Assembly: GCF_004193175.1 (NCBI RefSeq)
Contig: NZ_SAUH01000001.1
Span: 1,715,501 to 1,779,500, forward strand
Source of the DNA: Streptomyces sp. RFCAC02
GTDB taxonomy: Bacteria > Actinomycetota > Actinomycetes > Streptomycetales > Streptomycetaceae
Direction of reading: 5' to 3'
Length of the DNA stretch: 64,000 nucleotides
The position numbers and the translations under genes are program-made. Under the pieces are notes generated by a model, which saw only the letters and a program-made list of their open reading frames with translations, did not search any database and had not been told where the DNA came from. This document shows, piece after piece, positions 1 to 64,000 of the stretch. Numbering within the stretch: position 1 is the first letter of the stretch; the number at the start of each line of letters is the position of its first letter.

Positions 1-294
1 GCGGCCGTCGACGAGCAGGTCGTACACGCCCTCGGGGCGGGGCGGCGCGCCGGTGTGGACGCGCAGGGTGCGGAGAGTGTCGAGTTCGACGGTGGTGGCG
101 CGCGTACGGAGGGCGAGCCGTACGCCGGAGGGCTGCGACTCGGCCATGGCGAGCTGCGGGTCGGCGGACTGGGCGCGGGCGCGGGGCGGCAGCCGGTGCG
201 GCAGCAGGCCGTGGGCGGTGCGCTCCAGGTCGAGGGCGCCGCGCAGGAGACCGGGGGTGAGGGGGACGGTGGTCAGGGCTTGCGGGCCGGGCAT
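1..294 (-). CDS. SGNH/GDSL hydrolase, N-terminal part (runs off the window)
   Basis: Only the first 98 codons are present; the gene continues beyond base 1. The ATG is preceded by a strong AGGAGG ribosome site about 8 bases upstream. The visible protein has the pattern LTPGLLRGALDLE, then PHRLPPRARAQ, then GVYDLLVDGR. This is typical of the N-terminal accessory domain that precedes the GDSL esterase/lipase domain in a widespread Streptomyces family. The catalytic Ser block is not in the window, so activity is inferred from family resemblance only. The TetR gene behind it lies on the same strand, 54 bases upstream. Confidence 0.75.
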   Translation of the reverse strand, partial: MPGPQALTTVPLTPGLLRGALDLERTAHGLLPHRLPPRARAQSADPQLAMAESQPSGVRLALRTRATTVELDTLRTLRVHTGAPPRPEGVYDLLVDGR

Positions 295-348
295 GGTGTC
301 GGCCTCCTGTCGGGGCTCGTGGGGGTACGGGGGTGGCACGGCCGCGTG

Positions 349-918
349 TCAGGGTCCGGGCCAGTTCCGCAGGAGGGCGTCGAGGGCGTCCATGGTCCGC
401 GTCCATGTCTCGTCGCTGTCGGGCGCGCTGTGGCTGAAGCCGCCGCCCATCTCCAGGCTGACGTAGCCGTGGAAGACGCTGCCCAGCAGCCGTACGGCGT
501 GGGTCCGCTCGGGTTCCGGCAGGTCGTAGCCGCGCAGGATGGCGCGGGTGAGCTGCGCGTGCCGGACGCCGGCGCTGGCGGCGGCCGTTTCGGGGTCGAG
601 CGGGAAGCGGGTGGCGGCGTAGCGGCCCGGGTGCTCGCGGGCGTAGTCGCGGTAGACGTTCGCGAGGGCGGTCAGGGCGTCCTTGCCGGCCCGGCCGGCC
701 ACGGCGTCGGCGGCGCGGTCGGCGAGGTCCTGGAGGGCGAGGAGGGCGATGCGGGTCTTGAGGTCGGCGGAGTTCCGTACGTGCGAGTAGAGGCTCGCGA
801 CCTTGACGCCGGAGCGCCGCGCCAGCTCGGACACGGTCACGTGCTCGAATCCGACCTCGTCGGCCAGCTCGGCCCCGGCGAGGGTGAGACGTTCGGCGGT
901 GAGACCCGCGCGTGCCAT
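349..918 (-). CDS. TetR/AcrR-family transcriptional regulator
   Basis: A 189-residue repressor-type protein. Residues about 1-55 form the TetR DNA-binding domain (LTLAGAELADEVGFEHVTVSELARRSGVKVASLYSHV written here in part: SELARRSGVKVASLYSHV is the recognition helix region). The C-terminal ligand-binding half has the FHGYVSLEMGG pattern of the WHG-type TetR C-domain. The ATG at 918 has AAGGAG 8 bases upstream, which is better than the alternative start at 942. It is divergent from a methyltransferase gene. An 8-3-8 perfect palindrome at 955-973 in the gap is the likely autoregulatory operator. The ligand is unknown. The GDSL hydrolase downstream on the same strand may be co-transcribed. Confidence 0.9.
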   Translation of the reverse strand: MARAGLTAERLTLAGAELADEVGFEHVTVSELARRSGVKVASLYSHVRNSADLKTRIALLALQDLADRAADAVAGRAGKDALTALANVYRDYAREHPGRYAATRFPLDPETAAASAGVRHAQLTRAILRGYDLPEPERTHAVRLLGSVFHGYVSLEMGGGFSHSAPDSDETWTRTMDALDALLRNWPGP

Positions 919-954
919 CGATCCACTCCTTTCAGCCTTCAACGAAGGTACATC

Positions 955-973
955 TGCCTAAAACCTTTAGGCA
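955..973. promoter_or_regulatory. Candidate TetR operator (perfect palindrome)
   Basis: TGCCTAAA, a 3-base spacer, then TTTAGGCA form a perfect inverted repeat in unusually AT-rich sequence between the divergent TetR and methyltransferase genes. Size and symmetry fit a TetR dimer site. It lies 37 bases upstream of the TetR start and 79 upstream of the methyltransferase start. Confidence 0.65.
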
Positions 974-1051
974 AATCCTCTTCGACTTCAGGAGGCCGCA
1001 CGGTCCGGGGCAGTCTCCCGGCGGGCCGCCGCGCGGCGCTAGGGTCGGCCG

Positions 1052-1723
1052 ATGCGCGCACACCGTATTGACCGCCCGGACGATCTCGACGCGGTCCGTG
1101 ATTCCTACGACCGGGTGGCCGACAACTACGTCCACATGGTGCGGACGACGGGCGTCGGCGACATCCGCGAGGACCCGTGGCTGAAGGCGTCGATCGACGC
1201 CTTCGCCGACGCCGTCGGCGGGTCGGGGCCGGTCCTCGACGTCGGCTGCGGCCCCGGGACGGTGACCGCCTACCTCGCCGAACGCGGGCTCGACGTGTCC
1301 GGCGTCGACCTCTCCCCCCGGATGATCGAGCACGCGCGACGCCTCTACCCGCAGTGCCGCTTCGACGTCGCGTCCGCCACCGAACTCGACCTCGCCGACG
1401 CGTCGCTCGGCGGCGTACTCGGGTGGTGGTCGCTGTTCAACCTCCCGCGCGACGTACTGCCGCAGGTCCTCGCCTCGTTCGCGCGCGCCCTGCGGCCGGG
1501 CGGGTACTTCATCACCGCGACGCACGTCGGCGACGGGGACGTGACGCGCACCGAGGCGTACGGGGGCGTGCCCGTGCGCTGGACGACGCACCGGTGGCGG
1601 CCGGAACAGCTCGTGGACCTGATCGAACGGGCCGGCCTGCGCACCGTCGCGGAACTCCGCCTCCCGGCGGGCGAACTCACCGGCCCCGGCGTGGTCATCA
1701 CAGCCCGACGCCCGCCGCACTGA
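1052..1723 (+). CDS. Class I SAM-dependent methyltransferase
   Basis: A 223-residue Rossmann-fold methyltransferase. Motif I is visible as VLDVGCGPGTVTAYLAERG near residues 63-81, followed by the acidic GVDLSPRMIEHAR ribose-binding strand and a GGVLGWWSLFNLP motif IV region. A post-motif with ALRPGGYFITATHVG follows. This is the Methyltransf_25/11 type. The substrate cannot be read from sequence. It is divergent from a TetR regulator and shares the palindrome at 955-973, so it may be part of that regulon. No obvious partner gene follows; the next gene, argS, begins 137 bases on. Confidence 0.85.
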   Translation: MRAHRIDRPDDLDAVRDSYDRVADNYVHMVRTTGVGDIREDPWLKASIDAFADAVGGSGPVLDVGCGPGTVTAYLAERGLDVSGVDLSPRMIEHARRLYPQCRFDVASATELDLADASLGGVLGWWSLFNLPRDVLPQVLASFARALRPGGYFITATHVGDGDVTRTEAYGGVPVRWTTHRWRPEQLVDLIERAGLRTVAELRLPAGELTGPGVVITARRPPH

Positions 1724-1860
1724 CAGCGTGCGAAATCCCGTGAACCGCTGACACCTCCCCTGCCATGCTTGACCCGGCAGCGCCCGGTCGGCCGTTCACC
1801 GGGTGGCCGGTGGCGGCCCGCTGTCTGTGGACGAATCCAGTTCGGGGAGTTGTACGCGGA

Positions 1861-3642
1861 ATGGTGCAGCAGGTGCGGTCTCTGGCCGATCAGGTGGCTA
1901 CGGCAATGCGGGCGGCGATGGCGGACGTCCTGCCCGCCGAGCTCGCAACCGAAGACCCCCTCGTGCGACGTTCCGAGCGTGCGGACTTCCAGGCCAACGC
2001 CGCCCTTTCCCTCGCCAAGCGCCTGGGACGCAACCCGCGCGAGCTGGGCGCTGAGCTCGCCGCCCGGCTCGCGGACGTGCCCTGGATCACCGCAGCCGAG
2101 GTCTCAGGACCCGGCTTCGTCAACATCTCCCTCGCCGACTCGGCCATGCTGGAGAGCGCTGCAGCCCGCGATGCGGACGACCGGCTCGGGGTACCCGCCG
2201 ACCAGGCCGGTCAGACGGTCGTACTGGACTACTCCGGGCCGAACGTCGCCAAGGAGATGCACGTCGGCCACCTGCGTTCGACGCTGATCGGCGACGCGCT
2301 GGCCCGTGTACTGGGCTTCCTCGGCGCCGAGGTCGTGCGCCAGAACCACGTCGGTGACTGGGGCACCCAGTTCGGCATGCTCATCCAATACCTCTTCGAG
2401 CACCCGGAGAATGCCTGGCGCACCAAGGAGGTCGGCCAGGAGGAGACGGCCGGGGCCGTTTCCGCCCTCGACGGGCTCTACCGCACCGCACGCCAGGTGT
2501 TCGACGCCGACCCGGCCTTCAAGGAACGCGCGCAACGCCGTGTCGTCGCGCTCCAGAGCGGTGACGAGGAGACCGTCGCCGCGTGGCGGGAGATCGTCAC
2601 CGAATCGGAGATCGCCTTCCAGCAGATCTACGACCGGCTCGGTGTCCTGCTCACGCGTGACGACGTGCTGGGCGAGTCCTTCTACAACCCCTGGCTCAAT
2701 GATGTGGTCTCGGAACTGACCGGCAAGGGAGTCCTGGAGGACAGCGAGGGTGCGAAGGTCGTCTTCTTCGACGACATTCGCGGCCCCGAGGGCAAGCGCG
2801 TTCCCATGCTGGTGCGGAAGAGCGACGGCGGGTTCGGTTACGCCGCCACCGACCTGGCCACCATCCGGTACAGCGTCCAGGAGTTCAACGGCACGCGCCT
2901 CATCTATGTCGTGGACGCACGCCAGGCACAGCACTTCGAGATGGTCTTCCGCACTGCGCGCCGCGCCGGCTGGCTCACGGACGGGATCGAGGCAGTGCAC
3001 GCCGCCAACGGGACCATCAACGGTCCGGACGGCCGGCCGTTCAAGACGCGTTCCGGCGGTACCGTGCGTCTCGCCGACCTCCTGGACGAGGCGGAGAACC
3101 GCGCCCGTGAGGTCGTCGCCGAGAAGAACCCGGCCATGGCGCCCGCGGAGCTCGACCGCATCGCCCGCCTGGCGGGTATCGGCGCGGTCAAGTTCGCGGA
3201 GCTGTCCACCTCGCGTGCGAAGGACTACTCCTTCGACGTCGACCGCATGGTCAGCTTCACCGGACAGACCGGCGTCTACCTCCAGTACACCCACACCCGC
3301 ATCGCCTCCATCCTGCGGAAGGCGGCCGTCACCGGTGCGGGCATCGGGGCGTTCGACCCGGGGCAGACCCTCGAACCGGCCGAACGGACCCTCCTCCTCG
3401 AAGCGGACGCGTTCGGCAGTGTGCTCAGTGGCGTTGCCGAAACGCTGGAACCCCACCAGCTCGCCGGGTATCTCTACAGCCTGGCCAGGGCGTTCACGGC
3501 GTTCTACGAGTCCTGTCCGGTTCTCGCGGACAGCGTGCCGCAGCCGATTCGTGCGAATCGGCTGGCGCTCTGCAGGCTCACCCGCGCGACACTGGCCCGC
3601 GGCCTGGAACTGCTCGGTATCGCCGCGCCTGAGCGGATGTGA
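1861..3642 (+). CDS. argS: Arginine--tRNA ligase
   Basis: A 593-residue class I aminoacyl-tRNA synthetase that charges tRNA-Arg. An N-terminal Arg-tRNA additional domain (residues about 1-90) is followed by the HIGH-like signature MHVGHLRS (about residue 132), NHVGDWGTQFGM, the catalytic core, a KTRSG loop in place of canonical KMSKS (common in bacterial ArgRS), and the C-terminal DALR anticodon-binding domain (YTHTRIASILRK to the end). The open frame extends to 1765, but the start at 1861 (MVQQVRSLADQVA) fits the family N-terminus and has GGGGAG upstream. Streptomyces usually keep argS near lysA-hom; the context here is unrelated, so this may be a second copy. Confidence 0.95.
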   Translation: MVQQVRSLADQVATAMRAAMADVLPAELATEDPLVRRSERADFQANAALSLAKRLGRNPRELGAELAARLADVPWITAAEVSGPGFVNISLADSAMLESAAARDADDRLGVPADQAGQTVVLDYSGPNVAKEMHVGHLRSTLIGDALARVLGFLGAEVVRQNHVGDWGTQFGMLIQYLFEHPENAWRTKEVGQEETAGAVSALDGLYRTARQVFDADPAFKERAQRRVVALQSGDEETVAAWREIVTESEIAFQQIYDRLGVLLTRDDVLGESFYNPWLNDVVSELTGKGVLEDSEGAKVVFFDDIRGPEGKRVPMLVRKSDGGFGYAATDLATIRYSVQEFNGTRLIYVVDARQAQHFEMVFRTARRAGWLTDGIEAVHAANGTINGPDGRPFKTRSGGTVRLADLLDEAENRAREVVAEKNPAMAPAELDRIARLAGIGAVKFAELSTSRAKDYSFDVDRMVSFTGQTGVYLQYTHTRIASILRKAAVTGAGIGAFDPGQTLEPAERTLLLEADAFGSVLSGVAETLEPHQLAGYLYSLARAFTAFYESCPVLADSVPQPIRANRLALCRLTRATLARGLELLGIAAPERM

Positions 3643-3665
3643 CGCACAGGGGCCGGGCGAAGGTG

Positions 3666-4415
3666 TCAGCCCGTGAGGGTCGCGGTGATCTGGCGTGTTG
3701 TCTGTGCCGCCACCCTCGGGTTCGTCGCCGCGTAGGCCGCGTACGCGACGATCCCGCCGGTCAGTGCCCAGCCGCGGCCCCGCAGCCACGTGGCGTCGTC
3801 CACGCCGAGTGCCGTCCGGAACGCGGCCCGCGGCGCGGCCGAGAACAGGGTGAACGCCATCATCAGGTCGGGGGCCGGGTCGCCGGTGCCGAGGCTGCCG
3901 AAGTCGATGACGGCGCTCGGGCGGCCGCCGGTCGTCAGCACGTTGCCGGTGTGGAAGTCGCCGTGGAACCAGACCGGGGGGCCGTCCCAGCCGGGCGCGG
4001 CGAGGGCCGCGTCCCACAGGGCGGTCAGGGCCGCCGTGTCGAAGGCGTCGCCGGCCCGTGCGATCGCGGCCCGCGTCTCCCGGTCCCGGTGGGCCAGCGG
4101 CGGGCCCGCCAGGTCGTCGGACGCCGCCGGCGGGATGCCCTGCAGCGCGGTCAGGAAGCCGGCGAGTTCGACGGCGGCCTCGACCGAGTCGCCCAGTGCC
4201 GCGCTGGTCGCGACCTCGCCGGCCAGCCAGCGGGACACCTGCCACGGCCACGGGTAGCCGAGGTCCGGCTCGCCCACGGCCACCGGGACGGGGACGGCCA
4301 GCGGCAGGTGCGGTGCGAGCCGCGGCAGCCACTCCGCCTCCTTGCGCGCCTGCCCGATCGCGCCGTCGTGGCACGGCAGCCGGACGGCCAGGTCGTCGCC
4401 CAGCCGGTGGATCAC
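3666..4415 (-). CDS. Aminoglycoside phosphotransferase-family kinase
   Basis: A protein-kinase-like phosphotransferase of the APH/choline kinase fold. The catalytic loop HGDFHTGN (residues about 151-158) supplies the catalytic Asp and Mg-binding Asn; the DFG-like motif is VIDFG. Actual substrates in this family are often not antibiotics, so resistance is not claimed. The GTG at 4415 is the first recognised start in frame, but family-like sequence (DTALVGNLLDRQLPQWSALP) continues upstream in the same frame to about 4532, with no ATG, GTG or TTG available. The true 5' end is therefore uncertain or disrupted. An AGGAG motif lies just ahead of that extension. Confidence 0.8.
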   Translation of the reverse strand: MIHRLGDDLAVRLPCHDGAIGQARKEAEWLPRLAPHLPLAVPVPVAVGEPDLGYPWPWQVSRWLAGEVATSAALGDSVEAAVELAGFLTALQGIPPAASDDLAGPPLAHRDRETRAAIARAGDAFDTAALTALWDAALAAPGWDGPPVWFHGDFHTGNVLTTGGRPSAVIDFGSLGTGDPAPDLMMAFTLFSAAPRAAFRTALGVDDATWLRGRGWALTGGIVAYAAYAATNPRVAAQTTRQITATLTG

Positions 4416-4659
4416 GTGGTCGGAGCCGGCCGGGTCGACCGGCTTCAGCGGGAGTGCGGACCACTGCGGGAGTTGCCTGTCGAGCAGGTTCCCGACGAGT
4501 GCGGTGTCGATCGTGGGACGGATGTCAACTGCTCCTGTCGGCGGCCCGCTTCGGGTCGTGGGCGCCGGGACGTATCACAGCGCACCGGGGCGCCGCCGTC
4601 CATCCGTTTCCGGCGGAAAACCGGATGCGGTCCCGGGGCACGGTCCGTACGCTCCCGCC

Positions 4660-5208
4660 GTGCTGATTCGTGAAGAACAACCGGCGGACATCGACCATGT
4701 CCGCGACCTCCATCTGCGGGCGTTCGGCGACCACGGCGTCGTCGTCACGGCCCTGCTGGACGACCTGCGCGCGATCGTGACCGCCGGCGAGGGGCTTTCC
4801 CTCGTCGCCGAGGACGGGGAACGGATCGTCGGGCACGTGATGTTCACCCGCAGCCGCCTCGACGCGCCCCGCCGGCTCGTGGACGTGCAGGTCCTCAGCC
4901 CGCTGGCCGTCACGCCCGACCGCCATCGGGAGGGCATCGGCACCCGCCTGGTGCGGCACGGTCTCGGTGTGCTCGCCGAGCGGGGCGTGCCCGCCGTCTT
5001 CCTGGAGGGCGACCCGGGCTACTACCGGCGGCTCGGTTTCGTGCCGGGCGGCGACCTGGGGTTCATCACGCCGTCCCCCCGCGTCCCGGACCCCTGCTTC
5101 CTGAGCATCACACTGCCGGCTCACGAGCCGTGGATGACGGGGACGCTGGTGTACGCCGAGGCGTTCTGGCGGCACGACGCGGTCGGCATGCGCGACCCGC
5201 ACGCCTGA
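4660..5208 (+). CDS. GNAT-family N-acetyltransferase
   Basis: A 182-residue acetyltransferase. Acetyl-CoA-binding motif A is seen as LSPLAVTPDRHREGIGTRLVRHG (the key part is DRHREGIGTRL), followed by FLEGDPGYYRRLGF, which is characteristic of the YhbS-like subgroup. The GTG at 4660 starts LIREEQPADIDHVRDLHLRAF, the normal family N-terminus. A longer open frame upstream is not supported. The substrate is unknown. It is transcribed away from the phosphotransferase gene on the other strand. Confidence 0.88.
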   Translation: MLIREEQPADIDHVRDLHLRAFGDHGVVVTALLDDLRAIVTAGEGLSLVAEDGERIVGHVMFTRSRLDAPRRLVDVQVLSPLAVTPDRHREGIGTRLVRHGLGVLAERGVPAVFLEGDPGYYRRLGFVPGGDLGFITPSPRVPDPCFLSITLPAHEPWMTGTLVYAEAFWRHDAVGMRDPHA

Positions 5209-5252
5209 CGGCCCTCGGTCCGGAACGACCGGAGCCGGGCGCGGCGGCGGCG

Positions 5253-5720
5253 TCACCGGAGGAGCTTCGCCGCGTGCGCCACGAACGCCTCGATGGCCGC
5301 CTTCGCCTCCGCGTCACGGACGGCCCAGTCGTCCTTCCCGACGGCGAGGGACATGTCGCGCGTCCCGTCGTACGCGCGCTGCGCCGCCTGCACGATCGCG
5401 CGGTCGTCGGTGAGCAGCCGCACCCGGTACAGGGCCTGCCGGGCCACCGTACGGAGCCGGTGCGCCTCGTCGCGCGCCGTGCGGAAGCCGTCCCCGGCAG
5501 GGTCCTCGCGCCTGCGGTACCAGCGGTCCGCCTGGCCGCGGCGGTAGTCCTCGGCGGCGGCGGCGAACCCGCTGTACGTCTCGATCCGTTCCTGCCGCAG
5601 CGCCTCGGAGCGCGCGAACGACTCGCCGCGCCTGATGGCGTTCCGCTGGAAGAGGTGGGCCATGAGGGAACCGAGCAGCGTGCCCGCGACCGCGACGGCG
5701 CTCGCCCATATCGCGTCCAT
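5253..5720 (-). CDS. Hypothetical membrane-anchored protein
   Basis: A 155-residue protein that I do not recognise. It starts with one hydrophobic helix (WASAVAVAGTLLGSLMAHLF), followed by a charged, Arg/Ala-rich, probably helical cytoplasmic domain. ATG at 5720 is chosen; a GTG two codons upstream is possible and neither has a clear ribosome site. Similar short proteins with an N-terminal helix and a soluble coiled tail are common in Streptomyces. It lies convergent to the GNAT gene and 34 bases downstream of a methyltransferase gene on the same strand. Confidence 0.6.
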   Translation of the reverse strand: MDAIWASAVAVAGTLLGSLMAHLFQRNAIRRGESFARSEALRQERIETYSGFAAAAEDYRRGQADRWYRRREDPAGDGFRTARDEAHRLRTVARQALYRVRLLTDDRAIVQAAQRAYDGTRDMSLAVGKDDWAVRDAEAKAAIEAFVAHAAKLLR

Positions 5721-5754
5721 GGGCACAGTCCACCACAGCGCGGACGGCGGGGCG

Positions 5755-6504
5755 TCAGCCGTCGTGCGGGAGGCGGTAGACGGAGACGTGGGACGGTGAC
5801 TCGGCCGTGAACTCGGTGCCGTTCCAGTCGGCGTGCCGCGATTCGAGCGCGAACCCGGCGAGCCGGGCCATGAGATCGAGTTCGGCGGGCCAGATGTAGC
5901 GGTGCGGGGTGCGGAAGAGCCGTGCGTCCCGCCCCGCGCCGAACGTGAAGTGGTGCGAGACGACGTGCTGGTGCAGGGTGTCGTACGTGTCGAGGCCGAT
6001 GTAGCCCGTCTCCACGCGGCACACCACGGCCTGCCGGCCGGGCGGGAGTTTCCGCAGTTCGGGGACCCACAGTTCGATGACGAACCGCCCGCCGGGCGTG
6101 AGGTGGCGGGCGGCGTTCCGGAAGCAGGCGACCTGCGCGTCCTGGGTGAGGAGGTTGGCGATCGTGTTGAACACCAGGTAGACGAGCCGGAACGTGCCCG
6201 GCGCCGTCGCGGTCGCCATGTCGCCGACGACGACCGGGATCGTCGCCCCGTCGGCCTTGGCGCGCAGCCGGTCGATCATCGGCCGCGACAGGTCGATGCC
6301 GGTGACGGGCACCCCGCGCCGGGCGAGCGGGACGGCGACGCGGCCGGTCCCGATGGCGAATTCGAGGGCGGCTCCCCCGTCGGCGAGCGCGGCGAGACGC
6401 TCCACGGTCGGCCCGAGGACCTCGGGCGCGAACATGCCGGTGCCCGGCGTGTCGTACTCCCGGGCGGTCTCCGCGTCCCACAGCTCTTCCTGTTCCCGTC
6501 CCAT
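5755..6504 (-). CDS. Class I SAM-dependent methyltransferase
   Basis: A 249-residue methyltransferase. Motif I is ALEFAIGTGRVAVPLARRG, followed by VTGIDLSRPMIDRLRAK and a motif IV region YLVFNTIANLL. The C-terminal part has the H-R-Y-I-W-P-x-E-L-D-L-M-A-R-L-A-G pattern often seen in small-molecule methyltransferases of Streptomyces. Glu replaces the usual Asp in motif I (LEFAIGTG), which is common in this subgroup. The substrate is unknown. It sits upstream of and on the same strand as the small membrane protein gene. Confidence 0.85.
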   Translation of the reverse strand: MGREQEELWDAETAREYDTPGTGMFAPEVLGPTVERLAALADGGAALEFAIGTGRVAVPLARRGVPVTGIDLSRPMIDRLRAKADGATIPVVVGDMATATAPGTFRLVYLVFNTIANLLTQDAQVACFRNAARHLTPGGRFVIELWVPELRKLPPGRQAVVCRVETGYIGLDTYDTLHQHVVSHHFTFGAGRDARLFRTPHRYIWPAELDLMARLAGFALESRHADWNGTEFTAESPSHVSVYRLPHDG

Positions 6505-6567
6505 GCCGTCAACGGTCCCGGCCGGCCGGTGCGTTGTCGACGGATTTACGCGGCGCCGCGGGCCGTC

Positions 6568-7047
6568 TCAACCGTCCGCCGGGGTCTGGGTGAGCAGCAG
6601 GACGCCGGGGGCGGCGACCGGGCGGAGGAGGGCGAACGTCAGGCGCGTGCCGTCGGGAGGCGCGGTGACGGTCGTGGGGCGGAACTCGGCGACGGTGCGG
6701 CAGTTCCACCAGTGGGCGGCGTCGGGGCGGACGGCGTGGAGGAGTTCGGTGATGTGTGCGGGCCGCGGGTCGTCGGGGAAGTGGGCGACGGCGCTGCGGA
6801 AGTGCTCGTACAGGCCGCGCAGCAGTTCGTCGGTGTCCGTGCCGGTGAAGGGGCGGGCGGAGGCGAGCCACAGCAGGACGTTCCGCCGCTCGGCGGGGAG
6901 TCCGGTCGCCGGGTCGCCCCAGCGGGCGCGGTGGGCGGCGTTGGCGGCGAGGATGTCCAGCCGTTCGTCCAGGACGAGCGCCGGGGTCGCCGGCCAGGCT
7001 TCGACGAGGGCGAGCAGGTCCGGGTCGCGGCGAAGCGACGTATCCAT
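6568..7047 (-). CDS. Stand-alone MmyB-like ligand-binding domain protein
   Basis: A 159-residue protein that matches the C-terminal sensing domain of XRE-type MmyB regulators: PALVLDERLDILAANAAHRARWG, then RNVLLWLASARPF, then LLRGLYEHFRSAVAHFPDDPR and the WWNCRTVAEFRPTTV block. The usual N-terminal helix-turn-helix of about 80 residues is missing and there is no upstream frame that would supply it. It may bind a fatty-acid-like ligand without binding DNA, or be a truncated regulator. ATG 7047 is chosen over 7074 because the family similarity begins there. Confidence 0.65.
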   Translation of the reverse strand: MDTSLRRDPDLLALVEAWPATPALVLDERLDILAANAAHRARWGDPATGLPAERRNVLLWLASARPFTGTDTDELLRGLYEHFRSAVAHFPDDPRPAHITELLHAVRPDAAHWWNCRTVAEFRPTTVTAPPDGTRLTFALLRPVAAPGVLLLTQTPADG

Positions 7048-7125
7048 GCCGTTGATCCTATGAGCGCCACTCACCGTACGAGGTGCTGCCTGGCTGCCGG
7101 GCGGCGGCCGGCGGAGGGTGGGCGC

Positions 7126-7560
7126 ATGCCTGAACAGACACCCTCACGGGCGGCCACCATGTGGCGGCTGCGCAACGACTCGTCCGGCCTGACCGCGCCC
7201 CGCGTCCTGATCCGGGTCTTCCGCGACCCGGGCACGCTGGAGGACGGCATCGCCTTCTACGAACGGCTCCAGGGGACGGCGGCGGACGGCCGGCTCTCGT
7301 TCGGGGCGCTGCGGCTGGCCATGGTCGGGGCGTTCCTGCTGATCGAGGGCGACGCAGAGGCGCTGCGGCCGTACCGCGCCACGACCGGGACGCTGCTGGT
7401 GGACGACGTGCGGCCGTATCACGACCGGCTGGTGGCGGACGGGGCACAGATCGTCCACCCGCTGCGGGACGTGCCGACCGGTGCCGGGTTCAGCGCGCGG
7501 TTCCCGGACGGCACGGTGGTGGAGTTCGTGCACCACCGGCCGACACCCGCCGGGGACTGA
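7126..7560 (+). CDS. VOC (glyoxalase/bleomycin-resistance) family protein
   Basis: A 144-residue single-domain VOC protein. PRVLIRVFRDPGTLEDGIAFYERL starts the first beta-alpha-beta-beta-beta module and FSARFPDGTVVEFVHH ends the second, with a Glu metal-ligand position in VVEF. The function could be a dioxygenase, a lyase or binding; the sequence does not decide. ATG 7126 follows a GGAGGG site. It is convergent with the SDR gene that ends 6 bases after it. Confidence 0.8.
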   Translation: MPEQTPSRAATMWRLRNDSSGLTAPRVLIRVFRDPGTLEDGIAFYERLQGTAADGRLSFGALRLAMVGAFLLIEGDAEALRPYRATTGTLLVDDVRPYHDRLVADGAQIVHPLRDVPTGAGFSARFPDGTVVEFVHHRPTPAGD

Positions 7561-7565
7561 CGCCG

Positions 7566-8273
7566 TCACCAGGGCAGCGGGCCGGTCGCGTCGAAGAAGC
7601 CGCCGGTCGGGCCGTCCGGTCCCGTCAGCGCCATGCGGACGATGATCTCCGCGCCCTCCTCGACGGTCTGGACGCCGGTGTTCCCGTTGAGGTCCGTGCG
7701 CGTGAAGCCCGGCTCCACGGCGTTGATCCGCATCCGGGGGAACGCCTTGGCGTACTGGACGGTGATCATGTTGACCGCCGCCTTGGACGCCGGGTAGGCG
7801 ACACCGGGGTAGGCGTGCGTCGGGGTGCCGGCGGTCGTGACGCGGGTCAGCGACGCGAGGCCGCTGCTGACGTTCACCACGACCGGGGCGGCGGACCGGC
7901 CCAGCAGCGGCAGGAACGCGTGGAGCACGCGCACGGGGCCGAACACGTTCGTCGCGAACGTCTCCCGCATCGTGTCGGCCGTGGTGTCGGCGGGGCCGGG
8001 CACGGCGTTGTCCCCCGTCCTGCTCTCGATGCCCGCGTTGTTGACCAGGACGTCGAGCCCGCCGGCGGCCCCGACCGTACGCGCCGCCGCCGTGACGGAC
8101 GCGTCGTCGGTGACGTCGATCCGTACGCTGCGCGCGCCCAGCCGCTCGGCGGCCCGCCGGCCGCGCTCCGGGTCGCGGCTGCCGATCCAGACGGTGTGGC
8201 CCGCGGCGACGAGGCGGCGGGCGGTTTCGAAGCCGAGGCCCTTGTTGGCCCCGGTGATCAGTGTGGTCGTCAT
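7566..8273 (-). CDS. SDR-family NAD(P)-dependent oxidoreductase
   Basis: A 235-residue classical short-chain dehydrogenase. The cofactor motif is TLITGANKGLGFETARRL (TGxxxGxG), the structural motif is NNAG (LVNNAGIE), and the catalytic residues appear as a Ser in the NVSSGLASL strand and YPASK (Y-x-x-x-K). The substrate is unknown. It is divergent from an XRE-MmyB regulator, a gene pair seen repeatedly in Streptomyces where the regulator controls the oxidoreductase. Confidence 0.92.
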   Translation of the reverse strand: MTTTLITGANKGLGFETARRLVAAGHTVWIGSRDPERGRRAAERLGARSVRIDVTDDASVTAAARTVGAAGGLDVLVNNAGIESRTGDNAVPGPADTTADTMRETFATNVFGPVRVLHAFLPLLGRSAAPVVVNVSSGLASLTRVTTAGTPTHAYPGVAYPASKAAVNMITVQYAKAFPRMRINAVEPGFTRTDLNGNTGVQTVEEGAEIIVRMALTGPDGPTGGFFDATGPLPW

Positions 8274-8321
8274 GCGACGAGCCTCGCGCGGCGCGGGGCG
8301 GTCGGCCAGACGTCTCCTTTT

Positions 8322-8347
8322 CCTGGGAACGGGAAGCCTGGGAACGG
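8322..8347. promoter_or_regulatory. Pair of 11-bp direct repeats in the divergent SDR/XRE promoter
   Basis: CCTGGGAACGG occurs at 8322-8332 and again at 8337-8347, a 15-base period, in the 116-base gap between the divergent oxidoreductase and XRE regulator genes. This is a reasonable binding site for the regulator next door. No experimental support can be seen from sequence. Confidence 0.45.
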
Positions 8348-8389
8348 TGGTACCAGGAAGAAGGGGTGCCGCCGGGGCACACTGGGGGC

Positions 8390-9229
8390 ATGGCGGGGTC
8401 GGAGTTCGGCAGGATGGTGAGGAGCCGGCGGGACCGCGTCCCCCCGGAGGCCGCGGGGCTGCCCGCCGGCGGCCGGCGGCGCGCGGCCGGGTTGCGCCGC
8501 GAGGAGCTGGCCATGCTGGCCGGGGTCTCCGCCGACTACGTCACCCGCCTGGAGCAGGGCCGTGCCGAGAACCCGTCGCCGCAGGTGGTCGAGGCCCTGG
8601 CCAGGGCGCTGCGGCTGTCGACGCCCGAGCGCGGTCTGCTGTTCCGGCTGGCCGGGCTGTCGGAGCCGGCCCGGGGGACGGTGCCCACGGCCATCACGCC
8701 GGGCGTCCGGCGCATGCTGGACCGGCTGGGCGGGGTGCCCGTCGCCGTCCACGACGCGGTGTGGACGCTGCTGGTGGCCAACGGTCCGTACGCGGCGCTG
8801 ATGGGCGATCCGTCCGGGTGGCGCGGGATGGAGCGGAACGGCGTGTGGCGCACGTTCCTCGGCCGTCCGGGCCGCGTCGAGCACAGTACGCAGCCCCGCG
8901 CCGACCTGGAGGCGGCGCTGGTCGGTGACCTGCGGTCGGCGGCGGCCCGCTACCCGTCCGACCCGCGCGTGCGGGAGTTGGTCGCCGGGCTGCGGGCGGG
9001 CAGCGACCGGTTCGCGGCCCTGTGGGACGCGGGCACCGTGGGCCGCCACGAGCCGGCCGTCAAGACCGTCCACCACCCGGAGGCGGGCCTCCTGACGCTC
9101 GACTGCGACATCCTCACCGTGAACGGCGGCGACCTGCGCGTCATGATCTACACGGCGGAACCGGGCACGGACGAGGCGGAACGCCTGGCGCGGCTCACCG
9201 GCTCGGACACGCGGCCCGTGCTCGACTGA
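8390..9229 (+). CDS. XRE-family regulator with MmyB-like ligand-binding domain
   Basis: A 279-residue regulator. Residues about 5-85 form an XRE helix-turn-helix (RREELAMLAGVSADYVTRLEQGRAENPS), and the remaining 190 residues form the MmyB-like sensing domain (DAVWTLLVANGPYAALMGDPSG, DLRSAAARYPSDPRVRELV, KTVHHPEAGLLTLDCDIL). This family typically binds fatty-acid-like ligands and controls the adjacent SDR gene. The ATG at 8390 is preceded by a GGGGG stretch. Two direct repeats in the shared promoter are candidate operators. Confidence 0.9.
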   Translation: MAGSEFGRMVRSRRDRVPPEAAGLPAGGRRRAAGLRREELAMLAGVSADYVTRLEQGRAENPSPQVVEALARALRLSTPERGLLFRLAGLSEPARGTVPTAITPGVRRMLDRLGGVPVAVHDAVWTLLVANGPYAALMGDPSGWRGMERNGVWRTFLGRPGRVEHSTQPRADLEAALVGDLRSAAARYPSDPRVRELVAGLRAGSDRFAALWDAGTVGRHEPAVKTVHHPEAGLLTLDCDILTVNGGDLRVMIYTAEPGTDEAERLARLTGSDTRPVLD

Positions 9230-9305
9230 ACCCGGGCGCTTGAGATGCGCGCTGACCACCGGTTACGGTCACGCTAGCAACAATGCGCTGACGGGGGTGT
9301 TGGTG

Positions 9306-12300
9306 ATGGGGCGGCCTGCTGATTGGTCTCCGGTGGGGATGGAGTCGGATCCGACTCCGGGGAATCCGGACGAGGTCCGGACGCTGGCCGATGATTTGCA
9401 GACGTTCGCGGACGACGTGGGCGAGGCGCTGGGGAAGATCCGGGGGCTTGCCGGGGACAGCGCCGTCCAGGACTGGTCGGGATTGTCGGCCGATGCGTTC
9501 CGGGACGAGTTCGACGGTGTCCCGGAGAATCTGACCAAACTGCAGGACTCGTACGGCCTGTGTGCGCAGGCGTTGCAGACGTACTGGCCGAAGCTGGAGA
9601 CCGCGCAGGGGGACGCGGACCGGGCGCTGGAACGTGCCATCGCCGCGCAGGCCGACCTCACAGCCGCGCAGAATGCCCTGGGTGACGCACAGGACTGGGT
9701 GTCGCGCGCCGGTGACGAGGCCGACCGCCTGGAGCGCGAGGGCGAGGGTGCGCAGCCGCCGGACGATGCGGAGGTGCGTGCTGCGACGCGTGACCGGCAG
9801 GCCGCCCAGCAGGCGCAGGAGTCGGCGCAGGGGCGGGTGGACGACGCGCAGGGCCGTCTCGACGCCGCCCGCCAGTTGGCGGAGCAGGCGCGTGAGATGC
9901 GGGAGGACGCCGCCCGCGAGGCCGCACGTGACATCGATGAAGCGTCCGACGCCGGCATCCAGAACCGCAAGTGGTGGGAAGACGCCATCCACTGGGTGAC
10001 CGAGAACTGGGACACCATCGTCGACGTCTGCAAAGCCATCGTCGCGGTCCTGGGCATCGTCGTCATGATCATCGGCGGACCCCTCGCCTGGGTCGTCCTC
10101 GCCGCAGCCCTCGTCGTCCTCGCCGACACATTGATCAAATACGCCCGAGGAGAAGCCGGCCTCCTCGACGTCGCGTTCGCCGCACTCGACTGCATTCCCG
10201 GGATGAAGGGCCTCACCACCCTCGGCGGCCTCGCCCGCGGACTCAAGGGCGGCCTCGCCGCCGCCCGCACCGGCCTGCGCGGCATCCGCCAGGGCGCCCG
10301 CGGCCTCGGCCAAGCCCTGCGCCGCATGGGCCGCCAGGGCGACGACCTGGTCTGCCGCACCGACCCCATCGACATGGCCACCGGCGAAATGGTCATGACC
10401 GAGACGGACATCGAGCTCCCCGGCACCCTCCCCCTCGTCCTGCGCCGCCACCACCGCAGCTCACTCCGCGAGGGCCAGTGGTTCGGCCCCTCCTGGGCCT
10501 CCACCCTCGACCAGCGCCTCGTCCTCGACAACAGCGGCGCCCGCTTCGTCACCGACGACGGCATGATCCTCGACTACCCCGCCCCCTGCCCGACACCCCC
10601 GTCCACCCCGTCGAAGGCCCCCGCTGGCCACTGGCCTGGAACGGCGGCCCCGGCACCCCCATCACCGTCCACCAGCCCGAAACCGGCCGCACCCTCCACT
10701 TCGCCCCCGTCCCCGGCCGCCCCGGCGGCGAACTCCCCCTCACCGCCATCACCGACCGCAACGGCAACCGCATCCACCTCGCATACGACGCAAACGGCGC
10801 ACCCACCGACGTCATCCACGACGGCGGCTACCACATCGGCATCACCACCCACAACGGCCGCATCACCGAACTCCACCTCCTCAACCACCCCGAACACCCC
10901 CTCATCCGGCGCTTCGGCCACGACGACAACGGCAACCTCGCCGAGGTGATCGACTCCTCCGGCCTGCCGCAGCGGCTGTCCTACGACGGACGGCACCGCG
11001 TCACCGGCTGGGAGGACCGCAACGGCACCCGGTACCGCTACACGTACGACGACGACGGACGCTGCGTGGCGACCGAGGGCACCGACGGTTTCCTGAGCAG
11101 CGGCATCGTCTACGACACCGAGCACCACCGCACCCTGTTCACCGATTCGCTCGGCCACACGACCGTCTACCAGTTCAACGACTCGTACCAGCTCGTGACC
11201 GAGACGGACCCGCTCGGCAGCACGACGCACCGCACGTGGGACCGGTACGACCGCCTCCTCAGCAGGACGGACGCCCTCGGCCACACCACCCGCCACGCGT
11301 ACGACAGGGACGGCAACACGACGGAGATCGTCCGGCCCGACGGCACGGCCGTACGCGCCGAGTACGACGAACGGGCGCTGCCGACGAGCGTGACGGCGCC
11401 CGACGGCGCGCGGTGGGAGCACCACTACGACAGCCGGGGCAACCGGCTCGCCACCGTCGACCCGGCGGGCTTCCGCACCTCGTACTCGTACGACGCGGCC
11501 GGGCACCGCACCTCCGTCACGGACGCGCTGGGCGGGACGCGCCGCATCTCCTGCGACGGCGCGGGCCTGCCCGTCGCCGTGACCAATCCGCTGGGCCACA
11601 CGACTTCCGTCGAGCGCGACGCCTTCGGCCGGATCACCGCGGTCACGGACCCGCTGGGCCGGGTCACGCGGCTCGTCCGGACGCCGGAGGGCAGGATCAG
11701 CCGGCGCGAGATGCCCGACGGCAGCGGCGAGTCGTGGGTGTGGGACGCCGAGGGCAACCTGCGCTCCCACACCGACACGGCGGGCCGCGTCACGCGGTAC
11801 ACGCCGACCTCCTTCGACCAGGTGGCCTCGCGGACCGACCCCGACGGCACTGCCCACGCCTTCACCTACGACACCGAACTGCGGCTGCGCACGGTCACCA
11901 ACGCGCAGGGTCTCGTGTGGAGTTACGAGTACGACGCGGCGGGCCGCCTCACCGCCGAGACGGACTTCAACGGCCGCACCGTCACCTACACCCACGACGC
12001 CGCGGGGCGGCTCTCCTCCCGGACCAACGGCGCCGGCGAGGAGATCGTCTTCGTGCGGGACGCCTTGGGCCGCACCATCGAGCAGCGCACCGGCGACGGC
12101 GAGTCGGCCGTCTTCGTCCACGACGCCGCCGACCGGCTGCTGCGCGCGTCCAACGGGCAGGTGTCGCTCACCCACGAGCGGGACGTGCTGGGCCGCCTCC
12201 TCGCGGAATCGATCGGCGACCGCCGCACGGCGTACGCGTACGACGCGCTCGGCCGCTGCACCGAACGCGTCACGCCGAGCGGCCACACGTCGCGGTGGGC

Positions 12301-13720
12301 CTTCGACGCGGCGGGGCGTCCCGTCTCGGTGCGCGGCGACGCGGGCTCGCTCGACTTCACGTACGACACGGTGGGCCACGAGATCGAACGGCGACTCGAC
12401 ACCGGCGCCGTGCTCAGCCAGTCGTGGGACGATCTCGACCGTCTCACCGGCCAGGAGATCACCGGCACGGCGGGCGGCGTCCTGCAGCGCCGCAGCTACG
12501 CGTACCGCGCTGACGGCATCCCCACCGAGATCGACGAACTCTCCTCGGGCGGCCGCCGGTTCGACCTGGACGCCGGCGGACGTGTCACCGCCGTGCACGG
12601 CCGGGACTGGCGCGAGAACTACGCCTACGACACCGCGGGCAACCTCACCCACCTGACCGTCCCGGACGGTCCGGAGAGCGGCGACCGCGCGTTCACGGGC
12701 ACGCTCCCGCGGCACGCAGGCCGTACCCGCTACGAGCACGACGCACAGGGCCGAGTCGTACGGCGCACACGCCGCCTGCTCAACGGCCAGTCGCGGACGT
12801 GGACCTACGCGTGGGACGCGTACGACCGCCTCGTCTCGGTCACCGACCCGTCCGGCGCGCGGTGGCGCTACCTCTACGACCCGCTGGGCCGGCGGGTGGC
12901 CAAACAGCGCCTCGGCCCGGAGGGGGACGGCGGCGGCGAGCGCACCGACTTCGTGTGGGACGGCACCCGGCTGGCGGAACAGGCGGGTCCCGACGGCTCG
13001 TTCACGACCTGGGAGTACACGCCGGGCACGCACCGGCCGCTCAGCCAGACGACACGGGTGCCCGCCGGGGCGGAGCCGGACCAGGCCGCGTACGACAGCC
13101 GGTTCCACGCCATCGTCACGGACCTCGTCGGCACGCCGACGGAACTGGTCGGCGCGGACGGCGCGATCGCGTGGCGGCGGCGCGCGTCCCTGTGGGGGAC
13201 GGAGCAGCGGCCGGCGGACGGCGGCACGGACTGCCCGATCGGTTTCCCCGGCCAGTACCGCGACGCCGAATCGGGCTTCCACTACAACTACTTCCGCCAC
13301 TACGACGCGGAGACCGCCCGCTACGCGTCGCCGGACCCGCTGGGTCTCGATCCCGCGCCGAACCACCACGCGTACGTGCCCAATCCGCTGGCGCACCTGG
13401 ACCCGCTCGGGCTCGTCGGGTGCACGCACACGCTGCCCGACCTGCCGAGGTCGCTCGACCAGATCACCGACGGCCCCGGCGACTGCGCGGACGTGGCACG
13501 CCGTATCCAGGAGAACCTCGGCAGCGGGGACGTCGTTCGATTCGACCGCGAATTCCCGAACTTCGGCCCCTACCAGGGGCAGCACAACGAATGGTCGCAC
13601 CATGTCGTGGTGGTCAGGGAGGGGCGCGTGTACGACGCCTTCACCCCGGCGAATGGGGTCACCATCGATGAGTACAAGGCGCTGTGGGATTATGGCGACG
13701 TGATCAACTTCGGATTCTGA
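9306..13720 (+). CDS. RHS/YD-repeat polymorphic toxin with papain-like C-terminal domain (frameshifted)
   Basis: About 1,470 residues after correcting one frameshift. Order: WXG100-like start, coiled coil (residues about 100-215), two hydrophobic segments (about 235-275), a DUF6531-type region (DPIDMATGEMVMTETDIELP), many YD repeats, the RHS core end (YRDAESGFHYNYFRHYD, YASPDPLGL), and a variable tip of about 95 residues. The tip carries GDCADVA, SHHVVVV and VYDAF, a plausible Cys-His-Asp triad of a papain-like toxin. The frame changes at a five-C run (10582-10586); one extra C would restore it. The N-terminus suggests type VII-like export. The immunity candidate follows 10 bases downstream. 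Confidence 0.85.
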
Positions 13721-13730
13721 GGAATTGGCC

Positions 13731-14108
13731 ATGACTCACCGGGCGCAGTGCGCGCAATTGCATGCCAGGCCGGCCCTTTACGGGCTCAAGCCGTCGTACG
13801 GGGAGGCCGTGACCTTCCTGCGGGGCTACGACCTGGCCACCGACGGCGGGGCGCTGCGCGGATTCACGGAATGGCTGGTCGTACGGTCCGGCCACCGCAC
13901 GAGCCTCGCGTGGCCGGCGCTCGCACTGCGCACGGCCCTAGCGGTCCCGCCGGACGCGTCCTTCTCCGCCGGCGCATTGACGGAGGAGCAGGACCGGGCG
14001 GCATTCGACGCGCTCTTCACACTGCTCGACGAATTCTTCGCCGCCACGCAATCCCCCATGGCCCTGGCGCGGATGTATTCCGACTACCGCGCCCTCATGG
14101 AGGACTAG
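13731..14108 (+). CDS. Probable immunity protein for the RHS toxin
   Basis: A 125-residue soluble, acidic, mostly helical protein with no family that I recognise. It starts 10 bases after the toxin stop with GAGGA well placed before ATG 13731; a TTG two codons upstream is less likely. Position directly behind a polymorphic toxin tip, small size and lack of any export signal are the usual marks of a cognate immunity gene. The function is inferred from context only. Confidence 0.6.
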   Translation: MTHRAQCAQLHARPALYGLKPSYGEAVTFLRGYDLATDGGALRGFTEWLVVRSGHRTSLAWPALALRTALAVPPDASFSAGALTEEQDRAAFDALFTLLDEFFAATQSPMALARMYSDYRALMED

Positions 14109-14220
14109 CACTCCCGAACCCTCCGCCGTGACCGAGGTCACATGCCGCCGGTGCATAGGGGCGCGGTCGCCGATGCCTTACCCCTGGTGTGGGTGACCGG
14201 CGAGAGCGAGGGCGGAGCGG

Positions 14221-14730
14221 ATGGGGCAGGCTCGTGCCGGTGCGTTCGAGGAGTTCGTCGCGGCCCGCTGGTCGGGGCTCCTCCACCTCGCCCGGCTGCT
14301 CACCGCCGGGGACCGGCACCGCGCCGAGGACCTGCTGCAGGAGTCGCTGGTCAGGCTCTGGGCCGCGTGGCCGAAGGTCGCCGACGGGGCTCCCGAGGCG
14401 TACGTGCGCAGGGTGATGGCACGGGCGGCCGCGCGCTCGGCGCGGCGGCGGTGGTGGGGCGAGCGTCCCGTCGACCGGCTGCCGGAGACGCCGGCCGCCG
14501 GCGGCGACATGTCCGCGGCCGTGGCGGAGCGCTCGCGCCTGGAGGCCGCGCTGAGCCTCCTGCCGCCGAAGCAGCGGGCCGCCGTCGTCCTGCGCTACTA
14601 CGAGGACCTTCCCGAGGGCCAGGTGGCGGACGCGCTCGGCTGCCCTGTCGGCACCGCACGCTCCCACGTCGCCCGCGGCGTGGCGCGGCTGCGGACGCTC
14701 CTGGCCGATGTCGTCGAGCCGGTGGGGTGA
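14221..14730 (+). CDS. SigE-family ECF RNA polymerase sigma factor
   Basis: A 169-residue sigma factor with region 2 (LLTAGDRHRAEDLLQESLVRLWAAWPKV) and region 4 (ALSLLPPKQRAAVVLRYYEDL, then VADALGCPVGTARSHVARGVARL). The size, and the absence of a long region 3 or C-terminal extension, match the actinobacterial SigE-like group (sigma-70, group 4). GGAG precedes the ATG. The next gene encodes a small single-pass membrane protein and is probably its anti-sigma partner. The stimulus is unknown. Confidence 0.9.
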   Translation: MGQARAGAFEEFVAARWSGLLHLARLLTAGDRHRAEDLLQESLVRLWAAWPKVADGAPEAYVRRVMARAAARSARRRWWGERPVDRLPETPAAGGDMSAAVAERSRLEAALSLLPPKQRAAVVLRYYEDLPEGQVADALGCPVGTARSHVARGVARLRTLLADVVEPVG

Positions 14731-14742
14731 AGGAGAGACGTC

Positions 14743-15117
14743 ATGGACCCGTTCGAACGGCAGCTCGCGCAGTTGATGCGGCGGGAGCGGGAGCACGTCC
14801 CGTTCGCGCCGGAGCAGCGGGAACGGCTGCGGGCCGGGGTCGCGGCCCGGCGCCGGCTGCGGGCGGCGGGCAGGGCGGCCGGTTCGGGGCTCGCGGTCGC
14901 GGGGCTCGCGACCGGGCTGTTCCTGCTGTCCGGCGCGTCGGCGGGGGACGCGCCCGGCGATCCGCCGCTGCGGCCCGCGTCCGGTCCGCCGTCGTCCGGG
15001 CGCACGGCGCCGCCCCCGTCCCCGGACGCGACGCGGTCACTCCCGGACGGCCTCACCACGCCCCCGGCGACGACGGACGGGAGCACCACGGAGGACGGCG
15101 CGACACGGGCCGGTTAG
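14743..15117 (+). CDS. Small single-pass membrane protein, probable anti-sigma partner
   Basis: A 124-residue protein beginning 12 bases after the sigma gene, preceded by GGAGAG. A cytoplasmic N-terminal 45 residues rich in Arg and Glu is followed by one transmembrane helix (GSGLAVAGLATGLFLLSGAS) and a Pro/Thr/Ser-rich extracytoplasmic tail. This layout matches the short proteins encoded behind SigE-type sigma factors in Streptomyces. No zinc-binding HxxxCxxC motif is present, so a classical ZAS anti-sigma domain is not supported. Confidence 0.6.
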   Translation: MDPFERQLAQLMRREREHVPFAPEQRERLRAGVAARRRLRAAGRAAGSGLAVAGLATGLFLLSGASAGDAPGDPPLRPASGPPSSGRTAPPPSPDATRSLPDGLTTPPATTDGSTTEDGATRAG

Positions 15118-15234
15118 CGCCCCCCGCGCACGCCCCCCGTATCGTCGCGACCCGACCTTTCCGGGCGCGCGGCGGAGCCGGCGCGCGCCCCCCACTCCCC
15201 CGCCGACCGCACGACACCCCGGAACGGACGCCCG

Positions 15235-16476
15235 ATGACCGCCACCCCGCCCACCGGCACGACACCGGCCGCCGTCCCCGCGCAGCGCTCCCCCGCGCGG
15301 GAGACGGGACGGCCCCGCGGGCGGCGGCGCCTGCCGCGCGGCCGGCTGACCGCGACCGATCTGCGGGTGCTGCGGCTCTACCTGTTCACGCGGGTGGGCA
15401 TGGCGCTCATCGCGTACTGCGCCACCTGGCTCGACCCCGAGGCCGACGGCAGGACGCCCGGCACGTGGCTGTCCCGCTGGGAGCACTGGGACTGGGGGCA
15501 CTACCTGCACATAGCGCAGAACGGCTACTTCGTCACGCCGCCGGGCCAGGACCCGGTGACGGACGAACGCGTGGCGTTCTTCCCCGGGTTCCCGTTCGCG
15601 CTGCGCGCCGTCCACGCGCTGGTCGGGAACTGGACCGTCGCCGGCCTGCTGATATCCCTGGCCGGCGGTGCCGTGGCCGTGGTGGCGCTGGCGCGCATAG
15701 CGGGGCTCGGGCGGGGCGACGGCGCGGCGGCCGGCCGGCGGGCGGCCGCGTTCTGGCTGCTGTCGCCGACCGCCGTCTTCCTCGCCGCCGGGTACACCGA
15801 GGCGCTGTTCCTGGCGTTCGCGCTGCCGGCCTGGCTCGCGGCGAAGAACCGGCACTGGGCGCTCGCCGGCCTCCTCGGCGCGGCAGCGACGACCGTGCGG
15901 ATCAGCGGCCTGTTCCTCGCCGCGGCGATCCTGGTGGAGTTCCTGCTGGCGCACCGCGGCCGGCCCTGGCGCGACCGGCTGCGGGCGCTGCCCTGGTGCG
16001 CGGTGCCGGCCGTGCCCGCCGCCGCGTACATGGCGTACCTGTACGCGAGGACGGACGACTGGATGGCGTGGAAGCACGCGCAGGAACGCGGCTGGAACCG
16101 TGACTTCCACACGCCCGTCGAGGCGTTCCGCAACACGTGGCGGGCCGCGTTCGACCATGCCCAGTCCGCCGGGTTCGCCATGGAGTTCCAGCTCGAGATG
16201 GCCGCCATGGTGGTGGGGGTGCTGCTGCTGGCCGTCCTGCTGGTGCGCCGCCACTGGCCGGAGGCCGTCTTCGTGGCGCTCAACCTCTACGCGCTGGGCA
16301 CGTCGTACTGGTTCCTGTCCGTTCCCCGCTCCGCCCTGCTCTGGTGGCCGCTGTGGATCGGACTGGCACGGCTGAGCCTGCGGTGGTCCTGGGTGAAGGA
16401 GGCGTACGCGGCCATCGCCGCACCCCTGATGGTCGTCCTCGCCCTCACCTTCACGTCCGGCGGCTGGGCCGGCTGA
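15235..16476 (+). CDS. Polytopic membrane protein, PIG-V/mannosyltransferase-like
   Basis: A 413-residue integral membrane protein with about 8-10 hydrophobic helices after a basic, Pro-rich N-terminus of about 45 residues. Features typical of the PIG-V-like GT-C family are WEHWDWGHYLHIAQNGY in the first extracytoplasmic loop, AFFPGFPFALR, and SPTAVFLAAGYTEALFLAFALPAWLAA split over two helices. Relatives transfer mannose from polyprenyl-phosphate donors. In Streptomyces the acceptor is generally unknown. It stands alone, transcribed in the same direction as the sigma operon. Confidence 0.8.
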   Translation: MTATPPTGTTPAAVPAQRSPARETGRPRGRRRLPRGRLTATDLRVLRLYLFTRVGMALIAYCATWLDPEADGRTPGTWLSRWEHWDWGHYLHIAQNGYFVTPPGQDPVTDERVAFFPGFPFALRAVHALVGNWTVAGLLISLAGGAVAVVALARIAGLGRGDGAAAGRRAAAFWLLSPTAVFLAAGYTEALFLAFALPAWLAAKNRHWALAGLLGAAATTVRISGLFLAAAILVEFLLAHRGRPWRDRLRALPWCAVPAVPAAAYMAYLYARTDDWMAWKHAQERGWNRDFHTPVEAFRNTWRAAFDHAQSAGFAMEFQLEMAAMVVGVLLLAVLLVRRHWPEAVFVALNLYALGTSYWFLSVPRSALLWWPLWIGLARLSLRWSWVKEAYAAIAAPLMVVLALTFTSGGWAG

Positions 16477-16588
16477 CGCTCCGTCTCCCGCGCCCGCGCG
16501 AACGTCGCGAACTCCGGCGTGCAACCCTTCACGCGCCCGGGTAGTCGAACACGGTGTCCATTCACCTGCGCTTCACCTGGGGGAAGAC

Positions 16589-17161
16589 TTGCGCCTGCAC
16601 CGCATCGCCGCTTCGACCGCGGCGACCGCCGCCCTCCTGTCCATCGGCACGCTCGCCGCGGCGCCCGCCGTCGCCGCGCCCGCCGGAACCGTTCACCCCG
16701 GCGCCGACGACTCCCACTGCCTGTGGTGGTACGACACGGACGTGCTCGACGTGAGACTCGTGGGCATCCCCGACCCGGTGGTCGCCGGCACCTGGAACCT
16801 CCTCACCTACCGCGTCACCAACACCTACGACAGGCCGGTCGACGGCCTGGTGGCCCTCGCCGACATCTCCGCCTACGACCCCTCCGTCCTCACGGGCGAC
16901 GCGGACGTGCCGCTGCGGGCGCAGTGGAAGGCGGACGGTGTGTGGACGGATCTCGACCCGGCGGGCTGGTACGACTGGTTCGGCACGACGGACCCGCTGC
17001 AGCCCGGTGAGTCCGCGACCGTCCGCATCCGGATCAAGCCGGCGGCGGACGCCCCGGAGGACACCCTCGGCTCGGCCGCCTACGGAGCGGCCAACGTCGA
17101 CACCGGCATGTGCGAACGGACCCTGACCGACCTGGAGTTCGACATCGTCACGGCTCCCTGA
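16589..17161 (+). CDS. Secreted protein of unknown function
   Basis: A 190-residue exported protein using a TTG start behind GGGGGAAG. The signal peptide spans residues 1 to about 30 (basic MRLHR, hydrophobic core, AVAAPA cleavage region). The mature part is acidic with two Cys residues (HCLWWY near the N-terminus and GMCERT near the C-terminus) that could form a disulphide, and a beta-rich pattern (WNLLTYRVTNTYDRPVDGLVALADISAYD) resembling DUF11/CARDB-like beta-sandwich domains. No enzyme motif is visible. Confidence 0.75.
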   Translation: MRLHRIAASTAATAALLSIGTLAAAPAVAAPAGTVHPGADDSHCLWWYDTDVLDVRLVGIPDPVVAGTWNLLTYRVTNTYDRPVDGLVALADISAYDPSVLTGDADVPLRAQWKADGVWTDLDPAGWYDWFGTTDPLQPGESATVRIRIKPAADAPEDTLGSAAYGAANVDTGMCERTLTDLEFDIVTAP

Positions 17162-17250
17162 CCCGGCCGTCCCCGACGTCTCCCGGCCGCTGTGTCAGTG
17201 CCCGCTGCCATGATGGCACCGACAGCACAGGAACGGGCGGGAGCGGGGAC

Positions 17251-18804
17251 ATGCCGGAACGAGCACTGCGGCGGATCGTCGACGAGTTGACCGGGCGTGC
17301 CCCTGCCGGCTGGACACGGGCGCAGCTCACCAGCACGGCCGGCCGGGGCGCCGTCTCGGTGTCCGGCGGCTACACCGTCCCCGGCCGGCCGGTGACGAGC
17401 CTGCCGGCCTCCGCCCTCTTCATGCCGGTGAACGGGCTGGCGGACGCCCTGCGGGAGGCGCGTGGCTGGGAGCGCACCGAGCTGGAGATCACGTGCCGGT
17501 CGTCCAGCCGGTACGCGCTCCTCGCCACCGGGAGCGGCGTCACGGGCTGCCTGAGCAGACGCGACGGTTTCATGGCCGAACTCGACGCGGAGGCCCGGCC
17601 GCCGCAGCCCGGCTCCGGGCAGCCGGCGGGCGGCGCGGCCCCCGCGGGCGACCCGGAGCGGGCGGTGGCGCTGTTCCGTACGTACCTGGAGCGCCGCGCC
17701 GCGATTCTCGGCCGCTCCGAGGAGCAGGCACCGCCGGCCACGCCCGCTGCCCTCGACGACGCGGAACGCCGCCTCGGCCGCCGACTGCCGGAGGATCTGC
17801 GCGCGCTGTACCTGGTGGCCGACGGCGACGGCGTCGACTACGACCACCACTACCTGTTCGGCGACGCCTGGCTCGGGCTCACGGGCATGGTCGCCGCGTA
17901 CGGGATCCTGGACCAGGTGGTCTCCTCCCCGTGGGAACTGGCCTGGGACTCCGTCGTGTTCGACGCCGACCCGCCCGACACGGTGCGCCGCTGCGGCGCC
18001 CACCCGGCGTGGCTGCCGTTCGCCTCCGGCGAGGACGGCAACTACCTGGCCGTCGACCTGTCCCCGGCCCGCGACGGCCGGCCGGGGCAGGTCATCCGCA
18101 TCGGCCGCGACCACCACGAGGGGCCCGCGTACGTCGCCGACTCGGTCACGTCCCTGCTCGCCGGGCTCCTGGAGCAGCTCGACCGGGAGGCGTACGAGCA
18201 GGACGACGACCGCCTGTACGTCGCGCGTCCCGCCCCCGCGGGTCCGCGCCGCGTCATCGGCGAGCTGCCCGACCGGATACCGGGGGACCTCCAGGCCGCC
18301 CACCTCCACGCCGAAGGACCGGTCGACCTCGCACCGCTCACCGCCGCGCCGCGCCTGCGGCTGCTGCAGGTCGGCCTCGGGTTCGCCTCGGATCTGACGC
18401 CCGTCCGGTCCCTGCCGGTCGAGGTCCTGCGGGCCGGCGTGGCCGACGGGGGCCTGACGCCCCTGCGGGGCCATCCCCACCTCGCCGCCCTCAGCCTCGG
18501 GAGCACGGATCCCGTCGACATCGGGGACCTGCGCACCCTTCCCGGCCTGCACGGCCTGGACCTCACGCGGGCCGTGGTCCGTGATCTGTCGGTGCTCGGC
18601 GACCTGCCGGGCCTCCGCTACCTGGCCCTGACGGCGCCCCAGTGGTCGGCCCTCCTCGACGCCGGCGCGGCCCCGCCGGCGCTCGCCGCCGCGCGGCTCG
18701 CCGACAGCGAGGCGTCCCTCGGCGAGGCCCTGGCCTGGGCGTCCCGTCTCGGCGTCGACACGGGAGAGGTGTTCCGCGCCTCCGGCAACTTCACGGTCTC
18801 CTGA
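17251..18804 (+). CDS. SMI1/KNR4-domain protein with repeat-like C-terminus
   Basis: A 517-residue cytoplasmic protein. After an N-terminal domain of about 125 residues, an SMI1/KNR4 (SUKH) domain is seen as PAALDDAERRLGRRLPEDL followed by LYLVADGDG and WLPFASGEDGNYLAVDL. The C-terminal 190 residues are Leu-rich and may form a repeat structure (LTPVRSLPVEVLRAG, LTPLRGHPHLAALSLGS). SUKH domains often serve as immunity proteins in toxin loci, though in Streptomyces many stand alone. ATG 17251 is the first good start with GGAG upstream. Confidence 0.8.
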   Translation: MPERALRRIVDELTGRAPAGWTRAQLTSTAGRGAVSVSGGYTVPGRPVTSLPASALFMPVNGLADALREARGWERTELEITCRSSSRYALLATGSGVTGCLSRRDGFMAELDAEARPPQPGSGQPAGGAAPAGDPERAVALFRTYLERRAAILGRSEEQAPPATPAALDDAERRLGRRLPEDLRALYLVADGDGVDYDHHYLFGDAWLGLTGMVAAYGILDQVVSSPWELAWDSVVFDADPPDTVRRCGAHPAWLPFASGEDGNYLAVDLSPARDGRPGQVIRIGRDHHEGPAYVADSVTSLLAGLLEQLDREAYEQDDDRLYVARPAPAGPRRVIGELPDRIPGDLQAAHLHAEGPVDLAPLTAAPRLRLLQVGLGFASDLTPVRSLPVEVLRAGVADGGLTPLRGHPHLAALSLGSTDPVDIGDLRTLPGLHGLDLTRAVVRDLSVLGDLPGLRYLALTAPQWSALLDAGAAPPALAAARLADSEASLGEALAWASRLGVDTGEVFRASGNFTVS

Positions 18805-18871
18805 ACCCGCCGCCGTCCCCGGCGGATACGGTGGCCGTCCGGCGCAGGAGGACGACCGAACGGGAGGCGGC

Positions 18872-19270
18872 ATGACGACGGTGACGCGCCTGGTCACCCA
18901 CACCGATCTGGACGGCCCCACCGCCGCGGACGCCCGGGAGGTGTCGCTGTCGGCACGGCTCGAAGCCGTCCTCGCGGACGGCCGCCGCGTCGTGCTGCTG
19001 GCCGACCGCGGCTGGGGATCGACGCTCCACGGCGGGGAGCCCGGCAGCACCGGCCACCTCACGGCCGAGGACATCGAGGACACGGCCCGCATGGTGGTCG
19101 GCCCCGACGAACCGGTCGGCGGCGGGACACCGGAGAGCGCGGCGGCGGCCCACTGGGCCGCCCTCGCCGCCCGGCTCGGGCAGCAGGGCGTGGCCGTGAC
19201 CCCCGGGGACCTCGAGCGCCTGCCGCACGACGTGGTCTTCGGCGCACACCTGCGGGCCTGGCTCCGCTGA
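18872..19270 (+). CDS. Hypothetical protein
   Basis: A 132-residue acidic protein whose function I do not recognise. GGGAGG lies before the ATG. It has alternating strand and helix patterns (RVVLLADRGWGSTLH, TAEDIEDTARMVVGPDE, ESAAAAHWAALAARLGQQGV) but no catalytic motif or export signal. It follows the SMI1-domain gene by 67 bases on the same strand and may be co-transcribed with it. Confidence 0.65.
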   Translation: MTTVTRLVTHTDLDGPTAADAREVSLSARLEAVLADGRRVVLLADRGWGSTLHGGEPGSTGHLTAEDIEDTARMVVGPDEPVGGGTPESAAAAHWAALAARLGQQGVAVTPGDLERLPHDVVFGAHLRAWLR

Positions 19271-19295
19271 CCGCCCGGCGCCGCCGGGTCCCGCG

Positions 19296-19931
19296 TCAGC
19301 GCGCCGGTGCCTGGGCCGGCACCGCGGCCTCCCACACGAAGCCGTCCGGGTCGGTGAAGGCGCCCGCGGTGCCGCCGAGCACGATCCGGTGCGAGCCGGT
19401 GCCGTCGGGCGAGACACCGACCTGCTTGGCGAGACCGCGCCGCTTGTACAGGGCCAGCTTGACGGGGCTCGACGCGTCGGCGGCGAACTCGACGTACTTG
19501 CCGCCGAAGCTCTTCCCGACGGCGAGCCCCCGCTCGACGTAGAACCGCTTGCTCGCCTTCACGTCCTCGACGCCCAGCAGCAGCACCATCTCGTCGATGT
19601 CCCGGGTCGCCGGGCCGGTGTCCTTCTTCGCGGAGGTCGCGATCCGCCAGATCGCGCCGTCCGGGGCCTGCACGACGCCACCGTAGCCCCACAGGGACTT
19701 CTCGGCGGGCCTCAGCTCCGTGGCGCCGGCGTCGACGGCGGCGGTCATGAAGCCGTCGACGGTGGCCGGTCCTGAGACGGTGAGGGCCAGGGAGAACCCG
19801 CGGAAGCCGCTCGTGGCCTCGTCGGAGGCGCGCAGGCCGATGCGCTTCTCGACGCCGAAGGCGGTCGCGTAGAAGCGGTGCGCGGCCGCGGTGTCGGCCA
19901 CGTCGAGGGTGAGGGATGCGATGGTTGCCAT
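19296..19931 (-). CDS. VOC-family glyoxalase-like protein (two modules)
   Basis: A 211-residue protein with two VOC modules: TIASLTLDVADTAAAHRFY begins the first and DIDEMVLLLGVEDVKASKRFY the second, ending AFTDPDGFVWEAAVPA. Such tandem proteins act as dioxygenases, glyoxalases or resistance proteins; the sequence does not distinguish. An in-frame ATG two codons upstream (19937) is also possible. It is divergent from the broken HAD gene. Confidence 0.8.
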   Translation of the reverse strand: MATIASLTLDVADTAAAHRFYATAFGVEKRIGLRASDEATSGFRGFSLALTVSGPATVDGFMTAAVDAGATELRPAEKSLWGYGGVVQAPDGAIWRIATSAKKDTGPATRDIDEMVLLLGVEDVKASKRFYVERGLAVGKSFGGKYVEFAADASSPVKLALYKRRGLAKQVGVSPDGTGSHRIVLGGTAGAFTDPDGFVWEAAVPAQAPAR

Positions 19932-20039
19932 GGCCATCACGCTAGGGGCGGCCCGGCGGCCGGTGCTTCTCGATTCCTGACCGGTTCGCGCCCCCGCGTG
20001 GCCATGGTTCTTCCGAGGAGGAGAGGATCGCGGACGGCG

Positions 20040-20665
20040 GTGGGGAACGGCGGCGGGTTCTCCTGTTCGACGTGGACGGCGTACTGGTGGACCCGGGACC
20101 CGCGCACGACCGGGTCTGGACGCGCTGGGCCGAAGCGCGCGGTCTCGACCCGGCACACGTGCGGCGGGTCACGCAGGGCCGGCGCCGGGCCGACACGCTG
20201 CGCCTGGTCGCCGGGCACCTGGACCCCGCCGACGAACACAGGCTGCTGGACCGGCTGATGGCCGCCGAGGAGCATCGCGTGCGGCCCTGCGACGGCGCGG
20301 CCGAGGTGCTGACGGGCCTGCCCGCCGGCTCCTGGGCGCTCGTCACATCGAGCCGCGCGACCGCCACGGTGGCACGCCTGCGGCGCCTGGGGCTGCCCGT
20401 CCCCGATGTCCGCGTGCGCGGAGGACGTGCGGCGCGGGAAGCCGTCGCCCGAAGGTCATCTCCTGGCCGCCGCCCGGCTGGAGGTCCGCCGGCGCGGTGC
20501 ACCGTCATCGAGGACTCGCCCGCCGGGGTGGCGGCCGGACTCGCCGCCGGGTGCGCCGTTCTCGCGGTCACCACGACCCACGGCCCGCGGGACCTCGCGC
20601 GCGCGGACGCCCGTTTCCCGACGCTGCGCGCCGCCGTGCGCCACGCGCTCACCACCGGCGGGTGA
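20040..20665 (+). pseudogene. HAD-family hydrolase, disrupted by three apparent frameshifts
   Basis: The parts of a phosphoglycolate-phosphatase-like HAD enzyme are all present but lie in different frames. Motif I (LLFDVDGVLVD) has no start codon in its own frame; a GTG at 20040 behind AGGAGGAGAGG is one base out, as if a G were missing near 20055-20057. Motif II (LVTSS) and motif IV (VIEDSPAGVAAGLAAG) are in the main frame. The stretch with the catalytic Lys (EDVRRGKPSPEGHLLAAARL) is in the +1 frame between about 20415 and 20490. As written, the enzyme would lack its Lys. It may be a pseudogene or a sequencing artefact. Confidence 0.65.
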
Positions 20666-20693
20666 CCGGTGCCGCCCCCACCTGTCGGCCCTG

Positions 20694-21392
20694 TCAGCGG
20701 GACGGGCTCGCGGACCGGTCGAGGCAGCGTTCTCCGGGCACTTCGGTGAGGGCCTCCCGGTCCAGAAGGTCCTGGACCCGGACGTCCGGCCCCGTGTGGT
20801 ACTGCAGGCCGCCGCCGGGCTGGTCGAACCAGGCACGTGCGGGACCGGCGTCCACGGTGACCGATCCCGTCACCGCCTAACAGTGGTAGTCGTCCGGGGC
20901 GTCGTTCAGCGTGTCGGGCGGCAGCGCCCGCTCCTCGAACGGGGTGCCGGCCGGTGCGAGGAACCTGCCGGTGGGCGCGCCGAACCGGTCGACCAGGGCG
21001 GCGGACGCCAGCTCGGTCTCCCGGCGGTGCACGACGAGGTCGTCGCCACGGCCCGTCACGTCGAACCCGTCGTGTGCGGGGTAGCGCCACCGGTCGTCCG
21101 CGTCGCGGTACTGGCCGAGGAACTCCGCGTCGGTCATGTCGCCCAGTGGCTCGTAGCCGTCGAGCAGCGCGTCCACCGGTTCGCCGGGGAGAGGCCACGG
21201 CCCGAGGCGCGGGTCCGTGCACAGGTGCCCCGGGACGGGGTCGGGGGCGTCGAGCGTGCAGCGGGACGTCTCGACGACGGCCGGTGCAGGCGCCGTGGCC
21301 GGTTCCGCCGCAGCGGCGGGCGTGATCGTGCCGAGGAGTGCGAGCGGGAAGGCGAGGGCGACGGCGTGACGCGGGACGGGGTGAAGCCGCAT
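20694..21392 (-). pseudogene. Secreted TNT-domain (NAD glycohydrolase) toxin, interrupted by an amber codon
   Basis: The reading frame from ATG 21392 has a Sec signal peptide (residues 1 to about 30, ending PAAAAE) and then a TNT domain: CTDPRLGPWPLPGEPVD, DRWRYPAHDGF, LVDRFGAPTGRFLAP and GTPFEERALPP. A TAG at 20879-20877 stops translation after DDYHC, yet the same frame continues without further stops to 20694 and encodes the rest of the domain (RAWFDQPGGGLQYHTG, VQDLLDREALTEV). The GGGLQY Gln matches the catalytic Gln of the M. tuberculosis CpnT TNT domain, so the truncated product should be inactive. A Tyr codon probably became TAG. Confidence 0.75.
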
Positions 21393-21502
21393 GGAACGGG
21401 GCTCTCTTTCGCGGGAGATGGGTCGGCAGGATCGCGCGGGGTCCCGTGCGCGGCACGCCGGAGATGTGCCCGGCCGGAGAGCCGCGCCGTGGTGGCGACG
21501 GC

Positions 21503-21694
21503 TCACACGTAGATCGGGTGGCCGTTCCACGTGCCGCCGACGCACATGTAGGTGCCGCCGACCCAGCCCGGGTAGCCTCCGCCGTCACGGCACTGGTCCT
21601 CGTGCACGGCCGCCTGGGCGGTGCCGGCGCTCGCGCCCAGCAGGCCGAGGGCGAGCAGGAACGCGGTGGCCGTCGAAGCGATGACGCGGCGCAT
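21503..21694 (-). CDS. Small secreted peptide
   Basis: A 63-residue precursor with a textbook signal peptide (MRRVIASTATAFLLALGLLG to AQAA) and a mature part of about 34 residues with two Cys and many Gly (CRDGGGYPGWVGGTYMC). ATG 21694 is preceded by AGGAGG with ideal spacing. Similar small Cys-containing exported peptides are frequent in Streptomyces; the role is unknown. It lies between the TNT gene and the MFS gene, all on the minus strand. Confidence 0.75.
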   Translation of the reverse strand: MRRVIASTATAFLLALGLLGASAGTAQAAVHEDQCRDGGGYPGWVGGTYMCVGGTWNGHPIYV

Positions 21695-21759
21695 GGTGAC
21701 CTCCTGTCGCGTCCGGGGAACGGACGCCTCGTCACAAGACTCGCCCGCGGGCGCCCCGT

Positions 21760-23388
21760 TCAGTCACCGGATGTCCGTGCGGCGGTTACCCCCTGTTGGC
21801 TGGTGCCTGCCCGGACAGGCTCCGGGGGCCGGGGCGCGGCGGCCTGCTCGTGGACCCGCCGCCCGCGCACCCCGATCAGCACGGCGGCGGTGACGGCGGC
21901 GGCCAGCATGCCCGTTCCGCCGATGACGGCGCAGGTCCCGAGCGCGTCGGTGAAGCTCGCCCCGTATGCCGCCCGGTACGCGGCCGTGGCGTCGGCCGTC
22001 CCCAGCCGCAGGTGACCGCCGGCCTCGATCCCGGCGTGCGTCACGACGCCGAGCGCGGTGCCCTGGTCGCCTGCGGTGAGGCCGCCGGCGGCGAGGTGGC
22101 CGGGCAGCACGTCCAGGGTGCGGCCGGCCAGGACGACGCCGAACACGGCCGGGCCGAGGGCGCTGCCGAGCTGGCGCAGCGCGCTGTTGGCGGCGCCCGC
22201 CGTCCCCGCCAGCCGGTGCGGGAGGCTGTCCATGGTGATCGTCGTGATGGGGGCGATGGCCAGCGCGATGCCGATGCCGAACAGCGCGATCACCGGGACG
22301 GCGGTCCACGTCCCGGTCGAGGCGTCGAACAGGGTGACGCCCAGGGCGCCGACGCCGCCGGCGGACAGTCCGGCGACCAGCAGCAGGCCGGGGGACGTCC
22401 GGTTCATGAGCCGGCCCACGACGGGACCGAGGACGACCGTGAAGCCGTTGACGGCCAGCAGCCTGACGCCGATGTCGAGCGTCGAGGCGTGGTGCACCAG
22501 CCCGAAGTACAGGCTCAGCGAGTAGACCAGGCCGACCTGGGCGAACAGGGTGACGCCCATGACGACCGCGGCCCCGGTGAACGACGGCGAGCGGAACAGG
22601 CGCATGTCCAGCATGGGGCAGGGCGAGCGGAGTTCCATGAGCACGAAGGCCGGCAGGGCCAGGGCCGCCACGGCGAACCCGGTCACGGCGCGGACGGAGC
22701 CCCAGCCGTCCGCGCCGCCCTCGATGACGGCGAACACGGCCGCGGTGATCGTGACGACGGCGAGGAGCTGTCCCGGGATGTCGAGGTGCCGCTCGCGCCG
22801 CGCGCGGGAGTCGGTGAGCAGCGGGACGCCGGCGGCCGCGGTGAGGGCGGCGGCCACCAGCGGCGGCAGGAACATCCAGCGCCAGCCGGCGTGTTCGACG
22901 ATCACGCCGGTGACGATCGGGCCGAGCGCGAGACCGAGGCCGAGGGACGCGGTCCACACGGCGATCGCGCGGGCGCGGGCGCGCGGGTCCTGGCACACGT
23001 GGCCGATCAGCCCGAGGGTGGACGGCAGCAGGGCGGCCGTCCCGGCGCCGGTGAGCGCCTGCCCGACGCACACCTGGACGACGCCGGCGGCGGTGAGGCA
23101 GACGGCGGAGCCCGCGCAGAGGAACGCGAGACCCGCCAGGTAGACCTTCTTGCGCCCGTACAGGTCGCCGACCATGCCGCAGGTCAGGAGCAGGGCGGCG
23201 GTGGGGAGGATGAAGGCGTCGCTGATCCACTGGAGGCCGGCGGTGCCGGTGTCCAGGGCCTCGTGCAGGACGGGCAGGGCGACCGAGACGCCGACGACCG
23301 GCAGGTAGGAGGCGAAGACCCCGAGGCACGCCAGTACGACGGTGGCGGCGGCGTGCCGGGGCGGGACGTTCGAAGCCGTGGTCGACAT
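21760..23388 (-). CDS. MFS drug exporter, DHA2 (14-TMS) family
   Basis: A 542-residue transporter with about 14 hydrophobic helices. Motif A is GMVGDLYGRKKVYLAG between helices 2 and 3, and motif C-like ALGPIVTGVIVEHAGWRWMF follows helix 5, as in EmrB/QacA proton antiporters. ATG 23388 has GGAGG upstream. Substrates are probably lipophilic drugs or a secondary metabolite. A copy of the 158-bp MITE sits 134 bases upstream of the start, between this gene and the divergent GNAT gene. Confidence 0.92.
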   Translation of the reverse strand: MSTTASNVPPRHAAATVVLACLGVFASYLPVVGVSVALPVLHEALDTGTAGLQWISDAFILPTAALLLTCGMVGDLYGRKKVYLAGLAFLCAGSAVCLTAAGVVQVCVGQALTGAGTAALLPSTLGLIGHVCQDPRARARAIAVWTASLGLGLALGPIVTGVIVEHAGWRWMFLPPLVAAALTAAAGVPLLTDSRARRERHLDIPGQLLAVVTITAAVFAVIEGGADGWGSVRAVTGFAVAALALPAFVLMELRSPCPMLDMRLFRSPSFTGAAVVMGVTLFAQVGLVYSLSLYFGLVHHASTLDIGVRLLAVNGFTVVLGPVVGRLMNRTSPGLLLVAGLSAGGVGALGVTLFDASTGTWTAVPVIALFGIGIALAIAPITTITMDSLPHRLAGTAGAANSALRQLGSALGPAVFGVVLAGRTLDVLPGHLAAGGLTAGDQGTALGVVTHAGIEAGGHLRLGTADATAAYRAAYGASFTDALGTCAVIGGTGMLAAAVTAAVLIGVRGRRVHEQAAAPRPPEPVRAGTSQQGVTAARTSGD

Positions 23389-23522
23389 GGCGTCCTCCGG
23401 GCTGCTCTGCACGACGGATGACCGTTCCGGACCGTATACCTGCCCACTGGGGCGCGTGATGCCGTTGAGGACGCAAACAAAGCTGTACGAAATCGATCGC
23501 TCGGTGGTCGCGGGGGCGTTGG

Positions 23523-23680
23523 GGTCTGTCCGGCGGGTCCTGGCGCGGCTCGCGGCGTCGGACGCGGTGCATCGCAAGGCGCCGGATCGCAGCTCATACC
23601 CGTCGTATTCGCGCGATGCGGCAACGCAGCGAGGTGCCGTGGCCGGCGTCGCGAGACAGGCAGGACCCGCCGGACAGGCC
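23523..23680. mobile_element. MITE copy 1
   Basis: A 158-bp non-coding element with terminal inverted repeats of about 20 bp (left end GGTCTGTCCGGCGGGTCCTG; right end complementary with one mismatch). It is about 97 percent identical to the copy at 24550-24707. The flanks TTGG and CTAA do not form a clean target duplication, so this copy may be older. It ends 14 bases before the ATG of the GNAT gene and may carry that gene's promoter. Confidence 0.8.
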
Positions 23681-23694
23681 CTAAGCTTGGCAGG

Positions 23695-24234
23695 ATGTTC
23701 GAACTGCGTACCGAACGCCTCCTGCTCCGCGGCTGGCGTGACTCCGACCTCGCCCCGTGGGCGGACCTCAACGCCGATCCCGAGGTCCGCGCGTACTTCC
23801 CCGACGTGCTCACACGGGAGCAGAGCGAGGCGAGGGTGACCCGCTGGCAGGCCGACCTCGACCGGCGGGGCTGGGGGTGGTGGGCGCTGGAGGTCGTGGA
23901 GACCGGTGAGTTCATCGGCGTCGCCGGCCTCGACCCGGTGGAGGACGGCATGCCGTTCACGGGCGTCGAGACCGGCTGGCGCCTGGCCCGTTCGGCGTGG
24001 GGGCACGGCTACGCCACCGAGGCCGCGAGGGCCGCCGTGGCCCTCGGCTTCGAGCAGCTCGGCCTCGCGGAGATCCTCGCGGTGACGGCGGCCGGCAACC
24101 TGCGTTCGCAGGCGGTGATGCGCCGCCTCGGCATGACCCGTGACCCGGCCGACGACTTCGACGACCCGACCGTGCCCGAGGGGCCGCTGCGCCGCAGCGT
24201 GCTCTACCGGCTCCCGGCCGACGCCCGGCGGTAG
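23695..24234 (+). CDS. GNAT-family N-acetyltransferase (RimJ/RimL type)
   Basis: A 179-residue acetyltransferase. It begins FELRTERLLLRGWRDSDLAPW, the classical RimJ/RimL N-terminus. The acetyl-CoA pattern is GWRLARSAWGHGYATEAARA, followed by ILAVTAAGNLRSQAVMRRLGM. Relatives acetylate ribosomal proteins, antibiotics or small amines. The MITE abuts the start region, so its transcription may have changed when the element landed. Confidence 0.9.
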   Translation: MFELRTERLLLRGWRDSDLAPWADLNADPEVRAYFPDVLTREQSEARVTRWQADLDRRGWGWWALEVVETGEFIGVAGLDPVEDGMPFTGVETGWRLARSAWGHGYATEAARAAVALGFEQLGLAEILAVTAAGNLRSQAVMRRLGMTRDPADDFDDPTVPEGPLRRSVLYRLPADARR

Positions 24235-24258
24235 TCGAGCGCGCCGGAGTACGTGATC

Positions 24259-25455
24259 TCAGCCGGCGTGCAGTTCGAGCGAGATGTGCTCGGACAGGGC
24301 GCGCAGGAAGTCGGGGGCGTCGAACATCGCGCCGGCGGAGGCGACGCCGGCCGTCCTCGTCCGTCCCGTCAGGATGCGGGCGACCGCCTCGACCGCGAGC
24401 GGCGCGCTGACCGCGTAGATGTCCCGGCCGCTCGCCACCGCGCGCCGCTCCTCGCCGCCGCGGCGCACGACGGCGTCCACGACGAAGGTCTGCGCGGACC
24501 GGCCGCGTTCGTCGACCGCCTCCGGCGCCCGCGCGCCGGGGGCAGCTAGGGTCTGTCCGGCGGGTCTTGGCGCGGCTCGCGGCGTCGGACGCGGTGCATC
24601 GCAAGGCGCCGGATCGCAGCTCATACCCGTCGTATTCGCGCGATACGGCAACGCAGCGAGGTGCCGTGGCCGGCGTCGCGAGACAGGCAAGACCCGCCGG
24701 ACAGACTCTAGGTCGCCGGCCGCCTCGACCGTCATGTAGGTGCGCACCTCGGGGACGGCGAGGTGGCTCGGCACGGTGACGACGTCGGCCATGCTGAACT
24801 CCCCGATCACGGACCGCTTCCCCAGCGGCTCGGGGAAGGTCCACGCCAGGGTCGGCGCGGCGTCGTCGCGGTACTCCAGCCGTCCGCCGGTGAAGCGGAC
24901 GCGCCGGCCGTCCCGCCGCCGCCGCGACACGGCGCCCGCCGCGAGGGTCCCGGGCGTCGGGTGCCAACTGCTCAGCCCGTACGCGACGTGCGCTTCGTCG
25001 GCCGCCGTCCACCCGTCCATGGCGGCCGTGACCAGCAGGTCGCCGAGGCCGCCGTAGAAGGCCATCGCGGGGACCAGCGCGACGCCGGCGGCGGATGCGC
25101 GCTCCGCGAAGTGCGCGAACGTGTCGAGGTTGGCCTCGATCTCGGCCGCCACGTCCACGTACGGGAGCCCCGCGCGCAGCGCCGCCCCGATCACCGGCCC
25201 GGCCGTCGTGGCGAACGGTCCCGCGCAGTTGATCACGGCTGCCGCGCCGGCCAGCGCGCGGTCGAGCGACGCCGGGTCGTCCACCGTCGCCGGGCGGACG
25301 GCGAGCCCCGGGCGGTCGGCCGCCAGCGTCCGCAGCCTGTCCGCGTCCCGCCCGGCGAGGACCGGTTCGAACCCCCTCGCCAGGAGCTCCGCCACCACGA
25401 ACCGCCCGGTGTGCCCGTACGCGCCGAACACCGTGACCGTGTGCCCCGAACCCAT
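24259..25455 (-). CDS. Saccharopine dehydrogenase-like / trans-acting enoyl reductase-family protein with in-frame MITE insertion
   Basis: A 398-residue protein. The N-terminal Rossmann domain (TVTVFGAYGHTGRFVVAELL) with CAGPFATTAGPVIGAAL matches the saccharopine-dehydrogenase-like NADP-binding family. ATG 25455 follows GGAGGAAACG. The second MITE copy with its CTAG duplication (162 bp = 54 codons) lies within the coding frame, adding about 54 foreign residues after residue 248 (beginning ESVRRVLPVSRRRPRH) without a stop or frame change. The C-terminal 96 residues continue normally (AQTFVVDAVVRRGG, ISLELHAG). Whether the enlarged enzyme folds is not known. Confidence 0.8.
   Translation of the reverse strand: MGSGHTVTVFGAYGHTGRFVVAELLARGFEPVLAGRDADRLRTLAADRPGLAVRPATVDDPASLDRALAGAAAVINCAGPFATTAGPVIGAALRAGLPYVDVAAEIEANLDTFAHFAERASAAGVALVPAMAFYGGLGDLLVTAAMDGWTAADEAHVAYGLSSWHPTPGTLAAGAVSRRRRDGRRVRFTGGRLEYRDDAAPTLAWTFPEPLGKRSVIGEFSMADVVTVPSHLAVPEVRTYMTVEAAGDLESVRRVLPVSRRRPRHLAALPYRANTTGMSCDPAPCDAPRPTPRAAPRPAGQTLAAPGARAPEAVDERGRSAQTFVVDAVVRRGGEERRAVASGRDIYAVSAPLAVEAVARILTGRTRTAGVASAGAMFDAPDFLRALSEHISLELHAG
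24550..24707. mobile_element. MITE copy 2, inside a coding sequence
   Basis: A 158-bp element with inverted ends matching copy 1, flanked by CTAG on both sides (24546-24549 and 24708-24711). The CTAG or TA target suggests mobilisation by an IS5/IS427-type or IS630-type transposase encoded elsewhere. No transposase gene is present within the element. Confidence 0.85.
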
Positions 25456-25557
25456 CGTTTCCTCCCGCCGCTCCGAACGATCGACCACGGCCATCCTGGC
25501 CGGGAACGCCCCGCCGCCACGAGCGTCCGGAACGACACGCCCCGTACACTTCCGGAC

Positions 25558-26520
25558 ATGACCACCGTCGCGCTGGCCGTCACCGACGGCATGCTGCACT
25601 TCGAACTGGCCATGGCGTACGAGGTGTTCGGTGCCGCGCCGGCCGCCGTGCCGGGGCCGTGGTACGACGTCGTCCTCTGCGGTCCCGGCACCGTCCCGTT
25701 CGGCCGGTTCCGGCTGGAGCCCGACGGCGGACTCGACCGGCTGCGGCACGCCGACACCGTGATCGTCCCCGGGTGGGCCGATGTCGACGCGGCCCCGCCC
25801 GCCGACCTGGTCGACGCGGTGCGCGCGGCGCACGACGCGGGGGCGCGGGTGGCGTCGCTGTGCACGGGTGCGTTCGTGCTGGCCGCCGCGGGCCTGCTGG
25901 ACGGCCGGCGCGCGACGACGCACTGGGCGCACACCGACGCCCTGGCCGCCCGCCACCCCCGGGTGACGGTCGACCCGGACGTGCTGTACGTGGACGGCGG
26001 CAGCGTGCTCACGTCCGCCGGCAAGGCCGCCGCGATGGACCTGTGCCTGCACCTGGTCCGCCTCGACCGGGGCTCCGCGGTCGCCAACACGGTCGCCCGC
26101 CGTCTCGTCGTCCCGCCGCACCGGGCCGGCGGCCAGGCGCAGTTCGTCACCACCCCGGTGCCCGCCAGGGACGACAACCCGCTCGCGGGAGTCATCCCCT
26201 GGGCGCTCGGACGGCTCGACCGCGCGCTGACCGTGGAGGACCTGGCCCGCCGGGCGAACATGAGCTCGCGCCACCTGACCCGCCACTTCAGGTCGGCCAC
26301 CGGCACGACGCCGCTGCAGTGGCTGCTGACCCAGCGGATCCGGCGCGCCCAGGAGCTGCTGGAGACCACCGGCGACAGTGTGGACGCCATCGCCGCGGCC
26401 ACCGGCATGGGCACCGCGACGACCCTGCGCCGCCACTTCAACCGGACCGTCGGCGTACCGCCGGACACGTACCGGCGCACCTTCCGCAGCACACACACCG
26501 TGGACGCGCCGGCGCCGTGA
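25558..26520 (+). CDS. GlxA-family AraC-type transcriptional regulator
   Basis: A 320-residue regulator. The N-terminal DJ-1/PfpI-like domain (TVALAVTDGMLHFELAMAYEVFG) contains SLCTGAFVLAAAGLLDG with the conserved Cys, and the C-terminal AraC domain has two helix-turn-helix units (DLARRANMSSRHLTRHFR and IAAATGMGTATTLRRHFNR). It is divergent from the saccharopine-dehydrogenase-like gene and may control it. The signal is unknown. Confidence 0.9.
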   Translation: MTTVALAVTDGMLHFELAMAYEVFGAAPAAVPGPWYDVVLCGPGTVPFGRFRLEPDGGLDRLRHADTVIVPGWADVDAAPPADLVDAVRAAHDAGARVASLCTGAFVLAAAGLLDGRRATTHWAHTDALAARHPRVTVDPDVLYVDGGSVLTSAGKAAAMDLCLHLVRLDRGSAVANTVARRLVVPPHRAGGQAQFVTTPVPARDDNPLAGVIPWALGRLDRALTVEDLARRANMSSRHLTRHFRSATGTTPLQWLLTQRIRRAQELLETTGDSVDAIAAATGMGTATTLRRHFNRTVGVPPDTYRRTFRSTHTVDAPAP

Positions 26521-26664
26521 CCGCCGGGACGCGGGCGGATCAATCTTCAACCACCCTCTGTACGCGGGCTGTCCGGCGGAGGAGACTCGTCAGTGGCCTC
26601 TCAGCCGGAGGAGTCGCGCCGACGACGCACCGGCGCCTCCTCGTGCCCCCATCAGGAGGTAGTG

Positions 26665-27093
26665 ATGAGATCACCCCGTCGCGCGGCCGGGATACTCGCC
26701 GGTCTGGCCGCGACATCCGCGCTCGCCCTGTTCGGCGCGACCCCCGCGTCGGCGGCCACCTGGACCCTCGTGGACTACCCGGGTTACCCCCAGCGGCTGT
26801 GCCTCCCGCCCGAGAGCTCCTGGCCCGGCGCCTACTTCCTCACCCCGATCCACGGCACCTGGTCGACCGTGATCGAGACCGGGGTCAGGAACCTGCCGCC
26901 CGGCTCGTCCAGCAGCGGCGGCATGGTCCACCCCTCGGAGTGGGACCCGGACGACCACGAGTACATCGGCATGGTGCCCGTCTCGCTCGCCCCCGCACCG
27001 GCCGGCGACTACATCGCCGAACTGTGGGCCTCCGACGGCACGGAGACCCAGACCATCCCGGTGGTGATCTCCTACCAGTACGACTGCTACTGA
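26665..27093 (+). CDS. Secreted protein of unknown function
   Basis: A 142-residue exported protein. AGGAGGT precedes ATG 26665. The signal peptide spans residues 1 to about 30 (LAATSALALFGATPASA). The mature protein is Trp/Tyr/Pro-rich with two Cys residues (RLCLPP and DCY at the C-terminus) and ends in a beta-rich stretch. No known domain is recognised. Transcription probably ends at the hairpin 15 bases downstream, which is shared with the convergent gene. Confidence 0.75.
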   Translation: MRSPRRAAGILAGLAATSALALFGATPASAATWTLVDYPGYPQRLCLPPESSWPGAYFLTPIHGTWSTVIETGVRNLPPGSSSSGGMVHPSEWDPDDHEYIGMVPVSLAPAPAGDYIAELWASDGTETQTIPVVISYQYDCY

Positions 27094-27107
27094 TCATCCG
27101 CGCGCAC

Positions 27108-27138
27108 GGAAGCCCCCTCCCACCGGGGAGGGGGCTTC
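27108..27138. terminator. Bidirectional hairpin terminator
   Basis: A perfect 14-bp stem (GGAAGCCCCCTCCC and its complement) with a short ACCG loop lies between two convergent genes. No U-run is present, which is usual for Streptomyces terminators. Confidence 0.8.
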
Positions 27139-27151
27139 CCGCGGCGCCCCG

Positions 27152-28408
27152 TCAGGCGATGCGGACGGACATGTCGGCGTAGTCGAGCGTAAGCGTGAAC
27201 GGCTTGAAGAACTCGTGCGTGACGTTGCCGAGCGTGTCGAACGGGAAGTCGAACGGGGAGGTCTCGTCGGCGAAGCCGCGAATGCCCTCGCCCACCGCGC
27301 GTCCCAGGCCGACGCGGTCCGCGACGATCGCGTACGCCGTGCCGAGTCCGCCCTGGATCGGGTTCTCGTAGTCGAGGGCGATGCCGGCCCGTTCGGCGTT
27401 CGCGACGGTCGTGGCGAAGCCCGAGTTCATGAACCCGGTGTCCATGGACACCACGCGCGGGCCGTAGTCGTTGACGCTTCCCAGCGTGCAGGGCATGTGG
27501 CCGGCCAGCCACAGCGGCAGCCGGGTGCCGCGCCGCGCAGCGGGAGGGAGCGCGCTCGACTTCCGCCGCAGGACGAGTTCCTGGTTCGCGTAGTCGAGCG
27601 TGGTGCGGAAGTGCCGGAAGACCGAGGTGCCGATGACGCCCGCCGGCGTCGCGCCGCCGGGCAGCGGCACGCCCCCGAGGCCGCCCCAGTCGAACCAGTC
27701 GACCGGCACGTTGCGCAGCTCGACGTCCCCGATGCGGAAGGAGTCGAGCACCCCGTGGTACATCGTGATGGCCTGGCCGGCGGCGGCGCCGGTGCTGCTC
27801 GACAGCGCCCGGAGACCGGCCTGCTCGGCCATCTGCGTCGAGAAGAAGAACGTCCCCCCGGTGTCCAGCACGAAGGTGCCGGGAGCGCTGCCCGGCACCG
27901 TGGCCTCGATGTGCGGCAGCGGATCGAGACCGGCGAAGGGCACACGGGTCACCGACGCGCCACGGATGTCGTACGGGGTGCCGGTCAGGCCGTCGTACTG
28001 GGCCGCCGTGGCTTCGCCGACGGGTCCGGTGCCCCGCAGCAGCTCCGCCGCGCGGCCGAACTTGTCCTGGCGCGCGTAGCAGTCCGCGAGCAGTCTCCGC
28101 GTCTCGGTGTCGTCGGGCGCGAGGGTCAGGGCCGCGGACAGATACCTCTCCGCGTCGCGGAACCGGTGGGACAGCAGCGCGAGGTAGCCGACCCGTGAGG
28201 TGGCGTGCGCGTTGCCGGAGTCCTGGCGCAGGAGATCGCGGTAGGCGCGCTCGGCCTCGGCGAACCTGCCTTCCGTGAACAGCCGGTCCGGGTCCGCGCC
28301 CGCGTCCGCGGCGCGCGCCGTGCCGCCCACCAGGGGAAGCGCGGCGCCCACCGCGACGGCCGTCCCGGCCCGCTGCAGGAACGCCCGACGGCTTGTGGGG
28401 GGTGTCAT
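27152..28408 (-). CDS. Tat-exported TPR and aspartyl-protease-like protein
   Basis: A 418-residue protein with a twin-arginine signal (SRRAFLQRAGTAVAVGAALPL). A TPR region follows (LFTEGRFAEAERAYRDLLRQ, then RFRDAERYLSAALTLAPDD). The C-terminal 250 residues hold two Asp-Thr-Gly motifs (FVLDTGGTFFF and VSMDTGFMNSG), the hallmark of pepsin/retropepsin-like aspartyl proteases, here in one chain. ATG 28408 follows AAGGAG. It is divergent from a two-component system, with a 20-bp hairpin between them. Peptidase activity is a prediction. Confidence 0.8.
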   Translation of the reverse strand: MTPPTSRRAFLQRAGTAVAVGAALPLVGGTARAADAGADPDRLFTEGRFAEAERAYRDLLRQDSGNAHATSRVGYLALLSHRFRDAERYLSAALTLAPDDTETRRLLADCYARQDKFGRAAELLRGTGPVGEATAAQYDGLTGTPYDIRGASVTRVPFAGLDPLPHIEATVPGSAPGTFVLDTGGTFFFSTQMAEQAGLRALSSSTGAAAGQAITMYHGVLDSFRIGDVELRNVPVDWFDWGGLGGVPLPGGATPAGVIGTSVFRHFRTTLDYANQELVLRRKSSALPPAARRGTRLPLWLAGHMPCTLGSVNDYGPRVVSMDTGFMNSGFATTVANAERAGIALDYENPIQGGLGTAYAIVADRVGLGRAVGEGIRGFADETSPFDFPFDTLGNVTHEFFKPFTLTLDYADMSVRIA

Positions 28409-28533
28409 CTCGCTGTGCTCCTTCGGGTCGTGCGGCGGGCGTCCGCCGTGCGCTGGGGGGAGGGCGACCGCGCGAGGGCAGGCATCGCACGTGGGGGAGC
28501 CGTGGCGCGTCCCACCGCCGGGCGCGTCACGGA

Positions 28534-28586
28534 GCATCGCCTCCCGGGCCGGCGTCCGTCCGTCGTGCCGGCCCGGGAGGCGATGC
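28534..28586. repeat. 20-bp perfect inverted repeat between divergent genes
   Basis: GCATCGCCTCCCGGGCCGGC at 28534-28553 is repeated as its exact complement at 28567-28586 with a 13-base loop. Its position upstream of both divergent genes rules out a simple terminator role for either. It may be a regulatory hairpin, an operator, or a remnant of a lost gene's terminator. Confidence 0.7.
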
Positions 28587-28662
28587 AACGCGATGAGCGG
28601 TTTCCCCGCTGTTTGCGCCCCCGCTAACGCGGAGGAAACAGGTGGTCGGCGATCATGCGGTC

Positions 28663-29318
28663 ATGCGGGTGCTTGTGGTCGAGGACGAGCCGCTGCTGGC
28701 CGATGCCATCGCGGAATGGCTGCGCGAGGAGGCGCACGCGGTCGACATCGCGCTCGACGGGGCGGCGGCTCTGGAGCGCCTGGCCGTCCACGCCTACGAC
28801 GTCGTGGTGCTCGACCGGGACCTGCCGGTGGTGCACGGCGACGAGGTGTGCCGCTCCCTGGTCGATTCGGCCGTGGCCACCAGGGTGCTGATGCTCACCG
28901 CGGCGGCCGAGGTCACCGACCGGGTCGACGGCCTGCGGATCGGCGCCGACGACTATCTCACCAAGCCGTTCGCGTTCCCCGAACTGTCCGCCCGCATCAC
29001 TCGTTGGGCCGGCGGTGCCGGCCGGCCGCCCCGCCGGTGCTGCGCCGCTGCGGCATCACGCTCGACCCGGCACGCCGCCAGGTGTTCCGCGAGGGCCGGT
29101 ACGTCCCGCTGTCGAAGAAGGAGTTCGCGGTCCTGGCCGAGCTGCTGCGCGCCGACGGCGCCGTGCTCTCCACCGAATTCCTGCTGGAGAAGGCATGGGA
29201 CGAGCACGTCGATCCGTTCACCGGGGTCGTCCGGCTGACGGTGCTGAAGCTGCGCCGCAAGCTCGGCGACCCACCGGTCGTGGAGACCGTCACGGGCGTC
29301 GGCTACCGCATCGCATGA
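28663..29318 (+). CDS. OmpR-family response regulator (frameshifted as sequenced)
   Basis: The receiver domain is intact: MRVLVVEDEPLLADAIAEWL with the acidic pair, phospho-acceptor Asp in VVVLDRDLPV, and conserved Lys in YLTKPFAFPEL. After ELSARIT the frame shifts near 28998-29005, and the winged-helix DNA-binding domain continues one frame over (CGITLDPARRQVF, LSKKEFAVLAELL, LRRKLGDPPVVETVTGVGY). One missing base explains the break. The stop overlaps the kinase start as ATGA, typical of a two-component operon. A real mutation would leave a receiver without a DNA-binding domain. Confidence 0.8.
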
Positions 29319-30556
29319 GGCTCACACTGCGGGTCCGGCTGACCCTCATCTCCGGAGGGCTGTTCCTGGTCGCCGGGCTGGCGCTGCTCGCGGTCACGTA
29401 CCTGCTGCTCGGCCGGCAGATCGACCGCACCGGCCCGAAGACCCTCACCGCCGATCCCGGCCAGGCCCAGCAGGCCGAGTCGGTCACCTCCGGCAGCGGG
29501 CAGTCCCGGCAGCTCTACGTGGTGACCAGCAACGGCGACCTGCTCACCGGGGCGGACGCCGATCGGTGGGTGGACGAGCAGGCGGCCGCGCTGCGGGACG
29601 CGACCACCACGTCCATGCTCACCCAGGGCGCCATCGCGCTGGGCGCGGTCGCGACGGTGGCGGCCGGCTTCGGCTGGCTGGTCACCGGCCGGGTCCTGGC
29701 GCCCCTGCACCAAGTCACCGACACCGCCCGGCGGATCGCGGCCGCGCCGGGCAGCGGGGCGGGCCTGGCCGAACGCATCCACCTGCGGGGCCCGGACGAC
29801 GACGTCAAGGAACTCGCCGACACCTTCGACACGATGGTGGAGCGACTCGACCAGTCCTTCCACGGACAGCGCCGCTTCGTCGCCAACGCCTCCCACGAGC
29901 TGCGCACCCCGCTGACGCTGGGACGTTCGCTGGTCGAGGTCGCCATGCACCGCCGGTCGGCGTCGCCCGACGTCCAAGCGCTCGGCACGCGGCTGCTGGA
30001 GATCAACTCCCGGCAGGAGCAACTGATCAGCGGGCTGCTGCTGCTCGCGAAGTCCGATCACGGGCTCGGCACCCGGTTCCCCGTCGACCTCGCCGACCTG
30101 GTCGGCCATGTGATCGAGCAGACCGCGGCCGAGGCCGGGGCGGCCGGCGTCACGGTGCGGGAGGACGCAGCCGAGGCCCCGACCACCGGCGACGCGCTGC
30201 TGCTCGAACGGCTGGTGCACAACCTGATCGAGAACGCCGTCCGGCACAACACGGAGCCGGGCGGCTGGGTCCGGGTGACCAGCCGCACCGAGGGTGACCG
30301 GGCGGAGCTGGTCGTCGAGAACACCGGACCACCCGTGCCGGCCGACGAGATCCCGGCCCTGTTCGAACCGTTCCGCCGGCACGCCGCCGACCGGCTCGTG
30401 ACCGACCGGGGAGCGGGCCTCGGGCTGTCGATCGTCCGCTCCGTGGCCACCGCGCACGGCGGAACGGTCGCCGCCGGGCCCCGCCCGGGCGGCGGCCTCA
30501 CCGTCACCGTGTCACTCCCGGCGCCGTGGGCGGTTCCCCGACCGATCCGATCGTGA
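29315..30556 (+). CDS. Sensor histidine kinase (two-component system)
   Basis: A 413-residue HisKA kinase. TM1 is LISGGLFLVAGLALLAVTYL and TM2 is about residues 102-125 (GAIALGAVATVAAGFGWLV), followed by HAMP, the H box FVANASHELRTPLT with the phospho-His, the N box LIENAVRHN, and the G box GAGLGLSIVRSVATAHGG. The short extracytoplasmic loop holds only about 70 residues. It is translationally coupled to the response regulator upstream and ends convergent with the metal ATPase gene, which it may or may not control. Confidence 0.92.
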   Translation: MRLTLRVRLTLISGGLFLVAGLALLAVTYLLLGRQIDRTGPKTLTADPGQAQQAESVTSGSGQSRQLYVVTSNGDLLTGADADRWVDEQAAALRDATTTSMLTQGAIALGAVATVAAGFGWLVTGRVLAPLHQVTDTARRIAAAPGSGAGLAERIHLRGPDDDVKELADTFDTMVERLDQSFHGQRRFVANASHELRTPLTLGRSLVEVAMHRRSASPDVQALGTRLLEINSRQEQLISGLLLLAKSDHGLGTRFPVDLADLVGHVIEQTAAEAGAAGVTVREDAAEAPTTGDALLLERLVHNLIENAVRHNTEPGGWVRVTSRTEGDRAELVVENTGPPVPADEIPALFEPFRRHAADRLVTDRGAGLGLSIVRSVATAHGGTVAAGPRPGGGLTVTVSLPAPWAVPRPIRS

Positions 30557-30628
30557 CCGGTCCCCATCGCCCCTGAGACGGGGAGGCAACAGCTGCGAGC
30601 ACCTGGGGGCGGCCGGGGCCGGCCTTGT

Positions 30629-32584
30629 TCACACGGTGTTCCTGCCGGGGCGGCCGTTCCCGGTCCAGGCGCGCTCGCGCAGCAGGCGCAGGCCGTTGAG
30701 GCCGACGATGACGGTGGAGCCTTCGTGGCCGGCGACGCCCAGCGGGAGCGGGAGGGTGGCGATCAGGTCCCATGCCACCAGCGCGCCGATGAAGACGCCG
30801 GCGATGACCAGGTTCTGCACGACGAGGCGGCGGGCGGTGCGGGCGAGGGTCACGGTCGCGGGAATGGTGGCGAGTTCGTCCCGGACGATGACGGCGTCGG
30901 CGGTCTCCAGCGCGAGGTCGGAGCCGGCCCTGCCCATCGCGATGCCCGTGTGCGCGGCGGCCAGGGCGGGGGCGTCGTTCACGCCGTCGCCGACCACGAG
31001 CACCCGGCGTTCCCCGGCCTCCCACGCGTGGACGGCGGCCACCTTGTCCTGCGGCAGCAGCCCCGAGCGGACGTCGGTGATGCCGACCTCGGCGGCCAGG
31101 TGGCGGGCGGCGCGTGCGTTGTCGCCGGTCAGCAGGACCGGCGGATGTCCCGTCACTCCGGTGAGGGCGGCCACCGTGGCCCTCGCGTCCGCGCGGAGCC
31201 GGTCGGCGATGCCCAGCGTCCCGACCGGGTGCCCGTCGCGCAGGACGATGACGGCGGTGCGGCCCGCGTCCTCGAGTGCCCGCACCGCGCGTTCGGTGTC
31301 CGGGCCGCCGGTGAGGGTCAGGCGGGCCGGGGAGCCGACCTGGACGGTGCGGCCGCCGACGGTGGCGGTGACGCCGGTGCCGGGGGCGGACGTGAAACCG
31401 GCCGCCGCCGTGAGGACGAGACCCCGGTCGCCGGCGGCCCGGACGATGGCGCGGGCGAGGGGGTGCTCGCTGGGGTGTTCGGCCGATGCCGCGAGTGCCA
31501 GCAGACCGTCCTCGTCCAGGCCGGAGGCGGGCTCGGGACGGATGTCGGTGACGCTCGGCGTGCCTTCGGTCAGGGTGCCGGTCTTGTCCAGCGCGACGGT
31601 GTCGACCTGGCCCAGACGTTCCATGACGACCGCCGACTTCACCAGCACGCCGTGGCGGCCGGCGTTGGCGATGGCGGACAGCAGCGGCGGCATCGTGGAC
31701 AGCACCACCGCGCACGGCGAGGCGACGATCATGAAGGTCATCGCGCGGAGCAGGGCCGGCTGAAGGGGGGAGCCGAGGGCGAGCGGGACGGCGAAGACGG
31801 CCAGCGTGGCGATGACCATGCCGATCGAGTACCGCTGCTCCACCTTCTCGATGAACAGCTGCGTGGGGGCCTTGGTCCGGGAGGCCTCCTCGACCATCTG
31901 CACGATCCGGGCGATCACCGAGTCCGCCGGATCCCGCTCGACACGGACCCGCAGAGCACCCGTGCCGTTGACGGTACCGGCGAAGACCTCGTCCCCCGGC
32001 TGCTTCGCCACCGGCAGCGGCTCGCCGGTGATGGTGGCCTGGTCGACGTCGCTGCCCCCGCCGATGACCCGGCCGTCGGCGCCCACCCGCTCCCCCGGCC
32101 GTACCAGGACCGTGTCGCCCACCGCGAGCGAGTCGGCCGGGACGCTCTCCTCCCCGCCGCCGGGCAGGAGCCGGGTCGCGGTGGCCGGCGCGAGATCGAG
32201 CAGCCCGCGTACCGAATCGGCGGTCCGCGCGGTCGCCACGGCCTCCAGCGCGCCGGACGTCGCGAAGATGACGATCAGCAGTGCGCCGTCGAGGACCTGC
32301 CCGACAGCGGCCGCGCCGAGCGCCGCGACGACCATCAGCAGGTCCACGTCCAGCGTCCTGTCCTTCAGCGCTCTGCACCCCTCCCACCCCGGCTCCCAGC
32401 CGCCCGTGACGTAGACGGCCGCGTACAGCGGGGCCGTCGACCAGACCGGAGCGCCCGCGAGATCCAGGGGGAGGGCGATCAGGAAGAGCACCAGCGCGGC
32501 CAGCGCCCACCGGGCCTCCGGCAGCGCCAGGACACGCGTACGCCGCTTCACCGGCGCGGGCCGCTGATCCACGAAGGAGGACAT
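30629..32584 (-). CDS. P1B-4-type heavy-metal-translocating ATPase
   Basis: A 651-residue metal-pumping ATPase. Key sites are the actuator TGEP (ATITGEPLPVA), the metal-binding SPC in TM6 (IVASPCAVVL), phosphorylation DKTGT, the nucleotide-domain HP (EHPSEHPLA), the hinge GDGVNDAPA, and HEGST in the last helices. SPC together with HEGS/TT and the absence of an N-terminal HMA domain define the P1B-4 class (CtpD/CoaT/PfeT-like), which usually exports Co, Ni, Fe or Zn. It is divergent from an ArsR-family gene with an operator palindrome in the gap. Confidence 0.92.
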   Translation of the reverse strand: MSSFVDQRPAPVKRRTRVLALPEARWALAALVLFLIALPLDLAGAPVWSTAPLYAAVYVTGGWEPGWEGCRALKDRTLDVDLLMVVAALGAAAVGQVLDGALLIVIFATSGALEAVATARTADSVRGLLDLAPATATRLLPGGGEESVPADSLAVGDTVLVRPGERVGADGRVIGGGSDVDQATITGEPLPVAKQPGDEVFAGTVNGTGALRVRVERDPADSVIARIVQMVEEASRTKAPTQLFIEKVEQRYSIGMVIATLAVFAVPLALGSPLQPALLRAMTFMIVASPCAVVLSTMPPLLSAIANAGRHGVLVKSAVVMERLGQVDTVALDKTGTLTEGTPSVTDIRPEPASGLDEDGLLALAASAEHPSEHPLARAIVRAAGDRGLVLTAAAGFTSAPGTGVTATVGGRTVQVGSPARLTLTGGPDTERAVRALEDAGRTAVIVLRDGHPVGTLGIADRLRADARATVAALTGVTGHPPVLLTGDNARAARHLAAEVGITDVRSGLLPQDKVAAVHAWEAGERRVLVVGDGVNDAPALAAAHTGIAMGRAGSDLALETADAVIVRDELATIPATVTLARTARRLVVQNLVIAGVFIGALVAWDLIATLPLPLGVAGHEGSTVIVGLNGLRLLRERAWTGNGRPGRNTV

Positions 32585-32639
32585 GACGGAACAACCCCTC
32601 ACGGGCGGACGGCGATGACCCCACCACCATAAGGAATGG

Positions 32640-32655
32640 TTGAACAAGTCTTCAA
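32640..32655. promoter_or_regulatory. Candidate ArsR/SmtB operator
   Basis: TTGAA, six bases, TTCAA forms an inverted repeat in an AT-rich pocket between the ATPase gene (start 32584) and the ArsR gene (start 32678). Size and position fit an ArsR dimer site controlling both directions. Confidence 0.6.
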
Positions 32656-32677
32656 GTGTCGGGAGTAGGATGGGCCC

Positions 32678-33061
32678 ATGGGCCACGGAGCGGACGACAG
32701 AGCAGCCACCACGCGCGAACGCCTCGACGCCGTCGGCGCGGCCGACGTCGCCGCCACCCTGCAGGCGCTCGCCACACCCTCCCGGCTCCGCATCCTGGCC
32801 CGGCTCCAGGAAGGCCCCTGCGCCGCCGGCGACCTGGCGGCAGCCGTCGGCATGGAAGCCTCGGCCTGCTCCCACCAACTCCGCCTGCTGCGCAACCTCG
32901 GACTGATCACCGGCGAACGCGACGGCCGCTCCATCGTCTACGCCCTGCACGACAACCACGTCGCCGAACTCCTCGACCAGGCCCTCTTCCACGTCGAACA
33001 CCTCCGCCTGGGAATCCGCGACACCCCGCACCCCGCACGTCTTGACGGCCTCAAGGGTTGA
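32678..33061 (+). CDS. ArsR/SmtB-family metal-responsive repressor
   Basis: A 127-residue winged-helix regulator. The DNA-binding region is LQALATPSRLRILARLQEGPCAAGDLAAAVG with the recognition helix SACSHQLRLLRNLG, followed by the wing ERDGRSIVYALHDNHV. A His-rich C-terminal helix (HVEHLRLGIRDTPH) may bind metal, as in NmtR/KmtR-type sensors, and Cys residues flank helix 3 (GPCAAG and SACSH). It probably represses the divergent P1B-4 ATPase. A strong hairpin follows the gene. Confidence 0.9.
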   Translation: MGHGADDRAATTRERLDAVGAADVAATLQALATPSRLRILARLQEGPCAAGDLAAAVGMEASACSHQLRLLRNLGLITGERDGRSIVYALHDNHVAELLDQALFHVEHLRLGIRDTPHPARLDGLKG

Positions 33062-33085
33062 CGGCGCGCCCGCCGGTGGTTGACG

Positions 33086-33122
33086 GGGATCCCGCCCGAT
33101 CGGATCGATCGGGCGGGATCCC
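33086..33122. terminator. Hairpin terminator after the ArsR gene
   Basis: A 17-bp perfect stem (33086-33102 with 33106-33122) and a 3-base loop lie 24 bases after the ArsR stop codon. It begins GGGATCCCGCCCGATCG. No T tract follows. Confidence 0.85.
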
Positions 33123-33149
33123 GCGTTCCAGCGGTTACCCGATCCCGGC

Positions 33150-33341
33150 TCAGCTCGGCAAGGCGGGCCGCTCGGGCGGTGTCAGGGCGTTGCCGTCGGC
33201 CGGGAGCTGGATCCCGGGAGCGGCAGGTTCGGCCGGTCGGGGCACGGCGGGCAGGACACTGTCCGCCGGCAGTTCAGAGGCGCAGACCTCGGCGGCCTCC
33301 CGGTAGTCGCTGGAGAACGGATCGACACCGCCGTCCGCCGG
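33150..33341 (-). pseudogene. Remnant of a secreted-protein C-terminus
   Basis: A 64-codon open stretch on the minus strand, bounded by TAA and TGA, has coding-like composition (PFSSDYREAAEVCASELP, then PAAPGIQLPADGNALTPP) but no start codon. It resembles the C-terminal tail of exported Streptomyces proteins and looks like a fragment left after a deletion. The plus strand at 33320-33352 ends SAGYRI-stop, like the end of an OmpR-type response regulator, directly before the kinase gene. Confidence 0.35.
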
Positions 33342-33359
33342 TTACCGGATCTGACGCGG

Positions 33360-34535
33360 ATGCCCCGGCCGGTCGCGCCCCGCTTCCGGTGGACTGTCCG
33401 GCTCCGCCTGACGGCGCTGTACGGCACCCTCTTCCTGGCCACTGGCGTGCTGTTGCTCACCGTGACGTACCTGCTGGTGGCCCACACCCCTCCCTGGGCC
33501 GGAGTCGAACCGCCGGCGCCGCCCGAGCTGGTGCCGTCGAACAGTGGGGTCGCCGAGCCGCAGGTGCCGCTCGACGACGACCTGGGCCGTCAACGCGCCT
33601 CGGACCTGCAGCAGTTGCTCGTGGCGTCCGGGATCGCGCTGGCGTGGATGACCTTCGTGTCGATCGGCCTTGGCTGGCTCATGGCCGGGCGCGTGCTGCG
33701 CCCACTGCACACGATGGCGGTCACGGTGCGGTCGATCTCGGCTCGCGACCTGCACCAGCGGTTGGACGCGTGTGGGCCCGCCGACGAGGTCAAGGAACTG
33801 GCCGACACCTTCGACGGGCTGCTGGCCCACCTGGAGGACGCCTTCGAGGCTCAACGCCGGTTCGTGGCCAACGCCTCGCACGAGTTGCGCACTCCGCTCA
33901 CGTTCGAACGAAGCGTGCTGGAGATCGCACTCGCCGATCAGGAGGCAAGCGTCACGGACCTGAGGGACGCGTGCCGGCGGGTGTTGGACAGCAACCGGCA
34001 GCAAGGCGAACTCATCGAGGCACTGCTCACCCTGGCCCGCAGTCAACGCGGCATCGAGCGCCGCACCGAGTTGGACTTGGCCGTGCTGGCCGGCACGTTC
34101 CTGGCCGCCACCCGGCCCGACGCCGCCGGGCCACGCGTCGAGGCCGAGCTGAGCCCGGCGCCGGTCTCGGGCGATCCGGCCCTCGTGGAACGGCTGCTGG
34201 CGAACGTGGTGGACAACGCCATGCGCCACAACGCCGAGGACGGCTGGGTCACCGTCCGGACGGGCGTACACGCCGGGCGGCCGACACTGCGCGTGCGCAA
34301 CAGCGGACCGGTGATCCCTCCCGCACAGGTCGCCTCGCTCCTGCAACCGTTCCAAAGACTCCACGCCACCCGGCTGCAAGGGCAGGACGGATGGGGCGTG
34401 GGCCTGTCCATCGTCGCCGCCATCGCGGCAGCCCACGATGCCCGTCTGGACATCACCCCGCTGCCCGCCGGTGGCCTTGACATGGGGATCGGCTTCCCCC
34501 AGCTTCCGCCGGAGCCGGGAAACGGCCACCCGTGA
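33360..34535 (+). CDS. Orphan sensor histidine kinase
   Basis: A 391-residue HisKA kinase with two transmembrane helices (LYGTLFLATGVLLLTVTYLL and LVASGIALAWMTFVSIGLGW), HAMP, H box FVANASHELRTPLT, N box LLANVVDNAMRHN, and G box WGVGLSIVAAIAAAHD. The last is less conserved than usual (GVGLS). No response regulator gene accompanies it. Sequence just upstream looks like the very end of one, suggesting the partner was lost. The next gene is on the opposite strand. Confidence 0.88.
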   Translation: MPRPVAPRFRWTVRLRLTALYGTLFLATGVLLLTVTYLLVAHTPPWAGVEPPAPPELVPSNSGVAEPQVPLDDDLGRQRASDLQQLLVASGIALAWMTFVSIGLGWLMAGRVLRPLHTMAVTVRSISARDLHQRLDACGPADEVKELADTFDGLLAHLEDAFEAQRRFVANASHELRTPLTFERSVLEIALADQEASVTDLRDACRRVLDSNRQQGELIEALLTLARSQRGIERRTELDLAVLAGTFLAATRPDAAGPRVEAELSPAPVSGDPALVERLLANVVDNAMRHNAEDGWVTVRTGVHAGRPTLRVRNSGPVIPPAQVASLLQPFQRLHATRLQGQDGWGVGLSIVAAIAAAHDARLDITPLPAGGLDMGIGFPQLPPEPGNGHP

Positions 34536-34630
34536 GCCCCATCGCACGTGCGGCGCCGCACCCCCGTACCTGCGCGGTGAGGCGGGTGGCGAGGAGAGCG
34601 GCCTGTTCCCCCGCCGACACGGTGCTGGGC

Positions 34631-34980
34631 TCAGCCGGCCTCGTGTTCGCCGATGACCCGGCGAATCATGTCCGCCAGGCCGCGCAGCCACTGGGCTGCC
34701 ACCTCGTCGGACGCCTCGTCCTCGAGTACCCAGTTCGCATCCCAGGCGACCAGCCTGGCGAGGACGCCCTCGGGGGCGGGTCGTTGAGGAGGTCGTCGAT
34801 GGCCTGCGCGTCTCGCCGCAGTCCCGTGGTCTTGAGTCGGGCGGTCTGCTCGACGAGAGCGCGGACCTCGTCGAGACTCACGGAATCCTCGGCGTAGATG
34901 CCGAGGAACTCGCGTACCCGCTCAAGCGGAGGTTGCGATGGTTGGTTGAACTTCGCACGGAGTCTGTCTGGAACACTCAT
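34631..34980 (-). CDS. Probable immunity protein for the RNase-A-like toxin (frameshifted as sequenced)
   Basis: About 116 residues after correcting one base. Translation runs MSVPDRLRAKFNQPSQPPLE to DDLLNDPPP, then the coding frame shifts at a five-G run (34772-34776) and continues EGVLARLVAWDANWVLEDE to MIRRVIGEHEAG before a TGA at 34631. Uncorrected, the product would be 104 residues with a spurious basic tail. It is acidic, helical and lacks an export signal. The ATG overlaps the toxin stop as ATGA, the usual coupling of toxin and immunity. The family is not recognised. Confidence 0.65.
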
Positions 34981-36374
34981 TGTTCGGCCGGTGACGTGAA
35001 GGTGGGGAAGGCGGTCAGAAGGAAGAAGTGAGGCGGCGTGCCCGGGATCAGTCTGAGTGTAATGGTGACCTCACTTGCTTGGACGTAGCGCGCGACGCGA
35101 GGGTGGCCCGGTCGGTACATGCCCTCGTTGTAGAACCCCTCACCCACCAGGTGTTCCGCGTCGAAGGTTTTTCTGTAGGTGTTCCTGTCACTCAGGGCGA
35201 GTTCGGAGCGTATGTCATCCCAGTTGTCCCTGATGTGGTCATTGATGGTGCGATTCATGACTGATTCGCTGATCCAGCGAAACGACCGGTTCTCGGCACC
35301 GCGCCACGGGGGATCTCCGTAGATCCTCCCCTCGATCGTGATCGTTCCCGTGTTCCTGCCGCGCAGGGGGATGGCGGGGCCGTGGCGATCCGTCGTGTGC
35401 GCGTTGTTCGCCGCGTATGTCGCGTCGTTCTCGGCGACGTTGAGGCGGGGAGGCAGGTCGGGGAGCGCATCGTAGATCGCCACTGCCTCACGGAGTTCGA
35501 TCTCGGATTGCGCCGCGTCCACGCGGGCGGCGGCATCCGCCCGGGTTTCCCCGGGGCGTGGTGCCGGGGTCAGATCCTGCTGGAGTTGGGTGTCGGTCCG
35601 GCCCGAAGCGTCGTATACGGCGGGCGGTGCGGGCGGTGGCGCTGGGGGCGGTATCGGCGGGGAGGCGCCGGCACCCTGGAGCTGCGGGGTCGGCGGTATG
35701 CCCTGGCCGGGTCGGCGGCCGGGTTCCGGTGGCGGTTCGGCTGCGGCGGGCGGCGCCGTCGGAGGTGGTGGGGGCGGTTTTGGCGGGGAGGTGCCGGCAC
35801 CCTGGGGTTGTGGGGCCGGCCGGGTGCCCTGGCCGGGTCGGCCGCCAGGCTTCGGCGGTGGTTCGGCCGCGGCGGGCGGCGAGGATCGCAGCGCTGGTGA
35901 GGTGCCGGCACCCCGGGGCTGCAGGATCGGCGGTATGCCCTGGCCGGCCGGGCGGCCGGGCTCCGGCGGTGGTTCGGCCGCGGCGGGCGGCGCCGGCGGA
36001 GGGGCCGGGGGCGGCATCGGCGGGGAGGCGCCGGCACCCTGGGGCTGCGGGATCGGCGGGATGACCATGGCCGAAGGGCGGCCACCGGCCCAGTAGTTGT
36101 ACAGGGCCCAGCCGGCCCAGCCGAGGCCGGCGGCACCGCCCAGACCGGCGGCGCCGACCCAGGGCGCCGAGGAGTGACACCCCGGGTCGGACGAGTCCTC
36201 GAGGAGTTCGGCGAGGTCGTCCCCGTCGTCGGCGCGTGGGGCCTGATGCCGCTCCGCGTAGGTGAGCCCGCCGCAGGCAGCCTCGGCGTGGCCGGCGCCC
36301 AGCAGCAGCGGCACCGCAGTCCAGCAGGCCACGGTCGCGAGCTTCGCCAGCGCGGCGACGGCGCGGCGCCTCAC
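34977..36374 (-). CDS. Secreted proline-rich protein with RNase-A-like CdiA-CT-type toxin domain
   Basis: A 465-residue protein using a GTG start that overlaps the PrsW stop (GTGA). The N-terminus is signal-like (ALAKLATVACWTAVPLLLGA). A hydrophobic stretch (GAAGLGGAAGLGWAGWALYN) precedes four Pro/Gly repeat blocks (GAGASPPMPPPAPPPAPP and variants, residues about 105-245). The C-terminal 150 residues show AHTTDRHG, SFRWISESVMNRTINDHI, NWDDIRSEL, TITLRLIPG and HFFLLTAFP. That order matches the bacterial CdiA-CT RNase-A-like family. The paired His/Thr candidates are in HTTDRHG and LLTAFP. Toxin activity is predicted, not shown. Confidence 0.7.
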   Translation of the reverse strand: MRRRAVAALAKLATVACWTAVPLLLGAGHAEAACGGLTYAERHQAPRADDGDDLAELLEDSSDPGCHSSAPWVGAAGLGGAAGLGWAGWALYNYWAGGRPSAMVIPPIPQPQGAGASPPMPPPAPPPAPPAAAEPPPEPGRPAGQGIPPILQPRGAGTSPALRSSPPAAAEPPPKPGGRPGQGTRPAPQPQGAGTSPPKPPPPPPTAPPAAAEPPPEPGRRPGQGIPPTPQLQGAGASPPIPPPAPPPAPPAVYDASGRTDTQLQQDLTPAPRPGETRADAAARVDAAQSEIELREAVAIYDALPDLPPRLNVAENDATYAANNAHTTDRHGPAIPLRGRNTGTITIEGRIYGDPPWRGAENRSFRWISESVMNRTINDHIRDNWDDIRSELALSDRNTYRKTFDAEHLVGEGFYNEGMYRPGHPRVARYVQASEVTITLRLIPGTPPHFFLLTAFPTFTSPAEQ

Positions 36375-37897
36375 GACGCCACCCCGGCATGCGGCCCGAG
36401 GAGCAGCATCGCGCCCTCCGCCTTGAGCCGCAGCACGCGCTCGCGCAGCCGCGCCTCGTCGCGCGTGTCGTAGGGGTCGACCTCGCCGCGGGAGGCGTGC
36501 CATTGGTGCATGCCGAGCTCGAACTGGGCGGCGTGCAGCCGGGCCAGGCGACGGTAGGCACGCAACCCCCCGCCGCGCCGCAGCGCGTCGACCTTGACCC
36601 GAAACCGGCGCGCCGGGTTGAGCAACACCGGCAGCTCGGCCCACAGGACCGCGCCGTGGCCACGCGCCGCCTCGGCGGACAACTCGACCGCGAGCCCGGC
36701 AGCCTGACCGCGCAGCCCGCGCCGCAACAGCAACAGGTAGAGCACCAGCAACGGCCCCTGAAGCAGGAGGATCGCGATGGGGAACACCACCAGCACCCAG
36801 ACCGCGTCGCTCGCGTCGGGGAACCAGTCGGGCACTGCGTGCTGGATGTAGCGCAGCAACAGGTTGTTGGTCGCGTGGGTGCCCATGGCGGCCAGGAGGC
36901 CGCAGGCGATGACCGCCCGGCGTGCGCCGGGCGTCCGGAGCTGGCGCGCTATGCCGAAGCCGGCGCCGGTCGCCGCGGCGAACGCCGTGTGCGCGGCCAT
37001 GAGGCCCAGAGACTGCCGCAACCAGTACTGAAGGTTGCCGTAGACGCCGTCGCCGGAGGTGATGTACAGGACGCTTTCCATGTAGTTGAAGCCGAGCCCG
37101 GTCGCGGCCCCGATCACGACCCCGGAGACCACGCCGTCGAAGTGGCGGCGGAAGAGGAGGAACAGCACCGCGATGGCCGCGCCCTTGCCCGGTTCCTCGA
37201 ACACTCCGGCGCCGACGTACACCGCGGTCTGCACGGTGTGGTCCAGCTGTAAGGCCCCCATCTCGGGCGTCCACAGGTAGTTGTAGAGGTACGAACCGAG
37301 CCAGGTGCCCATCGTGGCCCCGAAGCCGCCGCCCATCACCAGCCCGCCACCGAAGGCCGCCAGCGGCATCCACAACGGCATCCTGCGGTACCGCTGCGCC
37401 CCGTGGACGGCCAGGACTCCGAGCACAGTGCTCGGCAGACACCCCAGGAGCACCAGAGTGGTGAGGCCGGGCGAGACGAAGATGTTGGTGACCGCCACCG
37501 CGACGGCCGCGAACGGCAGCAGCAGCAACACGCCGACACCGATCTGGCAGCCCTTGACGAGCCTCCCGGAGCGCCCGGAGGCCACCAGGGCGACGAGGCC
37601 CACCAGGGCGGCGGCCGACCAGCAGGCCGGGAAGCCGTAGACCATCAATCTGCCGAGCGGCCCGGCGCGGACCTGGTCGATCACGCTGAACGCCCCGTCG
37701 TTCAGCAGCGTCAGCTCGGGGCGGTTCAGGTCGATCAGCATCTGGACGCCCACCACCACGTGCATCAGCACAAGGATGAGCAGCACAGCCCGGGCACGGG
37801 TGTCCCGGTGCGGGGCCGTGGCGGGCATGGGGGGCGCGCCGGGTGGCGGCCACTGCGGCGGGGGCGACAGGGACGACGGGCTCGCATGCACGGTCAC
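36371..37897 (-). CDS. PrsW-family intramembrane metalloprotease
   Basis: A 508-residue polytopic protein with about 10 helices. The diagnostic PrsW motifs are all present: EEPGKG (EExxK) in GAGVFEEPGKGAAIA, FNYME (FxxxE) in GLGFNYMESVLYI, a His in GLMAAHTAFAA, and a final His in MGTHATNNLLL. A cytoplasmic C-terminus of about 130 basic residues follows. PrsW proteases cleave membrane-anchored regulators; here it sits between a repeat-tailed membrane protein and a toxin, so it may process one of them. GTG 37897 overlaps the previous stop (GTGA). Confidence 0.88.
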   Translation of the reverse strand: MTVHASPSSLSPPPQWPPPGAPPMPATAPHRDTRARAVLLILVLMHVVVGVQMLIDLNRPELTLLNDGAFSVIDQVRAGPLGRLMVYGFPACWSAAALVGLVALVASGRSGRLVKGCQIGVGVLLLLPFAAVAVAVTNIFVSPGLTTLVLLGCLPSTVLGVLAVHGAQRYRRMPLWMPLAAFGGGLVMGGGFGATMGTWLGSYLYNYLWTPEMGALQLDHTVQTAVYVGAGVFEEPGKGAAIAVLFLLFRRHFDGVVSGVVIGAATGLGFNYMESVLYITSGDGVYGNLQYWLRQSLGLMAAHTAFAAATGAGFGIARQLRTPGARRAVIACGLLAAMGTHATNNLLLRYIQHAVPDWFPDASDAVWVLVVFPIAILLLQGPLLVLYLLLLRRGLRGQAAGLAVELSAEAARGHGAVLWAELPVLLNPARRFRVKVDALRRGGGLRAYRRLARLHAAQFELGMHQWHASRGEVDPYDTRDEARLRERVLRLKAEGAMLLLGPHAGVAS

Positions 37898-38406
37898 GGT
37901 GCCCCCGAGAACCCGCCGAGGCTGTCGCTCGGCAGCGTCCACTCGCCCGTCGGGAGATCGGAGAAGATCGACGGGTCGATGGTCGGGAGGTCCGTCAGGT
38001 AGTCCGTGGGGAAGCCGGTGGGGAAGCCCGTCAGGTAGTCCGTGGGGAAGCCGGTGGGAAAGTCCGTGGGGATGTCGGTCGGAATCCCCGAGGGCCAGGC
38101 TGATGGCACGGGCGTGTCGGGTAAGCCGTTCAGGTCTGGTTCGGTATCGATCACCAGCGCGAAGAGCAGTGCGACACACGTCGACACGGTTCCGACGAGC
38201 AGGCCGTAGATGGCGAAGAAGCGTACGTGTGGTCGCCGTTCGTACCCAGGCCGCTCAGGCAATGGACTCGGCCGCTCGGCTCCGTCCAGCCCTGCCATCG
38301 GCTCCGCCGGGGGCTGCCCCGGCGTCGGGGGCCAGGGAGACACCGACGGACCCGGGTGTTCGCCGGGCACGTGAGAACCGCCCCCACCGCTGCCTGTATG
38401 AACCAC
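37894..38406 (-). CDS. Single-pass membrane protein with tetrapeptide-repeat tail
   Basis: A 170-residue protein starting with GTG behind GGAGG. A Pro/Gly-rich cytoplasmic N-terminus of about 70 residues is followed by one helix (FFAIYGLLVGTVSTCVALLF) and an extracytoplasmic tail containing a run of P/L-T-x-x units with D or G and F, Y or I (IPTDIPTDFPTGFPTDYLTG, continuing through PTGF, PTDY, LTDL). At DNA level a 36-bp unit is tandemly repeated at about 37996-38067. It is the first gene of the coupled operon and may be the PrsW substrate or a stalk. Confidence 0.65.
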   Translation of the reverse strand: MVHTGSGGGGSHVPGEHPGPSVSPWPPTPGQPPAEPMAGLDGAERPSPLPERPGYERRPHVRFFAIYGLLVGTVSTCVALLFALVIDTEPDLNGLPDTPVPSAWPSGIPTDIPTDFPTGFPTDYLTGFPTGFPTDYLTDLPTIDPSIFSDLPTGEWTLPSDSLGGFSGAP

Positions 38407-38639
38407 GGCACTACCTCCGTCAAGCGAACGCACAGCATAACGAAGGGAGTTGCGCACCTGAAGACCGTCTGCCGGCGTCGGGACAAGAGACCGCCAGGAA
38501 CGGACGAGCACTGTCATGGCGCCATCAACATTGTCACCGAAGCCGACGATTCGGGCGGCGAGGAGACGCGGCGGACAGTTCCACGATTGACACCCGAAAG
38601 CCGCATATCGGACGCTCGGGGTCCGAGACAAAGGGCTTC
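38407..38639. promoter_or_regulatory. Upstream region of the PrsW/toxin operon
   Basis: 233 bases without a convincing gene. The promoter of the minus-strand operon must lie here; no clear -35/-10 pair stands out. Bases 38553-38581 (GGGCGGCGAGGAG and following) resemble 57781-57809 in the other island end, 25 of 29 matching, so the flanking repeat homology extends into this stretch. Confidence 0.4.
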
Positions 38640-38849
38640 AGTCACACAGAGGCCCCCTCCCTTGCGGGAGGGGGCCTCTGACCTGTGGAGTTAAGGAGAA
38701 TTGAACTCCTGACCTCTTGCAGCCATGCAATCCAGCCCCCGCCAGAGCAGCCCACATCGGCCCACTGACCTGCACGAACCATCCCCCGGCATCCACCACC
38801 GTCCGCGACGCTCCATGCCCGTTGTCACTCACTTAGTCACTCACCCCGC
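38640..38849 (-). repeat. Island boundary repeat A with tRNA-Ala 3'-half
   Basis: About 210 bp shared with 57842-58051. Read on the minus strand it contains the T arm (AGGAGTTCAATTCTCCT) and acceptor end of a tRNA, preceded by the GGC anticodon region TGCATGGC-type sequence, here with one base missing (TGCATGGCTGCAA). The tRNA 5' half is absent, so this is an attachment-site remnant, not a functional tRNA. A 15-bp hairpin (38647-38680) adjoins it. Confidence 0.8.
38647..38680. terminator. Hairpin terminator within boundary repeat A
   Basis: CAGAGGCCCCCTCCC, a TTGC loop, then the exact complement. The same hairpin with one mismatch is in the other boundary repeat. It would terminate the original tRNA transcript on the minus strand. 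Confidence 0.75.
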
Positions 38850-39351
38850 CCCTCGGCGTTTGCCACCGCGCCGATGGTCGCGGGCAGCATCCTCTACGCC
38901 GGCTGGGACCTCTCAGAGCCCGGGAACTCAAAGCCGAACCGCGTCGACCCCAAGATGCCTCTCGGCCTCGCGGACCTCCCATTCGGAGTAGTCACCGGGG
39001 CCGGTGGCCTGGTCGCCCCAAGGGCTGGAACGCGAACACACCCCTTACCGAGATCAGCCCCTGGCAGGTCTCCCACACATCCGGCCCCACCGTCTCACCA
39101 ACCCACTCACTCATCGCCACACAACGAACCTGGCTCTGCCGCTCACGCGGCAGGGCCGGAAACCAGGGTCGTCATGGCTCTTCCAGGCTGATGGCCGGAC
39201 GCCACGAGAACGCCTGAAGAATCGGGAAGCCGGCGGTCAGCGATTCGAAGGCGGTCGTCGCGGGTCCCCCGGACGATGTGGATGGTGCGGATGTGCGGGT
39301 CCTTGGCCTGCTTCATTGACTTCAGCCGAGTCTGCGAGGCGTACGAGCGGG
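38850..39351. other. Non-coding junction, 502 bp
   Basis: No supported gene. Short open frames on both strands lack ribosome sites and family features. The composition is less codon-structured than its surroundings, which suggests decayed coding sequence left from integration. Confidence 0.5.
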
Positions 39352-40941
39352 TTACCCGGCAGCGTCACCGTCGAGGTCCAGGCGGATCAGGGCCAGTGCC
39401 TCGGCGATTTCGACGGTCACTTCGTCGCTGGGGCCGAACACCATGCACATGTCCTGATGGAGCGGTTCGAGCACCTGCCGGGCTTCGGCGGCTCGGCCCT
39501 GGGCGAGCAGCAGCACCCCGATGTTGTGCCGCAGCTCCACCGCTTCCTCGCTCACGTCGCTGTCGACGGCCCGCACGACGTTCAGCACACCCTGCAGCGC
39601 GGCGAGCGCCTCGGTGACCTGACCCAGTTCGGCGCGGCACCGGGCTGCCTGGGCGCGGCAGGCGCGGGACTGCTCGCCGGTGGGTCCGGAGATGCGGGTG
39701 TAGGCGTCGGCGAGGGCTTCGAACTCGGGCAGGGCGGCCCGATAGTCGCCACCGAGGAGGCGGATCGCCGCACGCTGGCGACGCAGCGCCAGCACGGGCC
39801 TGCTCTCGGAGCCGAGAGCGAGGGCCGCGGGTTCGATGATTTCGCCGAGCACCTCGGCGGCCTGAGCGAACCGCTCCTCTTCCAGCAGGGCGTCGGAGTG
39901 GGCGTACGCCTCCTTGATGTCCTCGCGCAGTTGGGCGGGAACGGGCACCGGCTGGGCTCCTGGAATGACTGCCGTGGGCGGCAGACCTTCAGGTGCGGGA
40001 CCCTGGGCACGGGCGCGGGGCGCGAACGGGCGACGGAATACGCCCGTCGGGTCGGGTGCGCCGACCGGCCCGGCGTCGGTCGTGCCGGGCTCCTGGCCCG
40101 GCGTCGGGAGGAACGGCAGCAGCCGCGCGTACACCTCCTGCGTATCGGCGGGCCGCGCCTCGGGCGCCTTGCGCAGCAGGTGCAGGACCAGCTCCTCCAA
40201 CGCCTCCGGGACGTCGGGCCGTAGCTGTCTCAGTGGGGTGGGAGCGGCATTGACGTGTTGGTACATCAGCAGGTACTCGCTCTCCGCCTCGAAAGCGAGT
40301 CGACCGCTGAGGAGTTCGTGCAGCACGCAGCCCAGCGCGTACAGGTCGGTCTGCGGGGTGATGCGTCCGCCGCGGGCCTGTTCGGGCGACATGTACTGGT
40401 GGGTGCCGATGGGGCTGCCGGTGGCGGTCAGTTTGGTGACGTCGGTGCGCAGGATCGCAGCGATGCCGAAGTCGAGGACCTTCACTGTGCCGTCGCGTGC
40501 GATGAGGATGTTGCCCGGCTTGAGGTCACGGTGGATCACCGGGACCTCATGCGCGTGCGACAGTACGGTCGCGACCTGCGCGGCGACGGCGACCGCCCAG
40601 CTGATCGGCAGTGGTCGGCCGGGGGACAGGTAGGCGGTCAGGGGGAGACCGTCGACGAGTTCCATCACCAGGAACAACCGCTCGTACGACGTGTCGAGCA
40701 CCGCGTCGTACACCTGCGGTACGCCGGGGTGCTGGATACGCGCCGTGATGCGGGCCTCGCGGCGGAAGCGCTTGGCGAACTCCTCGGCCAATTGGGGTGA
40801 GGTGACCGACGCCTGCCGGATGAGCTTCACGGCGACGGGCCGGTCGAGCACGGCATCGTAGCCGCGCCACACGTCGCCCATGCCGCCGTGGCTGAGCTCC
40901 TCCAGGAGTTCGTAACGGTCGGAGATCGCCTCCTGCGGCAC
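39352..40941 (-). CDS. Serine/threonine protein kinase with TPR-like C-terminal domain
   Basis: A 529-residue Hanks-type kinase. Residues 10-270 hold the Gly loop (LSHGGMGDVWRGYD), catalytic Lys (VAVKLI), catalytic loop HRDLKPGNILI, DFG (VKVLDFGIAAI) and the APE-like MSPEQARGG. After a Pro-rich linker, residues about 345-515 form helical repeats (LLEEERFAQAAEVLGEIIEP, GQVTEALAALQGVLNVVRAV). No transmembrane helix or PASTA domain is present, so it is soluble. GTG start with GGGGGCAAG ahead. It is first inside the island; a signalling or defence role is inferred from location. Confidence 0.9.
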   Translation of the reverse strand: MPQEAISDRYELLEELSHGGMGDVWRGYDAVLDRPVAVKLIRQASVTSPQLAEEFAKRFRREARITARIQHPGVPQVYDAVLDTSYERLFLVMELVDGLPLTAYLSPGRPLPISWAVAVAAQVATVLSHAHEVPVIHRDLKPGNILIARDGTVKVLDFGIAAILRTDVTKLTATGSPIGTHQYMSPEQARGGRITPQTDLYALGCVLHELLSGRLAFEAESEYLLMYQHVNAAPTPLRQLRPDVPEALEELVLHLLRKAPEARPADTQEVYARLLPFLPTPGQEPGTTDAGPVGAPDPTGVFRRPFAPRARAQGPAPEGLPPTAVIPGAQPVPVPAQLREDIKEAYAHSDALLEEERFAQAAEVLGEIIEPAALALGSESRPVLALRRQRAAIRLLGGDYRAALPEFEALADAYTRISGPTGEQSRACRAQAARCRAELGQVTEALAALQGVLNVVRAVDSDVSEEAVELRHNIGVLLLAQGRAAEARQVLEPLHQDMCMVFGPSDEVTVEIAEALALIRLDLDGDAAG

Positions 40942-41171
40942 CTTGCCCCCGGTATGCGTGATGAACGGTTACGGTCAGGGGCCAAGTGTGACCGCTGTGT
41001 CGATCTGCCGTCCAGCAGCCTGCTGCGATAGGGATTTGATCGCGACGGTCGGCCACGAGCAGGGGGGCGCGGAGCCTGGTCGGTCTCCGGTCGGCAGGCC
41101 GTACCGCGCCCCGATCTCGTGCCTGGCCGCCCATGCGCGGGTGCCGGCCCCGGCGGTCGGCAGCCTCGTGG

Positions 41172-41840
41172 CTACTTCACATCCTTGGCCAGCACGGCGA
41201 CGGCGACCTTGCCCACCACCGTCGTCAGGACGTAGTTGGTCGAGCTGCTGAAGGCGACACCTACGCCGGCGGGAATCGCCTTGGCCATCGCCTTCTGGGT
41301 GAAGGTGATCGACACTCGCTTGAACAACTGCTTGATCGTGACCAGGACCGGCCCCCGCAGGTACTGGTAGACCAGCTTCTCGGCGATCTTCAGAACTGCC
41401 GCCTTGCCGCCCTTCGCGGCCATCTGCTCCACCGAGCCCGCCAGCGCGAGCACGAAGGCCAGTTGCTTCTTGTCCTCGGCGCTCAGCTCGGTCTCGTACA
41501 CCTCGACCAGACACATGCACATGTCGATCTGGAGCTTGAGCGCCGCGGCGGTATCGGTGATACCGCCGCCCAGGACTGCGACCGCCGTTCCGACCCCCGG
41601 GATCGCGCTCGGGGCTGCGGTGACCGCGCCGGTGACTGCCGAAAGTTTGGAGTACCGGCCAATGATCTTGGCCGCGATCCGGCGCTTGTCCTCCGGACTC
41701 TCGGGCTCCCGCTTGAACTTGGCCTTGAAAGTCGCCCGGTACCCGTCCACGAGTCCAGTGGCCGCCTCTGGCGTGATGGCGATCTTCTCGACGGTCTTCT
41801 GAAGCCGAGACTCTTCGATCTCATCTCCTGCGTGGCTCAT
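41172..41840 (-). CDS. EcsC-like protein
   Basis: A 222-residue protein starting at ATG 41840 behind GAGGGG. It has a Gly/Ala-rich hydrophobic segment (VTAAPSAIPGVGTAVAVLGG) and a second one near the C-terminus (AIPAGVGVAFSSSTNYVLTT), flanked by charged helices (SPEDKRRIAAKIIGRYSKL). This pattern resembles EcsC/lipid-associated helical proteins. It lies 230 bases upstream of the kinase gene on the same strand and could be co-expressed. The specific role is unknown. Confidence 0.6.
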   Translation of the reverse strand: MSHAGDEIEESRLQKTVEKIAITPEAATGLVDGYRATFKAKFKREPESPEDKRRIAAKIIGRYSKLSAVTGAVTAAPSAIPGVGTAVAVLGGGITDTAAALKLQIDMCMCLVEVYETELSAEDKKQLAFVLALAGSVEQMAAKGGKAAVLKIAEKLVYQYLRGPVLVTIKQLFKRVSITFTQKAMAKAIPAGVGVAFSSSTNYVLTTVVGKVAVAVLAKDVK

Positions 41841-42077
41841 TGTTTCCCCTCCCGATCCGCCGCACCTCACGAAGAGGGCAACGTGAACTGCTCATGGTCT
41901 GGTATGCGGAAATCCAGTGGTGAGCAAAGCCGGTTCCAGAGCCTGACTTTCACGATGTCGCTCTCGCGGTGAGCCAGGTCAAGAGTGGCCGCGGCCGGTG
42001 CCTTGGCATATCTCCAGGGAGCGTCGCGCCGCTCCAGCAGGTCGCCCCGGTCGGCACTTCCGAACGGGGCGTACACA

Positions 42078-45000
42078 TCAGATGTCGTCGTCCAGGCCCT
42101 CCTCACGGCGGATCATCCGCCAGGCGGCCTTGCGTGCGCTGCGGTCCAGACTGGACTTGAAGCCCTTGTCCGGGCCGAAGTACTGGCGGCCCATGCCCGT
42201 GATGGTGTCGATGTGGTCGGCCATCTTGTCCGCGAAGACGTTGTCGAAGACGAGGCCGAAGTTCTCCTCGTCGTTGACGACGGCCGCCGCCCGCACCTTC
42301 GGGTCGGCCTTGGCCTCCTCGAACGGGCGGATGACGTCCTGCTCGGTGAACTCGGTGCCGAACCGTTCGTTGAACTTCTCGATCAACTCGGAGAGCAGCG
42401 ACTTCTCCGCCTCCTTCCCGCCGCCCGAGCCGTCGCCGAAGCCCTGCATCGTCGCCGGCCCCTCGGGGGTGAGGGACACGTCGTACTCGCCGGTCTTCTC
42501 CACCCGCAGATGGCTGAGGTCGACCTCGCCAATGTCCACGCCGCCGTCCGCGCGGCGCGGCAGCCGGTTGAGGAGGTAGCGGCCGTAGAGGTGCAGCCGT
42601 TCCAGCTCTGCGTCCTGGTAGGGGACGATCTGCGCGAGGAAGCCGTACTTCCTGACGTAGTCGTTGAGGTCGCTGCGGAACCCCTCCGCCGTCTCCTGGT
42701 CGTCCTCGTCCTCGCTTTCGAGCAGGTGCGTGAAGCGGGCGACCGCCGGGGCGAGCAGCCGGTACAGCTCGGCGTGCAGCTTCTCCCACTTGGACTGCGA
42801 GCCCGCCGCCTTCTCCTTGGCGGCGAAGTAGGCGGCGGCGAACTCGTCCATCTCCTGCCCGGACAGGATCGCTGCCTGCATGACCCGGCTCTGCGCGGTG
42901 TAGAGCAGGTTGGGGTCGGAGGGGAGGGTGTTCGCCTCCTCGAAGTACGGGCGGAAGGACTCCTGTATGTCCTCGGCGTCGTTGACGAAGTCGAGGACCG
43001 CCAGGTCGGCCTGGGTCTTGCGCTCGGCGGTCCGGTTCAGCCGGGACAGGGTCTGGACGGCGGAGATGCCGGTCAGTGACTTGTTGACGTACATCGTCGT
43101 GAGGAGCGGCTGGTCGAAGCCGGTCTGGTACTTCTCCGCCACGACCAGGATTCTGTACTCGCGCTGGCCCGGACCGCCGGCTCGGGCGGCCTTGTCGTCG
43201 GCGCGCGTGTACGCGAACGCCTTCGGCAGCGCGCTCTCCGACAGCCCGCCGTTCTCCTTCGGCTCGGTGGTCTCCTCGCCGTCCACGGTGAGCGAGCCGG
43301 AGAAGGCGACGAGGACCCCGAGGTCGGGGAACTTGGTGTCGTAGTCGCGGTCCTTGATGTAGCTCTTGATGGCGCGCGCCATCTGTACGGCGGACTGCCG
43401 CGAGGCGGTCACCACCATCGACTTGGCCCGCCCGCCGAGTCGGCCCCGGCTGTGCGCCACGAAGTGCTCCACGATCACCTGGGCGTGCTGGGCGACCGTC
43501 GAGTCATGGGTCAGCGCGTACCGGGCGAGCAGGCTGTTCGCCTTCGACGGGTCGACCTCCCGCTCGTCGGGGTTCTGGTTCACCAGCTTCCAGTACGTGT
43601 TGTACGTGACGTAGTTGCGCAGCGGGTCGAGGATGAAGCCCTCCTCGATCGCCTGCCGCATGGAGTACGTGTGGAAGGGCCGGTAGGTCGCCTTGCCGTC
43701 GATGTCCTGGAGCGTGCCGAAGAGTTCGAGTGTCTTGGCCTTCGGCGTGGCGGTGAACGCGAAGTAGGAGAGGTTCGCGGCGCGGGAGCGCTGCTCGGCC
43801 CGCTTCTTCAGCTGTTCGTCGAGGGTGGCCTCTTCGCCCTCGGCCTTGACCGTGGTCGCGCCCGCGTCGTCCGAGTCGGAGTCCAGGCCGAGGTCGCGCA
43901 GGGCGGACCGTACGGCGGTGGCGGCGTCGCCGGACTGCGAGGAGTGCGCCTCGTCCACGACGATCGCGAAGCGGCTGCCCTGGATCTCGACGGGGTTGCG
44001 CTGGAGGTAGTCGAGCAGCGCCGGGAAGGAGTGCAGCGTGACGGTGACGATCTTCCCGGTGTCGCGGGAGAGTGCCTTGGCGAGCTGCTCGCCCTTCGCC
44101 CCGTGCTTCTCGTCGATTTTCACGACGAGGCCCGCGGTCTGCTCGAAGCTGCCGACCGTCTCCCGGAGCTGCGCGTCCAGGTTGCGGCGGTCGGTGATGA
44201 CGATGACCTTGTCGAAGACCGGCACGCCCGGCTTGAGGCCCTTGGCCACGGCCTCGGCGTCGAGCTCCGACGGGTCGGTCGGGGTGTGCAGGTCGCTGAG
44301 GCGGTGCGCGAGCCAGCCGATGGTGTTCGACTTGCCCGAGCCGGCCGAGGCCATGACCAGGTAGTCGTGGCCGGCGCCGTGCGCTGCGGCGTGCGCGGTG
44401 AGCTTCTTGACCGCGTCCCACTGGTGGAACCGGGGGAAGACCATCGCTTTGGTGGTGCCGCCACCGGGCGTCTTGCTCTTGTGCAGGTGCACGAACCGCT
44501 GGAGCAGGTCCAGCCAGTTGTCCGGCTGCCAGACCTGCTCCCAGAGGTAGGAGGTGGCGTACGTGCCGTACGTGGTCGGGATCGGGTTTCCGGCGCCGCC
44601 CGGCTGACCGGGACCGTTGGAGCCGGTGTTGAACGGGAGGAAGCGGGTGTTCTTGCCTTTGAGCCGGGTGGCGACGAAGACCAGGTCCGGGTCGACGGCG
44701 AAGTTCGCGACGACCCGACGCGTGAAGATCAGCTCGGTGGGGTCCCGGTCGGTGCGGTACTGCTCCTTGGCCTGCTCCACCCCTTGCTTGGTCAGCGGGT
44801 TCTTCAACTCGGCCGTGGCGACTGGGATGCCGTTGAGGAAGAGGGTGAGGTCGAGCCGGTTGCCCCAGTCGGCCTGCTTGGTCGCGTATTCGAGTTCGCG
44901 GACGACGGTGAGGCGGTTGGCGCGGTAGCCGTCCAGCACGGAGTCGTGGGCGACGAGGTTCGGCTTGAAGTACGCGACGCGGAGCAGGACGCCCCGGTCC

Positions 45001-45281
45001 TTGACGCCGTTGCGGAGGACGTCGAGGAGGCCGTTGGTGGCGATGGCCTGGTCGAGGCGAGTCGCGAAGCCGCGCTGCGCCTCGTTCGGGTCGCTGCCGT
45101 AAACAGTGAGCAGCTCGTTCCACTCGTCGGGCTGGGTTGCCCCGATGAAGGTGAACAACTCGTTGGTGTCCAGACCGAGATCGGCCCGGTAGTCCTGCGG
45201 GCGAGCTTCACGCCAGCCACGCTCGACCATGGCGGCGACGATGGCATCACCGAAGGCGGACTCCGTGTGGATGGGACTCAT
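42078..45281 (-). CDS. hsdR: Type I restriction enzyme, R (restriction/translocase) subunit
   Basis: A 1,067-residue HsdR. The N-terminal PD-(D/E)xK nuclease domain shows LDLTLFLNGIPVATAELKNP (Asp and Glu-x-Lys). The SF2 helicase follows with Walker A ASAGSGKSNTIGW, DEAH-box VVDEAHSSQSGD, FTATPK and the C-terminal RecA domain (AEKYQTGFDQPLL). The C-terminus is helical and joins the M2S core. It translocates DNA and cuts unmethylated targets. It starts 2 bases after the hsdS stop, completing an hsdM-hsdS-hsdR operon. No frame defect is seen. Confidence 0.95.
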   Translation of the reverse strand: MSPIHTESAFGDAIVAAMVERGWREARPQDYRADLGLDTNELFTFIGATQPDEWNELLTVYGSDPNEAQRGFATRLDQAIATNGLLDVLRNGVKDRGVLLRVAYFKPNLVAHDSVLDGYRANRLTVVRELEYATKQADWGNRLDLTLFLNGIPVATAELKNPLTKQGVEQAKEQYRTDRDPTELIFTRRVVANFAVDPDLVFVATRLKGKNTRFLPFNTGSNGPGQPGGAGNPIPTTYGTYATSYLWEQVWQPDNWLDLLQRFVHLHKSKTPGGGTTKAMVFPRFHQWDAVKKLTAHAAAHGAGHDYLVMASAGSGKSNTIGWLAHRLSDLHTPTDPSELDAEAVAKGLKPGVPVFDKVIVITDRRNLDAQLRETVGSFEQTAGLVVKIDEKHGAKGEQLAKALSRDTGKIVTVTLHSFPALLDYLQRNPVEIQGSRFAIVVDEAHSSQSGDAATAVRSALRDLGLDSDSDDAGATTVKAEGEEATLDEQLKKRAEQRSRAANLSYFAFTATPKAKTLELFGTLQDIDGKATYRPFHTYSMRQAIEEGFILDPLRNYVTYNTYWKLVNQNPDEREVDPSKANSLLARYALTHDSTVAQHAQVIVEHFVAHSRGRLGGRAKSMVVTASRQSAVQMARAIKSYIKDRDYDTKFPDLGVLVAFSGSLTVDGEETTEPKENGGLSESALPKAFAYTRADDKAARAGGPGQREYRILVVAEKYQTGFDQPLLTTMYVNKSLTGISAVQTLSRLNRTAERKTQADLAVLDFVNDAEDIQESFRPYFEEANTLPSDPNLLYTAQSRVMQAAILSGQEMDEFAAAYFAAKEKAAGSQSKWEKLHAELYRLLAPAVARFTHLLESEDEDDQETAEGFRSDLNDYVRKYGFLAQIVPYQDAELERLHLYGRYLLNRLPRRADGGVDIGEVDLSHLRVEKTGEYDVSLTPEGPATMQGFGDGSGGGKEAEKSLLSELIEKFNERFGTEFTEQDVIRPFEEAKADPKVRAAAVVNDEENFGLVFDNVFADKMADHIDTITGMGRQYFGPDKGFKSSLDRSARKAAWRMIRREEGLDDDI

Positions 45282-45283
45282 GG

Positions 45284-46531
45284 CTACGCGGTGACTCCGT
45301 CCGTTACGTTGCGCCCGCTGGCGGTGGAAATGTCGAACTGGCCGGTTACAGCGGCGGTGATGAGGGCTTGGCGGCGTTCGGCGAGGAGCTGCTCCTGGCG
45401 ATCCAGTTTGCGATGCAGCAGGTCCAAAGCTCCGACCCTGACGTCAAGCAGGTGAACAATCTTGTCCTGCTCTGCGCGGGGAATAGAGGGGATTGGGATT
45501 TGCTTCATGGCACTCACATTGAAATGCGCTTGGATACTGCCGACAGAGTGCTCCGTAACCCGTGCACTGGCATAGCCAGAATTCAAGACATATTGCAAGT
45601 ACCTCGATGCGAGCTTCTTGCCGGGCCGCACAACGATGAGGTCGATGCAATTCGCCCCGTCCAACTCCGCTGGTACCACAGCTGCTGCACCTGCCTGGCC
45701 CGTGCGCACAACGACAACGTCGCCGGCATTGATTCGAGACTTGCGGTTCTCAGCATGCCCTTCAGCACTGATTTGCACGAGGTCGCTGGTACTGATGAAA
45801 CCAGGCTTGACGTTCAGGCCCCGTAGCGCGGGAGTCCCACCCGCTTCTACATACCACTTGGCTGGAGTGATGACGATTCCAACGGTGACATCGGCCACCA
45901 GATACTTCAGAGGTACCAAAGTATCAGTCGTCTGCGCACGCTCAAGGCCCAGCGTCGACTCAATGACCCGTTCCCTCTTGAGTGCCAGCAAACTCCGCAT
46001 CTGGCGGCGCTTCAACGCTAGCTGGTCGATACGGGCGGTCTCGGCGTCGAGGAAGTCGGCGATGCGGCGCTGTTGCTTCAGAGAGGGAAGCTCCACTGGG
46101 AGATCGCGCAGAAAGCTGTCAGGCACCCGCTGCTGCCCCGCTACGCCGTACATCTCAGCCTCACCGAGCTTGAGGAACCTGTGTGTGTTGACGACGTATA
46201 GGAGAAACCTGGGGTCGATGTGCGGCCCGGGCCGCACGACGTGCAGCTCGGTCGTGCCCGCACCCACCCCGCCGAGGAGTCGGCCGATCAGTACAGCGCG
46301 GCCTGCCTCGAATGTCGGCGTGATCTTCGGGACCAACACGTCGCCGTCTTGAAACCGCGTGTAGCCCGTAGCGACCGATGCTTTGGGACGGCGTCGTGTG
46401 ATGTCAAGGCGGTTGCCGGGCCAGACGGCTTCCATCGGAAGGAAAGTCAGCTCGTCCTCGTCGGCAAGACGATCGAACGCGAGGGTGAGCGGGTTGACCT
46501 GCGCCAAGTGGCGAAGCCGTACGGTCGTCAC
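45284..46531 (-). CDS. hsdS: Type I restriction enzyme, S (specificity) subunit
   Basis: A 415-residue HsdS with two target-recognition domains. The first ends with the conserved region LPVELPSLKQQRRIADFLDAE and the second with IPIPSIPRAEQDKIVHLLDV. Both are followed by parallel coiled-coil helices (RQMRSLLALKRERVIESTL and RQEQLLAERRQALITAAVTG). GTG 46531 overlaps the hsdM stop (GTGA). The target sequence cannot be deduced. The second recognition domain has lower GC content than its surroundings, as expected for horizontally swapped specificity modules. Confidence 0.93.
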   Translation of the reverse strand: MTTVRLRHLAQVNPLTLAFDRLADEDELTFLPMEAVWPGNRLDITRRRPKASVATGYTRFQDGDVLVPKITPTFEAGRAVLIGRLLGGVGAGTTELHVVRPGPHIDPRFLLYVVNTHRFLKLGEAEMYGVAGQQRVPDSFLRDLPVELPSLKQQRRIADFLDAETARIDQLALKRRQMRSLLALKRERVIESTLGLERAQTTDTLVPLKYLVADVTVGIVITPAKWYVEAGGTPALRGLNVKPGFISTSDLVQISAEGHAENRKSRINAGDVVVVRTGQAGAAAVVPAELDGANCIDLIVVRPGKKLASRYLQYVLNSGYASARVTEHSVGSIQAHFNVSAMKQIPIPSIPRAEQDKIVHLLDVRVGALDLLHRKLDRQEQLLAERRQALITAAVTGQFDISTASGRNVTDGVTA

Positions 46532-48537
46532 TCGGTCACCTCGCCCAACAGCGCCTGAATCTCCGCCTCCAGTGACTTCAACTCCGCGTCGATCTCCGCC
46601 AGCGGCCTCGGCGGCTTGTACACGTAGAAGTGCCGCGTGAACGGGATCTCGTAGCCGATCTTCGTCTTCGTGTGGTCGATCCACGCGTCCGGCACGTGCG
46701 GCAGCACCTCCCGCTTGAGGTACTCCTCGACGTCCTCCCCCAGCGGAACGTTCTCGTAGTCCCGCAGGTCCGTGTCCGGCTCCGGCGCGCCCTTGACCTT
46801 CTGAACCTCGCCCTCCGGGTCCCGTGCCCCAACCGCCTCCCGTACCGCCTTCGCGAACGGCGCTCCCGACGGCCACGTCAGCCCGGCCGCGACCACCGCG
46901 TCCTTGAGGGCGATGAACGCCTCGGATTTCGTCGGCCAAGACGAGCCGAGCAGCGTGCGGACCGCCGTGACGAACTCCTCGCTTCGTTCCAGCCTCGCCA
47001 CTGGCTTGGCCTCCGCCAGCGCCGTCAACGTCTCCTCCGTCACCTCGAAGCGAAGCTTCAACGGCCGCTCCACGGTGATGCGCTGGTAACCGAAGTCCTC
47101 GTTGGCGAAGACCTTGACCTTGCCGTGCAGCGGGTGGTCCGCGTCACCCGCAACCTGCAACGCCTCCGCGTACAGCCGGGTGATGTCGCCGATGTGATCG
47201 GGGCGGCCGTTCGTCCCGTCGCCCAGCTCCTTGCGCTTGTCGCCGAGCGACTTGCGCATCTTCACCCACTGGTCGCGCGCGTCCAGCAGGACGACCTTGC
47301 CCTTGTGGTCCTTGTCCTTGCGGTTCGTCAGAATCCAGAAGTACGTCGAGATGCCGGTGTTGTAGAAGAGCTGGTCGGGTAGGGCGACGATCGCCTCCAG
47401 CCAGTCGTTCTCCAGGATCCAGCGGCGGATGTTGGACTCGCCGGACTCGGCCGCGCCTGTGAACAGCGGGGAGCCGTTGAAGACGATGGCGATGCGGGAG
47501 CCGCCCCCGCCGTTCACGTCCACCGGCTTCATCTTCGAGATCATGTGCTGGAGGAAGAGCAGCGAACCGTCGTTGATACGCGGCAGGCCCGCGCCGAAGC
47601 GGCCGGCGTCGCCGAGCGACTTGTGCTCGTACTCGACCTCGTCCTTGACCTTCTTCCACTCCACGCCGAACGGCGGGTTGGCGAGGATATAGTCGAACTT
47701 GCGGCGGGCGTGGCCGTCGTCGGAGAAGGAGTTGCCGAAGCGGATGTTCTCCGGGTCCTGGCCCTTGATCATGAGGTCGGACCGGCAGATCGCCCAGGAC
47801 TCGGGGTTGAGTTCCTGCCCGTACACCTCGACGGTCGCGTCCGGGTTGAGGGCCTTGATGCGGTCGTCGGCGGCGCTGAGCATGCCGCCCGTGCCGCAGG
47901 CCGGATCCATGACCGTGCGCACGACACCCGGCACGGTGAGGGCGTCCGCGTCGGGTGCCACCAGCAGGTTGACCATCAGCTTGATGACCTCGCGCGGGGT
48001 GAAGTGCTCACCCGCGGTCTCGTTCGACTGCTCGGCGAAGCGGCGGATCAACTCCTCGAAGATGTAACCCATGTTGTGGTTGGGCACAACGTCGGGGTGC
48101 AGGTCGAGGTCGGTGAACCTGCCGATGACCTGGTAGAGCAGATTCGCGCCGTCGAGCTTCCTGACCTGCTGGTCGAACTCGTACTTGTCGAGGACCTCGC
48201 GGGCGTTGTCGGAGAAGGCGCCGACGTAGATCTGCAGGTTCTTCGCGGCGTTCTGCGGGTCGGCCGCGATCTTCCGCAGCGTGAGGTCGCTCATGTTGTA
48301 GAAGGAGTGGCCCGAAGCCCTGCGCAGGAAGTGGCCGGTGTCGATGTCCTGGCCCGCGAACCTGGCGACGGTCTCGACGACCTTCTCGCGCGTCGGCTCC
48401 AGGACGCATTCCAGGCGGCGCAGCACCGTGAACGGCAGGATGACCTTGCCGTAGTCGGACTGCTTGTAGTCGCCGCGCAGGAGATCGGCGACGGACCAGG
48501 CGTGGTTCGCCAACTCCGTGTGCTTACTGCTGTTCAA
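46528..48537 (-). CDS. hsdM: Type I restriction enzyme, M (N6-adenine methyltransferase) subunit
   Basis: A 669-residue HsdM. The N-terminal helical domain (ANHAWSVADLLRGDYKQSDY, VILPFTVLRRLECVL) precedes the methyltransferase core with FTPREVIKLM, motif I MDPACGTGGML, and motif IV ILANPPFG (NPPF, N6-adenine type). TTG 48537 is the start that gives the normal family N-terminus NSSKHTEL; the frame upstream has no family similarity. It modifies DNA together with HsdS. It is first in the minus-strand operon and lies 89 bases downstream of the second methylase gene. Confidence 0.93.
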   Translation of the reverse strand: MNSSKHTELANHAWSVADLLRGDYKQSDYGKVILPFTVLRRLECVLEPTREKVVETVARFAGQDIDTGHFLRRASGHSFYNMSDLTLRKIAADPQNAAKNLQIYVGAFSDNAREVLDKYEFDQQVRKLDGANLLYQVIGRFTDLDLHPDVVPNHNMGYIFEELIRRFAEQSNETAGEHFTPREVIKLMVNLLVAPDADALTVPGVVRTVMDPACGTGGMLSAADDRIKALNPDATVEVYGQELNPESWAICRSDLMIKGQDPENIRFGNSFSDDGHARRKFDYILANPPFGVEWKKVKDEVEYEHKSLGDAGRFGAGLPRINDGSLLFLQHMISKMKPVDVNGGGGSRIAIVFNGSPLFTGAAESGESNIRRWILENDWLEAIVALPDQLFYNTGISTYFWILTNRKDKDHKGKVVLLDARDQWVKMRKSLGDKRKELGDGTNGRPDHIGDITRLYAEALQVAGDADHPLHGKVKVFANEDFGYQRITVERPLKLRFEVTEETLTALAEAKPVARLERSEEFVTAVRTLLGSSWPTKSEAFIALKDAVVAAGLTWPSGAPFAKAVREAVGARDPEGEVQKVKGAPEPDTDLRDYENVPLGEDVEEYLKREVLPHVPDAWIDHTKTKIGYEIPFTRHFYVYKPPRPLAEIDAELKSLEAEIQALLGEVTE

Positions 48538-48626
48538 GAGGTCCCGGCTTCCTTCCGAAGAGCACCGCCCGAATGCGGGACGGCTGGGATCCAGTGTGGT
48601 CGTTGCGGTGGGACGCGTGGGGCGTT

Positions 48627-50870
48627 TCAGACGGAACGACTGCCCGGGGCGCCCGACGTATCCAGGGGGTCCGGTGGCAGGAGTACGCCGGCGGTCAGGC
48701 CGGTGGTGAGGGTGGCCGCGGTGTCGGCGGCGAGGTCGGCGGTCCGGCGGACGGTCGCGCGCAGCTCGTGCACGCGGCGGAAGGCCTCCCCGTAGTGCCG
48801 CTGTTCCTCCAGGGGCAGCAGTGGTACGCGCAGGCGGCCCGGAGTGACGTGCACGTGGCTGCTGCCGGTCGACGCGGAAGCGATGTTGTCCTCGGCGCCG
48901 AGGAACCCGGCCAGGAACCACGGGTCGAGGCGGGCGGGGTCGGGGCGCAGGAGGTGGATGTGCTGACCCAGGAGGGCTCCGGCGTCCCGGTCGTCCGCCA
49001 CCCGGGTCATCGCGGCTGCGTCGCCGCCGCCCGCGACGGCGCGTACGAGGACGTCCCCGGTGGCTACGGTTCGCGCGGCATCCGCTTGCATGTCGTCAGC
49101 AGTGCCGGACGGCGGATCTCCCGCCGCAATGTCGCGGGCGGCGAGCACCGGCCGCTCCACGGCGGCGGCACCGGAACCCTTGGAGCCTCGCGTGCCGGGC
49201 GTCGCCGCCCGCAGGACGGTCAGGGCTCCGCCACGTGCCAGGTCGGAGACGGTCGCCGTACGCCACTCGCGGGCGGAGGCCCCGGACGGCTGCCACCCGG
49301 CGGAGGCGGAGGAGGCCGCCAGCGCGGCGACCTGTTCGGCCAGTTGCTCATGCAGGTCGTCAACGCGGCAGGACAGGGCGGCCGGGTCGATATCGGCCGC
49401 GACCGCCCGGACATGGCGGGCCGGGGTGACGTCGACGACATCGTCGAGAAGGTCGACAATCGGTACCGCGCGGGCGACACCGGGCTCGTCGACGTAGGTG
49501 TCGGGTGCGGTGGTGAACGCGGTCCACTGGCCGAGGATCCGGTCGGTCAGCTCCGCCCAGTCGAAGGAGGCGGCGGCGGAAGCGGACGAGCCGGAACGGC
49601 GGGTCCGTGAGCCGCCACGGGTGCCGGCGTCGGCCGTGGCTGTGTCAGTGGCGGACGCCGTGCCCGGGGCGCTGTCCCGCTGCTCGCCCTCCCCATCGAT
49701 GAACAGCACCGTCGTACGGTCCGTACCGCCTGGTTCGGGGCGTTGGAACATCCAGATCTGCAAGCCGATGTGGAGCGGATACGCGGCACGCGCAGGAAGG
49801 GACACGACGGCGCGCAGTGCCCCGCCGCGGATGAGTTCCGCGCGGACGCGTCGGCCGGAGGCGCGGAAGGCGAGTGCGGGCGGCAGCAGCATGATCGCGT
49901 GGCCGCCGGGTTCCAGGTGCGCGAGGGCGTGCTGCACCCAGGCCAGTTCCGACTCGAAGCGCGGCGGAAGTCCGTACGCCCACCTCGGGTCGTAGGCCAG
50001 CTCGTCGTGGCCCCAGTCCCGGTCGGCGAACGGCGGGTTGCACAGGACGGCGTCCACGGTGACGTCAGGGAAGGCGTCATCGCGCAGGCTGTCGCCGACG
50101 CGGATCGCCGTCTCGGCCTCGGGTGCGGCGAGCAGCAGCCGGACCGCGGTGCGCCGGCCCTGGACGGGGAGCGAGTCCTGCCCGAACAGCTCCCGCGCGC
50201 CCTGCTGGGCGGCGACAGCCAGGAGCATGCCGCTGCCGCAGGCGGGATCGAGGACACGGGACACGCCGGTGGGCAGGAGCCGTGCCATGAGCAGGGCCAG
50301 GCCCTCCGGGGTCTGGTAGACGCCGCTGGCGGCACCCTCGTCCAGTTCCCGTTCGGCGAGGACGTCGACGGCGGCCTGTGGCCCCGCCTCACGGACACAA
50401 CCGAGCAGCGCGCGGACCACGTCCGCGTCGCCCGGACCGTAGTGGACCGGCTCGGCCCCGGGCACGGCGGCCGGAGACTCGCCCGCAATCTTCTCCGCTC
50501 GGGCGGTCAACTGGTCGTCGGACATCGCGGCGAGTTCGGCCAGTTCCTCCGGCGTGCGGCGGGACGCGGCAGCCACCAGCGGGAACTGACGCGCGGCCAC
50601 TCCCGAGCCGGGACCCAGCAGCCGGAGCGCTGTACGCAATTCCTCGGTCGGCGAGGCGATGGAGGTGTGCCCGCGTCCCCGCAGCCATGCCTGGACGGCC
50701 GGCAGGTCGTAGAGCGGACTGGATTCCGTGCCTGCGCTGGGAGCCGGGAAGTCGTCGTGGCGGCGGCGCCAGTTGCTGACGGTGGCGCGCGTGACCCCCG
50801 CGATACGGGAGATCTCGGCGGCCGTCACGTGCGCGGAGGGCGCCGGTCGGGCGGGGGGCTGCTGGGGCAT
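48627..50870 (-). CDS. N6-adenine DNA methylase with N-terminal helix-turn-helix
   Basis: A 747-residue protein. Residues 10-75 form a MerR/excisionase-like HTH (VTAAEISRIAGVTRATVSNWRRR). The methylase core has TPEGLALLMARLL, motif I LDPACGSGMLLA and motif IV VLCNPPFAD. The last 250 residues resemble an HsdS-like target-recognition domain (LARGGALTVLRAATPG, VPLLPLEEQRHYGEAFRRV with following helix), so it may be a self-contained methylase. It is divergent from a Rad50-like ATPase with an inverted repeat between them that the HTH might bind. Confidence 0.88.
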   Translation of the reverse strand: MPQQPPARPAPSAHVTAAEISRIAGVTRATVSNWRRRHDDFPAPSAGTESSPLYDLPAVQAWLRGRGHTSIASPTEELRTALRLLGPGSGVAARQFPLVAAASRRTPEELAELAAMSDDQLTARAEKIAGESPAAVPGAEPVHYGPGDADVVRALLGCVREAGPQAAVDVLAERELDEGAASGVYQTPEGLALLMARLLPTGVSRVLDPACGSGMLLAVAAQQGARELFGQDSLPVQGRRTAVRLLLAAPEAETAIRVGDSLRDDAFPDVTVDAVLCNPPFADRDWGHDELAYDPRWAYGLPPRFESELAWVQHALAHLEPGGHAIMLLPPALAFRASGRRVRAELIRGGALRAVVSLPARAAYPLHIGLQIWMFQRPEPGGTDRTTVLFIDGEGEQRDSAPGTASATDTATADAGTRGGSRTRRSGSSASAAASFDWAELTDRILGQWTAFTTAPDTYVDEPGVARAVPIVDLLDDVVDVTPARHVRAVAADIDPAALSCRVDDLHEQLAEQVAALAASSASAGWQPSGASAREWRTATVSDLARGGALTVLRAATPGTRGSKGSGAAAVERPVLAARDIAAGDPPSGTADDMQADAARTVATGDVLVRAVAGGGDAAAMTRVADDRDAGALLGQHIHLLRPDPARLDPWFLAGFLGAEDNIASASTGSSHVHVTPGRLRVPLLPLEEQRHYGEAFRRVHELRATVRRTADLAADTAATLTTGLTAGVLLPPDPLDTSGAPGSRSV

Positions 50871-50930
50871 GGCGTGGGGCTCCGCACCTCTCGGGCCAGT
50901 TGGACGGGGACAGCTAACACATTACAACGG

Positions 50931-50958
50931 TCGTCAAGCTCACCTGCTCGTTTGACGA
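50931..50958. promoter_or_regulatory. Inverted repeat in the divergent methylase/ATPase promoter
   Basis: TCGTCAA at 50931-50937 and TTGACGA at 50952-50958 form a perfect inverted repeat with a 14-base spacer, in the AT-richer part of the 334-base intergenic region. It is a candidate operator for the HTH of the methylase. The rest of 50871-51204 shows no supported gene; a long in-frame extension of the ATPase lacks coding character. Confidence 0.5.
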
Positions 50959-51204
50959 TGCTTTCAGTGTCATGCTTATCTAGTCATGGTTCCAAGCGGA
51001 AGCGTGACGCTGACTCGCGACCGTGCTGTGGAGCGCCCTGTCGCCGTACCGCGTCACGCACCGAAGTCGCCACCCGCCGCACATGCCCCCTCCACGCCGC
51101 CCCACCACCACCCCGACGCGAACGCCGGGACACCATCCGCACCGACCGCGTGCCGGTGTCCGCCCCATCCTCCGCATCAGCATCCGGCCTCCAGGAGACA
51201 GGAC

Positions 51205-53664
51205 ATGACAGTGACGGAACAGCCCCAGCGGAATGCGGACGACCCCGTCGACCCCACTCGGCCGGATTCCGCCGACCAGCCCGCGCACCTGGCCGATCTG
51301 GTGCGGACCCGTCTGGGCGAGGCAGCACTCACCGAGTCCGTGAAGGCGCTTCTGAAGGAGGCGCTGGGCGAGAGTGAGACCCGTGGGATCTCTCCGGTCG
51401 GGCGCGTCTACCTCGACTCCCTCACCATCAACGGCTTCCGTGGCATCGGCCCCCGCGCCCGGCTGAATCTCAGCCCCCGTCCCGGTGTGAACCTCGTCGT
51501 GGGCCGCAACGGTTCCGGCAAGTCCAGCCTCGCCGACGCCATCGAGGTCGGCTTCACCGGCACCCGGGCCCACCGGCCGGGCCAGAACGCCACGCGTGGT
51601 GGCCACTGGGCCAACCTCCACAACGCCGAAAACCCCAGGATCGAACTCAAGCTCGCGATCGAGGGCGACACCGGCAACAGCACCCTCACCCGCACCTGGA
51701 CGAGCGAGGAGTTCGGCAGCTCCGAGGCCGCCATCAAGCGCCCGGGCCACGGAGCCGTCCCCCTGGCCGAGGCCGGCTGGGACACCGCCATCGCCGACCA
51801 CCGGCCGTTCCTCTCGTACACCGACCTCGACCTCATGCTCAACGGCAAGCCGTCCGAGCGGTACGACGCGATCGCCACCATCCTCGGCATGGACCTGCTC
51901 TCCACCGCGGCCAACGGGCTGAGCGCGCGGGAGAAGGCCCTCGCCACCACCGCGAAGGAGACGAGGGATGCCCTGCCCGTCCTGAAGGACGCCCTCTACA
52001 CGCTGGAGGACGACGACCGCGCCGTACAGGCCCTGCTCGCCGTGGACGCCTCGGGCGCCCCGGACCTGGACACCATCGACGCGCTCGTCGCCGGTCTCCC
52101 CCCGGCCGACGACAGCCGGCTCGCCGAACTGCAGATCGAGGCCGGGGCACACGGGCCCGACCTGGCAGAGGTCGGGGAGGCCGTCCAGCGGCTGCGGATC
52201 GCCCTCGCCGACGTGGGGAACCTCCACGGCACCGACGCCGAGAACGCCCGGCTGCGCGCCGACCTGCTGGAGAAGGCCCTCGCCCACGCCGAACGGCACC
52301 CCGACGACGACGCCTGTCCGGCGTGCGGAACGGAACGGGTCCTCGGACGGAAGTGGCGCGACCGTACCGCCCGGCAGGTGGCGGAGCTGCGCCGTGAGGC
52401 GAAGACCGCCGAGGACGCGCACGCCGCCGTCGGGGCGAGTAAGCGGAACCTCCAGAACCTCATCGAGAACCCGAAGCGGATCCCCGCCGCCCTGACCGGC
52501 CCGTGGAAGGCGTGGACCGACTGCCGGCAGATCACCGACCCCGCCGAGCTCGCCCGGAGCGCCGAAGAGGCCGCCACGGTCCTCGCCGACGCCTGCGACA
52601 CCGTCAGGAGGCACGCGGCCCGTGAACTGGAGGAGCGTGACGAGCGGTGGCGCGCGCTCGTCGTCCGGCTCGCCGCCTGGGCGGACAAGGCACGCAAGAC
52701 CGAGCGGGACAAGCCTTTGCTGCGCGACCTCCGGAAGGCGGTGAAGTGGCTCAAGGACCTCTCCACCGAGCTGCGGGAGCAGCGCATGGAGAGCTTCACC
52801 GACGCCACGCAGGGCATCTGGGAGCGCCTGCGGCAGGAGAGCAACGTCGACCTCACGGCCGTGAGCCTGAAGGGAAGCGAGAAGGCGAACGTCCGCAAGC
52901 TCGTCATGGCGGCCTCCGTCGACGGCCAGGACGCCCCGGCGCTCGACGTCATGAGCCAGGGGGAGCTGCACTCCCTCGCGCTCTCCCTCTTCCTGCCGAG
53001 GGCCACGACCGCGGACAGCCCGTTCGGCTTCCTTGTCATCGACGACCCCGTGCAGTCCATGGACCCGACCAAGGTGCACGGACTCGCCCAGGTGCTGCAC
53101 GAGATCGGCAGGCACCGGCAGGTCGTCGTCTTCACCCACGACCCCCGTCTGCAGAAGGCGTTCACCGACCAGGAGCTGCCGGTCACGGTCTTCCAGGTCA
53201 CTCGTGGCGAGAAGTCCCGGGTGCGGATCGACCGCGTCCACGACCCGATCGCACAGGCCATCGGTGACGCCCGGGCCTTCGCCGCCACCCGGGGCCTTCC
53301 CTCCGAGATGTACAGCCACGTGCTGCCCGGTCTGTGCCGCATGGCCCTGGAGAACGCCTTCCTGGAAGCCGCATGGATCCGCCACCACCGCACCGGCGGA
53401 TCGGAACACGACCTCCAGGCCGCCATCGACAGCGCGGGGAGGTTCCAGGAGCTCGCGGCCCTCGCCCTCTTCGGCGACGTGAAGCGTGGCAATGACGTCA
53501 AGGAGGAGGTGCGCCGCCGCTACGGGGACCAGGCGTGGCCGCTGATCCGGACGTGCCAGAAGGGTGCCCACCCCGACGGCGCCTCGATCCCCAGCCCCCA
53601 CCGCTTCGTCACGGACATCGAGAACCTGGCGCAGCACATCCGCAAGCCGGAGGTGACCGCGTGA
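51205..53664 (+). CDS. Rad50/SMC-like AAA ATPase with CxxC zinc-hook motif
   Basis: An 819-residue ATPase. Walker A is VVGRNGSGKSSLADAIE (about residues 97-113) after a typical SMC N-terminal strand (LTINGFRGIGPRARLNL). A helical arm with CPACGTERVLGRKW near residue 372 gives a Rad50-style CxxC hook. The second arm leads to the ABC signature-like MSQGELHSLALSLFLP and Walker B FLVIDDPVQSMD with HDPRL. AGGAG precedes ATG 51205. It should act as a DNA- or RNA-end sensing dimer. The small downstream gene is translationally coupled to it. Confidence 0.88.
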   Translation: MTVTEQPQRNADDPVDPTRPDSADQPAHLADLVRTRLGEAALTESVKALLKEALGESETRGISPVGRVYLDSLTINGFRGIGPRARLNLSPRPGVNLVVGRNGSGKSSLADAIEVGFTGTRAHRPGQNATRGGHWANLHNAENPRIELKLAIEGDTGNSTLTRTWTSEEFGSSEAAIKRPGHGAVPLAEAGWDTAIADHRPFLSYTDLDLMLNGKPSERYDAIATILGMDLLSTAANGLSAREKALATTAKETRDALPVLKDALYTLEDDDRAVQALLAVDASGAPDLDTIDALVAGLPPADDSRLAELQIEAGAHGPDLAEVGEAVQRLRIALADVGNLHGTDAENARLRADLLEKALAHAERHPDDDACPACGTERVLGRKWRDRTARQVAELRREAKTAEDAHAAVGASKRNLQNLIENPKRIPAALTGPWKAWTDCRQITDPAELARSAEEAATVLADACDTVRRHAARELEERDERWRALVVRLAAWADKARKTERDKPLLRDLRKAVKWLKDLSTELREQRMESFTDATQGIWERLRQESNVDLTAVSLKGSEKANVRKLVMAASVDGQDAPALDVMSQGELHSLALSLFLPRATTADSPFGFLVIDDPVQSMDPTKVHGLAQVLHEIGRHRQVVVFTHDPRLQKAFTDQELPVTVFQVTRGEKSRVRIDRVHDPIAQAIGDARAFAATRGLPSEMYSHVLPGLCRMALENAFLEAAWIRHHRTGGSEHDLQAAIDSAGRFQELAALALFGDVKRGNDVKEEVRRRYGDQAWPLIRTCQKGAHPDGASIPSPHRFVTDIENLAQHIRKPEVTA

Positions 53665-54035
53665 CCGCCCCTTCCCCTGCTTCCGTCGAAGGTCTGCTGC
53701 TCACGGCCGACCGCCTCTTCAGCGGCGAACTCGCCCACGCCACCACCGCCGGCAGGCACCGCGGCGCCTGCCTCGCACTGCGGACCGCACTGGAACTCTG
53801 CGTCGACCGGGCAGTGGAGACCGCGATGCCCAGCCTGCCCCGCACCACGGGACGCGCCAAGCTGCTCCTCCTGCACTCCGTCGCACCCGCGGAGACGGCG
53901 CGACGCGCGAAGGCCCTCTGGTCCCAGCTCAGCCTGGGTTGCCATTACCACCTGTACGAGCTCGGGCCCACGTACGACCAGGTGCGGGCCTGGCGGGTCG
54001 AGGCCCACGGCCTCGTCCGAGAACTGGTCCTGTGA
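53661..54035 (+). CDS. Small helical protein coupled to the Rad50-like ATPase
   Basis: A 124-residue all-helical protein starting with GTG that overlaps the ATPase stop (GTGA). It shows RHRGACLALRTALELCVDRAVE and RVEAHGLVREL but no motif that I recognise; the fold could be HEPN-like, though the diagnostic R-x4-6-H is not clear. Strict coupling suggests a subunit or regulator of the ATPase, comparable in position to the small subunit of SMC-based defence systems. Confidence 0.7.
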   Translation: MTAPSPASVEGLLLTADRLFSGELAHATTAGRHRGACLALRTALELCVDRAVETAMPSLPRTTGRAKLLLLHSVAPAETARRAKALWSQLSLGCHYHLYELGPTYDQVRAWRVEAHGLVRELVL

Positions 54036-54128
54036 CTGTTCGCCATCGTCCGGGTTCTGATAGTTGTTTCAGCGGGGTACGGGCGCATGCCCGTGGCGGT
54101 GTTCCCCGGCACCGCAGGGAGGACGCAC

Positions 54129-57100
54129 ATGAGCAGCACCACTCGGGACGAGATCCTCGCCGGCGAGCAGCGGGCGGTGGACCACGCGTATGACTGCTAC
54201 ACCGCGAAACTGGCCGAACTGAACGGCACATCGGCCGCCACCGCCTCGGCGAGCGGCAAGGACGGAATCGCCATCCGGGCCGAGGTGGAAACTCGTGCGG
54301 AGGCATACGGAGGACTCGGCGACGAAGCGCTGGTCTTCGCCCGTGTCGACGCGCCGGAAGACGCAGGAGGAGAACCCCGCCCCTGGTACATCGGTCGCCG
54401 CGGCGTGCACGATGCTTCGCACGAACCGGTGGTCCTGCTGTGGACCAGTCCCATGGCGAAGAAGTGGATCGAGGCCCGGCCGGAGGATCCGGGCGAGGTG
54501 GTCCTGCGCCGGCAGCTCCGCTGCGTGCGGCAGGTCGTCGAAAGCTACTTCGACGAGATCTCCTCATCGGCGTCCGTTCCCGCGCCCTCGGTCGTGTCCG
54601 AGCCAGAACTCGCCGCCGTACCGGAACCTCGTGCAGCCACCGACGACAGCGTGGCCGAAGAGACGGAGGCGTCCCGGGGCCCCAGAGCGTGCGCCGGTCC
54701 CCACGCCCGGCGACGTCGTACGCCAGCAGCGGCGGAAGGGGCTCCAGCCGGACGAATTCCTGCTGCGGGAACTCCAGCGGTCGCGTGGCGGCCGGATGCG
54801 GGACATCGTCGAGACCATCCGCCGTGACCAGATGGAGCTGGTCACCGGCTCGCCCTCGGACATCCTCGTCGTGCAGGGCGGCCCCGGAACCGGCAAGTCG
54901 GCGGTCGGCCTCCACCGGGTGACCTGGCTCGTCAACAACGAGCACTTCAAGGCCCGGGACATCCTCGTCATCGGCCCCCACCAGCGGTTCCTCGACTACG
55001 TCGGACAGGTCCTTCCCACCCTCGGCACCCGGGACGTCAACGCCGTCCAGCTGGACCGCCTCTGGGAGGGTGAGATCCTCGGCACCGACTCGCCGAAGGC
55101 GCGGCTCGTGAAGTCGGACGAACGCATGGCGGCCGTTCTGCGACGCCGCGTCGAGAGCGACTACCGCCCCCAGGCCCTCGACTCCCTCACCGCCGTTCCC
55201 TCGTTCAAGGGTGACGAACCCGGGATCGTCGTCACCGCCGGCAGTACGGCCCTGCGCGTGCCGAAGTCCGGGGTCCTCGCCCTCCTGGACCAGGCCCACG
55301 CAGGCGACGGGCCCTTTCGAGAGCGGCGCGACCGTTTCCGCGGCCTCTTCGTCGACCGGCTCCTTCGAGAGCTCGCCGACATCGCACCGCGCCGCGGGCA
55401 CACCGGCACGATCCGCCGCGACCTGGAGCGCAACCGCCGGGTCGAGCGCCTCGTCGAACGTGTCTGGCCGTCCCCCGGACCCCGGGAGGCCCTGCGCAGC
55501 CTCTACGACTCGGCCGACCTCCTGCGGGACTGCGCCGACGGCATCCTCGACGAGACGGAGCAGACGGCCCTGCTGCGAGCCCGTGCCGCCAGCGCCGACG
55601 CCGACCCGTGGACCCTCGAGGACCACGTCTGCCTCGAAGAGCTCGGAGTGCTGATCAGCGGCGACACGCCACCGAGATACGGCCACATCGTCGTCGACGA
55701 GGCTCAGGACCTCACGCCCATGCAGGCCCGCTCGCTGCGGCGCCGCTGCGCTGCGGGCGGCTCCATGACCGTCCTGGGCGACCTCGCGCAGGCGACGGGC
55801 GCCCATGTCCCGACGAGCTGGGACCTGCTCGGCGCGCTCCTCTCCGACCACGGAGACTGGAGCGTCGCCCGGCTCGACAGCAGCTACCGCGTCCCCGCCG
55901 AGATCATGGAGTTCGTCGCTCCCCTGGCCCGTGCGATCGCCCCGTCCCTGCCGTACCCGCAGGCTGTCCGTGAGGCAGGAACGGACGCCGTACGGACCGT
56001 GGCGACCGAACCGTGGAAGCTGCTCGACGACACCGTCGCCCACGTGGCACGACTCGCGCGCACCAATGACGGCAGCACTCCCCGCTCCGTGGCGGTCGTC
56101 GTCCCCGACGACTCGGACTGGCTGGACGCCATCAGCCGGCGGATCCACGAGGGCGACGACATTGCCGAGCGGGACCGCGAGGCGGTGTCCGTGCTGGCCG
56201 CCGCCCAGGCCAAGGGGATGGAGTACGACCACGTCCTGGTCGTCGAGCCCGCCACGATCGCCGACCGCGGTCCCGCCGGGCTGCGCCAGTTGTACGTGGC
56301 CCTCACCCGCAGCACCCAGAGCCTGACCGTCCTGCACACCGCCGCGCTGCCGGAAGCACTCACGGGTACCGGGGACGCCCAGACGCCATCAGTGTCCGAC
56401 GCCCTTCCGGAGAGCGACGGGGCCGAGAGGCTCCCTCTGGTCGGCACCGACGTGCGGGTCGAGGTGGTGGACCGGGCTCCGGGCGGTCGCTACAAGGTCA
56501 GGGCGCTGTCGCCGGTGATCGACCGGCCGCTCGTCCTCACTGTCCGCCACGGATCGGCGCCCCCACGGCGGGGCGAGAAGCTGGACTGCTGGGTGTTCGT
56601 GAACGAGACGACCCAGACAGTGCTCACCGCCGACCAGCGCGGTCGGTCACCCGTTTCGGAGCGGATGGCGGGGCGCTACCTCGCGGCACTGGACATCCTC
56701 GGGGAACTGGCCGGTAGCGACCGCGACGTCCCCGACGCCCGCAGCCGCCTCTCCGAACTCCAGGGCATGGCCAACCGCGTCCTCCGAAGGGACCAGGCGG
56801 ACTGGGTCGACATTCTCCACCTGCTCGGCGATCCGGACAGGGAACGGCTCGCAGCCCTTCGTGACCTCGCCGCATCCGCCAACCGCGCACTCAAGGGGGG
56901 CACTTTCGACGCAGGCCGGCTCGCGGAGAGACTGGCTGCTTCCGGCTGGGCCGGACCCCTCGCAGCAGCACGGCGGGATCTGCGGGAGCGCTTCGGCACG
57001 GCGACGGAGCCGGACTTCGACGACGCGGCCCCCGTCGCCCCGACGCAACCCGATCAGGAGGAAGAAGAGCGGATGACCACCGCGGAGACCACCGCCGCAA

Positions 57101-57534
57101 CACCGGACGAAACCACGAAGGTCGGTCTCCTCCGCGCGCTGGAAGCGGCTGCCGGAGCCGACCGTACATGCAAGAAGCACGAGGCGGTCCGCCATGCGCT
57201 GAAGGCGGCTCTTCTCTGGGCGGACCTCCAGCCGACTGACTCACCGGTCGTCGACGTCAGCTGCGTCACCCAGTACGGCCACTTCCTCTACGAGGCCCTG
57301 GGTGCAGGCTGCTCGACCTATACGGACCTGCGATCGGGCGCGACCCGTCTGCTCGAGATCAACCACACTCTGCCCGCACCGGCCGACGGTCTCTACCTGG
57401 TCCTCGCCGATCCACCTGCCGAAGAATGGTCTGCGGACACGATTCGCGACGTCTTCGGTGTCAATGTCATCTGGCGCAGTCCGACCGGCTGGGGCGGTGA
57501 GGAGGCGGGCGGCGCCTTTGGCTCCTCCGGGTGA
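54129..57534 (+). CDS. HelD-like SF1 helicase with C-terminal extension (frameshifted as sequenced)
   Basis: About 1,134 residues after correction. ATG 54129 follows GGAGG. The N-terminal 180 residues (EILAGEQRAVDHAYDCYTAKL, PWYIGRRGVHD) match actinobacterial HelD proteins. The frame then shifts at CCCGGGGCCCC (54673-54683), one extra base. The helicase core follows: Walker A GGPGTGKSAVGLHR, Walker B HIVVDEAQDLTPMQ, GDLAQATGAH, VALTRSTQSLTVL. HelD proteins dislodge stalled RNA polymerase. The last 155 residues after a Glu-rich linker form an extra domain of unknown type. Its position in a defence island suggests an adapted role. Confidence 0.82.
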
Positions 57535-57560
57535 GTAATCACCAATAGTCGTCATTCAGT

Positions 57561-57596
57561 TGCCTGCTTCGCCTGCTCCAGCAGGCGAAGCAGGCA
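57561..57596. terminator. Hairpin terminator after the helicase gene
   Basis: TGCCTGCTTCGCCTGCT and its exact complement are separated by only two bases, giving a 17-bp inverted repeat 26 bases beyond the stop codon. Confidence 0.85.
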
Positions 57597-57841
57597 CAGG
57601 CGGAATCGCGTTGGGGTTGAGGTCGAGCCGTCCTGACACCCGCTGTCCGACCACGACGTCCCCGTCGAGGAGAACGCCCGACTCGTGGGCCACTCCAGGA
57701 GCCCTGACCATGGACCGCATCTTCCGAAGCTGAATCGACCGGGACGGACCAAGCGCACCCCTGTACCTGCGCGGCGAGTCGGGTGGCGAGGAGATGTGGA
57801 GGACAGTTCGACTCCGAGGCACGGACGTCAGTCACTCAGTT
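57597..57841. other. Junction segment with a decayed coding fragment on the minus strand
   Basis: No complete gene. The minus strand reads NCPPHLLATRLAAQVQG and then DGDVVVGQRVSGRLDLNPN, which looks coding, but there is no family match and no clear start. The stretch 57754-57793 matches 34557-34596 at 37 of 40 bases. Both are probably scars of the same integrated element family. Confidence 0.35.
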
Positions 57842-58051
57842 AGTCACGCAGAGGCCCCCTCCCTTGCGGGAGAGGGCCTCTGACCTGTGGAGCTAAGGAG
57901 AATTGAACTCCTGACCTCTTGCATGCCATGCAATCCAGCCCCCGCCAGAGCAGCCCACATCGGCCCACTGACCTGCACGAACGTCCCCTGACGTACACCA
58001 CGATCCGCGGCGCTCCACGCCCGTTGTCACTCACTTAGTCACTCACCCCGC
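57842..58051 (-). repeat. Island boundary repeat B with tRNA-Ala 3'-half
   Basis: A direct repeat of 38640-38849. On the minus strand bases about 57934-57888 give the anticodon loop ATGGCAT (GGC, alanine), T arm AGGAGTTCAATTCTCCT and acceptor strand TAGCTCCA. The 5' half of the tRNA is missing. This is an attachment-site copy; the intact tRNA-Ala gene is expected to the right of the window. Confidence 0.82.
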
Positions 58052-58240
58052 GCCCTCGAACACGAAGACACCTTCTCTTCAGCACCGCGCGAACTCAGGC
58101 CGGGATGACATGATCAGTCGGGTGCGACCCTCCACAACTTCAGCGACACCCCGGGTCCGACGACACGACCGAAGGTCCGCTGCAAAACACCCTCGCACCC
58201 AGCGGCCACCAGCCATCCTGACCTGTGGCTTTACTCTGGG
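58052..58240 (+). promoter_or_regulatory. CRISPR leader
   Basis: 189 bases between the island boundary and the first perfect repeat. The array decays at its far (right) end, so the leader and promoter are on this side and the array is transcribed rightward. No gene is supported here. Confidence 0.6.
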
Positions 58241-59139
58241 GTCGTCATCGCCCCTACGAGGGGTACCAACGCGGCGGCACACCGGGCCGAGGCCGTCCCG
58301 CGAGGGGTCGTCATCGCCCCTACGAGGGGTACCAACAGTCCGGTCTCATCGGCACCGTGGCCATGGCCAATATCGTCGTCATCGCCCCTACGAGGGGTAC
58401 CAACATGACGGCGACTTCCACGATCCGTGCCTCGTGGTCGAGGGTCGTCATCGCCCCTACGAGGGGTACCAACGGCGTGATGCCGGTCTCCTCGCGGAGT
58501 TCCCGCAGTAGTCGTCATCGCCCCTACGAGGGGTACCAACTCTTCGACGAGCTGCGCGAGCATGGCGCTGATGCCGTCGTCATCGCCCCTACGAGGGGTA
58601 CCAACGGAGGGGCCGGGAGGCCACCACCTCTACGACGACGGGGTCGTCATCGCCCCTACGAGGGGTACCAACCCGAGCAGGAGCGGTGCGCCGCGTGGCT
58701 GTCGGAGCAGGTCGTCATCGCCCCTACGAGGGGTACCAACGGAGCGCGCCGAGGCCATCGCGCGCGCTGATCTCCACGTCGTCATCGCCCCTACGAGGGG
58801 TACCAACTCCACTCGGCCGATGAGCCGCGCGGCGCCTCGGGTCGTCGTCATCGCCCCTACGAGGGGTACCAACCGTCGCCCGCCGGCGCTGTAGGTCTGG
58901 CAGGGCGGGTCGTCATCGCCCCTACGAGGGGTACCAACATCGTCCACCGGTCGGCGGTGGGGCTGTACCGCGCCCGTCGTCATCGCCCCTACGAGGGGTA
59001 CCAACGTGGTGCGGGCGCGGGAGCAGACGGGGCAGGCCCGTAGTCGTCATCGCCCCTACAAGGGGTACCAACAGACGGCAGCAGAGCCACCGGGCGGGTC
59101 GGCGGCCGGGGCCTCATCGTCTCCGTATAGGGAACGAGT
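58241..59139 (+). CRISPR. Type I-B CRISPR array, 13 repeats plus one decayed repeat
   Basis: The repeat is 30 bases, beginning GTCGTCATCGCC and ending GAGGGGTACCAAC, with an internal hairpin CCCCT-ACG-AGGGG. Perfect copies start at 58241, 58307, 58375, 58444, 58511, 58576, 58643, 58711, 58778, 58844, 58909 and 58976. The copy at 59043 has one change (CTACAAGG). A 14th, strongly decayed copy lies at 59110-59139, exactly one 37-base spacer further on. Spacers are 35-39 bases and all different. The 3' end ACCAAC should form the crRNA 5' handle after Cas6 cleavage. No cas1 or cas2 is seen within the window. Confidence 0.97.
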
Positions 59140-59307
59140 TCCGCGCCGATGATCGACGACGCCATCGCCGCCCGGATGCAACCACCGCTACATAGCCGCC
59201 GCACGATGGTCGCCGGATCCGCAAACTGAGAGCAGCGCAAGTGCACTCACCGTTGATGAGGCGGCGAGGCCAGCCAGAGCCAGTCTCACCGCTCCATCGG
59301 GCCAAAC

Positions 59308-59398
59308 GTTGCCCCTCTGAGGGGCGATGATGCCAACTTGCGACCACCACTTAGCAGGTAAGAAGCAAGTTGCGACCCCTGCACAGCCGTCACGTCCG
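59308..59398 (-). ncRNA. CreR-like degenerate mini-CRISPR (pseudo-repeat, pseudo-spacer, pseudo-repeat)
   Basis: On the minus strand a first pseudo-repeat ends AGGGGTCGCAAC (59380-59369), matching the last 12 bases of the CRISPR repeat at 10 positions. It is followed by a 34-base pseudo-spacer starting TTGCTTCTTACC (59368-59335) and a second pseudo-repeat (59334-59308) matching the repeat at 23 of 27 positions with one 3-base gap; its CCCCT/AGGGG hairpin is intact. The pseudo-spacer resembles 59472-59491 ahead of cas6. This is the layout of a CreR or CreA guide RNA in type I-B loci. Expression is not shown. Confidence 0.7.
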
Positions 59399-59471
59399 CG
59401 AACGCTGGGGCGATGACACAGATGAGGATAGGCCGACAAGCCACCCCTCCCAAGCTTCTGCGTGCCTGTCG

Positions 59472-59526
59472 TTGCTACTTATCTGCTGTGTACCGCTTGT
59501 GCTGCGAAGCATGGGTCTGCTACGGT
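59472..59526 (+). promoter_or_regulatory. Predicted cas promoter with overlapping CreR target
   Basis: TTGTGC (59497-59502), an 18-base spacer and TACGGT (59521-59526) form a plausible -35/-10 promoter about 100 bases before cas6. The sequence TTGCTACTTATCTGCT (59472-59487) and its continuation match the pseudo-spacer at 14 of the first 16 positions; one mismatch is at position 6, which type I Cascade does not read. Bound Cascade would cover the -35 box. The 5' flank, the potential PAM, is TCG. Confidence 0.6.
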
Positions 59527-59627
59527 CCCCTCGGCCAGGGCCACTGTGGCAGGGGCCACTGACAATCAGGCCCGGAGCCGTGCGTGCTGGTGGGCGGGGA
59601 CTTCAGGATTCAGGGCGGGGATGTGCC

Positions 59628-60371
59628 ATGCGGCTGCGTCTCGAAGTGCACACGAAGGCACGGAGGTTGGAGTGGGACGATGTGCTCGCTCCGGGGCGCG
59701 CCTTCTCGTACGGGTTGCTGGAACGCGGAGCGCCGGCGTTGGGCTCCCAGCTGCACACGTCCGGCTGGGGACCTCACGGTATGGTCCCTTTCGGGTACAG
59801 CGCGCCCATGTTCCCGAAGGCCAGGCGCCAGCGCGGGGTGTATGCCTCGGACGGGCCGGGCGTCATCGAGCTGGGGAGCCCACTGCCGTCCGTCGTAGAG
59901 GGGTGGGCAGCGGCGCTCCGCGAGATACCGGTCATCGGGTGGGGAGCGACGGCGCTGTTCATCGACCGAGTCGTGGCCGTCGAGGCCCCGCCCTTCACCT
60001 CCGGACGAGCCACGTTCCGCACGGTGACTCCCGTGGTGATGAAGTCCTCCGGCAGGGACGACTCGGGTACACGGGTACGGCGCCAGGCCTGGTGTCTGCC
60101 TGGTGAGCCGGAATGGGACGTGTATATGCAGGCCAACCTGCGACGGAAGGCCGAGACCCTCGGTCTCGATCCCGATGTGAGCCTCGACGAAGTGCGCTGG
60201 GTCGGCCCGAAGCGGTCGTTCAGCGTGGCCAGCGCGTCGGGGCCAGGGGGCAAGAAGCCCGGCGCATGCGTCGAGGTGGCGTTGTCCGGTGCGCCGGAAA
60301 CGCTCTCGGCGATCCACTCCTGGGGGCTCGGTCAGGCGAACGCCGCCGGCATGGGCTGGATCGGAGCATGA
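59628..60371 (+). CDS. cas6: CRISPR endoribonuclease Cas6
   Basis: A 247-residue Cas6, which cuts the pre-crRNA at the base of each repeat hairpin. The N-terminal ferredoxin-like strand is MRLRLEVHTKARRLEWDD, and the C-terminal Gly-rich loop is HSWGLGQANAAGMGWIGA, diagnostic for the family. A His in QLHTSGWGPHG (about residues 44-54) may act in catalysis. The start is ATG 59628 after GGGCGGGG. It heads the cas operon, in the same direction as the array. Confidence 0.93.
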   Translation: MRLRLEVHTKARRLEWDDVLAPGRAFSYGLLERGAPALGSQLHTSGWGPHGMVPFGYSAPMFPKARRQRGVYASDGPGVIELGSPLPSVVEGWAAALREIPVIGWGATALFIDRVVAVEAPPFTSGRATFRTVTPVVMKSSGRDDSGTRVRRQAWCLPGEPEWDVYMQANLRRKAETLGLDPDVSLDEVRWVGPKRSFSVASASGPGGKKPGACVEVALSGAPETLSAIHSWGLGQANAAGMGWIGA

Positions 60372-60450
60372 CGTTGCCCGTAGCGCTACCGCCCCGGTAT
60401 CCGTGTTCGATCCGCAAGCGACCAACTGCCTGGAGGAAGGACGGCAGGTG

Positions 60451-61863
60451 ATGGCTGACAAGCAGGAGACGGAATGGTCAGTGGTGCTGACCTCGAGCCC
60501 ACTGCAACGAGCGGGGGCGTTCGCGCTCGCCGCGCTGGCCGACGTCGACCATCCAGACGAACTGACGTCGGACACCTTCCTGGAAACCGTCAACCGTATG
60601 ACCGGCGATCTGCTGGTCACCAGCGAGGTGACCAAGGCCGACGAGCCCGGCGGCTTCTGGCTCAGCGCCAGTTACATGCTTTGGCCCAATTCGAAGATCA
60701 ACCCGACCGCCCGGAAGAAGCAGTCTCCGGCCGAGCGGCGCGACGCGATTCGCGAGTGGCGAGCCGAGCCTGGACCCGCTGACCGTCTGGACGCGCCGTG
60801 CGCCTACTGCGGGCGTGGGGCGTACACGTGGTTCGGCAAGGTGGACATCCCGCTCGGGGCCAGTGTCGCCCACCGGAACACCACAGCGAGGGGACATGAG
60901 GGCACTCCATTGTGCTACCCCTGTGTGGCAAGCTTGTGGGCCTTTCCCTACGGGGCGACTTTGTCGGGTGGTCGTGCCGCCCTGGTGCACTCGTGGGACG
61001 ACACCTTCCTCGCACGCACGACACGGCAGGCGGTGGACCGGACCCTTCGGGCGGCAACCGTGGCCATGCCAAAGGGGAAAAAACCCGTTCCCTACGCGCG
61101 TGAGTTGGCGGTGTTGACCGCAGTGCGGGCCTACACCCACCGCATCTCGGCGCCGGTGGAGCTGATGGTCCTCTCCAACTCCAACAAGGAGCAGCTGCTC
61201 GCTACGCAGGAGATGGGGCAACCGGTCGCCGAGTGGTTGCGGTCCACCAGGCGGTCAGAGGCCGCCTACCAGAGGCTGGCGATGACCCAGGGGACGAAGC
61301 AGGTGCCGGGCGAGGCGTTCCTCGCCAAACGGGCGTTCAGTCGGCCGGCCCAGGTGCTGGACTTCGCCGTCGGCCATCTGCTCTCGCGGATCTCCGCGTC
61401 GGTGTGCATCCCGGACGACGTGCAAGCGCTGGGTCCTCTCATCGACTCCTACTGCCGAAAGGTGCTGACGATGGACGACAAGGACATCGAGCAGATCAAG
61501 GCCCTGGCGCGACGTGTCGCCGGGCTTCTGGGACAGGACGACCGGCCGGGTCCGTTCCGGGACTTCATCCGCGCCAACACCAGGGGCGGCAACCTGCACG
61601 CCTGGTTCCGCATGAAGTCGGTGGACTGGCTGCTCTACCCCCGGCCGAAGGATGCCGCGCCGACCCTGCTGCCCGTCCGGCATTACCGACTGCTGTTCGA
61701 GGACGAGCGCTCCTGGTCGTATCGGCGGCTGTTGGTGTTCGCCGTGATCGAGGCCCTCGGCGAAGCCGGTTGGCAGCCGAAGGGCTCGAAGGAAGAGATT
61801 CAGGAAGTCGAGGAAGCGGCGAAGGCAGTGGCCGCTGACAGCGAGGAGGATGCGACGTCATGA
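60451..61863 (+). CDS. cas8: Type I-B Cascade large subunit Cas8 (Cst1-like)
   Basis: A 470-residue large subunit that recognises the PAM and helps form the R-loop. A zinc-finger-like pair CAYCGRGAY and CYPCVASLW (residues about 113-165) is typical of the Cst1/Cas8a1-b group, and the C-terminal part (RRLLVFAVIEALGEAGW) is helical. ATG 60451 is preceded by GGCAGGTG and more distantly by GGAGGAAGG. It overlaps cas7 by four bases (ATGA). Sequence divergence is normal for Cas8, so assignment rests partly on gene order. Confidence 0.88.
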   Translation: MADKQETEWSVVLTSSPLQRAGAFALAALADVDHPDELTSDTFLETVNRMTGDLLVTSEVTKADEPGGFWLSASYMLWPNSKINPTARKKQSPAERRDAIREWRAEPGPADRLDAPCAYCGRGAYTWFGKVDIPLGASVAHRNTTARGHEGTPLCYPCVASLWAFPYGATLSGGRAALVHSWDDTFLARTTRQAVDRTLRAATVAMPKGKKPVPYARELAVLTAVRAYTHRISAPVELMVLSNSNKEQLLATQEMGQPVAEWLRSTRRSEAAYQRLAMTQGTKQVPGEAFLAKRAFSRPAQVLDFAVGHLLSRISASVCIPDDVQALGPLIDSYCRKVLTMDDKDIEQIKALARRVAGLLGQDDRPGPFRDFIRANTRGGNLHAWFRMKSVDWLLYPRPKDAAPTLLPVRHYRLLFEDERSWSYRRLLVFAVIEALGEAGWQPKGSKEEIQEVEEAAKAVAADSEEDATS

Positions 61864-62915
61864 CGTTTCTGGTGGGGCAGAGCGTTCTGCAGATCAAGGC
61901 CGGTGCACCGAACAACGGGCGGGGCGAAGAGAACCGGGGCATGGTCAAGCAGTTCACGGCGGGGCGTGACACCTACCCGTATGTGTCTGCGCAGGCCAGT
62001 CGACGTTGGCTGCGGGACAGTCTGCCGGCGGAGGAGCCGACCTCTCCGGTCGTCCGCACCGGTGAGGGGAAGAAGCAGCAGGCCTACACGCACGGCAGGC
62101 CCGACCGCTACATGGACGACGATCTGTTCGGATACATGATCGCGGTCAAGGCCGGCACCGTGGACGGCAAGCGTGAGGAGTCGGGGACGTTCATGCGGGA
62201 CACGGTGCTGGCAACCGGCACCCTGGTGGCCGTCGTGCCGAACAAGCCTGTCATGGACTTCGGCACCATGAGCCGCGACTTCGAGCCCGACACGCACCCG
62301 GTGATCCATGAGCACGAGATGTACACCGCCAATCTGGCGGGTGACCTCCTGCTGGACCTTCCGCGGGTCGGGACGTTCGAGGTGGGCGGCAGGACGACCA
62401 AGCCGGCCCTGCCGAAGACGGTGGCCGATGCGGTACTCAAGGACGGCGGCAGCGAGGTGCTTCTGCGAGGCGTCGAGTGCGTTCGCCTGCCGGTCGTCGA
62501 ACGCCGGCGACGTGTCGCGGTGCTGCTCCGCACCATGGCGATGGTCAAGGGAGGCGCGAAATGGTCCGCCCACTACGGTGACCGCACTCCGGGACTGCTG
62601 ATCCTCGCACCGCTGAGGGGTGGCACCAATCCGTTCACCCGCGTGGTGCGCGAACGTCAGCGGGCCACTTACTTCGACGCCGATGTCCTTCGCGAGGAGA
62701 TCAAGGCGTGGGAGGACGAGCTGGACGGCCCCGTGCGCATCGGCTGGGCTCCCGGCTTCCTGGGGAGCCAGCGGGAGACGGCCAAGAGCGATCTCGAACC
62801 TCTGATCAAGGCCAACAAGGTGACCGTCGACCACCCCCGCACCATGCTGAACACCCTCGCCGCCGAATTCGAGGCGGGCACCCTCGACGCCTGGTTTGAG
62901 GATCCGTCCGCGTAG
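61860..62915 (+). CDS. cas7: Type I-B Cascade backbone protein Cas7 (Cst2/DevR)
   Basis: A 351-residue RAMP protein that coats the crRNA in multiple copies. Conserved elements are LQIKAGAPNNGRGEENRGMVK near the N-terminus, TYPYVSAQASRRWLRD, ATGTLVAVVPNKPV, and NPFTRVVRERQRATYF. These fit the Cst2/DevR family. Its ATG overlaps the cas8 stop. A gap of 83 bases follows before cas5. Confidence 0.93.
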   Translation: MTFLVGQSVLQIKAGAPNNGRGEENRGMVKQFTAGRDTYPYVSAQASRRWLRDSLPAEEPTSPVVRTGEGKKQQAYTHGRPDRYMDDDLFGYMIAVKAGTVDGKREESGTFMRDTVLATGTLVAVVPNKPVMDFGTMSRDFEPDTHPVIHEHEMYTANLAGDLLLDLPRVGTFEVGGRTTKPALPKTVADAVLKDGGSEVLLRGVECVRLPVVERRRRVAVLLRTMAMVKGGAKWSAHYGDRTPGLLILAPLRGGTNPFTRVVRERQRATYFDADVLREEIKAWEDELDGPVRIGWAPGFLGSQRETAKSDLEPLIKANKVTVDHPRTMLNTLAAEFEAGTLDAWFEDPSA

Positions 62916-62998
62916 GCGTACAGGCTCATCGTCCCGCCCCGGGGAGCACCACCATCGCGACGTCCGCCATCACACGCAGTCTTGAGGTGACACACGCC

Positions 62999-63655
62999 AT
63001 GAGTCAGGCACTCGAACTGACCGTCACGGCTCCTGTCGTCAGCTTCCGCAACCCGCTCTACGCCGGGATGCAGGTCGGGTTGCCTTGCCCTCCCCCGTCC
63101 ACGGTGGGCGGCATGCTAGCTGCCGCCGCCGGAGGCTGGGACCGGGTTCCAGCAGGTACTCGGTTCGGGATGGCATTCCGGGCGGTCGGCTCGGGCACGG
63201 ACCTGGAGACCTTTCATCCACTCAGCGCCCCCGGTGCACCCATCACCATCAAGGACCGCGACTTCCTGGCGCTCATCACGCTCCGTGTGTGGCTGCTCGA
63301 CGACCTCGAGCCCTGGCAACGCGCGATCCGCCGCCCCGTCTGGCCCATGAAACTGGGCCGCAGCCAGGACCTGGTCACCGTCACAGCCAAGCACGTGAGC
63401 CTACGGACTTCGGTAGGCGTGCAGGGCCACGCGGTGGTTCCGCAGGACGTCAAGGGTGCCACCGGCACACAGATGCGGCTGACGACGGCCGTGTCCCTGG
63501 ACCGGCAGCGTGTCAGGTGGGACAGCTACCACTACGCGGCCTCCGGCTCATCCACGCGCATCGACACCGGCTTCGTCACCGAGGACGACCAAGCCGTCGC
63601 GCTACTGCCTCCCGTACACCCGCATCAACTCAATACGACTCCGGCGGAAGCCTGA
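62999..63655 (+). CDS. cas5: Type I-B Cascade subunit Cas5
   Basis: A 218-residue Cas5 that binds the crRNA 5' handle. The N-terminus ALELTVTAPVVSFRNPLYAG and PPPSTVGGMLAAAAGGW (the conserved pSTvxGml motif) are typical of Cas5t/Cas5b. GAGG lies upstream of ATG 62999; a GTG four codons earlier is possible. It is followed after 8 bases by cas3. Confidence 0.92.
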   Translation: MSQALELTVTAPVVSFRNPLYAGMQVGLPCPPPSTVGGMLAAAAGGWDRVPAGTRFGMAFRAVGSGTDLETFHPLSAPGAPITIKDRDFLALITLRVWLLDDLEPWQRAIRRPVWPMKLGRSQDLVTVTAKHVSLRTSVGVQGHAVVPQDVKGATGTQMRLTTAVSLDRQRVRWDSYHYAASGSSTRIDTGFVTEDDQAVALLPPVHPHQLNTTPAEA

Positions 63656-63663
63656 ACCTCGCC

Positions 63664-64000
63664 ATGAAGGAACTGCGTGCCAAAAGCGCCACCAAGGGCG
63701 GCCGCCCCGGCGAGCTGCTCACGAGCCACCTGCTGAACACCCTCACCGCGCTCGACGCCATCCGTGCCCGGATAGGTGACATCCCAGGCGTCCCCGCTGA
63801 ATTCTGGACTTGGGCCGCCCTGGCCGCACTCTTCCATGACACCGGCAAGGTCCCGGCCGGCTTCCAACGCATGGTCGGCAACACCACCGACCCCGCCAAG
63901 CCCTGGGGCGAACGCCATGAGGTCCTCTCGCTGGGGTTCGTCGAGGGCCTCCTGACACGGCTGTCCCCCCGAGACCGACTGTGGGTGGGCAGCATCGTCG
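63664..64000 (+). CDS. cas3: CRISPR helicase-nuclease Cas3, HD domain (runs off the window)
   Basis: Only the first 112 codons are present. They cover the start of the HD nuclease: LTSHLLNTL, the His-Asp pair in AALFHDTGKVPAGFQRM, and GERHEVLSLGF with a further metal-binding His. In type I systems Cas3 nicks and degrades target DNA recruited by Cascade. ATG 63664 is 8 bases beyond the cas5 stop. The helicase domain, and any cas4, cas1 and cas2, would lie outside the window. Confidence 0.9.
   Translation, partial: MKELRAKSATKGGRPGELLTSHLLNTLTALDAIRARIGDIPGVPAEFWTWAALAALFHDTGKVPAGFQRMVGNTTDPAKPWGERHEVLSLGFVEGLLTRLSPRDRLWVGSIV

Follow-up and report, generated by a model that had tools for sequence, protein, structure and literature searches.

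A candidate CreR-type guide facing the type I-B cas operon of Streptomyces sp. RFCAC02, with guide–site pairs that change together in related genomes

RESULTS

A degenerate-repeat unit between a CRISPR array and a type I-B cas operon

The window, by which we mean the whole 64,000-nucleotide stretch that was analysed (bases 1715501-1779500 of the contig), comes from the 6.1 Mb genome of Streptomyces sp. RFCAC02. Near its 3' end lie a CRISPR array and the effector genes of a CRISPR–Cas system.

58241..59072, plus strand: CRISPR array of 13 repeats, consensus GTCGTCATCGCCCCTACGAGGGGTACCAAC, the final copy with one change; spacers of 35-39 nt
59110..59139, plus strand: terminal array repeat, heavily degenerate, 16 of 30 positions matching the repeat
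59628..60371, plus strand: cas6 (Cas6b), with one profile match below the cut-off of that model and other profile support too
60451..61863, plus strand: cas8b, with a profile match under the cut-off in one search and no NCBIfam match
61860..62915, plus strand: cas7 (Cst2/DevR, type I-B), with profile matches, none of them in Pfam
62999..63655, plus strand: cas5b, with profile matches
63665..64000, plus strand: 5' part of cas3, which runs past the window end and is split there by an apparent frameshift

The effector order cas6-cas8b-cas7-cas5-cas3 is that of a type I-B operon, with cas3 frameshifted. The break, which may be real or an assembly error, falls after the helicase part at L009:8120-8131 (contig position about 1781120, outside the window). 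Compared with a relative, residues 1-646 of Cas3 are encoded in one frame and residues 650-808 in another, and the two pieces correspond to positions 1-559 and 562-700 of a single Cas3b model. Only 545 bases (L009:8607-9152) separate the second cas3 piece from the next array; this interval is too small for a cas1 gene and contains none. In a plasmid relative (L088), unlike the window locus, cas4 comes after cas3. Cas1-family matches were obtained in three other regions of the genome, and a Cas2-family (PF09827) profile search of the whole genome gave no match, for a family that was detected in just 7 of 14 control genomes. Given the frameshifted cas3 and the absent Cas2-family match, the local CRISPR system may be decaying. 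Past the second array, which lies beyond the window, a GajA-GajB pair (Gabija defence system) occupies L009:11473-15355 on the minus strand. Possible defence genes are also present 5' of the window array (48627-57534), encoding a type I methyltransferase-like protein (48627-50870, minus strand), an SMC-like ATPase (50986-53664) and a weakly UvrD-like protein (54295-57534).

Between the array and the cas operon, on the minus strand from 59420 to 59305, a 34-base pseudo-spacer is enclosed by two degenerate repeats.

59369..59420, minus strand: pseudo-repeat 1, which retains TCATCGCCCC and the handle GTCGCAAC (6 of 8 bases matching the repeat) and has an enlarged loop, about 52 nt against 30
59335..59368, minus strand: pseudo-spacer (guide) of 34 nt, starting at 59368 and beginning TTGCTTCTTACCTGCT
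59305..59334, minus strand: pseudo-repeat 2, with 18 of the first 22 bases matching the repeat and 3 of the last 8

We refer to this unit as creR, as it is a degenerate-repeat guide unit near cas genes and outside the array. The near-identical repeats of an ordinary array are not seen, the agreement being 6/8 over the last bases of the first pseudo-repeat and 18/22 over the first bases of the second. The same unequal decay of two pseudo-repeats is found in CreA: in most creA genes with two repeats, the handle is better kept in repeat 1 and the hairpin part in repeat 2 (PMC8501985). The predicted folding of creR RNA was no better than that of shuffled sequences (z -1.06), a search of 58000-59700 for known RNA families returned none and a nucleotide comparison of the intergenic DNA with plasmids gave no match.

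The guide matches a site at the predicted cas promoter

Seven further elements lie between pseudo-repeat 1 and cas6. Their recurrence is given for the 15 divergent loci defined in the next section.

59425..59430, minus strand: predicted -10 hexamer TATCCT of the creR promoter; a TANNNT hexamer lies 45-65 bases ahead of the pseudo-spacer in 14 of 15 divergent loci
59448..59453, minus strand: predicted -35 hexamer TTGGGA of the creR promoter, 17 bases from TATCCT
59469..59471, plus strand: TCG flank in the PAM position, present in 19 of 35 flank-blind pairs and 13 of 15 divergent loci
59472..59487, plus strand: target site TTGCTACTTATCTGCT, 14 of 16 positions matching the guide; a full protospacer would reach 59505
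59497..59502, plus strand: -35 hexamer TTGTGC of the cas promoter, predicted from sequence, inside the full protospacer
59521..59526, plus strand: predicted -10 hexamer TACGGT of the cas promoter; TANNNT lies 39-49 bases past the protospacer start in 14 of 15 divergent loci
59547..59565, plus strand: dyad TGGCAG-N6-CTGACAA in the predicted cas6 leader, a possible operator for a protein regulator

A preliminary description of this DNA had reported 14 matches between 59472-59487 and the first 16 bases of the pseudo-spacer, with one mismatch at position 6. Alignment confirmed both statements and placed the other mismatch at position 11. When the repeat was used to fix the guide start and the intervening region was Markov-shuffled 2000 times, no shuffle scored as high as the real sequence (p about 0.0005); the runner-up real site matched at 8 of 14. 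Across the whole genome, the pattern TCGTTGCTNCTTAYNTGCT occurs with 0 mismatches in a single place, the target site, and elsewhere in four places with 3 mismatches each, one of which is the guide itself; the reversed control pattern was found in 4 places. A lone 14/16 match found by eye could be a chosen coincidence, but the shuffles, the rank of the site as the best in the genome and the family controls presented below make a chance resemblance exceedingly improbable; it is unlikely for the family, and only the window copy could be due to chance.

The target was also described as running into a TTGTGC/TACGGT promoter with 18-base spacing. The spacing is indeed 18 and the full 34-base protospacer (59472-59505) covers TTGTGC, but the 16-base match itself ends 9 bases short of it. 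A sigma-70 consensus scan of 59080-59700 called neither the cas nor the creR promoter, and a terminator scan of the same region found none; the case for the cas promoter is made by the TANNNT hexamer, which recurs at a similar distance in 14 of the 15 divergent loci. As in CreR, the pseudo-spacer shows partial complementarity to the predicted promoter of the adjacent cas operon, next to a constant flank. Over positions 1-5 and 7-11, the window pairs at 9 of 10 (position 11 differs), and it pairs also at 12-16; the full pairing that characterizes CreA of CreTA is not attained. An antisense effect on cas mRNA was considered and rejected, as the guide has the non-template sense and its site lies 5' of the predicted start. 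Because the guide RNA has this sense, it must pair with the DNA template strand.

The two predicted promoters stand back to back, an arrangement in which bound Cascade might mainly serve another end, such as insulation of one promoter from the other or a contribution to primed adaptation. We consider this very unlikely: the site lies over the cas -35 region and off the predicted creR promoter, and the genome gave no match to the Cas2 family. The leader dyad has resemblances of the form CAG-N6-CTGACA, noted by eye, in many related leaders, and its pattern has 1 exact occurrence and 15 occurrences with one mismatch in the genome.

Might the guide instead hold down a toxin? As a CreTA-type antitoxin, it would repress a toxic product (a small RNA or peptide) expressed from the same promoter, and its effect on cas expression would be secondary. 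Such an order has counterparts among the relatives, where L047, L048 and L045 have a TCG-flanked site, then an ORF of 41-46 codons, then the guide. In the window, however, only about 94 bases separate the predicted cas start from the cas6 ATG, the terminator scan was negative, and the out-of-frame short ORFs present behind a ribosome-binding-like sequence in 11 of 15 leaders had no common peptide upon inspection. The leader runs directly to cas6 with no candidate peptide seen, although a toxic RNA lacking an ORF would escape such inspection. We regard the antitoxin reading as unlikely for this locus. In L047 (about 405 bases ahead of cas6) and L048, the order is TCG site, 41-codon hydrophobic ORF, same-strand guide and cas6, the two ORFs being 60% identical; in L045, where the elements are ordered likewise, the ORF is an unrelated one of 46 codons and the match is weaker. 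Going by its layout, the arrangement of these three loci looks like a CRISPR-guarded small protein (CreTA/CrePA-like), and a toxin-guard version may exist in relatives, with a layout unlike that of the window. The short ORF of L047 was not found on plasmids, and in G669's family it occurs in 2 of 35 genomes, both already among the known cases.

Guides and sites change together in related loci

Regions upstream of cas6 were collected from 392 genomes of the same genus (15 with a match, the own genome included), a species-genome collection (13 loci), 394 genomes of the class (21, own included), 341 genomes of G542's family (46) and a plasmid collection (2 records, one used). Deduplication left 84 loci, and 83 once L063, a copy of L034, was dropped; the cas6 start of L102 was extrapolated. 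Any 16-mer outside the repeats qualified as a guide if the handle preceding it agreed with GTCGCAAC in 6 or more of its 8 bases. To qualify as a site, another stretch outside the repeats had to agree with the guide at no fewer than 9 of the ten positions 1-5 and 7-11, and at no fewer than 12 when positions 13-16 were added. An initial inspection of the loci had informed both the handle consensus and the decision to skip positions 6 and 12, which biases the number of pairs in favour of the hypothesis; the flank and positions from 17 onwards are free of that bias.

Scanned blind to the flank, the 83 loci yielded 35 pairs in 26 loci, with 19 TCG, 2 TCT and 14 other flanks, for a TCG background frequency of 2.5%. 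Shuffled targets gave a mean of 6.4 pairs and 0.15 TCG (20 runs), swapped loci 12.2 pairs and 0.40 TCG (20 runs), and reversed targets 15 pairs and 0 TCG (one run). The layout of the window, with the guide on the minus strand and the site on the plus strand between guide and cas6, is shared by 15 loci, here termed divergent, of which 13 carry TCG and 2 TCT. Six TCG pairs with another layout fall outside this set (L015, two in L050, L058, L078 and L080); in L050, a single guide faces two tandem TCG-flanked sites at -477 and -438 from cas6. A guide search with the start fixed by the repeat missed L037 (= L014), which the flank-blind scan recovered, and gave just a weak candidate for L028. L028 and L062, which have a partial match by eye, were excluded from the counts. 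Spacers were also compared with phages in search of a PAM. For the window array (13 spacers), the array at L009:9150-11100 and the upstream arrays of L034 and L038, no significant match was present among the matches listed: two of the runs had 0 matches, and the best E-value in the other two was 0.07 among the matches listed (the best 30 of 35 and 40 of 170 records). Pieces of two window spacers had no match in viral_contigs.

The match profile across the 15 divergent loci has a regular structure. At positions 1-10 the matches number 15, 15, 14, 15, 13, 3, 15, 12, 14 and 13, and at positions 11-20 they number 14, 4, 14, 14, 15, 12, 9, 3, 8 and 3. Position 18, which was free in the selection, falls like 6 and 12, positions 17 and 19 stay above background, and the background is reached by position 20 (62 of 255 matches over positions 20-36). 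Eleven distinct seeds occur among the guides and 12 among the sites. Guides match their own promoters at 12-14 of 14 positions and those of other loci at 7-11, apart from values of 12-13 within the groups L027-L030-L036, L033-L036-L065 and L074-L075. Since a number of relatives keep the match while both sequences change, the RNA likely guides Cascade to dim its own cas genes. A single mismatch among positions 1-5 and 7-11 is present in 10 of the 15 loci, including that of the window, which runs against the hypothesis in that the CreA examined experimentally depended on each of these ten positions. Together with the position-11 mismatch of the window, these single seed mismatches suggest weaker binding aided by pairing further out, and weaker binding would suit a feedback dimmer.

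As read from these alignments, the match profile is that of a Cascade guide footprint with every sixth base unpaired, unlike the leftover of a decaying duplication. This bears on the view of the unit as a relic, in which a mini-array whose spacer matches its own genome would be decaying and would no longer serve any function. In favour of that view are the degeneracy of the two repeats, the frameshift in cas3 and the lack of a Cas2-family match in the genome; against it, guide and site have stayed matched through 11 seeds, the flank recurs and positions 6 and 12 are unconstrained. The argument applies at the level of the family, and the window copy could be idle, but we hold a relic to be improbable. 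The circuit may have been kept in the clade while being idle or purely regulatory in this strain.

Among the unique loci with a cas6 identity of at least 67%, 13 of 24 have a pair and 11 of 24 have no TCG- or TCT-flanked pair. L038 carries a target-like site, TGATCGAGTTTATTG, after TCT at about -180, with no matching guide found, and no guide unit was found in L013; both loci are possible natural losses of the circuit.

DISCUSSION

We propose that creR is, in all probability, a CreR-type guide with which type I-B Cascade represses its own cas operon, without cutting, through a TCG-flanked site over the predicted cas6 -35 region. The preliminary description had argued that limited seed matching followed by mismatches is what autorepression without cleavage would need, and this idea gains support from the joint change of guides and sites, the recurrent TCG, the unconstrained positions 6 and 12 and the fading of pairing at positions 17-20. 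According to our model, creR would be transcribed from the predicted TATCCT promoter and Cas6 would free a guide carrying the handle GTCGCAAC. Relative to the predicted start, Cascade loaded with this guide would then occupy roughly positions -61 to -28 on the template strand and block RNA polymerase, and the pairing would be too short to trigger Cas3. The crRNAs of the array may compete for Cascade, as reported for CreR, so that abundant crRNA, or inhibition of Cascade, would raise cas output.

This type of regulator is already known as CreR, a sister of the CreA antitoxin, and what is new here is the evolutionary record of guide–site co-change. In 2023, Liu et al. reportedly introduced CreR as a crRNA-like regulator of cas operons. 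A related principle operates in type II systems, where the long-form tracrRNA is a natural guide that, with limited pairing, makes Cas9 repress its own promoter; that autorepression differs in being tracrRNA-derived and in using a single-protein effector. Reviews describe CreR, reported from type I and V-A systems, as a crRNA-like RNA that binds, jointly with the effector, to the promoter region of the cas operon to which it belongs and represses cas, with relief by crRNA and anti-CRISPRs (PMC12737573, PMC12948488). The window guide resembles it in being crRNA-like and in partly matching the predicted promoter region of its own cas operon. Set beside CreR as these reviews portray it, the window unit is distinguished by its actinobacterial I-B context, the TCG flank, the enlarged pseudo-repeat 1, matching that extends to about position 17-19 and the freedom of positions 6, 12 and 18. 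With CreA of CreTA, it shares two divergent pseudo-repeats, partial seed pairing in which positions 6 and 12 are left out, and a target over a promoter (PMC8501985, PMC9458426). Haloarchaeal CreA tolerated changes at positions 6 and 12, whereas changes at 1-5 and 7-11 abolished its antitoxic effect (PMC8501985). CreA also represses a toxin RNA, with a seed of positions 1-5 and 7-11 and a haloarchaeal 5'-TTC PAM (PMC8501985, PMC9458426); in contrast, the predicted promoter of the window leads straight into cas6, the matching is longer and the seed contains one mismatch. That curtailed pairing can separate binding from interference is illustrated by a I-B Cascade with a 24-base spacer, for which a repressed target and loss of interference were described (PMC10989794). 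A literature search retrieved, among the matches listed, no report of such guides in actinobacteria (subscription papers were outside the search).

What would such a circuit imply for the actinobacterial I-B clade? We put forward a broader proposition, to which we give an even chance of being correct: that Cascade acts in this clade as a standing transcription factor with a self-rewriting operator. Private guide–site pairs would drift in step while positions 6, 12 and 18 remain free, so that the genomes would record the base flipping of Cascade. The output would be swappable, the cas operon in most pair loci and a short hydrophobic ORF in some (L047, L048 and L045), so that a single cassette would be set either to immune feedback or to toxin-like guarding. 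The present findings suggest that Cascade-guided self-regulation recurs across actinobacterial type I-B systems, and the naturally co-changing pairs constitute an evolutionary test of it. The pairs reveal which guide positions are kept by selection, with matching to about 17-19 bases remaining where cutting must be avoided. If confirmed, they would provide a natural parts list for repression by native Cascade in Streptomyces and Actinomadura.
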